DNA of 64,000 bases from Edaphochlamys debaryana (lineage: Eukaryota > Chlorophyta > Chlorophyceae > Chlamydomonadales). A program made the translations under genes and the position numbers. The notes under the pieces were generated by a model. It saw only the letters and a program-made list of their open reading frames with translations. It was not told the origin of the DNA and searched no databases. Below are positions 1 to 64,000 of this stretch, piece after piece (position 1 is the first letter of the stretch; the number at the start of each line of letters is the position of its first letter). Location of the stretch: assembly GCA_016858145.1 (NCBI GenBank), contig JAEHOE010000007.1, positions 124,001 to 188,000 of the forward strand, in the 5' to 3' direction.

Positions 1-308
1 GCTCTGGGGCGGTATGCATACGGCGCTCGGACCGTCGCGGACGCATTCCCAGTCCAAACGGCGGGTGTACACATCTAAGCAGACATCTGCATCAAACCTG
101 ACCGTGAAACAACGAAGGCACATCAAGATGTGCACGAAGACGCTTCAGCCTTGTTGAAGCGGCCGACCCTTGACTTGAGCATTTCGTGCGTAGCGTACAA
201 TCCACTGAAATGCCTCCCTGCTTTCAGTGGGCGCTGGGGATGACAGAAGCCGTGGTGGACTCTTAAGAGGCTTGCCGAGGGCCCGCCAGCCCCCGTGGAT
301 TGAGCACC
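1..308 (+). promoter_or_regulatory. Upstream region / 5' leader of the Tmc-like gene
   Basis: No coding exon is convincing here. The stretch ends in a good initiation context (GAGCACCATGCC) at the proposed start codon. A transcription start or TATA box could not be placed with confidence. Confidence 0.4.
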
Positions 309-3300
309 ATGCCTGGCAGTGCTGGGCGGAGCGTCAGCAGCTTCTCCTCTGCTCCCAGCCGCGACTCGGTCGTGAGCAGGCAAGTTTTTGGTGGGAACTT
401 GAGCGGGCGCAAAAATGTTCGCTCCAGTGCCCCGCTCCCCTCTCTACACATTTACAAGCATTAGATGTAAAGAAAGAAATGATCGTCGGCTAACTTCGCG
501 CTGTTTTTCTCTCGGTCAGGCTCGAGGAGGGGGCAAACCCGACAGATTTATTGGCCTCTGCGGAGGTAAGAGGGCATCGGAATCGGCTCGTGGACTGCGG
601 CCGGTCGTGCGCTGTTTCGCGGGCTTACGGGCCTCCACGAGCTTCGCCCCTTGGCAGTGGTGCCACTGCCCCCCGACGTCCACCCGCTGACGACCGTTTT
701 GCTGCACCCCAGTCCTCTACACCCACCCACCCCCATCACACTCATTCTGCCACCTACCTCCTGCTCACGCTCTGCAGACTGCGCTTCAGGGCGTGTTTGG
801 AGTCCTGTTCACCGTGAACAAGGAGAAAATCAACACGGGCTACCGCTGGCTCATTGCCAAGTGCGTGCGGGCGGCAGCGGAATCGCTCCACAGCGCGGGA
901 AAGGGCCCAGCTGTCTTGGCAGCCAGTAGACCTAGACGGGACAGCGCTGGAGCCCTCGGCCTGGCACCAGGGCGAGCCGCAGGCCCGCCCAGCTGGTCCC
1001 GTAGGGGGGAGGGCGGGGAGCATGTGACCGGCTGTGGATGTAGTACGGTTACGTGGGGTTGCGTACGGCATTCTCAGCTGGCTGCCACGTGGACCCCGCA
1101 GGCTTGCTCTGGACTTCCTGCAGCTCTTCACGGTCGTGTTCAAACCCTCGGACGGATGGGACATCAACACAGACTTCTGGTGCGTGCCAGTGCTGTCACG
1201 GGCTGGGGCGGGGGCCAGGGCGGGGGCCGGGGCGGGGGCCGGCACGGGGGTCACGTGCTGCCAGCACGGTCCCGGGTTACGCTGGGTTGCAGCTCACTGG
1301 GACTGGGGCCGTTTCTCGCACCCCACTGCGCGGGGTGGGAGCGAGGCCCCAGCGTTGGGCGCCATGCGCCAAGGCGGCCGCCGCCCTGCACGCGTGGGGT
1401 CCGCGGTCCGGCGCGGACGGGAGCCCGCCCAACCCGTACCGGTACCGGTGCCTGCCTGGAGGCGTAGCGGTGCTGCGTCCTCAGAGCAGCTGGGCAGCAG
1501 CGGGGCAGCAGCGGGGCGGCAGCGGGGCGGCAGCGCCGAGGACTGGCCGGGCTCGGTGGAGCTCCCGGCCTCCCGCGGCCTGGGCTCAAATGGACCGGCG
1601 GCGACCTGGGGGTGACGTCCCTACGGGGGCCGGGCGGCCCGGGCCGCAGGGTCCCCAGCCACGGAGGCGCGACCCCGGAGCGCCAAACACCTGTGGGCCA
1701 GGGGAGCCGGCGCTCGCTCGGAGCTGGGCATGCCCGGTACTGGGGCTGCCGCGTGGGGCCGTGGCCGGGGCACCGCCCTCCCTCGAGGCCCTAGGGGCGC
1801 CGGCGGCAGCGAAAGTGCCTGGGGACCGGGCGGCTGCATGCGCTCATGGGCAGCTGCCGGGTTACGGCGCAGGGCTACGGCCTGCGGGGAAGGGCGGTGG
1901 CGGCATTGGCGGTGGCGGCAGAGCCATCGCGGGGCCGCGGTGGACCTTGAGCGGTGCCCTGCTCGCCGGCGGGTGGCCTCGGGCAGCGGCGCCGGAGCGG
2001 CAGCCCGAGAGGCGACGACGGCTGCCCGGAGAGGGGCCGGGCTGAGGGGCGGCCGTGTGCTGGTGTGGGCGGGTGGTCAGCGCAGGAGCTGGTTCAGCGG
2101 AGGCTTGGCGGTCCGGAGGGTGGGGAGGAGGAGTGGGAGGCTGGCGGCCGGAGGGCGTCGGCAGCGGCTGCAGCGGGCTCGCAGGGGGCCGCACGCGCGC
2201 AGGCGCGGACCGCGCTTCCCCTGCAGCCGTTACTGGGCCCCACATGCTGCGATGGCTGCTGAACCCCACCCTCCTGGGCGGGGCGACGGAAGCTCGTTTC
2301 CTCGACGGGGGCCGGGGCTCGGAGCGGAGGCGTGGCCGGGGGAGCGGACCGCGGGAGCGGGGCAGCGGCACGGGCGCGTGGCAACCACGTGCGTGCGTGT
2401 GCGCGCGTCTCCACGTGACACCCCGTGCCTCACTCCTCCCCTCAATTGCAGGCTGTGGAAGTTGCTGCGGACGTTGCAGTTCGAGGACTTCCTCCGGCCC
2501 CGGGTGCGTCGGGTGCGGGTTTGGGGGGGAGGGGGTAGTCGGTGGGGCCAAGGCAAAGGCCACATGCTGCCGGGTCCAGCCCCCGCCCAGCCTTCCGTTC
2601 CCTGCCTGCCCGCTTGGAAGCCCAACCCATGCAGCCTTCCCCCGTGCCTTGCCCATCTCCCCTCATCCGGCCCGCCCCGCCATGCGTGCCCCTCACCCCG
2701 TCGGCCCCGCCCACGCGCCCCCAGCCCTTCCTACCAACATGGGGTCAGCCCACGCCCCCACCCACTCACCCACCCACCCACCCCACGTATGCTCGCAAGC
2801 TTCGCTATGCGCCCCTGGCATTGGCGCGATCCCGCTCAGCAACAAACACCCACCCCACCCCACCCCACCCCCTCCCCACCCACCCACCCCACCCCACCCC
2901 CTCCCCACTCACCCACCCCACCCCGCCCCCTCCCCAGGGCTACTCCATCTTCCTGGCCGCGCTGTACATCACGGTGGGGCTCCTGGCGCTGGCGGTGGCG
3001 CTGTCGGCCTGGGTGGCGTGGTGCTTCCAGCACCAGAGCTTCCCCTGGATCTGGTGAGGGGGGAGGGCCACACCGGGGGGGGGGAGCGGGGGGGCCGTGG
3101 TGCCGCAGCGCCGCGGCTCTCCCGGGGGGGGGCCCTCCCTGGGGGGAGCTGTCCATGGGGAATCGCTGGAGCAGCGGGGGCATGCGGACGCGGGGGCGGG
3201 GGCCCAGGCTGGGGTCGCGTCGCCCATGTGCCGATGCGCGCGTTACTAGCGGGAGAGCGGGCGCTGGGGCTGGGGCTTGGTGCCGGGACGCCTGAGGGCA

Positions 3301-6300
3301 CGGCTGAGCCACCCCTATCGCCCGGTTGCCCTTGGTTTCTCCCCCAACCCCCCAAACCCCAAACCCCCAAACCCCACCCCCCCAGGCCCATAAAGGTGCT
3401 CCGTGTCTACGCAAATGTCTTCTTCCACGTCCTAGACGTGGCCACGCTCACCCTGCTGCAGCTGCCCTTCGACTGTGAGGGGGGTGGGATCGGACGTGGG
3501 GTTGGGGCGGCGGTCCGCAAGCCCCCAAGTGCACCGGAGTGGGCGGCTGGGAGGGGCGGAGGCAGGCGTGTGGGGACGAGGAGGAGCCTGGGGAGGGACC
3601 GGGGGGCTGTAGCTAGGCGGCCGGGGCTGGAGAAGGAGGCCTGGAAGGGCGCACGGCAACAACGCTGCCCCCGTGCACACCCCTCCGCTCTCCAGGCTGT
3701 ACGAAAATCACGCGCACCCACCCCCACCCCCCCGCACAGGCCGCTGGGTGGGCTACCCCTCGGACGTGCAGAACACACTCATCATCTTCCCCTCCGTGGG
3801 TGGGTGCCGCCGGCGCGCCGTACTGTCGTGCGCTCATTGCCGTACATCCGTACATGTCAACCTGCCGTACTGTTGACGCACTCCGGACGTGCTTGTTGCC
3901 GGTGCTGAGGCAGCTGATGCCTGGGCTCCGGGCCTGGGGCGGGATGCGGCGTACCGGGGTGGCTGTGAGGAAAGCGATCGGGGTGTGGGACGGGGGGAGC
4001 CGCGTGGTGCTTGGACCGGGGGTTGGGTTTTTCGAGGGCTCCGTGCGTGCGGCTTCCGTGCGTGCGGCTTCCCACGCCGCTTTGCCCTCGGCTCTCTGAC
4101 CGCCCCGTCCCTGTCGTGCCCTCCACGTGCCGTACAGTGTGCACCAGCATGCCCCACGTGATCCACATGTGTACGTGGGGGAAGGGGGGCCTGGGGGGGC
4201 CTGGGGGGGCCTCGGTACGGGTGTCCTGGGCGCCTGGGGCCCCGCTTGCCCCAGCGTCGGGGACCACACGAGGCCCCTGATGCAGAGCAAGACCGCGGCC
4301 ACGGGGCCGGGGTCGGGGTCAGAGGTAGCGGTCCAGGGCTGCTGTAGGCATCTGGCGTCAGTGACCCCACTGTGACGTCGTCTGGGGTCGGGAGGCGAGC
4401 AGAGCGGGCTGCCGTTTCCCACTGCCCCTGAGTCTCACTAACCCCGGTGCCCCGCTCTTGCGCGCAGGCGTTACGGGCGTTGCGCTGGTGGTCTACCTCG
4501 TCATGGCGGCGCTCAACCTGCTGGCGGTGGGCCCGGGCGGGCCCCGGGCTGGGCCTGGGCTGGGCCTGGTGTGTGTCTGGCCAGGAAGTGGCTCGAGGGT
4601 GTGGGTTTCCCGTCCTCGTGGCTCGGGAGGGGTCCAAGCGGACGGCCGTCCTCCGGGGACGCACTAGCGCCGGAGGCACAGCGCTCCGTGGGCTCCCCGG
4701 GTCGTCAGCCACCCCTCCTGGCGCCGGGCTCCCTGGCTGCCGCTTCCTGGCTGCCTCTCTACCTCCAATCCGACGGAAGGTCAGCCCCCACCGCCCCACC
4801 TCCCGACTCCCGCCCCACAGGACGCCGAACTCAACCCCATGTCCCGCAACCTGTGGGCCACCGCCAACAGCGCCGTGGAGGTGCGCGGCTTCTTCATCAA
4901 GTTCATCATGACAGGTGGGGGGGCGGGGGGGGGGATGGGGGGAAGAGGAAGCGGGTTCTTCATGACAGGTGGGGGGGGGGGGAAAGAGGGGGCGGGGGGG
5001 GGGGGGGAAGATGGAGAGGGTTCGTCAAGCAGATGGGCCCAGGGGGGGGGCGCGGGGGCGGAGGCGGGGGCGGGGGTTTACATAGAGGAGGGTCCTGGGG
5101 GGGGGGCCTGCAGTGTGGGCTGTGTAGCGCTTAAGCTGTGACGGAAAGGTCTCACCCGGTATGCCGGTACGCGTGCGTGTTGTGCGTAGTTACGGCAGAG
5201 AGGATTGGCCTGCTTACAGACCCCGGCAGCGAAGGTCATGTCGAATGTTGCGAAGCCCTTATTTGTGTCACCCTGTCCCTGCCCCTGTCCCCCAGTTTTC
5301 ACGTACGCCACGGGATGGCGTACGCTGACTAATGTACTGCAGATGCTGCTGTCGGGGTACCTCACCTGGAACTACCTGCGATGGGTGGGTGCGGGCGGGG
5401 CACGTGGGGGTGGGGTGGGGGTCAGGGGGGCGGGGGCGTGCGATGATAATGCACGCTTCTGTGGGCTGACTTGCAATCCTAACCCCACCAGCCACCGCAT
5501 GCCCGTCTGCCACTGCCCTGCCGTGCCCACTGCCACCCCACCGCCGCAGCCCTGAAACCTCACCTCACCACGCACCCAGCCGACCCCGCACCCCCCCCCC
5601 CCCACACACACATCCCGGCTTTCGGTTCCGTATCTAAGGCCGGCCGGCTAGTCACCGCGCCTACGCTTCCTTCGGCTCAATCGAGCAGCCCTTCACACAT
5701 CTGGGTACCGCGAGCAGCCCTTCACACGCCCCACCCCTCGGACGGGCGGGCGCTATCGGACCTACATCACACCTCTGGGGCCTCTCGGGGCTTCCTGCTT
5801 GCTTACGGTTTCCTCGTTGTCAAACACACCCCACCCCACGTGCCCCCACCTCTGCAGCAACCCCACCTGTTCGGATGGGTCAACCACGTCCGTGTGGGCC
5901 TCTACGCGGGCGTTACGGAGATTGCCCTGGGGGCGCTGGTGCTGGTCGCCACCAAGGACGTGAGTCGCGTGCTGCGCTGCGCTGCGATCTCACTGTGCTG
6001 TGCTGGTGTGCTGTGCACCGCGTGGCTCTGCGCCTGCCCCTTCACCGGCCTTTGCGGGCTGCCTCCCCCAACCCTCCCCCCCCTCCCCTCACCCCCCCCC
6101 TCTCCACCCCCCCCCCCCCAACCCCCCCAGCCCTCCCCCGAGTTCCGCGAGCGCCTGACGGTGGTGACGCTGGCCGTCATGGGCCCCGCCATGCTGGTGG
6201 GGGGCCTGGCCTCCTACCTGCGCCTCAACGCCTGGAGCCGCTTCGTGCTGCTGCGCTACCGCACCGCGCCGCCCGGGCAGAAGGCGCGGCGCATCTACAA

Positions 6301-9300
6301 GTTCGGCACGTCCAAGGAGGTGGGGGGAAGGGGTGGAAAAGGCGAGGGAAAGAGGGGGAGAGGGGCGGGCAAGAGGGAGGGCGGAGACAGGGCTGGGCTG
6401 GGCCGGAGAGAGAGCGGTCTGCATCAGGGGCCAGCGGTAGCATCTTGCAAGGCCTTGTCGTACCATCATGAAAGATCCCATCCCATCCCACACGCCCCAG
6501 GTGGAGATCGTGTCCCGCGTGTGCCGGCGCTGGACCGACCAGCACTTCGAGGTGCCCGACTGGGCGGCGGCCAAGGAGGCTGAGATCGTGATCAAGGGGG
6601 GCATGCAGATGTTCCCGGGGGACGCATTCATGGGTGAGGGGGTGGGGTCGGGGGTGGGGGGGACATAGGGGGAGGGGAGGGATGGGGGGAGGGGGCAAGG
6701 GGCAAAGGGGGGCATGCAGATGTTCCCCGGCGGACGCATTTATGGGTGAGGGGTAATGGATTGGTGTGGGGGGGCGTGGGGGTGGAGGGGGAGGGATGGT
6801 GTTGGGGGAAGAGTGTGAGGTTAGAGCATCGGGCGGGGCCGGATCGGGGCAGAGGTGGAGGGCTGTGGCCGCAGGCGTGGCCCAATGTGTGGGGTGGGCT
6901 GCACCCACGCACCTCGCCGGGGCGGAATGCCGGCGCCCTTGGTCACCGCAAGCCTTCTTGACCCCCCACCCCCCACACCCGTTGAGCAAGCCCCCTCCTC
7001 TTCTCACTCTTCCTCCCGTGCCAGCCCTCACGTACGCCAACTTCCTGATCGACGTGGCCGAGTCCGTACAGACGGGGTACGGCCAACTGCAGGCACGTGG
7101 GGCGGTTGGGGATGGGGGCGCAGGGCTGGCGTGTAAACAGCCCTCCCCCCCTGGCACGCGCACGTGCAGCGCCTGAGGGTTCCGGGCGGCGTCGTGACGC
7201 CTGCTTTCCCCCTGGCCCACAGCCCTGGACCTGCGCCCTTCACTGCGCGCTTGGTTGCACTCCGCACACTTGTTTGTATATGTCCACCCAGCTTTCCCCC
7301 CGCACTGTTGTTGTGTAGGAATCCGCGCGTTAACTCCCACCTCAACCTACCCTCCCCTGCTCCCGAATCTTCCGAATCCTCGTCAAGAACCGAACCCCTC
7401 TCCCCCCCCGTCCACCCACGCCCCCCCCCCCAGGTCGCCAAGAAGTGCACCCCCAACCTGGCCATCCGGTTCGCCATCTTCACACGCGAACAGGTACGGC
7501 CCCAAAGGGAGGGGGGCGGGGGCATGTTTGCGAGCGAGAGGGAGAGGGCGGGGGCGGGGTGCTGGACCGTACCTCCGGACCGTACCTCTGGTCCTGCCAC
7601 GCATCCGACCTGGCGGCAACCGCTCCCCGCCGCCCTGGCCCGGAATCGGGGACCCTCCTTGCCGATGCTTTTCAGCAGCAAGAAGCCTTGTTCGTCGCTG
7701 CTGCCGTGCAGCCCCTGCAGCCCCCGCTAGCTGACCCCTTTGCCCCCTCCCCTTGCACACACCCCCCCTACTGCCCCTTTCACCCCCCTCCCCCCACAGG
7801 AGCAGATGCAGCGCTCCACGGGCGCCAAGAGCGGCGAGAGCAGCGTGGATCTGGTGTCGTACGTCGAGTACCAGCGGAACCACAGGTGGGGGGAGGGAAG
7901 GGGGGGCGAACCGGCCACGTGCCGTTGTAGATGGGCTGTCACATGCAGAGCTTGGCACGTGATCAGCCCCACCCACCCCCGCCCTGAACCCCCCCTGAGG
8001 ATGCCCCCGTTCCCTCCGTTCCCTCAGGATGGTCATGCGCGCCCACCGCTCGGCGCTGATCGCCATCCGCAACTTCTGGCAGGTACGCCCCCGGGGCAGG
8101 GGCACGTGTGGGGGTGGGGGGCGAGGGTGAACATCTCCCCCCTACCTAAACGTTCGCCGCCCCCGTCCCCAGTGTCATCTCCCTCACCTCCCCCCTCTCA
8201 ACTACTCACCATGCTCCCCCCTTCCCCCCCCTCCCCCCCCAGCTGCTGCTGCACAACACGGTCGCCTTCACCTCCCTGGCCAAGGCGCTGCACCGAATCG
8301 AGCGCTCCGTCAGCGTGGTGAGGGGGAGGGGGATTTGAAGGGCCAGGGGGGTGGGGGTCGGGGAGGAGCCAGGAGTGGGGCCAGCCGACTGCGGACGCCA
8401 GCCACGTGGGGCCCCCTTGTACTATCACTGCCACCTCCTAGCGGCCTCCACGGCTTCTTCCCGCTCAGCCTCAACCCCTCCCCCCCAACCACCCCCCCAA
8501 CCACCCCCCCAACCACCCCCCCAACCACCCCAACCGCCAGGCCGAGGAGTTCTACCGAGCGGCCCTGGTCCGCTACCCCTCCTCGCCCAAGCTCATGCGG
8601 GGGTACGGCAAGTTCTTGGAAACAGTGAAGAACAACCCCTGGCGAGCGGCCAAATTCCTGGGGTGAGTGGTGCGGGGGCAGGTTGGCCTGGTATGGGCCT
8701 GGATGGGTGGGCCTGGTGTTGGCCTGGTGTGGGCCTGCGTTGACCCGCGTGCACGGGATTCAGATCAGTCAGTGCAACGAGCAGCTAGCCGGGTATGACC
8801 GGGCGTGTTTGGGGGGATTGCCAGGGGCCAGGAGGCAGGAGGCTAAGGTGTGGGGCTCCGACGGGTTGGGTGGATTGACGCCTCCCTCCCCCCCCTGATC
8901 CCTCCCCCCCCCCATCCCTCTCCCCCCCCTGTCAGGGAGGCCGAGAAGCTGCAGGACCAGCAGCAGCAGGACGAGGCCACCATGGCGGTCATGGGGCTGC
9001 AGGAGGGGGGCGGCATGGGGGGCGGGGGGGCGCACATCCTGCACCGCGTGGACGAGCGGGTGTCCATCGTGTTCCTCATCAACTCCGCCGGCATCATCCA
9101 GATGGCCAACAAGGTACGGCACCTGTACGGCAGTCGTACGGTAGCTGTCGTACGGCACTTGTCTGGCGCCCCAGGGCTATGGCCAGCCGGTGGGGGCCGG
9201 GCTCGGGTCCACGAAGGAGCCCGCCCCATGGCCCCCCCTGTTCTCTGCCCGCTGGCCCCCGCTCAACCCCCCCGGCTTTTGACTGCGGACGCTCTGCTCC

Positions 9301-12300
9301 CTCTCCGCCCCAGAACGCCTGCTCGCTGCTGGGCTACGGCAAGGGGGAGCTGGACGGCAAGAACATCAACAGCATCATGCCGGTGTGTGGGGGGAGGGGG
9401 GTTAGGAGGCAAGGGGGAAGCGTGGGGGTTGAATCATAACGAGCTTCCTGAGGAGAAGAGCTCGGCCTTGCCGCGTCTAGACCGCTTCCTCCCCACCTCA
9501 TCATGTGCCCCCCTCTCCCCCGCAGCCCCCCTTCGCCCAGCGCCACAACCGGTACATCCGGCAGTACATCCAGACCGGTCGCGAGCGGGTCATCTCGTCC
9601 GTGAATACGGTGCGTTGGGGCTCCTAATACGGTTTGGTGTGGGGCCCCCGGGTGGGGGTGGGGATGGGCGCATGGGGAGGCTGGGGCCGAGCGGCGGATG
9701 CCATACGTACTCCCAGTCTGGTTTGGGCCCCAGGAGGCTGGGGCCACACTGCTGACCGCAGCAAACCCCTTCCACCCCTCTCCCCCCCCTTTCTCCTTCT
9801 CTGCCTTCGCTATCCAGTACGTTTCAAACCCATCCCCCCCCCCTCCCTGCCCCCCCCTCCCCCCCCTCCCTGCCCCCCAGGTGGTGGCCCTCCACAAGGG
9901 CCGCTACGTGCTCCCCGTCAAGCTCTCCGTCTCGAAGGTCTCGGGCGCAACAGAGGGTGAGCCACGCGGCCTCCGTGAGAGCTGCCCTTCAAACCCGGGC
10001 CCACCCACCCCTTGCACCCCTGCCAAACAGCAGCCTTGTTCCCTTGCCCCCTCCTCCGCTCACCCCCCTCCCCTGCCCACACACCCAGACTCCATCTTCA
10101 TGGGGGTGCTGGAGCCCGTGCCCCTGGACTCCTGCGAGGCGCACCTCTACCTGCTGCCCAGCGGCATGGTGGCGGCCATGGACCTGGTGGGCGGGGGGGG
10201 GGTAGAGGGGGACGGGAGGGGGAGGGGAGGGGGGTTAGGGGGAGTGGGAGGGGGGTTACTGGCGGCCATGGACCTGGTGTGTGTGGGGGGGGGGGCTGAG
10301 GGGGAGGGGAGGGGGAGGGGGGGATAGGGGGAGGGGGAAGGTTACTGGGGGCAATGGACCTGGTGTGGGGGGGGGCGGGGTGATCTTCGAGGGCGGGGGC
10401 GGTTAAGGGGAGGGGTCGGGCGGAATGATGAGTTGGCTCTCCAAGTCGGGGTCGGGGCGGGTGTGGGGGGGGGGGCATGATAGCGTGGGACGTACCGGTG
10501 TGTGATTCAGCGAATGCGCTTGGCACACACCTAACGTAGCGCAACGCAACGGGTTGGGGTTGGGCGGGATGGGTCGGGCTTCGGGCATGCCTTAGAACCG
10601 GCCGGCTGTTCTCTGTTCCTGCAATTCTCCGGCTCACACGAGCAGACCTTTTTGCCCGCACACCAACGCCACCCCTCCGCCCCCCAACCCCAGGCCTTCT
10701 CCGAGTGGACGGGGTTCGAGCTGGGGGACATCATGGGCAAGGACGTGACGGCACTGGTCACGGAGGCAGAGGCCGTCAAGAGGTGAGCGGGGCCGAGGGT
10801 GGGCGCATGGACCCCCGTGGGCCCACGTGGGCCCTCGTCGCGCCCTGGGTACCCCCCCATGTGTCCCACATGTTCTGTGCGCGCGCTTTGCCCTCGCCCC
10901 CCGCTGCCCCCCTTTGACGGCTTTAAATTGACCGCACGCCCACGCCCTGGCCTGTCCACCCTCTTAACCGGTCCACCTCCCGTCCCCCCGTCCACCACCC
11001 ACTGGCCACTGGCCATTGGCCAGGCAACGCACCCCCGCTCAGCTCCAGACTGCCCCCAGCCCCACCCCGGCCCGCCCCCCCACCCCACCCCACCCCAACC
11101 AACCCCAACCAACCCCAACCAACCCCAACCAACCCCAACCAACCCCAAACCAACCCGCAACCAACCCCCAACCAACCCCCAACCAACGCCTCGCAGCGTC
11201 ATTCCCAAGTTCGACACGGCCGCGCTCGAGCGCCAGGAGCAGCTCTTCCACGGCGGGACGGCCATCGGCGGCGGCGGCGGCGGCGGCGGCCTGGCGGCGG
11301 CGAGTGCCAGCGGCGCGCCGCCCACGCCCTCCGGCGCCGCCACCCCCGCCCTGGGCCACTCCACCTCCCGCTCGCCCTTCGCGCTGGGGACCCTGGGCCT
11401 CGCCATGGGCCTGCCGGGCCTGGGCCTGTCCACGGCCGCCTCAACCGCCGGGCCCACCCTGGGCCCAGCTGCCGCCGCCGACAACCCCGCCCCGGTGGTT
11501 GAGCACCTCAACGGCGTGTGCTTTCTGCACAAGTGCGTGGGGTTCGTAGAGGGAGCTTGCTCTCGGCGCTTGCATTCCTGGTCACTTTTTCCGTTGCTCC
11601 CCAAGGGCGGCGTTACCGTGGCCGCACCGGTTCCAACCGTGTATCTCACCCTTCTTGGGCCAGGCGTGCATGCGCCGTGCGCCTCGCCCCCCTCCCAATG
11701 GTGCTGAGTCCCTGCCCAGCTCAAGCGGACCCTGCAACCCAGCCCCTAGACCAAACGACAACCTTACCCCCACCCCCAACCCCCACCCCCCACCCCCCCA
11801 GGTACACCAAGCCAGTCGAGTGCCACGTCACCTTCCAGCGCCGGGGCATTGGCAACGAGTGCATGGTGAGGGGGGGCTGGGGCTGGGGGCTGGGGCCAGC
11901 GGTAGCAAGGCGGGCACTGCGCGGAGCTGCTCCGTGAGTGCTGCTTGAACAGATCGAGGCGGGTGGTTGCGGCTTCGCTATGACCGCATTTGTGGACCAA
12001 GCTGACACTCCCCCTTTAGTGGCTGTGGGTTCACTCTTGACTGACCCCCGTCCCCCGCCCCCGACCCACTCGCCCCCCCCCCCCTCTCTCCAATTCGTAT
12101 CAAGATCTCCCCCCCTTCCCTCCCCCTTCCTCCCGACCCAGATCGAGATGACCCTGCGCCGCACCTCCCCCGCCCACCTCATCGCCCTCACCGGCCCCAG
12201 CGGCCGCATCAGGTGCGAAGGCGGCGGCCCGGGGGGGGGGGCGCGTTGGGGGGCCGTAGCGGGGGGACGTTGAGCAAGGAACACAGCCGGGGGCGGGGCC

Positions 12301-15300
12301 TGCGGGCTACGGCGGGCAGCGGGGCTCCCCCGGACTCCGCCGTGTGACACAAGCACCGCCCGCTCCCTTCCCCTCCCCCCCACACACTCCGCCCGCACCG
12401 CACCCCTCTCCCCACACCCCACACCCCACACCCTACCCTAGGTACATTGCCGCCGAGCTGGCAGCCGCTCTGGGCACCACCCCCACCGCCCTGCACCGCC
12501 AAGTGAGTGCGCATGAGAGAGATGCGGGGCACATCTCTGCGTACCTCTGTGTACCTCTGTGTACCTCTGTGTACCTCTGTGTACCTCTGTGTACCTCTGT
12601 GTACCTCTGTGTACCTCTGTGTACCTCTTTGTACCTCTGTACCTCCGTGTGCCTCTCAAAGGATATAGTGAACGCCCCAAACCGGCCCCCACCCCCCGCC
12701 CCCACGGTGTGATGCCCCGCCCCCGCCCCCCCCCCCCTCCACCCCCTGCCCCGCCAGCCCCTGGGGGACATCATGCCCCAGCCCTGGGCCACGCTGCACG
12801 GGGGGTGGGTTAAGAGCCTGTCGTCGTACGGCCCCTCGGCCGCACTGGCGCCGGACGCCGTGATGCGCGGGTCGTGCCGCAGGTACGGCGGCGGTTGGTG
12901 GTTGGCGGTTGGCAGTTGAGTGCGCTGGGGTCGGCCCCCCCGCCCCCCTGACTAACCCCGTACCGCACCCCCCACCCCCCACCCCAGCGGCATCACCACG
13001 GTGCTGGGCAGCAGTCTCCGCATGCAGGGCTACTACCGCCTCACCATCAGCAGCACCGACGAAGCGGGTGAGAGGCCCCCGCCCCACTTACCCGCGACCC
13101 GGGCCCCGCCCCCGCTCGCCGCATGCAGCCCACACGCCCTCCGACGACGCGATCCCGCTCAGCAACACACACACACACACCCGGATCTCCCCCTGCCTTC
13201 CCCCCATCCCTTCTCACCGCCCCCACAGGCGAGGTGCGTCACATGCTGGAGGCCGCCCGCTCCTCCCGCGAGGCCGCCCTGTCGGAGCGGCGCATGGTGC
13301 TGACGGTGGACGCAGACGGCGTAATCACGGAGGCGGATGACGGACCCACGTGGTAGGGGTGGGGGGCAGAGGGGGAGGGGGTGGGGGGGGGAGGGGCCGG
13401 GGAGGGGGAGGCGGATGAAGGGCCCACATGGTAGGGGCGTGGGGGAGAGGGGGCCTGGGCGGGGCGGAGGAGGGAGGGCAAACGTGGTGGGGTTGGCTTG
13501 ACGACACGAAACGGCCATCCCCCTCCTCGCCTCCCCCATCCCTCCCAATGCCGCCATCCCCTGCTTCCTCCCCCCTCCCCACCCTTCCCCAGGCTCTACG
13601 GCTTCCCCCCTAAGTCCGTGGTGGGTCGGTCCCTGGCCGACATCATCACACTGCTGCGCCCCGCGCCCCCCCTGCCTTCTACGGACTCGGGCCGAGCGCC
13701 CACGGACCCCGGGGCCCAGAGCTCCTTCCCGGGTCAGGGCTTCCTGCCGGAGCTCTTCCCCTCCGCCTTTCCGGCGCCCGGGCCCACGCCGGGCCCAGGC
13801 CCGGGCCCGGGCCCGGGCCTGGGACCGGGGCAGGCCCTGGACGAGGACGAGGAGGAGGTCAGCGCCACCGAGCTCCTGGGCATGCTGATCTCGAAGTGAG
13901 GAGGGCTCGTGTTCGGTTGTGCGCCGTCCGGTTTTGCTGCGCCTGGTGTTTGGCCTTTGCTGGCGAAAGTAGAGCGTCGGCTCGGCTGGGAGACGGCTTC
14001 GCAGCTAATTGCACACCACCCAGCCCTCGCCCGTTTCCATGTCCACCGCACACCGAGCAGCTCCCACCAAGCCCACTCCACACGTTACACGCGCGCCCTC
14101 GCCCCCACCCCCTCCCCGCGGTCCGGACGTTCCCCCGCTCAGCTTCAACCTCCCCCCCCTCACCCCCCACCCCCCACCCCTCCACCCAGGGCCATGATGC
14201 ACGGCGGCGTGTCATGGCGCGTGGGCGTTACGCTGCCCACCGACGAGGCCGAGCTGGCGGCGCTGGGCCGCATGCGGGATGCCGTACTCGAGAAACGTAC
14301 GACACCCGCCATCATGGAGATCGAGGTATCTTTAGATACTACAGCCCTGGGGGCCTCGGAGTCCGACGAGGAGGGGGCCATCCTGAGCTCCGGCCTGAGC
14401 CTGGGGCCGGGCCTGAGCCTGGGGGCAGGGGCAGGATCGGCGGCGGCGGCGGTGGCGGCGGCGGCGGGGCTTGACGGCGTGCTGGCGAGGAGGTCTAGCG
14501 GCCTCCTGGTGGGGTCGTCGTCGGGCACGCTGACGGGTGCAGGGGGGATGCGGAGCAGCGCCGCGGGCGTTGGCGGAATGACCAGCCGGTTCGCCGCGGA
14601 GTTTGGCTTGGCGGCCGCCGCCGCCGGCGGCGGCGGCGGCGGCGGCGGCAGCGGCGCGGGGTTGGCGGGGGAGCGGCTGGCGTTGAGCCACCGGTTCCGC
14701 TCGATGGGGGCCAACAGCGGCAGCAGCGGCCTGGCGGCGGCGGCGACGGCAGCGGCGACGGCGGCGGCGGCGCGTGGCTCCACGCCCGGGGAGGGGCCTG
14801 GCGGGGCGGCGGAGGTGGCGCCGCAGCGGAGCCTGCGGGTGAGGGTGGACCCCGCGGCGCTGCCGGCGCCCGGCGGCGCCGCCTCTCCGGCCGCGCTGCT
14901 GGCGGGCGAGGGGTCTCAGACGCTCAGGTGGGTGGCACGGGGCTTCCTTGGGGGTGTGCGGGTTTGGCTCCGGGGTTTGGCCGCATCAAGTGGGATCGAC
15001 CGTGAGACCGACTGTCGTGTCGTGTGCGCGTGCTCGCTAGTGCCCGCCCGCTTCGTCTCTGCTGGGCTTGCGCACTGCCCATACATACGTCTCGCGCGTC
15101 ATCTAGATTGGGTCTTGCTGCACCTGCCACCGCAATGCGCCTCCACCTTTACCTCCGGCACACCACACTGCCGCCACACTACCACCACGCTACCGCCACA
15201 ATCCACCCAAACCCTCACCACACCCACCCGAGCTCCTCCACCTCTTCTCCTGGCCCGCCTGCCGCCTGCCGCCACCTTCCTTTCACCCCCCTCCATCCTT

Positions 15301-16986
15301 CTGCTCGCCACTGCACCGATTCCCAACCGGGGTTGGCAAAGCCTTCAAGCCCACCCACCTCTCACCTCACCTCTCCTCCTTGCCTTCCCTGCCGTGCTCC
15401 CCTTGTGCCTCCCTACCCCCCACCCCACGCTCTTTCGCTTCTCATATTCAAACACCCCCACCCCACCCCACCCCAGGCCGGGCGTGGCCGTGTCCCGCGT
15501 GCGCCGCAACAGCTGGCTGGCCATGGAGGGCCCCGACGGCGGCATCGTGGTCATCAGCGGCGCAGCGGCGGTTGAGGGCAGCCGCGGCAGCGTGCGCACC
15601 ACAGGCACCGGCCGCATGTCCCTCGACAACCCCTACCGCCGCCGCAGCCTAGACATGCCCGCGCCGCCGCACCCGGCGGCGGCGGCAGCGGCGACGGCGA
15701 CGGAGCGGCCGTCGACGGCGGTGGCGGCGGCGGCGGCGGCGGCTCCGCCGCCGCCGGTCCAGCCCCTGCAGTCGCTGCTGCCGGGAGAGGCGCCGCTGGA
15801 GCCGGTCGTGGCGGTGCCGCCAGTGCTGGCGGCAGCGGCGGCGGCGGCAGGCTCCAGGCCGCAGACGCCGCTGGGCGGCGCAGCGGCGGCGGCGGCGGCA
15901 GGTGCGGCAGCGGTGGAGGTGGAGGTGGACACGACCAAGAGCGCGGCGGAGGTCTGGGACGCCACCGCGGCCGTGCTGGTGGCGGCGTCAGCGGCAGGCG
16001 CGGACGTGGCGGCGGCGGCGGAGCCGCCCACGGCGGAGCCGCCGACGTCAACGCCGTCGCCGCCAGCGTCGACGTCAGGCTCCGACAGCGCCGCCAGCCT
16101 GCCGCACGTGTCGTCGTCTCGGTCCCTACGGGGCCTGCCAATGCCGCCGCCGGCGTCGCCGCCGCCGCCGCTTCCGCGGCCGGCGTCCGCGCGGTCCCCG
16201 TCGCCGGCGCAGGACTCCCTGCGGCTGCCGCCGCCGCCGCCGCCGTCGGCGTCGCCGCCGGAGGAGGAGGGCGACACGCTGGTCCTACCCATGGAGCGGT
16301 CAGAGGCGCTGGTCCCCATGTCACCTCGATCCGACGATTCCGACCAGGCCCTGGACCCCTTGGTCCTGGTCGGGCCGGCGGGAGGCAGCCGCGGGCCCAG
16401 CCCAGGCCCAGGCCCAGGCCCTGTCCAGGCCCGTGTCCCTGAACCCCACAACGGCCCCGGGCCCAGGCCCGGCTTCGAACAGCCTGGCAGCGGAGCGAGC
16501 GCCGGGCCCGTGGCGGAGGCGGCGGAGGGCGACGGCAGCTCGTCTGACCCCGCCGCTGCAGCGGCGCGGGCCGAGCCGCCGCCGCCGCCGCCGCTGAGCC
16601 CCCTGCCGCCCGGCTCCCGAGCGCAGTCCGCCGGCAGCCAGGGGCCACAGCCCCCGGCCTCCCCCGGCGGCAGCCGCCTCAAGCTCCTCGCCGCACGGCT
16701 CGTGCCCGAGTCCTTGCAACCAGCCGAAGGGACCCCCGCCGCCGCTGCCGCCGCGCCTGCACTCGATCCGCCTCAGAGGCACACGCCAGGGCCGCGGCTG
16801 CCGGACGCCGCCGCCAGCTCGGAGCTTCTGACGGCGCTGCTGTCGGCCAAGGCCAGCAGCGGCGCCGCCGCCGCCGCCGCCCCGCTCACGCGGCTGCTGT
16901 CGCGTTCGCGCCACAACACCGGCGACGGCGCCGGCGCCGCCGACGCCGTTTTCGACGCCGCCGCCGCCGACCCCGCCAGCCCCTTC

Positions 16987-17017
<31 letters not shown>

Positions 17018-20000
17018 TGCCCCTCTCTAGCGGCGGCGCCGCCGCGCCCCTCGGCGACGACGGCGACGGCGACAGCGTAGAGCTGCCGCCGTCGGTGGCG
17101 GAGGACGCCCGTGTGGTGGTGATCCGTGTGTCCCTGTGGAGGGCGGACATCTTGGCCCCCGTCTTGGAGCTGGACGGCAACGGCACGGTGGTGGCGGCCG
17201 TGGGTGACGACCTGGCGCCGCCGGGTGGGTGCCCGGTCCCGGGTGCGGGCGCGGGTCTGCGGGGCTGGCCCGAAGGGGCTAGACCGCAGGGATTCGCATG
17301 AGTTCCAGGATGGGATGGGATGGGATGGGGTTGGATGGGATGGGATGGGATTGTCTCGTGTGGCTGCGGGCCTGAGATGAGCGCGGCTGACGTGCTTCGG
17401 CCTGTGCCGGGTGACCATCAGGTCCGCTGACTCCGCCCTGCCCTCGTTGGCTCGCTCCACGCTCTACGTCACCTTACCTCCACGCTGCCGTCACCTCACG
17501 CCCCACGATTGCCACGAACCTTCCCCTTTCACCTTCCCCGTTCGCCCCTGATCCTGCCGCCGATCTGCCACCGCCCCCTGCCCTTCGTGCTCCCCCCCCC
17601 CCCGCGCCCCAGGCCTGCTCCTGGGCCTGCCCTCCACCGCCCTGCTCCACCGCAAGCTGCACACGCTGCTGGACCTGCCCGACAAGTCCGTGCCGGCGCT
17701 CTTCCACGAGCCGGGCACGGCGCGGCGGGGCGGGCTCAAGACCACCGCCAAGGAGGCGAGCAAAGTGGGCATCCTGAGAGAGGTGCGTGCGTGGAGGACG
17801 GGGGCGGGGCGTGGATTGGAGGGGGCGAGGAGGGGCCGTGGCCCTACACACTAGCCCCTCCAGCACCCCAACACCCCCGCTACCGCCCCCAACCCCGACC
17901 CCGCCGTCCCCAGGTGACTGCCAAGCACGCGGCCGACGGCTCCCCCGTGCAGCTCTCCCTCCAAGCCGTGGTCAACGACTCCCGCCCCAACAACACCTAC
18001 GTCGTGCTCAAGGCCCGCGAGCCGCCCCGCATCTCCCGGGCCGCCCTCCTCGCCTCCCTGCGCGCGCAGCCGGCCCCCGCCGCAGCCGCCTCCGCCCCGG
18101 GCCATGCCGAGGGCGCGGCCGCGGGCCCCGGTGCACGGGGCTTGGGTGGTGTGGGCGTGGGTGCGGGGGGTAGGGCGTTCGATCTGGGCCCCTTCGCTCC
18201 GTCGCCCCGTGGGGACGCGGCCGTCCGTGATGAGGCGGAGCTGGGGCGGATCAGCTGGTCCCAGGTGCTGGAGATGGAAGGTGTCGCAGGTACGGACGGG
18301 GCCCCGGAGCGGGGCCCGCGGAGGCCCAACCGCTCGTCCATCGACGTCGTGTCCAGCTCAGCGCGGCCGTCGTACGACACGTCGGCGCCGACGCTGCCCT
18401 CGCCGCTGCCGCTGTCCATGACCACGATGCAGCCCTCGCCGCTGCCCTCGCCGCTGCCGCCGTCAATGCCTTCCACGCTCCCGTCGCCGCTCCCGGCCTC
18501 GATGGCCTCCTCCCGCCCCTCACCCTTCCCCTCCCCGCTCCCGCAATCCGTGGCCTCCAACCTCCCTTCGCCGCTCCCGCCCCTCACCGTCTCCACCGTC
18601 CCTTCGCCGCTCCCCACGTCCATGGCTTCCACGGCCCACGGCCAACGAGACTCGGATTCTGCGGACCTAGAACTGAGGCTCACGCTCTCAAACCTAGGAC
18701 CCGACCTCGCTATCGGAACTATCGGAGAAGGAGGAGGAGGAGGAGGAGGCGCTGCAGGCGGCGGCAGCCCACACTACCACCACCGCCGTGCCTCCGGCAT
18801 CACGCTCGCGCCGCTGTCGCCGCTGCCCACGACGCCGCGGCCAGTCGGGCCCGCGGCCCTGCCCTCCAAAGCCCACGCCGACACGCCTTTCGCTGCGATC
18901 CAAGCCGAGCCCGAGCCGGGCCCGCGCGCCAGCGCCACACAGTACAATAGCTCCGAGGATAAGGACGGCCTCCAAAAGCAGGTCACTAATATGTCGGGCA
19001 AAAGCCGCGAATCCTCCCGATCCGTGGTTTCAATCGAGAGCTCGACGTCGTCCGAGCCGGCCGCGCCCGTGCCGGGCTGCCGGCGGCGCAGCCTCGACAT
19101 GCTGGGCCCCGGCGCGCGGCGCAGCACGGACGGCATGGCGCGGCGGCGCAGCACGGAGGGCATGGCAGCGCAGCACGGCTCCTTCACGCCCAGCCGCGTC
19201 GCCCGCGGCCGCCACAGCGCCAACGGCGTGGGCCCAGGCGGGCCCCAATCCCCGCCGCAGGCCCGGACCAGCCGCTTCGGCGCCCTTCCGTCGCCGGCCG
19301 CCGGTGACAAAGCCGGGGGCGGCAAGGCCGGGGCCGGGAGTGGGGGCGGGGGCGGAGGGGGGGGCGGGGGTGGGGAGGGTGTGGACAACGACGACGCTGC
19401 CAGTGTGGCGTCCGGAATGTCCGGAGCGTCCGGAGTGTCCGGAGTTTCGGAGGGGATGGACGCGGCCAACCCCATCGCCGATTACCGCAGGGGCAAGCGC
19501 TACAAGAAGCTGCTCAAGGTGGGCGGTTGGGTGGGTGGGTGGGTGGGTGGGAAGAGGATCTGGACGCGGTTATAACCGGACGGGGCAGCGCAAGCTCGTG
19601 GCATGGTTCAGTAGGGAGGGAGGGTGCTGTTGGCGCGGTTGGGTGTTGGGTGTAGCAGGGCGTTACACGGCTGCCGGGAGGGTACATGGTTGATTCCGTC
19701 AGACCTCTTTGTCGGCTCTCCTCCCGGCGCAGGTCCTCGAGTCCCCCGCCGTGCAGCGCGCTGCGCGGGACTTCACCTGGCAGGTGCGAACGCGCGTTCG
19801 GGATTGGGGATTCAGGGTTCCGGGTCCGAGGTTCGGGATTCGGGGTTCGGGATTCGGGATTCAGGCAGGTAGGCGGCGCATTTGCTCATTGCCTTCACCC
19901 TCCAGGCCCCGCTCGCCCCACACCACACAACACGACGATCCCACCCCCAACACCCGCCCCCATACCCCACACCCCACACCCGTCCCCCAGGCCCCGCTCG

Positions 20001-23000
20001 CCAACATGGTGCAGCTGCTCTCCAACCTGCTCGCCTTCCTGCTGCTCACCGTGCTGCTGCACCGCCAGTCGGCCGACGTGCGCGACCTCATCAACGCCAC
20101 CAGCACCAACCGCATCCTGCACGAGTCATTTATATTCATGCAGGTACGCGACATGTAATATAATGTATATCCAGATATTTATCGTGTGTACCTTGATTGC
20201 ATGCTGCCGGTTCGTCCGTTCTCACCGTTCACGCGTCTTTCTAGCGTCTTTCTATCGTCCTGTCTTCCTTGCTGATAATGCTGAATTGCTGTACCGTATT
20301 GCGGCCCCGGCGCCCCGCAGACGCTCAACAACATGTACGAGGGCACCTACCCGGCCTCGGGCTTCTACGCACCCGGCGACATGGCCAAACACGACGCCGG
20401 CCTCAAGGAGAACATCGACGACTTCGGGCGCCTGGCGGTGCACATCTACCAGGGTGGGGCCGAGGGTGTGAGGCCAGGAGTGGGGCCGAGGGTGTGGGGC
20501 GGAGGGTGCGGTGGGGCGGGGCTCTGGCGGGGGCGTGGGGCGGAGGGGCCGGGGTACGGGGGCAAGGGCCGAGGAGACGGGGCCGGCGGGGCGGGGCGGC
20601 GGGGTTCTGAAACTGGGCTGGTGTAGGTGCCGGGGACTCGGTTGGGAAGGGGAAGGGAAGGCAAGGAAGGAGATACGCCACTTGCTTCCCGGCCTGATCA
20701 CACCTCCGGCGCCCCATCCCCTCCGTCCTCCCTCCCCGGAAAGGCGTCGGCAACGCACGGCCGCCCGCCTCCCAGCCGTACAACCCAGATGACGCCCAGG
20801 TACGCGGGCTGGGCCCGTCTTGGGCCCGTCTTGGGCCCAGACCGCCACGGGGGTCCCTGCCGTGACTGAACGACAGCGAGCGCTGCGGATCCGCGTGACC
20901 GCGCACGTGTCTCATCCGCCTCACCTCCACCTTCCCCTTCTTGCCGTCCTCCCACACCCTGCCCTTAATCCCTGCAGCACATCTGGAACAAGCCCTTCCG
21001 CAACGAAACCGTCTTTTACTCTTCCACCGCGCCGTTCAACTCCACGCGCATCGAGTATCGGAACGCGTCGCTCTGGGACCTCGCCTCGTCGTACATCCAG
21101 TACGCTACGGAGGTACAGCACATGCACGCCACGTGGGGCGCAGAGTACGGCACGCTGGAGAACTGGGACGGTGCGTGGGGACACGCGGGCCTGCAGGGAG
21201 GGAGGGCCGGTTCGGGGCGGGAGGGGGGGGCCTCAGTGGGGAGGGGGCCCTCGTAGCGACAGGTGAAGGAGAGGGAGGACCAGGGCGTGGCGGGCCCCCT
21301 TGGAGCGAGCGCCTCGCTCCGGCGCTCCGCCCCCGTCCGCGCATACCCCGACCCCCTTCGCGTCGTCTTCAACCTCGAGGAAAGACTGCACCTTTCTCCC
21401 CTCTTTTGGGATGTAAACCCCTCCCTCCCCTCCGCGCCACCCTACCCGCCCGCCTGCAGCCTACCGCTGGGTGATGGCCAACGGCCTGACCGAGATGTTC
21501 GAAGGCCTGTCGGACGCCCTGCTGCAGCTGACGTACCACGCCATCGAACAGGCCGAGCAGCTTAACCACCTGCAGTTGATATTACTAATCCTGCAAGGCT
21601 GCGTCATCTGCACGCTGCTGGTCCTGTACATGTGAGCGGGCCTGTGCGGGCCACAGAGCGGGGCCCGGGGAGGGCCCCGGAGGGCCCTTGTGAGGGTACG
21701 GAGTGGGGCATCTTGCTAGTGGCTCGTACCCCTGCCTGCGGGCGGCGTACCGGGTTGTGGTGGAGTGGAGTGAGTCTTCTCGGTTGGAACTGGCTGGGCC
21801 CTACCGTCAACACGTGCTTCCCCCACGCCCGGTGCAGGTGGTGGCTGCAGCGGCGTGTGTCGCAGCAGCGCTACAACCTGTACGCGGTCTTCATGTGAGC
21901 GCGGAAGTTGGGGGGTGGATCAAGGGGCCTCAAGAAAAGGGGGCTCGTGTTGGCCTCCGTTCCGCGTGCTGCAACCGGGGTGCAGCACGCAACCCTGCTT
22001 GGCGCCAAGAAAGTGCCTCCGTGTAGGGTGTGTCCAGCACGGTTGCCCCTGGACAGGCGGTCAGGCGCCCGCACCGCACCGCTCATGCTCTGTCTTCAAC
22101 CCTGCGGTCCTCGGCTCCGCTTCCCGTGCCTCTGCCCCCGTTTCCGGCCCCCAGGACGGTGCCTGTGGGGCTGCTGAGGGCGCTGGCGTCCAAGTCGGTG
22201 CAGGTGGCGGACAACTCAGAGGGAGAGGTGCGTGGGGTATTGGCTGGAGGGAGAGGTGCGCGGGGGACAGTTTACAACCGCACCCTTCCAACCGCACCCG
22301 TGATGACATCAACGAAAGGCCTACACATGTCCATACCCAGGAGTGCCCTCCGTCATCACACTCACGCCCGTGCTCACGCCCTCGCGCCCCTCACCCTTCG
22401 ATCCGCACCTGCACGGCCGCGCCCTTCACCCTTCCAAACGCACCCTTTATAACGCACTCGCAGGGCTCCAGCGGCGATGAGGCGGAGATGGCCGCAGCTG
22501 ACATGCGGGCAGCGGCGGCTGTGGCGGCAAGCGGCTTGGACGCCGGGGAGGAGGACCGGCCGGAGAGCGGCGGCGACGGCACGCGACGTGGCGGCCGGAG
22601 CAGCAGCGGGGGCGGCGACGGCAACGGATCCTCCCGGCCCATCCGCATGACCCTGGCGAACAGGGGCACGGCAGGTGCGCCAACAGTGATCTGGCATGTC
22701 CAGCACACTAGCGCCCCGCAAGCCAACCAAGGTACCGGTACCAGCAATGGCGCCGTGCCCGTGGCGCCCACGGCCGCGGTGGTGCGGGCTGCTAACGGGC
22801 GGCTTGCGGCTGCGCGCTCCTGCCCGGCTAATGCCCTCGCGCCTCACGCACGGTCCCACGCCCCCACGGCCCCCGCAGGCCACGGCTCCCTCCGCACGAG
22901 GCTGAGCTCCCTGCTACCCTGGAAGTCCGCCGCCACCCCGCCCTCGCCCTCGCGCCGCTCCGGGCCCCGGCGGCGCCAGCTGGTGCCCTCCAACCACGAC

Positions 23001-25865
23001 TCCATCTACCTGCTGGCCCCCTTCATCGTGTGGGGAGTGCTCATCTGCCTGCTCTACGCCATCGGTGAGAGCCGTGCTGTGCCGTGCTGTGCTGTGCAGT
23101 GCAGTGCCGGGCCGGGCCCTGCTGTGCTCGCGCGCCCACTGCTTTCAGGACGGCGGATAATCCGACCGTGTGTGAAGGGCTGCTAGGGAACCCGAACGCC
23201 CGAATTGAACCCAGCCCGCCCATCCTGTGTGTGTATGGGCAGTAGTCCAGTGAGGGCAAGCCAGAGTGCAGCCGCTGGACCCAAGTGCGACGGGCCCCCT
23301 TGCAGCCCGCTGAGTGCCTCATCCCTCCTCTGCGTGTGTTGCTGCGTCCGTGCCGCAGGCTACGTCCGGCTCAAGGAGGCGGTGGGGCCGCTGGCTCAGC
23401 TGAGCTCCCAGAACATTGCCGTCGTGCGGCTGGTGGGGCGGGGCGTGGGGCACCGGCATGGGAGGGAGGGCACCGCTTAGGCCCAGGCCGGCAGCAGGGC
23501 TGGGTCAGAGACTGGACAATCCAACTTCGCACGTAGTTGGGGCCGTACGTGGAGCGGCCAGCTGGGCCTCGGCTGGGCCCAAGGGGCTGCCAAACGGGCT
23601 AATACGCCCCGCCTCGGCCTCCCCCCACCGCCCTCTGCCCTCTGCCCACGCCTCCGCCTCCGCAGCACCGCCTGCTGTTCCTGGGCCTCAAGCTCTCCTC
23701 CGAGCCCACCGTGGACCTGCGCTCCGAGCTGCAGCCGCAGCTGCTGGACGAGCTGCAGCACTTTGAGGTGGGCCTGGGGTGGGCCCGGGCGGGGCCTCCT
23801 GTCAGGGTCGAGAACTGCTGCACCGTCAGCCACCGCCGCAAGAGCGTGGGGACCGACACAGGCCAGCCTCTTGGTGGCGGTGCAGCCCCTTCCCCGCTGC
23901 CCCGCTCCCTCCCTCTCGCAATCCCGCTCAGCTTCAAAGATCCCTTCCTCACGCCTCCCCCGCTCCCCTGCTGCAGCGAGAGTGGGGCGTGCTTCTCTAC
24001 GGGGCCAACTCCACGCTGCAGGCCGACCGCCGCTTCAAGCTGTGCACCAAGAAGGAGGCGCTCACGTACCACGACGCATCGTTGTCGTACGACATGTTCC
24101 GACTCAACGGTTGCATCGCGACGGCCTCAGGTGCGGCCGCGGGGCCTCGCGGCGTGCCCGCGTATGCGCTGCACCTGCGTTGCGGTTGTGGCGCATTGCA
24201 GCCAGGTAGCGGCGAAAGCTGGTGGTGCTGCCAACCCCACTGCCCAATACGGTACATTGTCGCCCCACCCCGATTTAACCGATGAAACCACTAACCCATG
24301 GCTCGTGCGAAGCGTGTTGGGAGACATGACTGAAGTCTGCATCTCGCCGCAGGCTTTTTGGAGAAGGTGGAGCACTGCGTCAGCCCCGCAACGCCCCGTT
24401 ACGCGGTGAGCGAGTGCGACGCTTTGAGGGAGTCGGCGGTGCATTATTAGGTGCACCGTGCTCAACAACCCCTCACCTCCTCGCCTCGTCACCTCCAATC
24501 CCGTAGGCACGGCGCCCCGCGCTCGCGCCTCGCCCTCATCCCACCCGCCCCTCACGTTCAGATCCTACCTCAAACTCCCAGTCTCCCACCGAACTTTGCT
24601 TACCCCCGCCCCTCACCCCCTTCCCAGTCCATTATGCACGGGGTGTCGATGATGGTGGATCGCTTTGTGGAGGAGGTCGGCTACCTCACTCACGTCAGCC
24701 CCGCGCGCCTAGACATCAACAACACGCACATCGACTGGCTGTGGATGGAGGCGCAGGGTGGGCCGGGCGGGCGGGTTTTAGGGTTTGGGGTTTGACGGAG
24801 TGCGTGGGCGGCGAGAGGGCGTGCGGGCGGGAGGGGGGTGGGCAAGGGCCAGGCACGCGCGCGACACATGGATATCCAGGGCGGCCTGGAGCTGCCGGAG
24901 GCGCCCGTCAGACTGGCAGCTGCATTCGGGCCCGATGCTGTGCCACAGAAACCACCTGCAGTACGAGCGTAGCGTTGCGTCGCGACGCCTGCATGCCGTA
25001 AAGCCGTACGCCGCGTTTTCCGTACTGCCGTACCGCAGGCAACGTGGAGGACGGCATGGACACGGCCATCACGAGCCTGCTCAGCGCCATCGATGCTCTG
25101 TACGAGAACGTACGGCTGCTGCAGATCTTCAGCCTCTGCGTCTCGTGGCTGCTCGCGATCTTTTTCATCTTCGGCCAGGTGGGAATCCTGGCGATCGGGG
25201 CACGCATGCCGGGTGCAGTTTCAACGAGACGGGCGGGCCACGGGGCGGGGCCACGGGAGACGGGGAGGGGCAATCGCTGAGAGGGTAGGAAAGGCCGCTG
25301 CGCCTCCCCCGGTTCCGCCTTGCCCCGTCCGCGCAACCCTGCCCTCCCCTCCCCAATCCGCACCCCTTCTTCCCGCCCCTTACCACCTCGTCCCCATCCG
25401 CTCGCCAACTCACCTCGCCTCCCTCCCTGCCCCTGCCTCCTGCCCCTGCCCCTGCCCCCCACCCCCACCCCCACCCCCACCCCCACCCCCACCCACCCCC
25501 ACCCACCCCCGCAGCTGCGCCCCTTCGTGCAGCGCAACCGCCTGGAGACGCAGCGCATCGCCCGCATGCTGAGCGAGCTGCCGCCCGAGGTGGACGTGGA
25601 GAGCATCGTCAAGGGCATGCTGACGCGGGACCCGGGCCTGGCGGGGCACGGGCAAGGGCACGGGACCGGCAGGGACCGCCGCGCAAGCATGGTGGCTCCC
25701 ACGGGGGGCGGCGGTGGCGGGCAGCAGCAGCTGGGGTCGCTGCGGGCGCGGGGCGGCGGCGGAGCGAAGGGCGTGGGCCGTGGGGATGTGGAGGTGGAGG
25801 GCCGGGGCGGCGGCGGGGGCAAGGTGGGGGCGTGGACGGCGCTGTCGTCGAAGAAGGGGATGTGA
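309..25865 (+). CDS. Giant Tmc-like (Tiny macrocysts B family) PAS-domain multipass membrane protein, about 3,337 aa
   Basis: The family is named after Dictyostelium tmcB and is strongly expanded in Chlamydomonas-type algae. Its function is little known, and membrane-linked sensing through PAS domains is the usual suggestion. The 55-exon model keeps phase throughout (10,014 coding bases). Seen in order: a Ser-rich start (MPGSAGRSVSSFSS), the family hallmark GVFGVLFTVNKEK, about six or seven membrane helices, four PAS-like segments (residues about 600-1205), a linker of about 1,370 residues rich in Ala, Gly, Pro and Ser, then four more helices separated by extracellular-looking Asn/Cys-containing segments, ending KKGM. 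The start is inferred from Kozak context and phase only; the first intron (372-777) is the weakest join. One intron needs a GC donor, and the 204-base intron at 22675-22878 is in frame and may be retained. The gene converges on a nucleotide cyclase gene. Confidence 0.85.
778..8662 (+). other. N-terminal membrane half of the Tmc-like protein
   Basis: Hydrophobic segments visible in exons 3 to 13 include LALDFLQLFTVVF, YITVGLLALAVALSAWVAW, VALVVYLVMAALNLLA, GVTEIALGALVLVAT and LAVMGPAMLVGGLASYLRL. They are followed by a soluble helical stretch (exons 14-20) with family-typical words such as ANFLIDVAESVQTGY, IRFAIFTREQ and LVSYVEYQRNHR. This order of helices, then the TREQ/YVEYQR region, then PAS is how algal Tmc proteins are built. 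Helix count is by eye and could be off by one or two. Confidence 0.7.
7093..7433 (+). other. Intron with GC donor (CAG|GCACGT ... CAG)
   Basis: The upstream exon must end with GYGQLQ and the downstream exon begin VAKKCTPN to keep the family sequence and phase 0. No GT near 7093 gives a readable product: the nearby GT at 7097 breaks the frame. A GC-AG intron is therefore the simplest reading. Confidence 0.7.
11092..11190 (+). repeat. Intronic CCCCAACCAA-type decamer tract
   Basis: About nine imperfect copies of a ten-base unit (CCCCAACCAA) lie just before an acceptor of the Tmc-like gene and supply its pyrimidine-rich tract. Confidence 0.85.
12541..12654 (+). repeat. Intronic ten-base minisatellite (GTACCTCTGT)n
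   Basis: About ten near-perfect head-to-tail copies of GTACCTCTGT lie in intron 30 of the Tmc-like gene. The open frame it creates (YLCVPLCTSV repeated) is not a gene. Confidence 0.95.
17305..17353 (+). repeat. Intronic (GGGAT)n repeat
   Basis: Eight or nine GGGAT-type pentamers lie shortly after the donor at 17225. Confidence 0.9.
18393..18633 (+). repeat. Coding repeat of PSPLP-type units
   Basis: Within exon 38 of the Tmc-like gene there are about six degenerate units of 12-14 residues with the core PSPLPxSMxS (for example PSPLPASMASS, PSPLPTSMAST). It is a Pro/Ser-rich stalk-like segment. Confidence 0.85.
19797..19866 (+). repeat. Intronic short repeat (GGGATTC / GGTTC)n
   Basis: A tract of tandem imperfect seven-base units based on TTCGGGA/GGGATTC in intron 39 of the Tmc-like gene. 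It resembles telomeric DNA only loosely. Confidence 0.8.
25441..25513 (+). repeat. Intronic (CCCCCA)n tract before the last exon
   Basis: CCTGCC units followed by about nine CCCCCA/CCCA units run up to the acceptor GCAG of the last Tmc-like exon. Confidence 0.85.
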
Positions 25866-27842
25866 GGATGGGCGTGTGTGTGAGGGGTGGGGAGAGGGGA
25901 TGGGGGGCAGTCTGGGTTAAAGCCGGGCTAGCCGCTGACGTGTTTGGGGCGGCAAAATAACGACGTGGGCTGGAGCTAGAGCCTCTGCACGACGTTGCAG
26001 TTTTTGCGGCTCTACAGCCGCACGAGTCGGTTAAGCCCACGTCCTGATGCGTTCAATTTATCTTTGTCCACGAGGGGCATCTACCAAGCTCTGCCCCGCT
26101 CCATACGCTGTGCGAACTCTGGTCCGCCCGCCTGCGCTGCACCGTACGTTGGAAGGCGCTGGCGAGTTTGGCAATATCGTATTATCGCTGTACTGCTTAC
26201 TAGATAGGGGGTGTGGAAGAGTGAGAGCGAGGACCCCGCATAGGGTTGCGCTGGTTGGGTGGTGCTCGCGCAGTGGCAGCAGCCCTGGGTGGGGGGCAGA
26301 GGGGGCCGGTAACACACGCGAACGCAAGTGGTGGGACCTTTTGAGGGTCCGAAGACGGCTCGAGTGCATTGCATACGTGGTTGCGCGGGGTACTGGGCGC
26401 GGGCCTTTGCCGACGTTGCTGCGTGTTCATGCACGGCGTGCACTTGCTGCCCTCGGAAGATGCTCGTGTGGGGCGCTTTCATAATGACTCGGCAGCCTTT
26501 TGCCTGCTGCCTGCCCTGGCTTATGATTTGCAGCCCTGGGGGGGTGACCCAAGTCATGTGTACCGTCGGCGGCCTGACTTGCGCCTTGGAGGGTCTTCCT
26601 GAGTGAGGGGAAGAGGCTTCTGGATTCTTAGACCTGCTTGGTCCTTCCCTAAACTATCTAGTGTTCACTGCCCTCAGGTGGATAGGGCAGGCTGCCAAGG
26701 GGACAGTGTGCGTGGCGAGCTTGCTTCTCTGTGGTCCACGTGTGAATGTTGTGCCTTCCAAGTCGACCTCGTACGTTTCATTTCGCGTATCCTGCCGAAG
26801 TGCGCAACCAGCATGTGCAAGCCGCGGCATCAAAGCCAGAGGCATCATGAACGATCCACCACCAGGTGTCCCCTGTCCACCATCACTGGCATTCAGTAGG
26901 GCGCCCCGCACTCTGGCAGACCGTACCTTGACCCTTTACCACCATAACCAAGTTACAGCCATCTCTTACAGCCATTTCTGTGCACGCCCGGCTTGCTGGC
27001 GAAGTCTTGGGTCGACACACCGGAGTACAGATCACTCCTTGCAGGCCCTAATAGCCGCGTATGCTTGGGATGTTGGTGAAGTGAGCAACACCGGCAAGCC
27101 TTACGTACCAGGGAGCTCCGTCCTCCGTGGCTCGGTGGCTGTCCCCGGCCCCCCGCGCACATCACCCCTTCATCCCTGACCGTACGGCAACATTTCCGCC
27201 GATGAACGCTCATCCTACCATCTTCCGCTACTCAGCCTCGACGCAGCTCAACCGACTGCGGCGAGCAAAAGCTACACGCGATTTGCTAGTCCAGCAGGTG
27301 GGCTGGTGCGGATCCCTCCTCGCTCCGCCGACCCTCGAACTTCCTGCAAAGCTCCTCTTAAGAACCTCCTGGGCACAGTAACACGCCAGTGCCCGATAAT
27401 GCGTAATGTGACCCATTGCAGCACATTGCGTTGTGGCCTTCGCCCCTGCAATTCAGCTCCTCGCCAAGCTCTTCTCCCTACAGCCCCATAGCATGCGCAC
27501 CAAGCCATCTGCATTGCATGCGATCTTGAGTCCGCAGGGGTCCGCACCCTATCACCGCATCCCGTGCCGTCGTTCCACAGGAGGCAAATCCTAAATCAAT
27601 TCAAGCCGACAAGCAAGTACCGTAGTTGCAAAACGGAATCAAAATATGGACTGTGCACGCCCTTGCGGCGTGGCGTCCGCAGGGGCTGAGCCTGCGCAAG
27701 CCGTTGGGGACACACACCGACGACTGCCCCCTGCCCCCGCTGCGTTAAAGCCCGAAGAAATGATCAAGCCCAACAAGGAATTCAGCATTAGCGGGGCCCC
27801 CAGTCCCTACTCCCCAGTCCCAGGGCCGATGTGCCCAGAGCG
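25866..27842. other. Convergent intergenic region, 3' ends of the Tmc-like and cyclase genes
   Basis: No gene is recognised in these 2 kb. The base composition is less GC-rich than the flanks and the open frames lack family resemblance. I saw no TGTAA on the + strand within about 1 kb of the Tmc-like stop, so its poly(A) site is unknown. Two TGTAA signals on the - strand are listed separately. Confidence 0.6.
26953..26970 (-). terminator. Two TGTAA poly(A) signals, probably of the cyclase gene
   Basis: TTACA occurs on the + strand at 26953-26957 and 26966-26970, that is two TGTAA motifs on the - strand about 880 bases beyond the cyclase stop. TGTAA is the usual green-algal poly(A) signal. 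The distance is long but plausible. Confidence 0.4.
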
Positions 27843-30800
27843 TTAGTCAGCTCGTACAACTTGTACGACTTCCAGCGGGGACGAGATACCCTTCAGAGCG
27901 ACACGGCCCAGGCTGAGCCCCACGATGCCCCTCCCCGACCCCCCGCGCACGCCCGCACGTGCAATCGAGGACGTGCCCCCCACCGTGGCCGCCTCCCACA
28001 CAGTGCCACTGCACAGCACCTGCCCGGCCGCAGCGACGCCCGCGATGCGAGCCGCCCTGTTCATCACCTTGCCGCGGTACGACAGCCGGCCGCTCGCAAC
28101 CGTCAGGCTGTACGACACGGATCCAATCGCCAGGCCGCACTGCGGGGGAGGGCGGTGGTCACCGCGGCACGGGTCGCAGGTCACGGGCGGGCAGTTGCAC
28201 GTACACGCCCTTGCGATGCGACTCCCATCCCACCGACGCGCCTCAAGCAACCCGCCCCCACTCGCTCGCTCACCTTGAGCCTCAGCCCCACCTCCCGCGT
28301 GCGGCGAGTCGCAGCGGGGATGCGCACGCTGCCAGAGCGCGCCAGCTGCTCCCTCAGGTACCCTGGCTGGGCGGCGAGGGAGGGCTTGTCCTGCGCACCC
28401 GGCGTGCTGGTGTCGTTGGCCACGCCCACAGTCACGACCTGGGACCATCAAGACATCAAGACAAGGGCAAATCGGGGGTTGGTTGGGTCAATTGAATGGG
28501 AAGGGCCGCATGGCGTTGATGACGTTCAGGGCTCCAAGCGGAGAAGCGAGGCCCGCTACGAGGGGCATGCGCATGTCACGGTCACGCATCAAGGTAGGTT
28601 GAAGCCTTGCGGCGCGCGCTCTTACCTCCTCGCACAGCTCGTGAGCCAGCAGCTCCTCCTCCCAGGCCTGCATTTGGTGGACATGAGCAACAAGACATGA
28701 GTCACGGCGCGTTGTCACGTGGCAACCACCAACCACCAACCTGAGCTGCCAACCCGCCAAGCCACACACCCACCAGTCCGCGGAGGCCCTCCATGACGTC
28801 CAGGGCCCACTCCAGCCCCGCCAGCGGCGAGCCGAACGCCGCCAGCACCAGCCCGTCCCCGCCCTCCACCAGGTACCCCCCCGCCGCGCCCAGCAGCCCG
28901 CACGCCATGCGCTGTACAGCCTCGATGGCGCGCGCGGCGGGGCCGGGCAGGTCGGCCAGCAGCGTCGAGGCGCCAATGACCTTGAGAAAGGCAACCGTGA
29001 CGCCTGTGCCGGTGGGAGCGTCTAGGGAGCCGGTCTGCGTCTGCCGCAGGGTCCGCATGGGCGCGCTGCAGGTGAAGCGCCCGAGTAGTGCAGCGGGCGT
29101 GGCGAGGAAGATCGGCGCGTCAGGGGCCTCGGGTCCGGCCTTGGCGTGGAGCTGGGCTGCGGGATGGGCTGCGCAGGGAGGGGGCTGCAGCGAGGCCGGG
29201 GCGCGGGTGTTGCCCACGAGGATCCTCGCCAGCCGGGCTGTGGCGTTCGAGGGGGCTGGCGCTATTGCGCGGGAGTCCGGCCCTAGTCCGGGCTCGATGG
29301 ACTCCCCGAGCGCCACCCCAAGGGCCACCGCCACACCGGCAATGCTTGACGTGCTCGTGGGCGCCACGCCGCCGCCGTTGCTGGTGGTTGTGGCGGTGGT
29401 TGTGGCGGTGGTTGTGGCGGTGGTTGTGGCGGTGGTTGTGGCGGTGGTTATGGCGGTGGTTATGGCGGTGGTTATGGCGGCGGTTGGCGGTTTGGGCTCC
29501 TTGAGGACGTGGTGTCCTGCGTAGATGACCACAGGTGCTCCGCCCTTGTGGCCCAGTCCGGATGCGCCGGACTCTCCGGACCGAAGGCGGGCAAAGGCCG
29601 GGCCGGACAGAACGATCAGGCCTCCGGGGGCGGCGTCGCTCACTGCGAGGGGCACGGAGGGTGTAAGGTTCGTGCGCCAATGCCGGGATGGTAAGCAAGA
29701 GACCGTGTCAGCTGTATCCCCCTGCATGGCCCCCGTCCGTGGTCCGCTCACCGAGCTTTGCCATCTCCGCGAAGGGTCCTGCGGGGCCGGGAGCAGCAAA
29801 ACGATGCACGGACACACGGGGTCAGACCTCTGGGGCGCACAAGCACGCGAGGGCTAAGCTAGGACCCCTTGCTTCTCCCCTGTCACGGACCTGAGTATTG
29901 GAAGGTGGAGTTGACTCTATTGAAGACCACAAAGGGCCCCTCAGGCAGACCCGAGTGAAGGCCTGTGAGGGGTGGGGCAAGGCGTGTCACCTTGGGCGGC
30001 AGGCGGTAGGGATTCAAAGGCGGCCAGGGTCGCAAGGAGCGCGCCCACGATGACAACGCGCTCCTTGGACCCTAACAACAACTTCGAGCTTGGCCGACCC
30101 ACCCATGCGGACGCGCATGCCTCGGTAGACCAGGAGCTTCTTAGTCACCGGGGCCATGCCGCACGTGCCCTGCACGGCAGGAAGCGAGTGCAGCATTCGT
30201 CAGCATCCATTGCATGACGACAGCCAAGCAAGCTCGGCTGCTGTACTAGACCCTAGCAGCTGCAGCTGCTTGCCTTGAGGGACCGGACCCTCAATGACGT
30301 CACAGAGGGCGCCGCCGGCTGCACGTGCAGCGGCGATCCGGGCTGCGACCCGCCCGACTGCGACCCCACGGTCGTGGGCAGCGCCGTGGCCAGCACCTTG
30401 CCCCACGTGACACACATGTTGGGCGCCCAAGCCGCCATGCTGCTCGCGGTGCTGGAGCGATCAGCGCTGTCCAGGGTGCGGCGAGAGTCCATGGGGAACT
30501 CGGGCAGGTCCGAGAGGCGCTTGAAGTTGTCCTTTGACGACCCGGAATCGCCAGCAAGGCTTCGAATCGCCTCTGCCGGCGTGGCTGGGGCAGGCGAAGC
30601 AGCGCCGCTGTCATCGGCGCCGGAGCCCGGGAAAGTCCGGGGCCTTTGCGAGCGGTCATCCGCCGCCGCCCCGGCGCTTTCCTTGAGCCCGAAGAGGCTG
30701 TGCCGCGCCAGGTCGTCTTCGGGGGCGGGCTCGGCTGGCGCGGGTGGTGGCGGGGCGTGGGCCAATCGGTCCCACATCGACATGACGGCGCAGACGGGGT

Positions 30801-33800
30801 TCCAACCGCTGGAGAGGGCACGTGCGGCGCGGGGGCTGCAGGGGCTGGCGAGGCCGCCCAGTGGGGACGAGTCCCGCATCTCGGCCGTCACCAGGCAGCC
30901 GTCGGGGTGGCCCAGGAGCTCTTCAGGCCAGTCCTGAAGGGCAGATCGAGCGGGGTTGTTGGGGTCAGGGAGGAAAGACACGGGCTGCCCCTCAGGCGCT
31001 GTTGATACCGGTATCCTTGGGGCCGCCTGGGGCATGCGCATCGCAAGTTTGCGCTCCTGTAGGTGCTGCTTTCACTGCCATGTCTGATCATTCTGAGCAT
31101 TCTGAGATAGAGGGACCAAGCCAGTCCCGCGCGCCGAGCCCAGGCCCAGGCCCACCTGTTGCATCAGCGCCAGCTGGCAGGCGGCCGCGAAGGCCAGGGC
31201 GGTACTGGGGTGGCGGAAGGCCACAATGAAGGCATCGCCCTCCGTGGCGCTCTCGTAGCCGTCGTGCTCCGACAGCAGCCGCCGGATGGTGCCGTGGTGC
31301 AGCTTGATGGCTAGGTCCATGGCGGGCACGCTCAGCTCCTCCCACAGGCTGGGCGTGGGCGGAGGAGAGTGGAAGGACGGGGCAAGAGGGAAGGTGTTGG
31401 TGAGTGATGGGGATGGGACAGGGATCACGAGCGGAGACCAAGGCGTGAGGCCTGCCCAGGGTCCTAGAGCGCGACCCCGCCCGTGTGCGGTGGTGCCCGG
31501 GCTGATGAGCGTCCGGGTGCTTTCCTCCCGTATCCTCCTCCCCACCGTGTGGAGTTCTGGATGTCGGTGAGCAGCAGGGTGGTGTCGGGCCCCGCGCGCG
31601 GCGCCACCACACGGCCGAGCAGGTCGCGGTTCCTCCGCCGCATGCGCAGCACCCCGAACACAGCCACCAGCGCCAGCACCAGCGCCCCCAGCACCGACCC
31701 CAGGATGGCCCCCAGTTTCTTGGCCTTGTCGGAGCTGGGCGAGGTGCCTGCATGCGTAGGGGGCCGTCCAGGGGTTCGTCAGGGTGGGAGAGTCAGGGAC
31801 CACCCGGTAAGGAATGAAAACGCCTAGCGGCGACGCGGCGGCGGCGGCAGTGCTGGCTTCAGCGGCGTGTGCTTGGCCGGGGTGAGCCAGCGAAGCTTGC
31901 GCAGTGCGCGTGCGGGCAGTGTGCAGCACGCGGGGCTGACCTGAGTGCGCAGGCCGACAGGTGGAGCGTCAACCCACCCTGCTCTTGCGGCGGCTGGGGC
32001 GTCCACACAGCGTCGATGGCCTCATTGTAGGTGTCGCGCACAAGCTGGTCTCCGAATGCGTCGTTAATCATGACCATGACAGAGTAGACTTGGTTGCTGT
32101 GGGTGCAGGGTAAACGGGAGGCGCACACAGCAGGGGCTTGAAGGGTCTGTGTGGGAGGCTGTGATCGGCGAGATCCAGGCCACACGCGCAATCGTAAGCG
32201 GCCACAGAGGCACAATAGTGTGTCGGCTGGGCCCCACCTGGCGTCGGCGGCTGCGCTTGCGTTGGTGTTGCTGGCCTCGAGCAGCTGCCCTGCCTGGCCC
32301 AGGCCCCACTTGACGAAGTTGACAGCAATTGGCGAAGACGGGTCCGTGGCGGCGTTGGGGGAGTGGAGGGCATGCCATGCGGCCCGAACCAGGCCCTACA
32401 GGACGCAAGCAGGGGGGATGGACTCGGCACTCAGGCGCGGGCTCGCCGAAGGTCAGGCAGTGGACCAAGACCACACGAGGGAAGAGCGAACCCGGGCATG
32501 TGCGAAGCCCAGACGTCGAGCTAGCGTCGGCCCAACCCTGCTGCGACAGCGCTCTGAAAGCGCAACCTACCCACCTGGGCCGTGGAGTCCGGAACGCCTG
32601 CCGCTGCGAGTGCCGACGTGTCGAAGGGCGACGCCAGGGCCGTCCACCAGCGCATACGCACGTAGCGGGCGGGGTCGCAGCTCCAGTTGGTGGGCGCAAA
32701 GCCGAGTGCCGCGCGCGCGGCGTTGGTCGCCGCCAGGCGCTGCAGGTACTGCGGTCGCAAGACGGGCGCATGAAGGCAGACGTGTGTTAATCATAGGGCC
32801 CGGTCAGCCGCCGTTCAAGAACGTCGGCGGCCCGAGCTGCCCGGCCCTGCAGCTAGTGCCGGCCCAGCTTCATACGCCATGCCCGTCTGGGGGCCAAGGT
32901 TAACATAGCCACACGCTTCCGAGCCCCTCCTGGCCCCGCCCTGAGCCGTTCGGGTGCGTGCCAAGCCAGCGAGTGCCAGCCAGGCTCGCTGACCTGTTGG
33001 CCGAACCGCCCATCAACCAGATCCCCCATGAGTAGGACGCTGCTGGTGTTGAAACCTGCATGCCGGGGCGCAGATGGAGGGAAGGGGGGTGGCATAAGCC
33101 TCCATCAGCACAGCATCGGCTAGGGCCGAGGTCATTTGGCTCTTGCTTGCTGGGTTTGCGGGGCCCTGCGGGGCGCCGTGAGGCAGGGACATGCCTTTCG
33201 CCGGCTTGAGGGCACGGCACAGGGCAGCACGATCTATGGAGGACTCGCCCAGCCATCTGGCCCGGCGACCCGCAACGCACCAGGAGTCGGGGGCAGGGAC
33301 GCATAGCGCACGAGGGAGTGCATGGTCACGCCGTACGGCGCCCTGTTGACAAACGCGTCGGGGGCCGCCCCAAGCATGGCCACAACGTCGGCTGCCTCCT
33401 GAGCCGCCACCACACGGCCATCGCACCGACGCAGGGGGACGTCTGTGGGCTGCAGCGTGGGCTCGGGCGCGATCGCCCCCAGGCCGCGAGCGCGAGCAAT
33501 GGTGGCGGCGTTGGGGCCGAGGTAGAGGGCGTCGTGATTGGCGGACAGGCCGCACAGCTCCGGGCTGCAGGGCACCAGGGCTCCGGCGGTGGGGCTGCGG
33601 GGGCGGCGGTCTAGGATCACCCGGCTGCCCGGCAGGGGCCCAACGCCGAGCGTGTGGCCCCGTGCAGTCAGAGCAGTCATGTTAATGCCTTCAAGCCCTG
33701 GCGCGAAACGAGCAGACGCAGACAAGGAGGGTGAGCGGGTGGAAGCGGTCACCGGCGAGCTTTCCGAGGCGCCGGGAAGCGGGGAAGCAACGTAGGGCTC

Positions 33801-36163
33801 CTGCGTGCGTGCCTTTCCTTACCGCCGATGTCAAAATTGAATGTCAGCACGCAGCTGAACTCGTCCCTGAAGAACGGGCTGATGCCTGAGCAGATGTCCT
33901 CTCCGTTGGCATCCACGTCCGGCGCGTTGTACGACATCAATTGTCGTACGATTTCGGACTGTGGGGAACCAAAGACCGCGGTTAGTGGGGAGATGCCACT
34001 CTGGCCGGGACTCACGGCGTACGGCCGTACGCCCGCGGCCCGCGGGCCGTACTGCCTCACCGCATACAACCACCCAGCCGAGTTGGTCATGGGCTTCGCT
34101 TCGCTGGGCTTTGCAGCGGTGTCGTACACGTAACCCTGCAGTTGGGCCGGCAGGCTGGTGAGCGCATGTGATAGATCCGCGTGATCCGCGCAAGACGAAC
34201 TAGGGTGCTTGGTCCTCGGGACCCAGCGCCCAGCCCAAAGACCACATCGGACTATACCAGGACTGCCAGATCCCTCCGCGTAAGAAGAGGCTCCGGCGCC
34301 GTACAATGCTCCCCCGGCAAAACCCGCGCCCTGCCTGGTATGTGCCGTTGGCCTGGATGACGCTTGCCGCCACGGCAGCCCACAGGTCTCCCAGGCGCCC
34401 GCAGTCCGGGTGAGTCAGCACGCACAGGCCGTACCGGGGCAGCCCCGCACTGCCGCTGCCCCCAGCCGCCACCGCCGCCTTATGCGCTGCGAGCAGCGAC
34501 AGGAGAGCGTCCCAGTCCCCTGGGAGCTCAGGCGAGCTGACAGCGCCCCGCTGGAATAAGAGGTCTAGGGCGTCCTGTCGGAAGAATGTAAGTAGGAACG
34601 TCTGGGCATGCATGATGCCCCGCGGGTCCTCGCGGTTGACACACGCGTTCTCCGGAGACTGCTGCGCCGTCATCTGCGTGGAGAGGCGAGTCCAAACGAC
34701 ACCGCTGGGCAGGCCGGAGAGGTCCGATGAGGTGACTGCACAAGGGTCGAGGGAGGAGCAAGGGCGGGGACAAGTGAGCTTCGGGCAGGCACTAGCGTCG
34801 AGAGCGGATCTGTAACTCAGCAGCCCCACACGCCCCACATCCCGCTCCCGCCCTGCAGCCGGCCCACCCGAGTACTGATCCTCCTGCACCACCTGCAGTC
34901 GGAAACGGCGAAGAGGGTGTAGGGGTTGGTGGAGGCAACGTGTCAGGGGAAGGGGCAAGGCCCGATGCAACCGTTCGGGCGCTGCCGGGCACTATGAGAT
35001 GGGTCACGCGATTTCGGGGCCGAACCGCAGGCATCCAGTACATCAGTACAGTACATTCTCTTGGTCATAGTTAGCGTACCATGTAATCCTTCAGGGAAAG
35101 AGCCGAGGAGAAGGACCCGAGTGGCGGCAGGCCTTTGGGCTCATCGTAGACCAGGTGCCTGGAGGGACACGGCCACGGGCTCTACTGAGAGCAGGGAGTG
35201 ACGGAAGCACCCGGTATTGATGTGCTGCGGCTGCAGCCCCAAACACGGTGGCCCCTGTCGCTGTGAAACCCCGCTGCCGGGCAGCGGTGCCGCCGCTTCG
35301 CATGGCCCAGACTCACTCCACCAGGGCACCGCCGACAGGGTCGTTGCGTAGGTCTTGGATCCACTCCCAGACAAAGCCTACCGAGGAGGTGAGGTAACAA
35401 TGGCCGAGGTTTGCAGCTTTGCCGGGTCCGTTCCTTTGCGGCAGTGGGATTGCCCAGGCCGGGGGCTGGAGAAGCTCTTGCCGCCACCTACCGTTGAACC
35501 AGGAGGGGTAGCGTAGCCATGTGACAACTTGCGTTTGTATGGCGACCTAGAGGGTAGTTGGGAGCACAAGAGAGCTTTGAAGACACTTGCGAGAGATGCA
35601 AAGCGGAGACTTCCTACGCCAAGGCGGCAGATACCGTAAGCGAAATGAGAGCGGGGTGCTGCGGTGAAGGGTCGGGAGCTGAGTTCGACGCGTGTGCACA
35701 CGGGGTTGCTGGGTGGCTGGGTTAAGACACGCAAACCATTCGGCTGGGGGCGCTCGAGACCAGGAGAGCCCCGCCGGCAGCAAGAGCGCCCTGCTGGGCC
35801 CTGCCGGCCGAGCTCAACCCGTCTCCCGCCCAGGAAGGACAGCGACAGGGGTGAGTAAAACTTCCTCCCAACGTAGTACCCACCGCGTCAGCATTAAGAC
35901 CACACGACGGTCCTTCCAGCACGGCTTCAATGGCGCCGGTGACGTTCAGCGAGCCCGCCCTGGGAAAGGGTAAGATGACATGTGCCAAGGTTGCCCACCG
36001 AGAGCCTGGTGATGGCGCTATCACATTGCGTCGTTCGTTCTCACTCGAAAGCCCTCCTAAGCTCCAGAGCACAGGTGGTCTTGTTAGTGCCCAGTCTCGC
36101 CTCGCCACGGTACGCGAACGCGAGAACTGACGCCAGTATGACCAAGCGTACGTACAGCTTCAT
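27843..36163 (-). CDS. Membrane class III nucleotide cyclase with extracellular solute-binding domain and two cyclase domains, about 1,541 aa
   Basis: Likely makes cAMP or cGMP in the cytosol in response to an external ligand. A signal peptide (LVILASVLAFAYRG) opens the protein. Residues about 40-675 match an extracellular solute-binding protein fold (IQTQVVTWLRYPSWFN, WEWIQDLRNDPVGGALVE, SCVLTFNFD, NRAPYG). One helix (ILGSVLGALVLALVAVFGVL) follows, then domain C1 (TTLLLTDIQNSTRLWEEL, GYESATEGDAFIVAF, VSDAAPGGLIVLS) and domain C2 (GGYLVEGGDGLVLAAF, YRGKVMNRAARI), ending VVRAD. Exons in transcript order: 36163-36045, 35959-35884, 35546-35492, 35377-35317, 35158-35080, 34892-34793, 34735-34335, 34135-34061, 33958-33823, 33697-33281, 33055-32994, 32748-32575, 32395-32238, 32096-31978, 31747-31546, 31348-31156, 30933-30274, 30169-30103, 29962-29891, 29778-29752, 29642-28774, 28667-28626, 28438-28274, 28139-27843. 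All join in phase. Specificity for ATP or GTP is not decided. Confidence 0.88.
28774..31747 (-). other. Tandem cyclase domains C1 and C2 of the cyclase gene
   Basis: C1 spans about 31632-29560 with a long insert in exon 17, and C2 about 28990-27960, extending past this feature into the last exons. C1 keeps both metal-binding Asp positions (LLLTDIQNST and TEGDAF) but lacks the Asn/Arg helix (YSGPFAEMAKLVSDAA instead of VNxAAR). C2 keeps the Asn/Arg helix (VMNRAARI) but has Lys where the first Asp belongs (VAFLKVIGAS). Together they could form one composite catalytic site, as in mammalian membrane adenylyl cyclases. Confidence 0.65.
29386..29481 (-). repeat. Coding 12-base minisatellite between C1 and C2
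   Basis: Eight tandem 12-base units (GGTGGTTGTGGC or GGTGGTTATGGC on the + strand) code on the - strand for AITT three times, then ATTT five times. The unit length keeps the frame, so copy number can vary without breaking the cyclase. Confidence 0.9.
34136..34334 (-). other. Intron with GC donor in the cyclase gene (CAG|GCAGGG)
   Basis: The exon must end NGTYQ and the next begin GYVYDT in phase 0. GT dinucleotides just downstream (GCGG|GTTTTG) shift the frame. A second, less certain case is the intron 30170-30273, where AAG|GCAAGC fits the GC-donor consensus but an in-phase GT (AGG|GTCCGG) lies 12 bases earlier. Confidence 0.6.
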
Positions 36164-37153
36164 GATAGTGAAGGCGCGCTGGGCGACAGGCGAGACGGCG
36201 CTATTTGGCACGCAATTGCCCCATTGTATGTGTTACCGCGCCAAGGGCAGGCTGGAAGCTAGGAACATATCGATTTTGAGGGGTTGAAGCCCTATGATGT
36301 TTCCGCGTTTCGGGTTTCGGCCCAGTGCTGGGGCAGTCACAGCACGATTGTGCCACTGCCCGGGGGCCCCCGTGCCCTCACCCGTGCTTCCTTTACCCAA
36401 TGCAGGTCCTGCGACTCCTGCCCCTTACGCGTTGCCGCGTTCCTTAGTGCCGCCCCTTCACCCTTACCCTGCCCTCGCAACTGAGGAGCGGACAGCAGCT
36501 TCCGGTTCTTGCATGCCATAGCCGTTTGGCCCCGCACGCTCCACGCCACCCCGGCCCTGAGCCCCACGACCGCACTCTCCGTCACTCCTGTCCCCGCTGC
36601 TGTCCACGTCAAAGGTCCTTGGGCAAGAGCTTGGTTGCCCTTCCCGACAGAACCAGGACTGCATTTCTCCCAGTCACTCCTGCCAGCCGTGCCCCCCACG
36701 CAAGCATTCCTGCCCCTTCATCCTACGCGCCCATCCCAGTGCCCTCGACTGGGGGTTGCGGTCTGTGAAGTCAATATTAGTCCCACTTCGGGAGGTCTTC
36801 CCCCCCCCCTGCCAGATAGAGCCCCTGACCGTTCCGCCTGCGCCTTAATCCACAGCAGTACCACTGTAGCGTATCTGGCCGTGGCATATCCTAGAAGTGA
36901 GCTCCCAAACCACCCGTACCAGCGTGCAACTCGGCACGTCGCGCGCCCTCAGACCCTGCCCAGTTGCCCATGTGAAGCCACGCTCATTGCGCTGCCCTCA
37001 TGCCGCCTTGGCACCCGCTCAAGGCGTCAAGGAACACCCCATCCGACCCGCCCTCCTCCCGCTAATCACACTTGCGCCCGAAGGCCATCACTGTCCCGAC
37101 TGCCACCCAGCGTGGGGCGGACCTCGCCCTCCGTGCTCAGGCCCGCGGGCGTA
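36164..37153. other. Region between the cyclase start and the coiled-coil gene stop
   Basis: No coding exon was recognised. It should hold the cyclase promoter and the 3' untranslated region of the coiled-coil gene. No TTACA (TGTAA on the - strand) was seen, so the poly(A) signal of the coiled-coil gene is unidentified. Confidence 0.5.
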
Positions 37154-40100
37154 TCACTCGTCGCTAAGGATGCCCAGGTGCTTGCTGCTCCCCGACTTGC
37201 GCCGCTTGGCCTTGCTGGCCTCGTCGTCCGCGTCGCGGCGCCGCTTGGTGCTGCAGCGGAAGAAAGGCATAGGAGGGGCCCACGCATTAGTGCGGAGAAG
37301 AGGAGGTACACCGCGGACTCGAGAGGCGGGGGCGCATGCGGACGCGAGGGTAGCAGATGCTAGGAGTCAGGTCACCAGCGGCTCACCTCTCCTTGGCCGC
37401 CGTGGTCTGGGTACCTGCGCAGCGTGGGGGGCAAGGTGACGGGACACGAGTGCAGCGTCAGGCACCAGGCATTCGCATTGAACGGTTTACCGGGTTGACA
37501 ACACGGTCGGCCGCTGAGTTTGCAGGTCAACGTTTGCAAAACCCGTCGTTGCCGCTCACCGTCTGTCTCCGTCGCGGCAGTGCTGCGCGTGGCGCGTGCC
37601 GCTGCCCGCCCCCGCGTGCTGCGCGGCTCCCCGCTGTCCGCCGCCTTGGCGGCCGCCGCCGTGTCAGCCGTCGCCGCCGCCCCGGCGGCTGTTCGTCCAG
37701 CGGACCGCGTCGACCGAGTGGCACGGGCCCCGCCAGTCTCCGCAGTCGTGGCCGTAGCCGCAGCGGTTGCGGCCGCGTCCGCCCTGGGGATGCGATTTAG
37801 AGGTGGATCAGGATCAGTCAACACTCCCAACCAGGATGCACCTCGCCCCACGACAGCGCACTAGCCCAAGAACCCAGGTGAAGGAGCGAAAGCAGAAGCA
37901 GGAGCAAGCCCGGCGCCGGGCCAAGCATCATGTGTCCCCGTGAATCCCCCCTCCCTCCTACTTGGAGTCCTTGCTGCCGCGGCTGCGGGTCATGCGCGCC
38001 GGCGCGGCCACCGGCGCCGGGGCCTTGGCGGGGGTCTTGGCCGGGAGGCCGTGGTGCTCCTCCTCGGCCTCGTGGATGGGCTCCAGAGAGGGATCCCGTG
38101 CGGGCTGGGAAGCGCCCTCACCCGCCCCAGACTCCTCCGCATCCGCCGCAGCCGCCGCGCCCGCAGACGCGTTGGAGCGTGTGGCGGCCGCCCGCCCGCG
38201 CCCCCGGCCCCTGCCGCGTGTGGCGGGGGTGCTGCGGGCCGTCACCGCCAGGGCGGCCGTGCGGCGGCTCCCGGCGCGGCCGCTGCTGGCGGGGGCGTGC
38301 TGGGACGCGGCCCGCTCCTCCTGCTCTGGCTCCTCCTCTGCCTCCGGCGAGGGCGCGGGCGCAGCATCAGCCGAGGCGGCGCCTGCGTCCGGCGCAGCCG
38401 GGGCAGGCGATGGCGCGGCCGCAGGGGCGGCCGTAGCGGCATGCCTGTGTTGGAGAGGCGTGGAGCAGGTAGGGTCGTCAGAGGCAATGGCACCGGTAGT
38501 CGGCGTGAGGCCACAAGTCACGAGGCCTCGTGCAACGAGGCAACCGATCACCGTCGAGCAAGCAGCCCTGCATGGCGCTTTGCAAACTCACGCTGCGGCC
38601 GCCTCCCCGGCCGCCTTGCGCTCCTCCTGCAGCCGCTCCAGCTGGTGGCGCAGCGTCTGCAGCTCCTGCATGCGGCAGAGAGGTGTGCAGCCACGCGTCA
38701 GCAACCGCTGCCTCCCTCCAACTAAGGAAGTCCCTCCCTCCAACTAGGCACGGAGCAAGGCGCAGCAGCCGTACCCTAAACCCTGGCACCTGAGTCTGAA
38801 GCCCTGGACCCGGGAGCCCACCTGTTGTTGGGCAGCAGCGAGCTGCTCCGCTGCCTGGCGACGGGCAGCCTCCGCTGCGAGCTCCGCTGCGCCGTCGGCA
38901 TCCTTTGTGGCAGCGGCGCCCTTGGCGGCGGCGCCGCGGCCCCGCCGGGACGTGGACGGCGCCTCCGCGGCCGCCTCCGCCAGCTCCGCGCGCCGCCGGG
39001 CCAGCTGCGCGTCCACCTCAGCCAGCTGCACCCGCACCTCCGCAACCTGCGTGTTGAGCGTCTGCGAGCCGAGGTTGGGGACAACACAAGAGTCATTCAC
39101 CAGGTGCCGAGTTATGGTAGCAGCATGGTGCAGGGAACCGCGGCGCGGAAGGCGCCAGCGCCCCACAGCTGCCTCAGGCGTCCGTCTGTCATGGACTACC
39201 GCTACTCAGCCGAGCCCCAACACCACAGCGCTGTTGCCCACCTGCAGCTCGGCCTCGGCCTGGAGCATGCGTCCCTCGGCGTCCGCCGCACGGGCGGCCT
39301 CGGCCATGGCGATGCGCGCCGCCTCGTTGGCCTGACGGGCCGCCTCCGCCAGGCGCTCGGACTGGGCCTCGTTCTCGCGCTTGGCAGCCTCCGCGTCGGC
39401 CATGGCCGCCGCATGCGCCGCCTCGACATCGGCCTTGGCCGTAGCCGCCTGCTCTGCCATGCGGGCCTCTTGCTCCGTCAGCTCGGCCGCCTTGACGGCG
39501 AGCTCGGCGGCCTGAGCCGCCAGCTCCGCGGCGCGCGTCTCGGCCTCAGCGGCGCGAGCCGCGGCATCCGTTGCGCGCTGGCTGACGTCGGCTTCCCGGG
39601 CCTTGAGCTCCGCCTCACGCGCCTTGAGCTCGGCGTCGCGCTTGCCCGCCTGGAGGGAGGACAGGTAGGAAGCGGGAAAGGGAGATCAGCAGAGTGTGAA
39701 GCGGGTTGGCAAGGAGGAAGGGGGCTTGTAGGCCTCCAGGCCGGTGCGGTGGGTGGTCCAGGTGCCGGAAGAAGCAGGGGCTGGCCTCTGAAGGCGGAAA
39801 GTGCGCAGGGTGGGGTACACCCTGCTTGGGGACAAGCCTGGGCCATGTTGTGCCAAGCACGGGGACCTGCAGGTGGCCTCCCTCCCACCTTGGTGCTGGT
39901 GGACGGCGTGGGGGCCGGCACAGGGTCGGCGGCGGCAACGGCGGCGGGGGCCTCCCGCAGCGCCTTCTCGCGCGCCTCCAGGTCCGCTATCACGGCCTTG
40001 AGGGCCTCCTCCCGCTTGCCCAGCTCCTCCTCGCGCTTCTCAAACGCGTCCTCGCGAGCCTGCAGGCAGGGTTCGGGCAGCGTGAGCATCAGGAGTCTCA

Positions 40101-43100
40101 GGGCTAGCAAGCCGCACCCGGCATGCAAGGAACCCAGCAGAAAACCCCCGGAATCTCATCACGCCTAAGCGCGTTACGCCCTACTAACACGTCACGCCCA
40201 ACCGTGTCATGATGCTCCCTCCCAAGCGCGTCGGTCCTACCTCGACGGACTTGAGCTTCTTGCTCGCCTCCGACATGTGAGAGGCGGCCGCCGACTCGCG
40301 GGCGTCCAGGGTGACCGTGCGGGCCTTGAGCTCCGCCTCCCGGGGCTTGATGCGCGCCGCGCGCTGCGCCACGTCCTCGGCCTCGCGGGCCACCTCGGCG
40401 CGCCGCTTGTCCAGTGAGGCCGCCTCCTCAGAGACCTGCGGGTCCAGGGTTCCGAGAACAAGGTCAAATCGTCTTATGGGACAGTGAGGGGCTCGGACGG
40501 AGGCGGCGTGGTTCCAGAGTTGGGCCAAAGCGTCTCATGGACGATGCTGGGTTCGCATGGAGGCGCCGGGGAAGAGGGCGGTCCGGTCGAGGATCCGCCG
40601 AGGGGCCAGCGCGCACCGCACCACACCGCACCTTAGTCTCCCGGTCGCTGATGGCAGCCTCCCGCTCGTCCAGCTCGTGCTTGCGCGTCACGCACGTCTC
40701 CAGCAGCGCCGTGGTCTCGGCGCCCCGCGCCTCCACGGCCTGCCGCTCCGCCTCCAGAGCTGACGTGGCCTCGGCCAGCAGGGCCTCGCGCTGCGGGGGA
40801 GGGGCCAGCGTCAGGCATGAAACACGCAGGGTGGGGCTGAGCCTGCTACACGCTGACCCTGCAGCTAGCGCTGAACAGCCGGTGTTGACTGCGGCTGCCA
40901 GCGCATACGGCACGCAGTTGTTGGGGCCTCACCTGCTGCAGGGCCTGCTTGGCGGTCTCCACCTCCTCGGCGGCCGCCTTGGCTGCGGCCGCCACTGCCT
41001 CCGCCTCGGCCTGCATGGCCGCCGCTGCCGCCCGCTGCTCGTCCAGGGCAGCAGTCACCGCAGCCGCCTCGGCCAGAACCGTCTTGGCAGCATCTTGCCG
41101 AGTCTGCACAGGGAGCAGAAGGCACGCAAGAGCACGCTCGCCTGCAGATACCACACCATACGTCAACGGCGCTCCTGAGCCCTGGTGTGACGGGGACTCT
41201 GTCGGCTGTGCCAATCTCGTCCCGGCCCCAGTTTAAGCCACGTTTCAACTGGTATCGCGCACGGAGCGTGGGCCAGCGTGCTGCCAAACTGTGGCGCCCT
41301 CTGCCCTCCAACTTGATGCATTTCACACCCACGCCACCCGCATACCTGCAGCTCCTCCTGCTCCTTCAGCGCCTCCGCCTTGAGCCCCTCGAGCCGCGTC
41401 CGCTCCGCCTCGAGCACCGAGCGCTGCTCCGCCACGTCCCGCCGGGTGGCCTCGGCCTCGTCCGCGGCGGCCCGCACGGAGGCGGCCTCCGCCTCGAAGG
41501 CCGTCAGCTGGGCGGCCAGCGAGGCCTGCAGGACAGGAGTTGTGCAGGGGCATCGACACGAAGCTCCAGCCCAGCCACCACCGCCACCGGGCGCACCGCA
41601 GAGGGCCGACCACCCTTGCCGCGAACGGCTGAGCAGCCTTGCCTCCAGTGGCCGACCACGCTTGCGCTGCTCCACTTGCACCCACCCCCAGAGCGTCTGC
41701 ATGGCACTCTGCAGCTCTAGCCCAGTAAGCCCACCCCATGTCGCTCCACAGCCTCCACCCGTCGCCCCCACCTGCTCCGCCTCGATCTTGGCCTCCAGCT
41801 CCGCCAGGCGGGTGGCGGCCGTGTCCAGGTCGATCTCGCGCCGCGCCAGCTCGCCCCTGCGGCCCTCCAGCTCCCGCTCGATCACCGCCAGCTGCTCACG
41901 AGCGGCGGCCACGGTCGCAGCCTCCTTCTTCAGCTGCGGAAGGGTGATGGGGTGGCACGATCGTCAGCCGACTCAGGCCCCTCTGCCCCGCATGCGCCTA
42001 GCGTCTGGCGGTTAAGCGATCCGCGGCCCACTGCAGCCTCGGCTGTGTCCCTGCTGACCCTCATTGAGCCGCACCCCCCGACCCGCCGCTACTCCTCAGC
42101 CAAAGCCAAAGCGCGCCCCAAGCTCGTGCCCGTGCCCCCACGCACCCGGTCGTCCTCCTTCTGCTGCGCCGTGACGTCCTTGTTGTACTGCCACTCGCGC
42201 TCCTCCAGCAGCGTGCTGTTGCGCCGGTTGCCGATGGCCACCACCTTGGCCTCCTCCTGCATGGTCTGCAGCCTGCGGGCGGCCGCCTCGTGCTCCTTCT
42301 GCGCGGCGGCCAGCGCCGCCTGCTCCTCGGCCAGCTGCGGAAGATGGAGTGGGTTGGAGCGTACCATACCGGGGTGATGAGGTATTAGAGGCCCAAGCAT
42401 GGTAAAAGCGCAGGCCCTTGAGAGTCCCAAGAGCGCAGGGCAGAAGCAGGGTGCAGCGTCGTGGAATGCAGGGCATTGTGTGCAGGGCACACCCCGCAGG
42501 CGCACACCTTGGCCTCGCCCTCCTGCACAGCCGCCTCGCGCGCCGCCATCTGCTCCTCCTGCGCGGCAGCGGCCGCCTCCCTGCCCGCCACCGCCTCTTC
42601 GCGGGCCGTCGTCTCCGCCTGCCGCTGCTGCAGCTCCGCGGTCTGCGCCGCCAGGCGCTCCTCAGCCGCATGCACCTGCGCCTGGCGATCCAGCACCTCG
42701 CACTTGGACGACTTTACCCGGTCCAGCTCGTCTGCGGGCACAAGGCAGGAGCGCAGTCAGCGCCTGGATAGCCAGAATGGAGGGAGCGAAGTCGTAGCGT
42801 ATATCCGGAAAGGCGACGGCAGGAGGGGGGGTTGCGGAGGTGCCGCGCACCTGACAGGTCTCGCTCCTTGGAGCCCAGCTGCTCCTGCTTCACGTGGACG
42901 CCCTGCAGCGCGCTGTGGGGCAGGGGGCGGAAGGCTCTTAGGGTTCTGCTCCGACCCCTCCATGGCCTCGCCCCCAACATGATCCGCAGCTCTCGCAATA
43001 CGCTATGCTGCCTGTGGCTCATGCATCCAGCAGGCCTGGGCCTTCCCTGGCTGTCAAGCCCGCTGCGTCGCAAATCGAGGCCCTCAGCCAAGTACCGCAC

Positions 43101-43955
43101 CCCGCAAGGCTCGCTGGCCCCAGGCAGCCCTCGGTCGGCCCCCACCTCTCCAGCCGCTGCTGCGCCTCGTGCAGCTGCCGCTCCAGCGCCGCCACGTGAT
43201 CCCGCCGCTGCTGCTCCTGCGCCTGCTCCGCCTCCAGGCCGCGGCTGAGCTCCGCGATGCGCGCGTCAGCCGCCTCCTTCTCCGCTGTAAGGCTGGAGTA
43301 CAGCTTCTGCAGGCGCTCCCTGTAAGAGCAGTGAAAGGCAAGGACGCGTGAGGGGTGGTCAAGCCCAGACATGGGGCGAGGAAGGAGCTGGGGGGGCTCC
43401 CACGAGTGCCCCAACCCCGCCAAAAAACCCTGCTCCCGACCCCTTACCTCTCATACTTGTGGTCGAAGGCCACCACCTTGACCTCCTGCAGCTCCCGCTC
43501 CTTGTCAGCCATAACGCGGGTGGCATGCGCGTCCGCAGCCTCCGCCTCCTCCTCCAGGCGCTGCAAGGGGGGCAGCCCGTCAGCTCCTCGGGCCGCAGCG
43601 ACCAGTCCCACCGCCGAACTCTCACCTGACGGTACAACTCGTACTCTGCCATACGCTTCTCGAGCTCGGCCAGCTGTCGGGAGAACGAGGCAAGGCGAAA
43701 TGAGGCAGCAGCACAAGCTTCTCGAGCTGTCGTCCCTCCCCACCTTCTCCTTGAGCTCGTCCCGCTCCCGCAACAGCTCTCCGCTCAGCTGTGCGTGCGT
43801 GACGCTGGGGCTGAGCATTCCTTGCGCTCTGCGGGGGCGGCAGCATCTGTGTGAGCCGCCGAACGCAGCTGCAGCTGGGCGCACGTTTGGCTCTATAGGC
43901 TTGCCCACCTCATCCTCTCCGTCACGCTGTTGGGATTTCTCCGAGGCGTCAACAT
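37154..43955 (-). CDS. Long coiled-coil protein with basic nuclear-type tail, about 1,177 aa
   Basis: Family not recognised. The start context is GAAGAATGTT (MLTPRRNPNSVTERM). Residues about 30-900 are almost unbroken heptad-type coiled coil rich in Glu, Ala, Arg and Lys (for example LSGELLRERDELKEK, EEEAEAADAHATRVMADKE). The tail is Ala/Pro-rich with RGRGRGRGRAAATRS, TRSxG words and clusters KRRRDADDEASKAKRRK, ending GILSDE. Exons: 43955-43909, 43828-43744, 43673-43626, 43560-43448, 43319-43146, 42912-42851, 42731-42508, 42334-42146, 41933-41772, 41525-41346, 41103-40933, 40790-40632, 40435-40241, 40059-39889, 39649-39242, 39061-38822, 38665-38592, 38444-37962, 37783-37560, 37414-37387, 37250-37154. 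The last splices (37962 onward) are less certain: without them the protein stops at 37958 after GSKDSK. A filament or lamina-like role is only a guess from architecture. Confidence 0.8.
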
Positions 43956-44194
43956 TCTTCACCAAATCGCCTTGCGCCCTTCCCGTGCGAGTAGGAAGGG
44001 CGATCAGCGCCTAACTAATGCTACGTTGGGGCGCTGGCGCATAAGTTGGGGTCAGGGGGTCAAGGCCGTGGTCAAGCCGCGTGCAGTGTTTGAACGCGAG
44101 CGACGAAACTGCCCATCCCACTGCAGGCACGGGGCATGGGCCGGCGGGAACGTAACCGTAGCTCGACATAATTGCAAGCACCCTGCACTCAATC
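43956..44194. promoter_or_regulatory. Shared divergent promoter, coiled-coil gene (-) and TRM1 (+)
   Basis: Only 239 bases separate the two start codons, so both genes must use a bidirectional promoter with short leaders. No TATA box stands out. Confidence 0.5.
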
Positions 44195-47100
44195 ATGCAG
44201 GTTGCCGCTCGGGGCCCGGCCGCCCTCACGAGCGGCCGCCAGCGTCCATGTCGTCCAGCATGTGCAGGCCTGTGGCCGGCGCCAACGGGCCTCAGCGCGA
44301 GATGCAGGGCAACGGCGGAGGTGGAGGCGGATTCTGCGGTGGCGGGCTGGGAGGAGCGCGAGGAGCGCGGCACGCGCTTTGTGGCAGGTGCGGGGGTCTG
44401 GTCGGTGCGTGTGGTGAGGGCGCACGAACCGGTGTGCCCCTCCTGAGAGACGGGCCCTGTTCCCCTGTCCAGACCCCATGCCTTACGTGTGCAGCAGCCA
44501 AATACCTCTTGACCTCAAGCCACGCCCCCTTCTCAGGACCCGCATTCTACCGGCCTGAAAGCTGCGCTGGCAGAGACCTGGCGGTCCTAGCGGCTGCCCT
44601 CCAGCGCAAGCGCACCGGCCGCCTGCGCGTGCTGGACGTCATGGCTGCCAGCGGCATGCGGGGGGCGCGGTACCTGCTGCAGGCGGACGCTGACGAGGGT
44701 GGGCAGCGGGCGGGGCACGGGGGGCTGGGGGCGAGCTAGAGCCATCCACAGGTCCGTGCTATGCCATCGGTTCTGCCTCTGTGTGGGTAGTCCACACGGT
44801 TCTGCCCCTATTGCGATTGTTGCCCCCATTGCATTACGTTACGCTCCCCGTCCCGCAGTCTGGTGCAACGACCTGGCCCCCGACGCCGCCATGCACAGCA
44901 CCATGACGTACAACCTCTGTACGGCAGCCGCAGCGCACGCGGAAGCCGCCAACGCCGCACCCGGTACCGACCCCGCCGCTGCCAACAGCCATGCCTCCAA
45001 CGCGAGCACCAACGGTGGCAGCTCTGACCACAGTGCTGGCAGCAGCGCTGCCGGCGGGGGCCCGGTGGCTGCCGATGGGCCGGCGGGCGCGGAAGGGGCG
45101 GCGGCTCGGCGGCAGGCTGCTGCTGCTTGGGAGGCGCGGGCGCGGGTGGTTCGGCTGGAGGGTCTGACGCGGGACGTGTGTGAGTGGGACTTCCCGCCGC
45201 TACCGCCCGCATCTCCCGACCCGGAGGCCGGGGTGAAGGCAGAGACCATTGCGTCTTCGGGGACGTTGGGAGCACAACCCTCGGACGAAGGAGCTGGGAC
45301 GTCTCAGCCGACCAGTAGCTCGCCAGGCGCCAGCGCAGAAGGGCGGACAGAGGAGCGCCCAGGACCGGAGGGCTCAGCGCAAGCGGGGCCGGGGCCGGGC
45401 AGCAGCGCAGGCGACGCCGCGGCCCCCGTCCGACGGGTGCGCATCACGCATGCAGACGCTAACCGGTGGGAGCGCGGGCGCGGCCGGGCAGTGGGGGCAG
45501 CAGGGAATGGCAGGGTAAGGCTTCAGGGCTCGGCAGCTGCGAGCGCTGCGGCTGTGAGAAGGGACAAACGTGGTTTTCCTCTCCTCTTCCCCCTGCCCAG
45601 GCTGCTGACCAATTGCTTCATGCGCGAGGACTACTACGACCTGGTGGACGTGGACTCGTTCGGGTGGGGCGGGGTGGGGGCGGGAGGAGGGAGGGGAAGG
45701 CGGTAGGTGACACGCGCAAGACAGACACAGGTTGGGCAAGACTCCTCTGACACTCCTTGACCCGACCTTCCAGCGCGCGAAAGCCCCAAACCCACGACTC
45801 AAACGCAACGATGGCGGCCTTGCACAAATCCTCGCCACCGCCCTGTCGACGTGTGCCCGAGCCGCACCGCCCTCCCTCACCCCACCCTGGCCCCCTCAGC
45901 TCCGAGACGCAGTTCCTGCCCGCCGCCATCGACGCAGTGCGCTTCGGCGGCCTGCTCTACCTCACCTCCACAGACGGCTTCACCTCCTCGGGCAAGCGAC
46001 CCGAGCGCGCGCTGGCGGCCTACGGCTGCTACCCCCGGGCCACGCCCTGGGCTAACGAGCAGGTGGGGGGCGGCCTGATCCGACGTCCGGACTGCAGGTT
46101 GCGGGGGCTGGGCCGAGCCTCAGCCGTAACCCTTGGTGTGGACTGCGGACCGCGTGCGGCAGGAGAGGGCTGGCGAGCCAGCAAGCCGTGCCCCACGGCC
46201 TCGTGCTATGATCCCGCTTCCTGCCCCTCCCCTCGCCCCCCCCCGCTGCTCCCCCTCCCGCCCAGGGCCTGCGCATGCTCATCGGTGCGGCGGTGCGCGA
46301 GGCGGCGGCCCGGGGCGTGGTGCTGCGGCCCGTGTTCTCGCTCTACTCGTACCACGGGCCCGTGTTCAGGGTCATGCTGAGGGCCACGTCTAGGTGTGTC
46401 TAGGGAGCAGGGGGGCCCTGCTTTGGGGGAGCACAGGCCACCCTCCCGGGGCGACGGGTTGCCAGAACTTAAGAAGCAATGCAGCAGTGCAGGCTCCTCC
46501 GCTCAGAATCTTACGCGGGCTTCGCTCCTAGCCACAGCGATTCTCGCCTCTCACGCATGGCCCCTGTGTCCTCTTTGTCGGCCCTCTCGTCGCAGCGCTG
46601 AGTGGGAGTCCCGGCACTACGGTTTCTTGGGACACTGCTTCGTGCACGGAGACAACTACACGCTGGGCTGGCGGAGCCTGGCGGGGGCCGTCTGCAGGTG
46701 CGCAACCATGCCAGTGCGCCGCACGTCGCCACCTGGTGCTTGCTGCGGCACGGGGTTAAGCACCGGGCGGGGGCTTGCCTATTGAGCAAAGAGCGAAGGG
46801 CAGGGCGCTCACGAGGAGCCACGCAACCGCTGATCCTGGGCTGTACTGCGGACACCGTAAGCACCGGAGGAGCTGATTGGTCAACCGCAACCGCTGGTGC
46901 TGTGCTTTTCTGGCGCAGGTGCGATAGCCGCGGCAAGCTCAGAAAGAGCGAGGAGGAGCCCCAGCAAGCGCCGGCCGACGCCAGTGCCTCCGCCGTCGAG
47001 GGCAGCGCGGCTACGGAACCGGAACCCTCTGCGTCTCCGGACGAGGTCAAGGCGCCAGGGCCCAGCGGCGCCCCCACCCCCACCTCCACCCCCGCCCCCA

Positions 47101-47856
47101 CGCCGCTGGTGGTGGCGGGTCCCATGTGGACGGGGCCGCTGCACGACGCCGCCGAGCTGCGGGCCATGGCGGCGGAGGCGGAGCGCCGGGGCTGGACTGG
47201 CACCGGCCTGCCCAAGTCCGCTGAGCCCGGGGGCAATCGGGCCAAGAGCAGGTGGGTCTAGAGCAAGGAGGCAGGAAGCGCTGGGGCTCGGAGCTGCCCA
47301 GCACCTTGTGACGACAAGCGTGGGCGTAACCCCGCCTTCTGGCTGCCCCCTGCGCATTACTTTCTATCGCTCCTCATCCCTGGTCCTTCTTCCTTCTGTT
47401 CCCTCTCCTTTCCACACCCCGCAGCCGCAACAGCCGCCCCCTCCAGGAGCTGCTCCAGCTGCTGATCGAGGAGGCCGACCCCCGCCTGGCGCCCGGCTTC
47501 ATCTCGGTGGACGACTCGCTCAGCCGCCGCCTGGCGCGGCCGCCGCCCCGGGACGCACTCATAGAGGCGCTGCGGGAGGAGGGCTTCGCGGCCGCTCGGT
47601 GCCACCTGGAGGTGCGCAGCGGTGCTTTTGTGCGAGGGCGGCCTTGGAGTCAGGGGGGCGGGAGGACTAGGGAAGGACAAGGGGCAGGGCCTGCGATGTG
47701 GCTGACCGAGTAGGCGAGAGACCGTCTGCCCCGCGTGGCCCATGAACACCACACCGCCCCCGCCCCCGGCAGTCCCGTGCCATCCGCACCAACGCCTGCA
47801 TGGAGGACGTGCTGACGGTGGCGGAGCAGCGCCTGGGCATCAAGCGGCGGCGGTGA
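44195..47856 (+). CDS. TRM1: tRNA (guanine-26-N2)-dimethyltransferase, TRM1 family, about 673 aa
   Basis: Transfers two methyl groups from S-adenosylmethionine to guanine 26 of tRNAs. Family blocks appear in order: AFYRPESCAGRDLAVLAA, LDVMAASGMRGARYLLQAD (SAM site), WCNDLAPDAAMHS, DLVDVDSFGSETQFLPAA, LLYLTSTDGFTSSGKRPE, RMLIGAAVREAAARG and LFSLYSYHGP-like FSLYSYHGPVFRVML. The wording DVDSFGS and the STDGF block are plant-like. The first 60 residues are basic and Ala/Arg-rich (MQVAARGPAALTSGRQRP), fitting an organelle transit peptide. Two low-complexity inserts interrupt the fold, about 165 residues in exon 3 and 45 in exon 8. Exons: 44195-44387, 44537-44698, 44859-45465, 45601-45663, 45900-46062, 46266-46393, 46596-46697, 46919-47251, 47425-47611, 47773-47856. 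All join in phase and end KRRR. Confidence 0.92.
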
Positions 47857-48238
47857 CCTGGCGGTCGAAGCTGATGGCTTGGTGGGAGTGCGGCATGAAG
47901 GTGAGGAAGGAAGGATGGGGAGTTGCGTGGTGATGGGGATCACGGGCCGCCGACTCTGCGGCCCTCAGGGCACCCTCCACCCATTTGCACTCCCTCGTTA
48001 GCTTGCTCTGCACTTGTACATACTCTACGCATGAGCTGTCGGACCATGAACACCCTGGTCGCCGTGCGCACGAGCGTTACGCCTCGGTCCCTCAGTGTGA
48101 GCAGCAGCCGCCTTTGCTTGGCCCAGTCTGCGTGACTAGCTACGTGTGCGTCGACTGATGGCGTTTCTGGCTCCGTGTGCGCCGACGGAAGGCCTGCTGA
48201 CACCACCCTCCCGGCTTCGGCCCCTCCACCCCCCGCAG
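47857..48238 (+). other. 3' region of TRM1 with a possible short first exon of the next gene
   Basis: A mini-exon 47874-47900 (MAWWECGMK, then GTGAGG) would join in phase 0 to the segment beginning at 48239, but it starts only 17 bases after the TRM1 stop, so it may be chance. No TGTAA was seen. Confidence 0.3.
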
Positions 48239-48500
48239 GGCACCGAGGCCGGTCTGCAGCGGGACGTCGCTCTGCTGCAGGCCGAGGTGGCGGAGCTCAA
48301 GGGGATGGTCAAGGCCCTCATCACGGAGCGCACTGTGTGATCGTGTGATCTTGAACGGCTTCCGCCGCCAGCCCACCCGCGTTCCCAGGACTTACACGAT
48401 GGCGCAGATTGAGGAGATGGTGGCGTATGTCCGGCGCAAGTCGGGCCTGGAGCCGGTCCTGGAGCGTGTCGGTGAGGACTGGTTTGTGGCCCTGCCCTAA
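48239..48500 (+). pseudogene. Short coiled-coil / EEMVAYV-type segment, copy 1, apparently frameshifted
   Basis: After an acceptor (CCCCGCAG) the frame reads GTEAGLQRDVALLQAEVAEL and stops at 48338-48340 (ERTV, stop). Ten bases further on, in another frame, ILNGFRRQPTRVPRTYTMAQ continues to EEMVAYVRRKSGLEPVLER and WFVALP, stop at 48498-48500. Copy 2 nearby shows that these pieces belong together, so copy 1 looks disrupted around the duplicated octamer GTGTGATC (48335-48350). A 50-base intron (GT at 48341, AG at 48390) would also restore the frame but is unusually short for this genome. Function unknown. Confidence 0.45.
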
Positions 48501-48993
48501 GGGGTAACCGGTCTGGCGGTCCGGAGCCAAGCGTGCCATCGTGCTCTGCGCTGCATAGCGCTTTGCTTTAAACCAGTCTGTCCTTTCCGCCCATACGTCC
48601 GAGTCGTGATGAGGTGGTACGCTTGAGGGGATGGGGCACAAGGAGCCTGGCTGCTGGAGCAAGTGCGAGCCAAGGAAGGCCCCAGAGGCAGGGGCAGCAG
48701 GTGGAGGTGTAGCTGTTATGTGGATTCGAGGGGATAGGCTGCGGGGGCGGCAGCAGGAGGTGTAAGGTATCGACAGCCTGCAATATTACCCAACAATTAC
48801 GATACCAACTTAGCGGAGAGCGTCTAGCCCGGCTCCTGGCTCCTGGCTGCTCAGCGCCTCCTATGGCTTCCGAGGGTATGGGCCAGCAGCGTGAGGTAAC
48901 GGGAAGGCTCGTAAAGAAATAAGCGCATACCTGGGCTTCCTCCCCAGGGAACTCCCCTTTCTGCGCGAGCGTTGCCCGCATGGCTTTGCCCAG
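48501..48993. other. Spacer between the two related short segments
   Basis: No coding exon or RNA gene recognised. The stretch ends with a usable acceptor (TTTGCCCAG) before copy 2. Confidence 0.4.
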
Positions 48994-49294
48994 GAGCTGG
49001 CGGAGCTGAAGGGTCTGCTGAGGAGTGAGGACCCTCGTGCTGCAGGGTGCTGCCGCACAGCTGACCGACGGGAACCGGGGGCTTCTATTTGCACAACAGC
49101 ATTATGATCACCTCTGCAGGGACTTGGGCCGTGAGGTGCTGAGCAACGTCCTCCGCGGCCAGCCCTTCCGCGGCCACACCACGAAAGTCACGGCGGAGCA
49201 GGTGGAGGGGCTGGTCGCCTACCTGCACGGCCACACGGGCATTGAGCCGGTTGTGGAGCGGGAGGGAGACCTGTATGTGTTGTCCCTGCGCTGA
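48994..49294 (+). CDS. Short uncharacterised protein segment, copy 2
   Basis: An exon beginning ELAELKGLL is followed, after a probable intron, by DLGREVLSNVLRGQPFRG, then EQVEGLVAYLHGHTGIEPVV and LYVLSLR, stop at 49292-49294. The second exon starts at 49120 after CTCTGCAG. The donor is unclear: GG|GTGCTG near 49046 joins in phase, and the more canonical A|GTGAGG at 49024 does not. Copy 1 matches it at VAELKG, RxQP, EEMVAY and GLEPV. The 5' end is not defined; the protein is small and family unknown. Confidence 0.4.
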
Positions 49295-49909
49295 GAGGGG
49301 CAGGACCTGCCGTCCTGATCTGGTTGAGCGCTGGCGATCCTCGAGACTGGATCTTGCGATGCGAGGTCCCTGAGGCTAGGTCTTAGGCCTGACAAGTGCG
49401 GAGGTCGGGCGGGAGGGCTGAAGGGGGGCTAGGGCTGCTGGAGAAAATGGGGAACGGAACCTGGTGACTTGCATGGCCGCCTGGGCAAGGTCTGAGACCT
49501 TGGCCGGAGCTAGCGTTACTTCCTGTTACAATTTGCCTGCTCTGTGGCACGGCCGATTCAGAGGCCAAGGTGAAGGGCCAGGGCCGGGATTGAGATCGTG
49601 ACCGAAGCCGGTGTGCTGCACCATGGTGTTACACTCTTTCCCGGTCCAGTGAGTCGCACGCCAACGTCTGCCATGGAAGGCAGCAGCCCCTCCAGCTGCC
49701 CCGCTCGCTACCCAGGGGGGGAAACGGAACCTGGTGAGTGCCTGGTCGAGGTCTGAGATCACGGCCGGAGCCAGTGCGCTGCACCGCGGTGTTACATCTT
49801 GCCGGGCTTGCACCCCCCCACGCTCTTCAGCCCGTCCCAGAGCCCGTCCCAGCAGTCGCACGCCAACCGTCTGTCATGCACGGCACAGCCCATTCAGCCG
49901 CCCCGCTCG
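49295..49909 (-). repeat. Three degenerate copies of the mTERF-like gene's 3' end
   Basis: Copies lie at about 49449-49570, 49571-49717 and 49718-49914. Shared words include AACGGAACCTGGTGA, GGTCTGAGA, GCCGGAGC/GCCGGTG, GTGTTACA, GTCGCACGCCAAC and CCCCGCTCGCTACCC. The third copy overlaps the real stop codon of the mTERF-like gene (CTA at 49910-49912). The spacing and order show local tandem duplication. Nothing else was recognised in this gap. Confidence 0.7.
49526..49796 (-). terminator. Three TGTAA poly(A) signals, one per repeat copy
   Basis: TTACA on the + strand at 49792-49796, 49629-49633 and 49526-49530 gives TGTAA on the - strand at about 115, 280 and 380 bases beyond the mTERF-like stop. 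The nearest is the likely functional signal. The others could act as alternative sites. Confidence 0.6.
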
Positions 49910-52440
49910 CTACCCCTGGCCGCCCTGCTCCCGCGCCAGCGCCTCCAGCGCCGCCGCCGCCCGCGCCTTGCCGCTCAGCCCGCGGCCCACGCCCCGCTTG
50001 TACACCCTCTCCAACGCCGCCGCCAGCGCATCCGCCGGCTCGTGCAGCGCCGCCGGCCGAGCCCGCACCAGCACGCGCACCGCCGCCGACGGCGCCTGCA
50101 GCGCCCACGCCAGCTCCTGCAGCTTGTGCCGCAGAGCCTCGCGCTGGAGCACCAGCAGGCGGGGTGCGGCCAGGGCCGCGGCCCTGGCTGCCTCCAGGGA
50201 GGGGTACTGCAGCTCCTCAGCCACCGCCACCAGGCGCCGCGGGAGGGCCTCCACCGCCATGGTCAGCAACGTCGGCTCCGCCGTCACCAGCCTCCGTGCC
50301 TCCGCCAGGCCGCCGTCCCCCTCCTCTTTCTCATCCTTCCCCGCCCCCGCCTCTACCCCTGCCGCCCCGCCAGCGTCCCCGCCCGGCGCCACTTTCCGCC
50401 GCCCGCGAACGGGAGCGCGTGACCCCTGCTGTGCACCCCGGCCCCGTGCCGCCGGCCCCAGCACCAGGAGGTTGGCCAGCTGCCTCAGCTTCCGGGGCAC
50501 GGCGTCGCTCGACATGGACAGCACCCCCGGCTGCCGCAGGGCCAGCTTGCGCGCCGCGGCGTCGTCCGCCAGCCTGAGCACCTCCTTCAGGCGGCGCAGC
50601 TTGCCCGCGACCAGCGCCGGAGACATGGACAGGAGCGAGGGCTGGTTGCGGCACAGGCGGCTGACGTCGTTGGGCGGCATGGACAGCGCTCGGCCCAGGG
50701 CCGCCAGCCTGAAGGCCAGGGCCTCGGGGGTGCGGAGCAGCAGCGCGGGCTGCTGGATGGCCAGGCGCGCCGCGTGGCCGCTGTCACGCAGGCGCAGCTG
50801 GGACACGAGCCCGGCCAGGGCGGCGGTGCGGTGCTGGGGCGGGAGCAGCAGGAGTTGCGGCGAGCGGGCGACCAGCTTGCGGACGGCGCTGGGGGGGAGG
50901 TCGAGGACGCGGCCCAGGTGGAGGGCGGACTGGCGCACGCCGCCGGGCGGCAGCATGAGCAGCGTGGGGCACAGCATCACCACGCGCCGCGCCACGGGGC
51001 TCTCCTCGGGCGGCTTGCTGCCGGGCCAGGGGACGTCACGGCCGGCTCGGGGCGCGGGCGCCCCTTCCCGCTGACCGCCCTCCGCCCCTGCATACCCTGG
51101 TCCCGACTCGCCGTACCCGTCCTCATCTTCCTCCTCCTCCCCGCCGGCGCCGTTCCCGCTCCAGCCTCGCCCGCTGCCGGCCCCGTGCGCCTGCTCCAAG
51201 CTGGCAAGCACTTCCGCCAGCCGCAGCCAGGCCCGGCGCAGGGCGGCCGCCGGCGCTGCCAGCATTCGCTCTAGGTCGTAGGCTCTGAGGCGGCTGATGC
51301 AGTGGCAGGCCTCTTGGGGCGAGCACTGTAGCAGCCATGCTAACTGGTGGCAGCGGAGGACTAGACGCTCCAGGGGCACCTGCAGGAGCGCCGGCTGCCG
51401 GGCTATGAGCTGGAGCGCAGCTTCTGGAGTCACGAGGGGCAGGATGGGTGTGGAGGCGGTGACGGGGCTGGGGGTGGCGGAGGGGGCGGGAGTGACCGGG
51501 GCGGGGGCAGGGGCGGGGTCGGGGGTCGAGGGGTCGGGGGTGACGACGCGGCGTTGGAAGCTCGGCCGCAGCAGGCGCGGGCTTGCGGGGGACCCCGCCT
51601 CAGCCGCCGGGGTGGCAGCCGGTGAGGAAGCCGGACGCGAGGTGACCACTTGGGCGGTGGCAGAGGGAAAGCTGTTCAACGATACAGCGGCGGGTCCCGC
51701 AGGGCGGGCCGTGGGGGGAGGGCGGGTGCCGGAGGGCACTGGCGGGGCCGACAGGCCGGCTGCCAGCTGCTGGGCCCGCGCCTGCAGTGCCGTGATGGGG
51801 CAGACGAGCAGCCACGGCTGCATCGTGAGCATGCGAACGACCTGCGGGGCCGCACAGGGGGGTGTAAGAGACTTTCACCAGGGTGGAGTGCACCGGAGGC
51901 TGACTAGCCGGAGGGGTCACAGCCTAAGGGAAGGCCCCGCTACCGTGCCCGTGCGGTCCCGCACCTCTGCTTGCGTGAGGCCCAGCTCCTTCTGCATGGC
52001 GCCGCAGCGCTTAGCGACCTCTCGCACGCCGGTGCCGCGAGGCAGACGGTCCGAGCAGCTGTCGAGCGCCTCTGCCAAGCCGTGGGCGGCGGGCATGGGC
52101 AGTCGCAGGGTATCCGCGAGCGCTTCCGCGTCCAAAGGACCTGCACCATAGGCAACATGCACTCCCGTTATAGCGACTCGGCTGCCGCCGCCAGCCCGCA
52201 GCTGCACACACCTGCGAGTGGCTCTCCGACATCGCTGCCGGCCAGACCCCGACGGACAGAGCTTCGAACTTCTGGCTCCGCATAGGCAGAGCAGCTGATG
52301 CGTAACCGCTGGCCGTTCCTCAGAGCTGAGCATGCGCGAGCGCGGAGCGCCGCGACTGGCCAGACCCGGCCGCCAACTCCTCGCGACGCCCAGGCATAAG
52401 CTGGTAAGCCAGAGGCTTTGTCTGGCTGAAGTTGAAGCAT
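49910..52440 (-). CDS. mTERF-like organelle protein, about 778 aa
   Basis: mTERF proteins bind organelle nucleic acids and act in transcription, splicing or ribosome assembly in chloroplasts or mitochondria. Repeated helical units of about 30-36 residues with the hallmark Pro-x-Leu-Leu are plain: RQPALLQVPLERLVLRCHQL, CPTLLMLPPGG, RSPQLLLLPPQHRTAAL, QQPALLLRTPEALAFRLAAL, NQPSLLSMSPALVAGKLRRL, RQPGVLSMSSDAVPRKLRQL, AEPTLLTMAVEALPRRLVAV and APRLLVLQREALRHKLQEL. The N-terminus (MLQLQPDKASGL, then Arg/Ala/Ser-rich) suits a transit peptide. Exons: 52440-52212, 52140-51965, 51841-49910. The long last exon includes a Pro/Ala-rich stretch and two Gly/Glu/Asp-rich inserts. An OPR-type repeat protein is the main alternative, but the P-x-LL spacing favours mTERF. 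Confidence 0.8.
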
Positions 52441-52887
52441 ATAGAACAGGCTCAGCGCGCTGTAGCTAACCTAGGGCTCGCATGTGGCTGGGAAAGGCCT
52501 GGTGCGCTCTGCGGACAGAGGTATTATACGTTTGCTTCTTACAGCAACTAGTGCACCGACATGTCCAGATACCGCGCGCGACTCAGGGTCGCACTCCCCT
52601 CTGGCACGTACCCGATGCGTCGTCAACCCCCACTTCATCCCACTCGCCGCGCTCGTCTCCCCTCAACCACGCGATCCCTCGCACATCCACTCCACCCTCG
52701 CATGAACACTAGCACCACACTTGTCACTCCGCCATCTGCGCATCACTGCCAACTCGATAGCGTGATCCCGGTTCGGCCCCTGTCCCGTTCCCACCTGGGA
52801 AGCCAGCCCGCCCTTCCCCTCCCCTCCGCTTCGAAGCACGCGCCCCGCACAGCCCGCCCTACCCATGCTCCACCTCAACTCTTCACT
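52441..52887 (-). other. trpB 3' region and mTERF-like promoter
   Basis: No gene is recognised here. The mTERF-like promoter must lie within about 100 bases upstream of its start codon if the trpB transcript ends at the TGTAA listed next. Confidence 0.5.
52539..52543 (-). terminator. TGTAA poly(A) signal of the tryptophan synthase beta gene
   Basis: TTACA on the + strand, about 345 bases beyond the stop. It is the only copy of the signal I saw in this interval. Confidence 0.6.
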
Positions 52888-55800
52888 CTACTGCTTGCCG
52901 GCGCCGGACAGGTCGATGAACTTCATCGCGTTGCCAATGTCCTTGTCGCCGCGCCCAGAGCAGTTGATCACCACGCGCTGCCCGTTCTGCATGCCGGCGA
53001 TGAGGCGGGGCAGGTGCGCGATGGCGTGCGAGGTCTCCAGGGCGGGAATGATGCCCTCGAGCCTGTGGATGGCACGGGCCACGGGCAAAGGGGAAAACAG
53101 TATGGCTAAGTCAGAGTCTATGGGCCTCAACGGGGCAGATGCCCCCTCCCGAGAGACGAAAGCCAGTGCCGGCCATCAGCACAAGCCCCTTCTTTCCAGG
53201 CTTTCCTGCCATCCCCCACGCCGGCCCCGGTCCGCCCTCAGCGCGTAGTTACGCCCCGCCGCTCCTCACCACGCCGTCCCAACCCCGCCCACCCCTGCCC
53301 ACCCCTTCGTCAGCAGGTAAACCAACCCACATCACAAACAACCCGGCCCAACCCGACCCCGCCCGGCCCGGCCCCCGGCACCCACTGGCTGAGCAGCTGG
53401 AAGGCGTCGAGCGCCTCCTTGTCGGTGACCGAGTGGTACTCCGCGCGGCCAATGTCCATGAGGAACGAGTGCTCCGGGCCGATGCCGGGGTAGTCCAGAC
53501 TGCGGGGCGGGGGGAGGCGGAGGAGGAGCAGGGCAGACCACTCAGACGGCGAAGGCTCTGCGAGATACGCCGCCTACGTTGTGCTGATCAGGGGCAACCG
53601 GAAAGCACTGCTCGCAATGCCAGGGCCACCGGGAGCTTGAGTTGATGAGGTCCCCGACCGCAACGCGCTGGGCGCTGAGGGGGCGCGCAGGGCATGCAGC
53701 GCCAGGGTCCGGCCCCTGTACCCTAGCCCCGTGAGCTCCCCCTTTCCGGCGCCCTCCGCTCACCCCGCGGAGATGGAGTGCGGGTCGATGATCTGGCCAT
53801 CGTCGTCCTGCAGCAGGTAGCTGTAGCTGCCGTGCAGCACGCCGGGGCTGCCCTTGGTGAGGGTGGCCGCGTGCTTGTTGGTGTCGACGCCCTCGCCGCC
53901 CGCCTCCACGCCGACCAGGCGCACCTGGGGTCCCAAGCACAGGGCAGCGGCCGAAAGGACTCTTCAGCGGGCCTGCAGATGCCCCCTTCACGCTTGCCGC
54001 GTGCCGCCCCGGGTCCCACAAGCACCCATACCGGTACTCGGCGCCCATGCCCAACCGCTCCCCACAACCGCCCGTTCTGAGCCCGCCCTGGCGACCCCGG
54101 CCGCCGCCACAAATCCCCTTCTCCCGCCGGCCCTGACCCTCTTACGTCCGTGTCGTTAACGAACTCGTGGAACAGGCCGATGGCGTTGGAGCCGCCGCCC
54201 ACGCAGGCCATGAGCACGTCCGGCTTGCCGCCCCACTTCTCCAGGCACTGCTTGCGCGTCTCCTTGCCGATGATCGACTGGAACTCGCGCACCTGCGCGG
54301 TACAGGTGCAGCCGCACCGGCCACACAATAGGTCAGCCCCGGTACCGTACGAGAGCTGGGGGCAGTGGCCCGCGCTGGCGGCAGCTGTCCCAGGGGAGTA
54401 TGCTGGCCGCTGCATCGCCGCAGGTTGCCGGCCGCGCGCCACCCCAGCCTCCCCCAGGCGGGGTACCCTCGTCCCTTCACTAGGGCCGGAGGTCGGCCAC
54501 AGGACCCCGGCAGCTGAGGCCGCCCTCCGGTAGACTGCTGGCCGCCGCCCCACTCGCGCCAGGGCTCCTTCGTCCTCTGTGCTCGGGGTCCGTGGCGCGC
54601 GGACAGCCGCTGGGCGCCAGTGCTTGCTCGCCGCAATCCTGAGGATCCGCTGCCCTTCCACGACCAGCCCCAACGGCTTGCGCCCGCACGACTTGAGGCT
54701 ACAACCGCCCCTATACATCTTGCGTTGGATCCCAGCCTCGTGCCGTGCCCGCCCGCGCCAGGCGCAACCTGTCTTCCTCCCACCCCAGCCACTCTCCGCC
54801 CAGGTACCCATGCCCGCACCCACCATCATGGGGTAGGGGTGGGGGCCGGCGGCCGAGCCCAGGATGTAGTGGGTGGTCTCCACGTTGGTGACCCAGTCGC
54901 GGATGGCCTCCGAGGTGGCGTCCTTCAGGGTGGCCGTGCCGCTGTGCACCGGGCGCACCTCCGCGCCGCACAGGCGCATGCGGAACACGTTCAGCGCCTG
55001 CGGGAGCGTGGCGAAACACAGGGCCTCAGCGCAAGCCCTTCAGCACACGTGGCAGGCGTCCGGGTACCGTACCAGGTGGTGTGAGCCAGGAGTAATGTGC
55101 TGGGCAGGTGAGGTTTAGGGGGTTGGGCAAGGCAGCCTAGCGGCCCTACCTGGCGCTCCATGTCCTTGGCGCCCATGTACACGATGCACTTGAGGCCCAG
55201 GCGGGCGCACACGGTGGCCTGCGTGGCGATCGGGGATGAGCGCGAGGTGGGTTAGGGCATTGGGTGGGGGAGGGCAGCGACGTGGCACGAACCCTGACCC
55301 AAGACTTCCAAGGGGTCGGCTGTCCCCCGCCATAGCCGACAACACCCCGGCCGCCCCAGCCTGCCACAACACCCGCTTGCCCCCTTCGCCAGGCTGCCCA
55401 CCGTGGCCACGCCGTGCTGGCCGGCACCGGTCTCCGCGATGATGCGCTGCTTGTTGAGCCGCTTGCACAGCAGCGCCTGGCCCAGGGAGTTGTTAATCTT
55501 ATGCGCCCCGGTGTGGTTCAGGTCCTCGCGCTTCAGGTAGATCTCCGCGTGGCCGCCGTCACCGCTGCGAGAGCGCAAAGCAGCGACGCGTCAGGGCTAA
55601 CCGCGCGACCGAGCGCAGAAGTCGTTCCCACCAGTCACCCCAGCCCTGAGCGGGGCTCTTACGTCTTGTAGTACTCCGACAGACGCTCGGCGTAGTAGAG
55701 CGGCGTCTCGCGGCCCACGTAGTCCTTGAGGATGCCGTCCATCGTAGCCTGTGGGGCCCCCCACGAGTCCAATTGTCAACGAGCATCGCCTAATCACTGA

Positions 55801-56155
55801 CCCAAGTCAACCGTGATACGACGGGGACTAATTGCAGCTGTTTGGCGCGGCATCGCCCAGCCACTGCATTTCTGCTCGCCTTGAAGGAGGGGTCCGCCAG
55901 GGCCTCCTTGAAGTCCTTCTCCAGCTGCTCCAGAGCTGGGATCAGCGTCTCAGGCACGTACTTGCCGCCGAAGCGGCCAAAGCGACCATTGGCGTCGGGC
56001 CGCTCATACTCCGTCACCGACTTCTGCGGCGCAGCCACAGCGGCCACACGAACGCTGGTCGAGCTGCGGGTCACGCGGGCCGGGATGCCGCGGCTGCCAC
56101 GGCTCACGGCGCCACGGCCGGCATCCATGCGCGTCTGGCTAGCGGTGAGGTTCAT
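52888..56155 (-). CDS. TSB: Tryptophan synthase beta subunit, plastid, 454 aa
   Basis: Joins indole and serine to make tryptophan with pyridoxal phosphate (Chlamydomonas MAA7 is this gene). Family blocks are plain: [59 protein letters not shown] with the PLP lysine, [11 protein letters not shown] with the catalytic Glu, [12 protein letters not shown] (phosphate loop), [37 protein letters not shown] and SGRGDKDIG. The first 45 residues ([20 protein letters not shown]) are a typical chloroplast transit peptide. Exons: 56155-55880, 55748-55663, 55564-55402, 55218-55150, 54997-54824, 54292-54146, 53924-53764, 53499-53386, 53062-52888. The first intron seems to use a GC donor (AAG|GCGAGC); the in-phase GT 15 bases later would insert five residues (ASRNA) not usual in the family. 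Confidence 0.96.
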
Positions 56156-57010
56156 GGCTACCGGTGTGGACGCTTATGCCTCACTAGAGGCTACCGGGTT
56201 GACGAAAAGGTAAGCGGTCCAGCGCGAGTGCGGGGACATGATGCATCACAGCCCGGAATGAGCCCTCGCCCGGTGACCCACACCACGCTCCCCGGCGCTG
56301 CATAGCATCAGATGTTACATGCTATCCGCTTCTGACCTGTGGCCCCGCCTCGTCTCCCCCCTATTGAGCAATGCCGTGCCATTGTGCCGACGCGTCGCAT
56401 ACCCTTGACCTTTTCGGCAGCCCCGCCCAGCCCCGGCCCCGGCCAGCTACCACGGTCCTCCTCCTCCTCCTCCTTTACTCGCGCGTGCCGCAAGTCCCCG
56501 CACCGCAACGGTGATACCAAACATGTCATGAAAGCTACAATGCCGTCTTTTAAAGGCTATGTGAGGCCATGGCGCATGGCCTGGCCATGTTCTGCCCCAC
56601 AAGCCCAGGTGCCTTCACGCCCGGCGTGTCAGCCCTCAAAGCTTTCGCTTCGTGGACCCTAAAGCCTCCGGACTCTCCGCACCAACGTAACCATTGGACA
56701 TCAGCGGCGGGCCTGGTGTGTCACTACTGTGTCCTCCGTCCGGGAATTTAGCTTGCCGGCGGGGCCACAGGCTGTCCCCAGTTCCAAGCCCCGCGTTGGT
56801 CGCGTCTGGGGGCTGAGGGCCTGCAGCCCCACCCAACGGGCTCAGCTCCTCCAGACCCTGGCTGTACCCTGCCCACAACCATCGTAGCCCGGCCTATGCC
56901 CATCTGCACCCCGCTTTCGTGGCAAGAGGGCAGGAAAGACAGCGGCGCGGATGGCCGTGCTGACCTGCCGCCGGCCCCTGCCCTGCCGGCCTGGCCATGC
57001 TCGCTAGGCG
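56156..57010 (-). other. trpB promoter and 3' region of the SPO16-like candidate
   Basis: No gene is recognised here. If the TGTAA at 56315 is used, the trpB promoter and leader fit in about 150 bases. Confidence 0.5.
56315..56319 (-). terminator. TGTAA poly(A) signal, probably of the gene at 57011-58536
   Basis: TTACA on the + strand in GATGTTACATG, about 690 bases beyond the stop of the upstream - strand gene. Confidence 0.5.
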
Positions 57011-58536
57011 CTACTCGACCATGTCGCCACCGTCCGTTGCCCCTGGTACGGCTTGGAGCGTTGCAGTGAGGGCCGCTTCGTCTAGGACGGCCGCCAGGCG
57101 CTGCGGCAAGCAACACAGCGGGGGATTAGGGTTGTCCCCAAGGGACCGCGCACTAAGGGCCGTCTGTACCCACGCGTTGCTCCGTCTGCCCCTCATCACG
57201 CTATTCACCATTGCGCCCATGAGCCATCGAGACTGGGCTGTGCGTGCTAGGACCTGTATGGCTACATACCTGCGCCTCCAGCTCCTGCGGGTCCAGGCCA
57301 CCCTCCTCCGGCGTTGCCGTCAGCGCCTGGACCGTGCGCACGGCGGCCAGGGCCGCAGCCCCCGGTGCGTACGTTACTGCCGTGATGTCCGGATGCCTGC
57401 AACCCGCAGAGCATAATGGTCTCGTAGCAGCCCACAGCAGGCTGCGGACAACGCCCCTGCAAAGTGCTGCTCGTCTGGGCTCCCGGTCCTCACCGTGCAG
57501 CGACGTCGGCGGTGAGGTTGTAGCCGTAACCAGCAGGCGCCAGCAAGTACACCGCTCGGAAGTTTTGCTGGAGGGAGCTCAAGCTGCGCGGGGTCCCGGG
57601 GGTGGGCGTGATGCAGGGCGGGGGCCAACGGTGGGGGCTTGCCTGAGGGCTGCCCACATTGCAAGGGGACCTCCGCGATCTGGGTCGGCCCGGAACCCCG
57701 CCCCACGTACCGGGAGGCGAGCTGAGCCGCGGCAGCTGCTACGGGAGTCGCCCCCAGGCGTCTCTCGTCCACCAACAGGAATGCGTGCGGCCGGCCCTGA
57801 ATGGTCACGAGCAGGTCCTGCGAACGGAGCACGGGAGGGCCGGGGAGAGGGAAGGGTGGCAGGGGTGCGTCGCCGCCAACCTGCACTTACTCCCGGCGGG
57901 TCTCCGCCAGTGCGGTGCGCCACTTCATGCAAATGCGCTTAGAGCTCGCATTTTCCGGGTCGTGCCTCACCGGCTCGAGAGCGGTGCCCACGCGCAGCTT
58001 GAAACCCAGCTGCGCGAGCTCCTCAGAGTCTGGCGCATCGATGCCGCAGCCCTCTCGCATGATGCAGGCCCCGCCGCGCATCGACGCCTGCTGAGGGTCG
58101 CGAGCCGGACCCGCGGGACGTCGCGAAGTCTTGAGCACTGCCCCAGGCGGTTCTTCGAATGCCGTGCTGCTCAACCAGAGCTTCGCGACTGAGGTCAATG
58201 GATGAATGAAGCTGCACGCTTTGCCCGCGGTTCCTCTGTGTGTGGCACGGCCTGGGCGCTGCCGGCCATCAGCCCCTCGCGTGCCCCTGCCTCTCCCCAC
58301 CCTCGTCCATGCCTGAACTCGCCTTACTCGTCGCACCCACGCGTCCTTGCCACTTCCCGTAGTAAGTTGCTGCAGCGAAGCCACGTCGGACTTCTCGATT
58401 GCACTGCAGTCCGGAGGTTCCAGTGGCCACGGCGGCGACCCGCCGCGGGAAGTTCTTCGTTCCTAGGCCTTGCTGGTGACTACCTGAGAGCCGCCGACAG
58501 GGATGCGACTCCGGTGGCACAGGCGCATGCCGACAT
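57011..58536 (-). CDS. Uncharacterised 219-aa protein, possible SPO16/PTD-like (XPF-fold) meiotic factor
   Basis: No family is recognised with certainty. Seven exons join in phase: 58536-58484, 58403-58328, 58087-57971, 57817-57711, 57583-57494, 57396-57270, 57100-57011. The protein opens MSACACATGVASLSAALS and ends DGGDMVE. The core alternates strand and helix as in the inactive XPF/ERCC1 central fold: LLVTIQGRPHAFLLVDE, then AAAAAQLASRLSSLQQNF, then RAVYLLAPAGYGYNLTADVA, then HPDITAVTYAPGAAALAAVR and a helical tail. SPO16 (C1orf146) has the same order of a hydrophobic strand, a helix, an F/YLLxAP strand, then a helix. The assignment rests on this pattern and on the head-to-head position with HEI10, so it is a hypothesis. 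The gene model itself is better supported than the name. Confidence 0.6.
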
Positions 58537-58844
58537 TGCCAGCCGGTCGGGGAGCCTTCCATCCGCTTTGCACAGTAGTGAATGAAGTGCGTGAGTGTTT
58601 GGTGTTGAATTGGGCAACCCCTGTGGCCTGGGAGCGAGCCCCGTGAAGGTTTTGCGGGCCAGCTGTCGATGCGACTTTTGGGGCCGGCGGGTCCCTGCCG
58701 TTGCCCGCAGAGCTCTGCTCCACAACCCACATAGCCCTGGGGACTCATACGCGTACATCACACCGCATAGTTAATAGGCACCTCCCTCCAGCCGTTGCGC
58801 CAGCCATCCTCCACTCCGCGACCGCGCATGTGCGGGCCGCCAGC
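58537..58844. promoter_or_regulatory. Shared divergent promoter of HEI10 (+) and the SPO16-like candidate (-)
   Basis: Start codons are 308 bases apart. The palindrome ACGCGT, which is the yeast MCB cell-cycle box, lies at 58749-58754 in CATACGCGTACA. In GC-rich DNA this can be chance. No TATA box was found on either strand. Confidence 0.5.
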
Positions 58845-61102
58845 ATGCTGAGGTGCAACGCCTGCTGGTCGGACGTCGAGGGCAAATCGGTCGTCACGGC
58901 CTGCCAGCACCTCTTCTGTGAGAGGGAGCGACGAGGAGGCTGGTCTCGGTCCACCATGCTTTGCACTCGGTCGGCTGCTCGCGTTGGTCTCGTGGGGCCC
59001 AAGCTGACAGCTGGCAACCCTCATGCTGGTTGCAGGCCTCAAGTGCGCGCAGCAGATTGTCGAGAGCGACTCCGCGTGCCCCGTGTGCGAGAGCGTCATC
59101 ACCAAGAGGCGAGCAGAGCCTGGGAGGCTGATGGGTACACCGAAGCCGTCAGAGTGTACACAGCAGCTCCTGTGATGTGCTCTCGGGCTGAGGGGCTCAG
59201 CTCGGCGCCATGGGGGCTTGCATGCCTTGGGCTGACTTCTGTCTTTCCGGGCTGTTTGATGCGCAGCACGGTAAAGGTCATCCAGACATCTCAAGAAGCC
59301 GCAGCTTGCCAGGTGGGGCATCGGGAATGACAGCAGTGTGGCCCACATGTGGGCCCACATCTTCGACATCCCTTGCGGCACCCCCCTTCCGACCCCTCAC
59401 CCCCCTCTTCTGTTGCCCGCAAACTGCAGCTGCTTCTGTGCGGCCAACCCCCAGAGACCGCTCTGGGGTCAGCGCTTGCGTCCGTGCAGTTCTATGTTGC
59501 GCAGCAGCAGCTCCAGGTACGCAAGCGCTTGCGTCGGTAGGGGTTGGCCGGAAACGTGGAAAGCTTGGCAACCGATGCCGGGACCAGGAAGCCCCTTGAA
59601 GGGGTCTTTTAGGGGGATGCGGCACATGGGTTTGAAGTGAGGGGTGGTTAGGCCACCATAGGTGGAATGCATGGGCCTGTACAAGGTTCAGGCAGCGGAC
59701 AGGGCTGTGGTTGGGACGGGTGGGAACGAGTGCTCGGCCGTGGCAGCAATGGCTTGTTGCTCAGTGCTGACCTTGCGCTGTTGCCTCTGTGCATGTGCAC
59801 ATCACAGGCGGACCTTCGTGAGTCTCAGCTCACAAAGAAGATAAACAAGGTGCAGGAGGCATGCCGGAAGAAGCTGGTGAGCGCGTGCGGCCCGGAACGG
59901 CGTGGAGTAGGGCTAGGGCACACGGTTTATCTTGCTGTGCCCCTCACCGTGCCCCGCAGGAGGAGGTGCACAATGGCTACGTGCAGGTAAAGGACGAAGG
60001 GAAGAAGAGCACATCCGTACTTGCAGGGTAGTATTTACGCTTGAGAATGCCCTGGGTACATCCGCAACGGGGCCAGGGGGAAGGCTGTTTCTAACCCATG
60101 GACCCACTCAATCCGTGGCCCGCCCGCAGGCCAAGCGCAAGTATGAGGAGGCCATGCGCACCAACCAGCAGATGCAACAGGACCTGCAGGAGATTCAGGC
60201 CAAGTTCACGACAAAGACCATGTAGGTGCTGCAGGGGAGGGGGGGAGCAAACGCGGGCATGCAGACGCTGTCATCGGAGCAAAGGCTGTGATGCATGCAT
60301 GTGGAGCACGGCCAGGAAGCGGCATGGCCGGACTCGTTTAGACCTCCAATGCGCTCGGAGCTGACTAGGGTTACTTCCTGCGGACGCAGGCAATGCCGGA
60401 AGCTGCAAGAGGTGATCAAGAAGATGCAGCAGGACACCGAGAATCTCCGGCAGTCCAGCGGCAAAATCGGCGTCCTCAACGGCCCTAGCGGCAGCGGGCG
60501 CAGCTCTCCGACCATGCAGCCCGGCCATCTGGTGAGGACGGGGGCGTAGACGGAGCTCTTATGGTCAAATGCCGCCCCTTCATGCTGACGCGCATATTCC
60601 AACGCAGGTCACCACCGTGCAGCGGACGCAAGTGTTTGCGAACATGCAAAGCCCGCCCACAAACAGCTTCGGGAACACCGTCCCGGCCCTGATGCCCACA
60701 AGCGGTGGCCGGGTGCAGGGCATCACCGGCGGGTACCGGCCACATAGGCAGAACGGAGGAAGCGCCGGGTAAGCGACGGCATTAAGGTGGTTACAGTGTA
60801 CCGCATGCTTGCTTGAGCTGCAGACCAGACGCTACTGGACGTCCATTGAGCCGGCAATTCTGCCTTACTTGCCCGCCTACAGGTTCCTGGGGGGCTCTTT
60901 AGACCCCAACAGCCCGGGCGGCCTTCTGCCGATGAACCAGGGCCTGCGGCGTAGCGGCGGTAACACCTTCGGCGGCGGCGGCGGGGGCCAGGCCGGCGGA
61001 CAGGACAACAACGCCCTGCGAAAGATGCTGGGGATGCCTCCCACGCAGCACGCGATGGGGGGTGGGCGCAACGGCCTCCGAGACGACCTCTTCTCCATGT
61101 GA
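58845..61102 (+). CDS. HEI10: HEI10 / CCNB1IP1-type RING E3 ligase of meiotic crossover formation, 329 aa
   Basis: HEI10 is a ZMM-class protein that forms foci on the synaptonemal complex and marks crossover sites in plants and animals. The RING is at the extreme N-terminus as in the family: MLRCNACWSDVEGKSVVTAC, then CQHLFCLKC, then CPVC (Cys 4, 7, 20, 25, 28, 39, 42 and His 22). Next come VQFYVAQQQLQ, matching the plant FYIAQ block, a coiled coil of about 90 residues (LTKKINKVQEACRKK to MQQDTENLR), and a Ser/Gly/Asn-rich tail (PGGLLPMNQG) ending DLFSM. Exons: 58845-58917, 59036-59108, 59267-59312, 59430-59516, 59808-59876, 59960-59986, 60130-60221, 60390-60531, 60608-60768, 60883-61102. The second intron requires a GC donor (AGAG|GCGAGC); exon 6 is a 27-base micro-exon. 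Confidence 0.92.
59109..59266 (+). other. Intron with GC donor in HEI10
   Basis: Exon 2 must end VITK and exon 3 begin STVKVIQ (AG|C). The only nearby GT (GATGG|GTACAC) leads to a stop after two codons. GCGAGC after AGAG is a normal donor apart from the second base. Confidence 0.75.
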
Positions 61103-61846
61103 CAAGCTGACCCACATGACCGGAGCTCCAATGGGGGCATGGACGTGTCCGCGCGCATGTGAACTACTGAGATTCCGCTGACTCAACGCTTGTGACTGCT
61201 TCGGGCGATAGTGCTGTGCACGGCGCGCAGACAAAGTGACCGGTACTTGGTACTCTTGATATGGGGGGCAAGTGCTGACGAGTGCCGTGATTCTGATCAA
61301 AGTGAGCTTCAGGTCTTCAAGGTGTCTTAGGGGACTCAGGGGTCAGGGCACAAGGGAGTGACGTCCACGTCATTGCAAAGCATGATGTGAGCGGCATCCT
61401 CTCATCACCGGTTCATTTGGTTTGCATACGAAGGCCACACGGCCCTTCGTTGGGTGTAGCAATCCCACGGCAGTTGCATGGTGCAATCAGCACCAGCCGT
61501 ACTGACGCGAACGCGGGCCACGGCACACAGCCAGCCCCTCATGTATGGGCAAACATCTCTGTCATATAGTGGGTTATGTCATACCTACGCTGAGTTATGA
61601 AGTCACGGACCCCCCATTGCGACCGCAGCCGCCTCGGATGAATGTCAATCTGCAACACCTGCTTCTACGTAGGCTATACTTCGTCTGGTCTAGTCTCATG
61701 TCCTACACCAACCGCCTTCCCCAGCAACCCCATCAGGCCACAATGTGGCTCAGCGCCACTTCATTGTTCTCGTATCCCATCAGACAGGTCATCATAAGAC
61801 TGAGCAAGGTCCGCAAGCCGCTGCTCGCAACAACCATATGCAGCGC
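61103..61846. other. Convergent intergenic region, HEI10 and DUF4795 gene 3' ends
   Basis: No coding exon, RNA gene or mobile element recognised. No clear TGTAA on either strand was seen. Confidence 0.5.
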
Positions 61847-64000
61847 TCAAGAGATCTGCGGCAGCGTGACCGGCGCCACGGCTCCCTCTCCAGCGGGCAT
61901 CCCGGCAGGGGGCAGGGGCGGTCCGGGCGGCTCAGCCTGCACGCGAGAGGGCGGAACGGGCTGTCGTCAGCTCGCCGAACCACCTGCTAAGTAGTCTTGA
62001 CAGAGCAGCTGAGCATGGGCACTGCCTGGGAGCTGACCAGTTTGCCCCTTCCCAGCCTCACCGGCGAGCCCCGGGCTTTGGGCGCGTTGAGGTTAGGGAG
62101 ACTGTTCTGCGTGCCAGGTATCCGGGCCGTCCCCGGGTTGCTTGGCCGCCAGCCGCCAGGCGGCAGGTGCGGTCCGACATGCTGTGGCGGCAGCGCCTCA
62201 GCGGCAGGGCCGCTCTGGTCCTTGTACCTACGAGGGACAGGCCGAGGCAACGAGCGCACACAAGTGGATGCAGTGCTCACGCAGGTGCTGACCTTGTCAG
62301 CCGACCCACATCAGGACGCCCTCGCCTCCCCATCAACCACCCACACCCGCCGCCCACAGCCCGTCCTGACTCGATGACCCAACCTCCCAGAGGCTCCGCC
62401 AGGCACGCGCCGCTCACCAGTTCTGCACGGCCCGCACGTTTGGGTCCATGTTGAACTGCGCCACCCGGGACGACGAGGCCTGCGGGCTGAGCTCTCCGCC
62501 CGCGGGGCGGCCGCTGCGCACGCCGCGCGCCGAGTCCGCCGCGGGCGCGCCGCGCATGGGCAGCAGGTTGGTGGGGATGAAGGGGCCGGGCTCGTTGTCC
62601 AGCTGGTTCAGCGGCCGGTCGCAGGCCATGCAGCGGTAGCCCGTGATGGGCCGCGCCGCCAGCATGGCGTGGTCGCCCGGCGCCATCGAGTGCTTGCCGG
62701 TGCCGCCGCCTCCAAACGCGTCGGCGTTCACCAGCTTGTCCTGCGGGGATGCACCACCCATCGAGCAAGATAAGCACCACAGGCCCTTCATCCTACCCAC
62801 GCCCGCTTGGCCTAGCGCTACACGTGCGGCACATGCAGTACACCGGTAGAATAAAAGCGTTGCCTTGCCGGCGGGCACCGTACCTTCATGAGGCGCACGT
62901 CCGTGCCCAGGCGCTTGACCTGGCGCTCCAGCTCCTTGATGCCGTAGTCCACCAGGCCGCCGGGGTTGCCCGCGCCGCCCGCGCCGATGCGGCCCATGGC
63001 GGGAGACTTCATGGTCGCCTCCAGGAAGGCTACCTTCTGGGCCTGCAAGGACAGGGTTTAGCAGCCAGGGAGTTGTCTGCTTCAGTGGGGTTCAGGTGTT
63101 GCCTGGGGCATTGTGTGAAGGGCTAAAGTGAGGAAGAGGAAAGGAGCAGCGGCTCACCATCTGCTGCAGGGCGGTGGGGTCGAAGGCGTCCATCTTGTGG
63201 CGATACTCGCCGCTGCCCAGCAGCTTGACCAGCCGCTCGTAGCCGCCGCGGGGCGAGCGGTTCTCCTTGCCGCCAGCGCCTGAGGGCCAGGCCGCACTTG
63301 GCGCCAGGTCAGCTCCGTGCATGACACGGCACGGCCCTTGCAGCTCCCCCAACACCTATAGCCCTTCCCGCCCGGCACCCTCCCTGCCATAAGCTTGCCC
63401 CCACCCCAGGCCCCCAGCCCCACCCCCCACACCCCAGCCCTCAGCTCGCTCACCGCCCGCGTCGCTGTACCTCGCCTCCACGCCGCCCGCCGAGGCCGGC
63501 CCGCCGGGGTTGCTGGCACGCAGGGGCCCATCCATGCCCACGGCCAGCACGTTGGCCGCGTGGGCCACGGCGTCCAGGCCCTCGCGCAGCTGCCCCACCT
63601 CCCGGCTCAGCGCCGACACCATCCGCCCCAGCGAGCCATCCGCGCCGCCGTCGCGCGACGGAGGCACGCTGACGCCCGTCACCGCTCCTCCAGGCCCCGC
63701 CATGGCGCCGGCCGCGCCCGCTGCGGCCAGAGCCTCGGCGGGCAGGGCCGCCATGTCGGCCCGGATCTTGGCCAGCTCCGTGAACACGTCGCCCATGCGT
63801 TGGTCCAGGGACGCGATCTCGTCGGCGTTGGCGGCGCGGCCCGACAGCTGCGACACCAGCGCCGTCAGCTCGGCGGCGTTGGCCTTGTCGTCGACGGCGG
63901 CGCGCAGCAGGCCGAGCTCCTCGCTGGACGCCTTGGCCCCCACCTGATCCTGCAGCGCGCCCAGCTCGGCCTTGCCGGCCTTGTCCGCGACCATGCCCTG
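61847..64000 (-). CDS. DUF4795 (QRICH2-type) protein, C-terminal part, cut by the window edge
   Basis: DUF4795 proteins such as QRICH2 are linked to cilia and sperm tails; the exact role here is unknown. The visible part starts inside a helical region (KASSEELGLLRAAVDDKANA, VFTELAKIRADMAALPAE), passes through KENRSPRGGYERLVKLLGSG, then ELERQVKRLGTDVRLMK and the signature GYRCMACDRPLNQLDNE (Cys-x-x-Cys-Asp-Arg-Pro), and then a Pro-rich tail. Exons: up to 63454, 63279-63158, 63042-62884, 62740-62418, 62227-62062, 61936-61847. The last join (ending VTLPQIS) is likely but optional; without it the frame ends at 61987 (CSVKTT). The window end reads CAGGGCATGGTC on this strand, so the exon may start there or continue. 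Confidence 0.75.

Follow-up and report, generated by a model that had tools for sequence, protein, structure and literature searches.

The HEI10 locus and its divergent neighbour

In the volvocine alga Edaphochlamys debaryana, HEI10 on the plus strand and HYH03_002714 on the minus strand are divergent neighbours within a window of 64,000 bases (the whole stretch of DNA that was analysed; Table 1). Exon models on opposite strands confirm the head-to-head arrangement given in the original prediction. Judged by its sequence, the plus-strand gene is HEI10, as had been recognised earlier. Its RING domain scores above the Pfam cut-off, and BLASTP aligns it with Arabidopsis HEI10 at 134 bits (28% identity over 335 columns, E 1e-41), with the RCNACW start included in the alignment. 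The algal and Arabidopsis proteins share the RING and a coiled-coil region, whereas a glycine-rich C-terminal part is found in the algal protein and not in that of Arabidopsis. Eight of the nine introns in the model are GT-AG and one is GC-AG (59109-59266). The genome searched comprises 141.9 Mb in 502 contigs, and all eight of its HEI10 matches at E 0.001 fall at this locus, as do all five matches of HYH03_002714 at the same threshold.

Table 1. Coordinates of the divergent gene pair and of other features in the window
Feature	Position	Strand	Basis
HEI10, 329 aa, ten exons	58845..61102	+	Pfam RING, BLASTP to Arabidopsis HEI10, exon model; ATG 58845 to stop ending 61102
HEI10 exons 1-5	58845-58917, 59036-59108, 59267-59312, 59430-59516, 59808-59876	+	Model of this analysis
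HEI10 exons 6-10	59960-59986, 60130-60221, 60390-60531, 60608-60768, 60883-61102	+	Model of this analysis
Region between start codons, candidate common promoter	58082..58844	.	763 bases, from coordinates; promoter role inferred
PTD/SPO16-like gene HYH03_002714, 174 aa	57011..58081	-	Spliced product identical to annotated protein; four GT-AG introns
HYH03_002714 exons (n=5)	58081-57971, 57817-57711, 57583-57494, 57396-57270, 57100-57011	-	
Stretch coding residues 3-87 of HYH03_002714, introns included	57541..58075	-	hhalign match to PTD 27-110, pseudo-nuclease domain
Frames reading as plastid tryptophan synthase beta	53723-56173	-	By eye
654-aa open frame	49910-51874	-	
Multi-exon gene continuing past window end	62414-64000	-	

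HYH03_002714 is annotated as a hypothetical protein, and a PTD-type GxCxM motif occupies residues 4-8 of its 174 amino acids. The neighbour had been described as a 219-residue protein 308 bases from HEI10, and neither figure was reproduced. A 308-base gap would require an ATG at 58536 and hence additional exons; the exon combinations enumerated from that ATG yield 220 to 299 aa, none of them 219, and the 219-aa model was dropped. With the ATG at 58081, the two start codons lie 763 bases apart, which we take as the gap for the pair. The gene may have a further 5' exon at 58536-58484. GC3 is 0.64 for the in-frame bases upstream of 58081, 0.71 and 0.64 for two candidate upstream exons, and 0.70-0.84 for the five annotated exons (0.79 together); the first candidate is kept as possible because its value falls within the annotated range.

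Three other minus-strand features were noted in the window. Among the frames that resemble tryptophan synthase beta, two match Pfam PALP at 20.3 and 31.7 bits, under the curated cut-off of 35. The 654-aa open frame carries repeated RQPALL / RSPQLL-kind units that recall mTERF-like repeats and has no Pfam match at E 0.001. The gene that runs past the window end contains a YRCMACDRPL stretch and has no Pfam match.

Similarity of HYH03_002714 to PTD

We compared HYH03_002714 with a profile of 120 PTDs taken from 313 found. In hhalign, its residues 3-87 match PTD 27-110, within the pseudo-nuclease domain, with a score of 31.5 (probability 35%, E 4e-4); a 20-PTD profile gives 29.1 (probability 22%). 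The score of 31.5 was reached by none of 1500 shuffles of the protein, although one scored 30.2, and by none of the 368 window ORFs (stop-to-stop frames of at least 100 aa). The highest-scoring of these frames contains the first exon of HYH03_002714 itself and reaches 21.7. Block shuffles also failed to reach it (0/360), and the reversed sequence scores 13.0. A reduced profile that leaves out 13 rows, namely Arabidopsis and its close relatives, lowers the score to 24.9 (probability 7%), a value reached by 0/600 shuffles. BLASTP against Arabidopsis PTD (AT1G12790) shows 25% identity over 92 residues (E 4e-4, as a single comparison), and in a rerun under four local schemes none of 2000 shuffles reached the observed score in any scheme. 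The match is collinear from the N-terminal motif onward: the GxCxM, FxLxxxxxPD, GxxxAF and RxxxLxxxFxxxY positions follow one another as they do in Arabidopsis PTD. The expectation of a PTD/SPO16-like neighbour was therefore upheld in part: the PTD profile matches the protein, whereas on the C1orf146 side a scan with Pfam SCRE gave no match at E 10.

The match to the pseudo-nuclease domain sets HYH03_002714 apart from FAAP24, SPO16 and the alga's own ERCC1, because the domains of these proteins score 12-19 against the profile, compared with 31.5. Human FAAP24, the one sequence on which the FAAP24 comparison rests, scores 32.3 through its HhH domain only, and its residues 1-140 score 18.6 over 8 columns. 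Central pieces of the algal ERCC1 score 13.3 (20.6 with HhH), and human SPO16 scores 12.1.

Other comparisons with PTD are weaker. HMMER with the PTD profile returns only 2.1 bits, with 3/5000 shuffles higher. The single Arabidopsis PTD, whose score was reached by 1/1000 shuffles, is the most favourable of eleven PTDs with BLOSUM62; scores for the ten others were reached by 21-145 of 1000 shuffles with BLOSUM62, 29-208 with BLOSUM45 and 1-61 with PAM250. Aligned end to end under four schemes, Arabidopsis PTD was reached by 240, 5, 28 and 8 of 2000 shuffles and is weak in two, while the corresponding counts are 1697, 163, 954 and 373 for FAAP24 and 520, 231, 23 and 270 for SPO16. In four local schemes, the score of SPO16 against HYH03_002714 was reached by 840, 39, 44 and 368 of 2000 shuffles. 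Spo16, SPO16 and PTD are listed as orthologues (PMC10903461). As a yardstick, the similarity of SPO16 to Arabidopsis PTD was matched equally by 70 and 85 of 500 shuffles, and that of FAAP24 to Arabidopsis PTD by 0/500.

In the protein database, full-length HYH03_002714 retrieved only itself at E 1, with 7998 candidates scored at most, and residues 115-161 likewise retrieved only this protein at E 10 among 15 candidates. A genome search with Arabidopsis PTD returned nothing and missed HYH03_002714; genome searches with part of Arabidopsis SHOC1, Pfam SCRE and Pfam DUF5587 also gave no matches, and none of these negatives proves anything. Part of MSH4 found seven pieces, assigned here to the MutS type only. 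Three matches were taken as chance: Pfam EthR_C with HYH03_002714 (E 0.42-2.5, one helix only), OutC with HYH03_002714 among PDB sequences (E 0.017), and protein A repeats with the PTD profile (up to 5.9e-13, through a short helix). The PTD profile also finds XPF/ERCC1/FANCM/FAAP24 among PDB sequences at E 0.18-1.5, via the HhH part only; the Zip2:Spo16 chain is absent among the 16 matches listed.

Fold and domain architecture

A PTD-guided model of HYH03_002714 has the XPF/ERCC1 strand-helix order, which is consistent with the alternating strand-helix, XPF-like core of the original prediction. Fold matches are not decisive, and no match stands out when the models are compared with known structures. 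In the PTD-guided model 51 residues have pLDDT 70-90, compared with 0 without an alignment. An ERCC1-like fold is predicted for HYH03_002714. The XPF-type catalytic motif is ERKxxxD; ERK is absent from all 174 residues of HYH03_002714, which lacks this motif.

The C-terminal HhH domain of Arabidopsis PTD corresponds to Pfam HHH_5 and HHH_2, and a complete domain of this kind is a land-plant PTD feature that HYH03_002714 does not share. The Pfam scan detected no HhH in the protein, and none was found in the last exon or in four frames downstream; the last exon looks as if it ends after an apparent first HhH helix. The algal protein is also shorter than Arabidopsis PTD (250 aa) and, unlike it, has a 6-residue insertion before the core helix. 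The missing HhH is compatible with the wider PTD/SPO16 family because human SPO16 shows none in Pfam either. SPO16/C1orf146 of mammals (180 aa, without Pfam HhH) resembles HYH03_002714 in these respects, and BLASTP between the two is collinear but weak over 150 residues (E 0.058). They differ in that SCRE is absent from HYH03_002714, and their similarity is no better than that of many shuffles.

Identity of HYH03_002714 and its alternatives

The PTD profile match leads us to favour a PTD/SPO16 identity, and the location of the gene next to HEI10 also speaks for it. HYH03_002714 is probably a chlorophyte PTD/SPO16, that is, an ERCC1-like partner of SHOC1/ZIP2. An unlikely alternative is a protein of unrelated or lineage-specific origin whose PTD match reflects chance, aided by its alanine-rich composition. 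Such an origin would fit a protein that belongs to no Pfam family (SCRE included), that has no relative in two protein searches, whose models are of low confidence and of which one shuffle came as close to the observed score as 30.2; it sits poorly with the three sets of shuffles that never reached the profile scores (0/1500, 0/360 and 0/600) and with the collinearity from the N-terminal motif.

Residues 106-165 of HYH03_002714, in its C-terminal half, align with the part of human FAAP24 that runs from the last core strand up to where the HhH domain begins, which makes FAAP24 the main rival. As this ERCC1-like partner of FANCM, the protein would act in crosslink repair and not in crossover formation, and its place beside HEI10 would be due to chance. 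With BLOSUM62, 0/1000 shuffles reach the alignment score (6/2000 in a rerun), but other schemes give 37, 31 and 313 of 2000, and PAM250 gives 106/1000. The N-terminal half of HYH03_002714 matches PTD, whereas the PTD profile finds no match in the FAAP24 core, which is without the PTD-type N-terminal motif; FAAP24 also has a complete HhH domain, which HYH03_002714 lacks, and is said to be unidentified in Arabidopsis (PMC10085685). We consider this identity quite unlikely.

That the gene is an ERCC1 duplicate or a working ERCC1 copy is very improbable, given that the two Rad10 matches in the genome that pass the curated cut-off are both on contig C11, away from HYH03_002714, which has no Rad10 match in the Pfam scan, and that 670-1393 of 2000 shuffles of HYH03_002714 match pieces of the C11 ERCC1 equally well. 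The exons on this contig (L005 and L006, C11:490649-494160) carry Pfam Rad10 and read by eye as the true ERCC1 of the alga. Exons on contig C112 (L004; Pfam ERCC4) read by eye as XPF.

A possible crossover gene pair

Zip2-Spo16 is an XPF-ERCC1-like heterodimer that is without nuclease activity and binds structured DNA; HEI10 coarsening has also been described (PMC10903461). If HYH03_002714 is a PTD/SPO16, its product would be a small ERCC1-like domain devoid of nuclease activity. By analogy with known PTD/SPO16 proteins, we infer that the partner of this product would be the XPF-like SHOC1/ZIP2. The role of such a SHOC1-PTD heterodimer would be to bind branched recombination intermediates and to aid their commitment to class I crossovers, and HEI10 would select crossover sites in the same pathway.

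Divergent order alone is a weak indication that the two genes are co-regulated; any co-regulation would act through the 763-base region that separates their start codons. A more speculative proposal, which we regard as improbable, is that the locus is a linked ZMM module in which a single divergent region drives the transcription of HEI10 and of a PTD/SPO16 without HhH at zygote meiosis, and that volvocine algae have kept the pair together because dosage must match. A literature search of partial coverage turned up no description of HEI10 and PTD paired in an alga.

In a survey of plant meiotic proteins, PTD is described as missing from most chlorophytes covered, with loss versus divergence left undecided (PMC9957857). 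The candidate gene next to HEI10, with its PTD-specific match, speaks for divergence rather than loss of PTD in Edaphochlamys debaryana. HYH03_002714 could serve as a seed for finding PTD in further volvocine algae, and the SHOC1-PTD complex would become testable in Chlamydomonas relatives.
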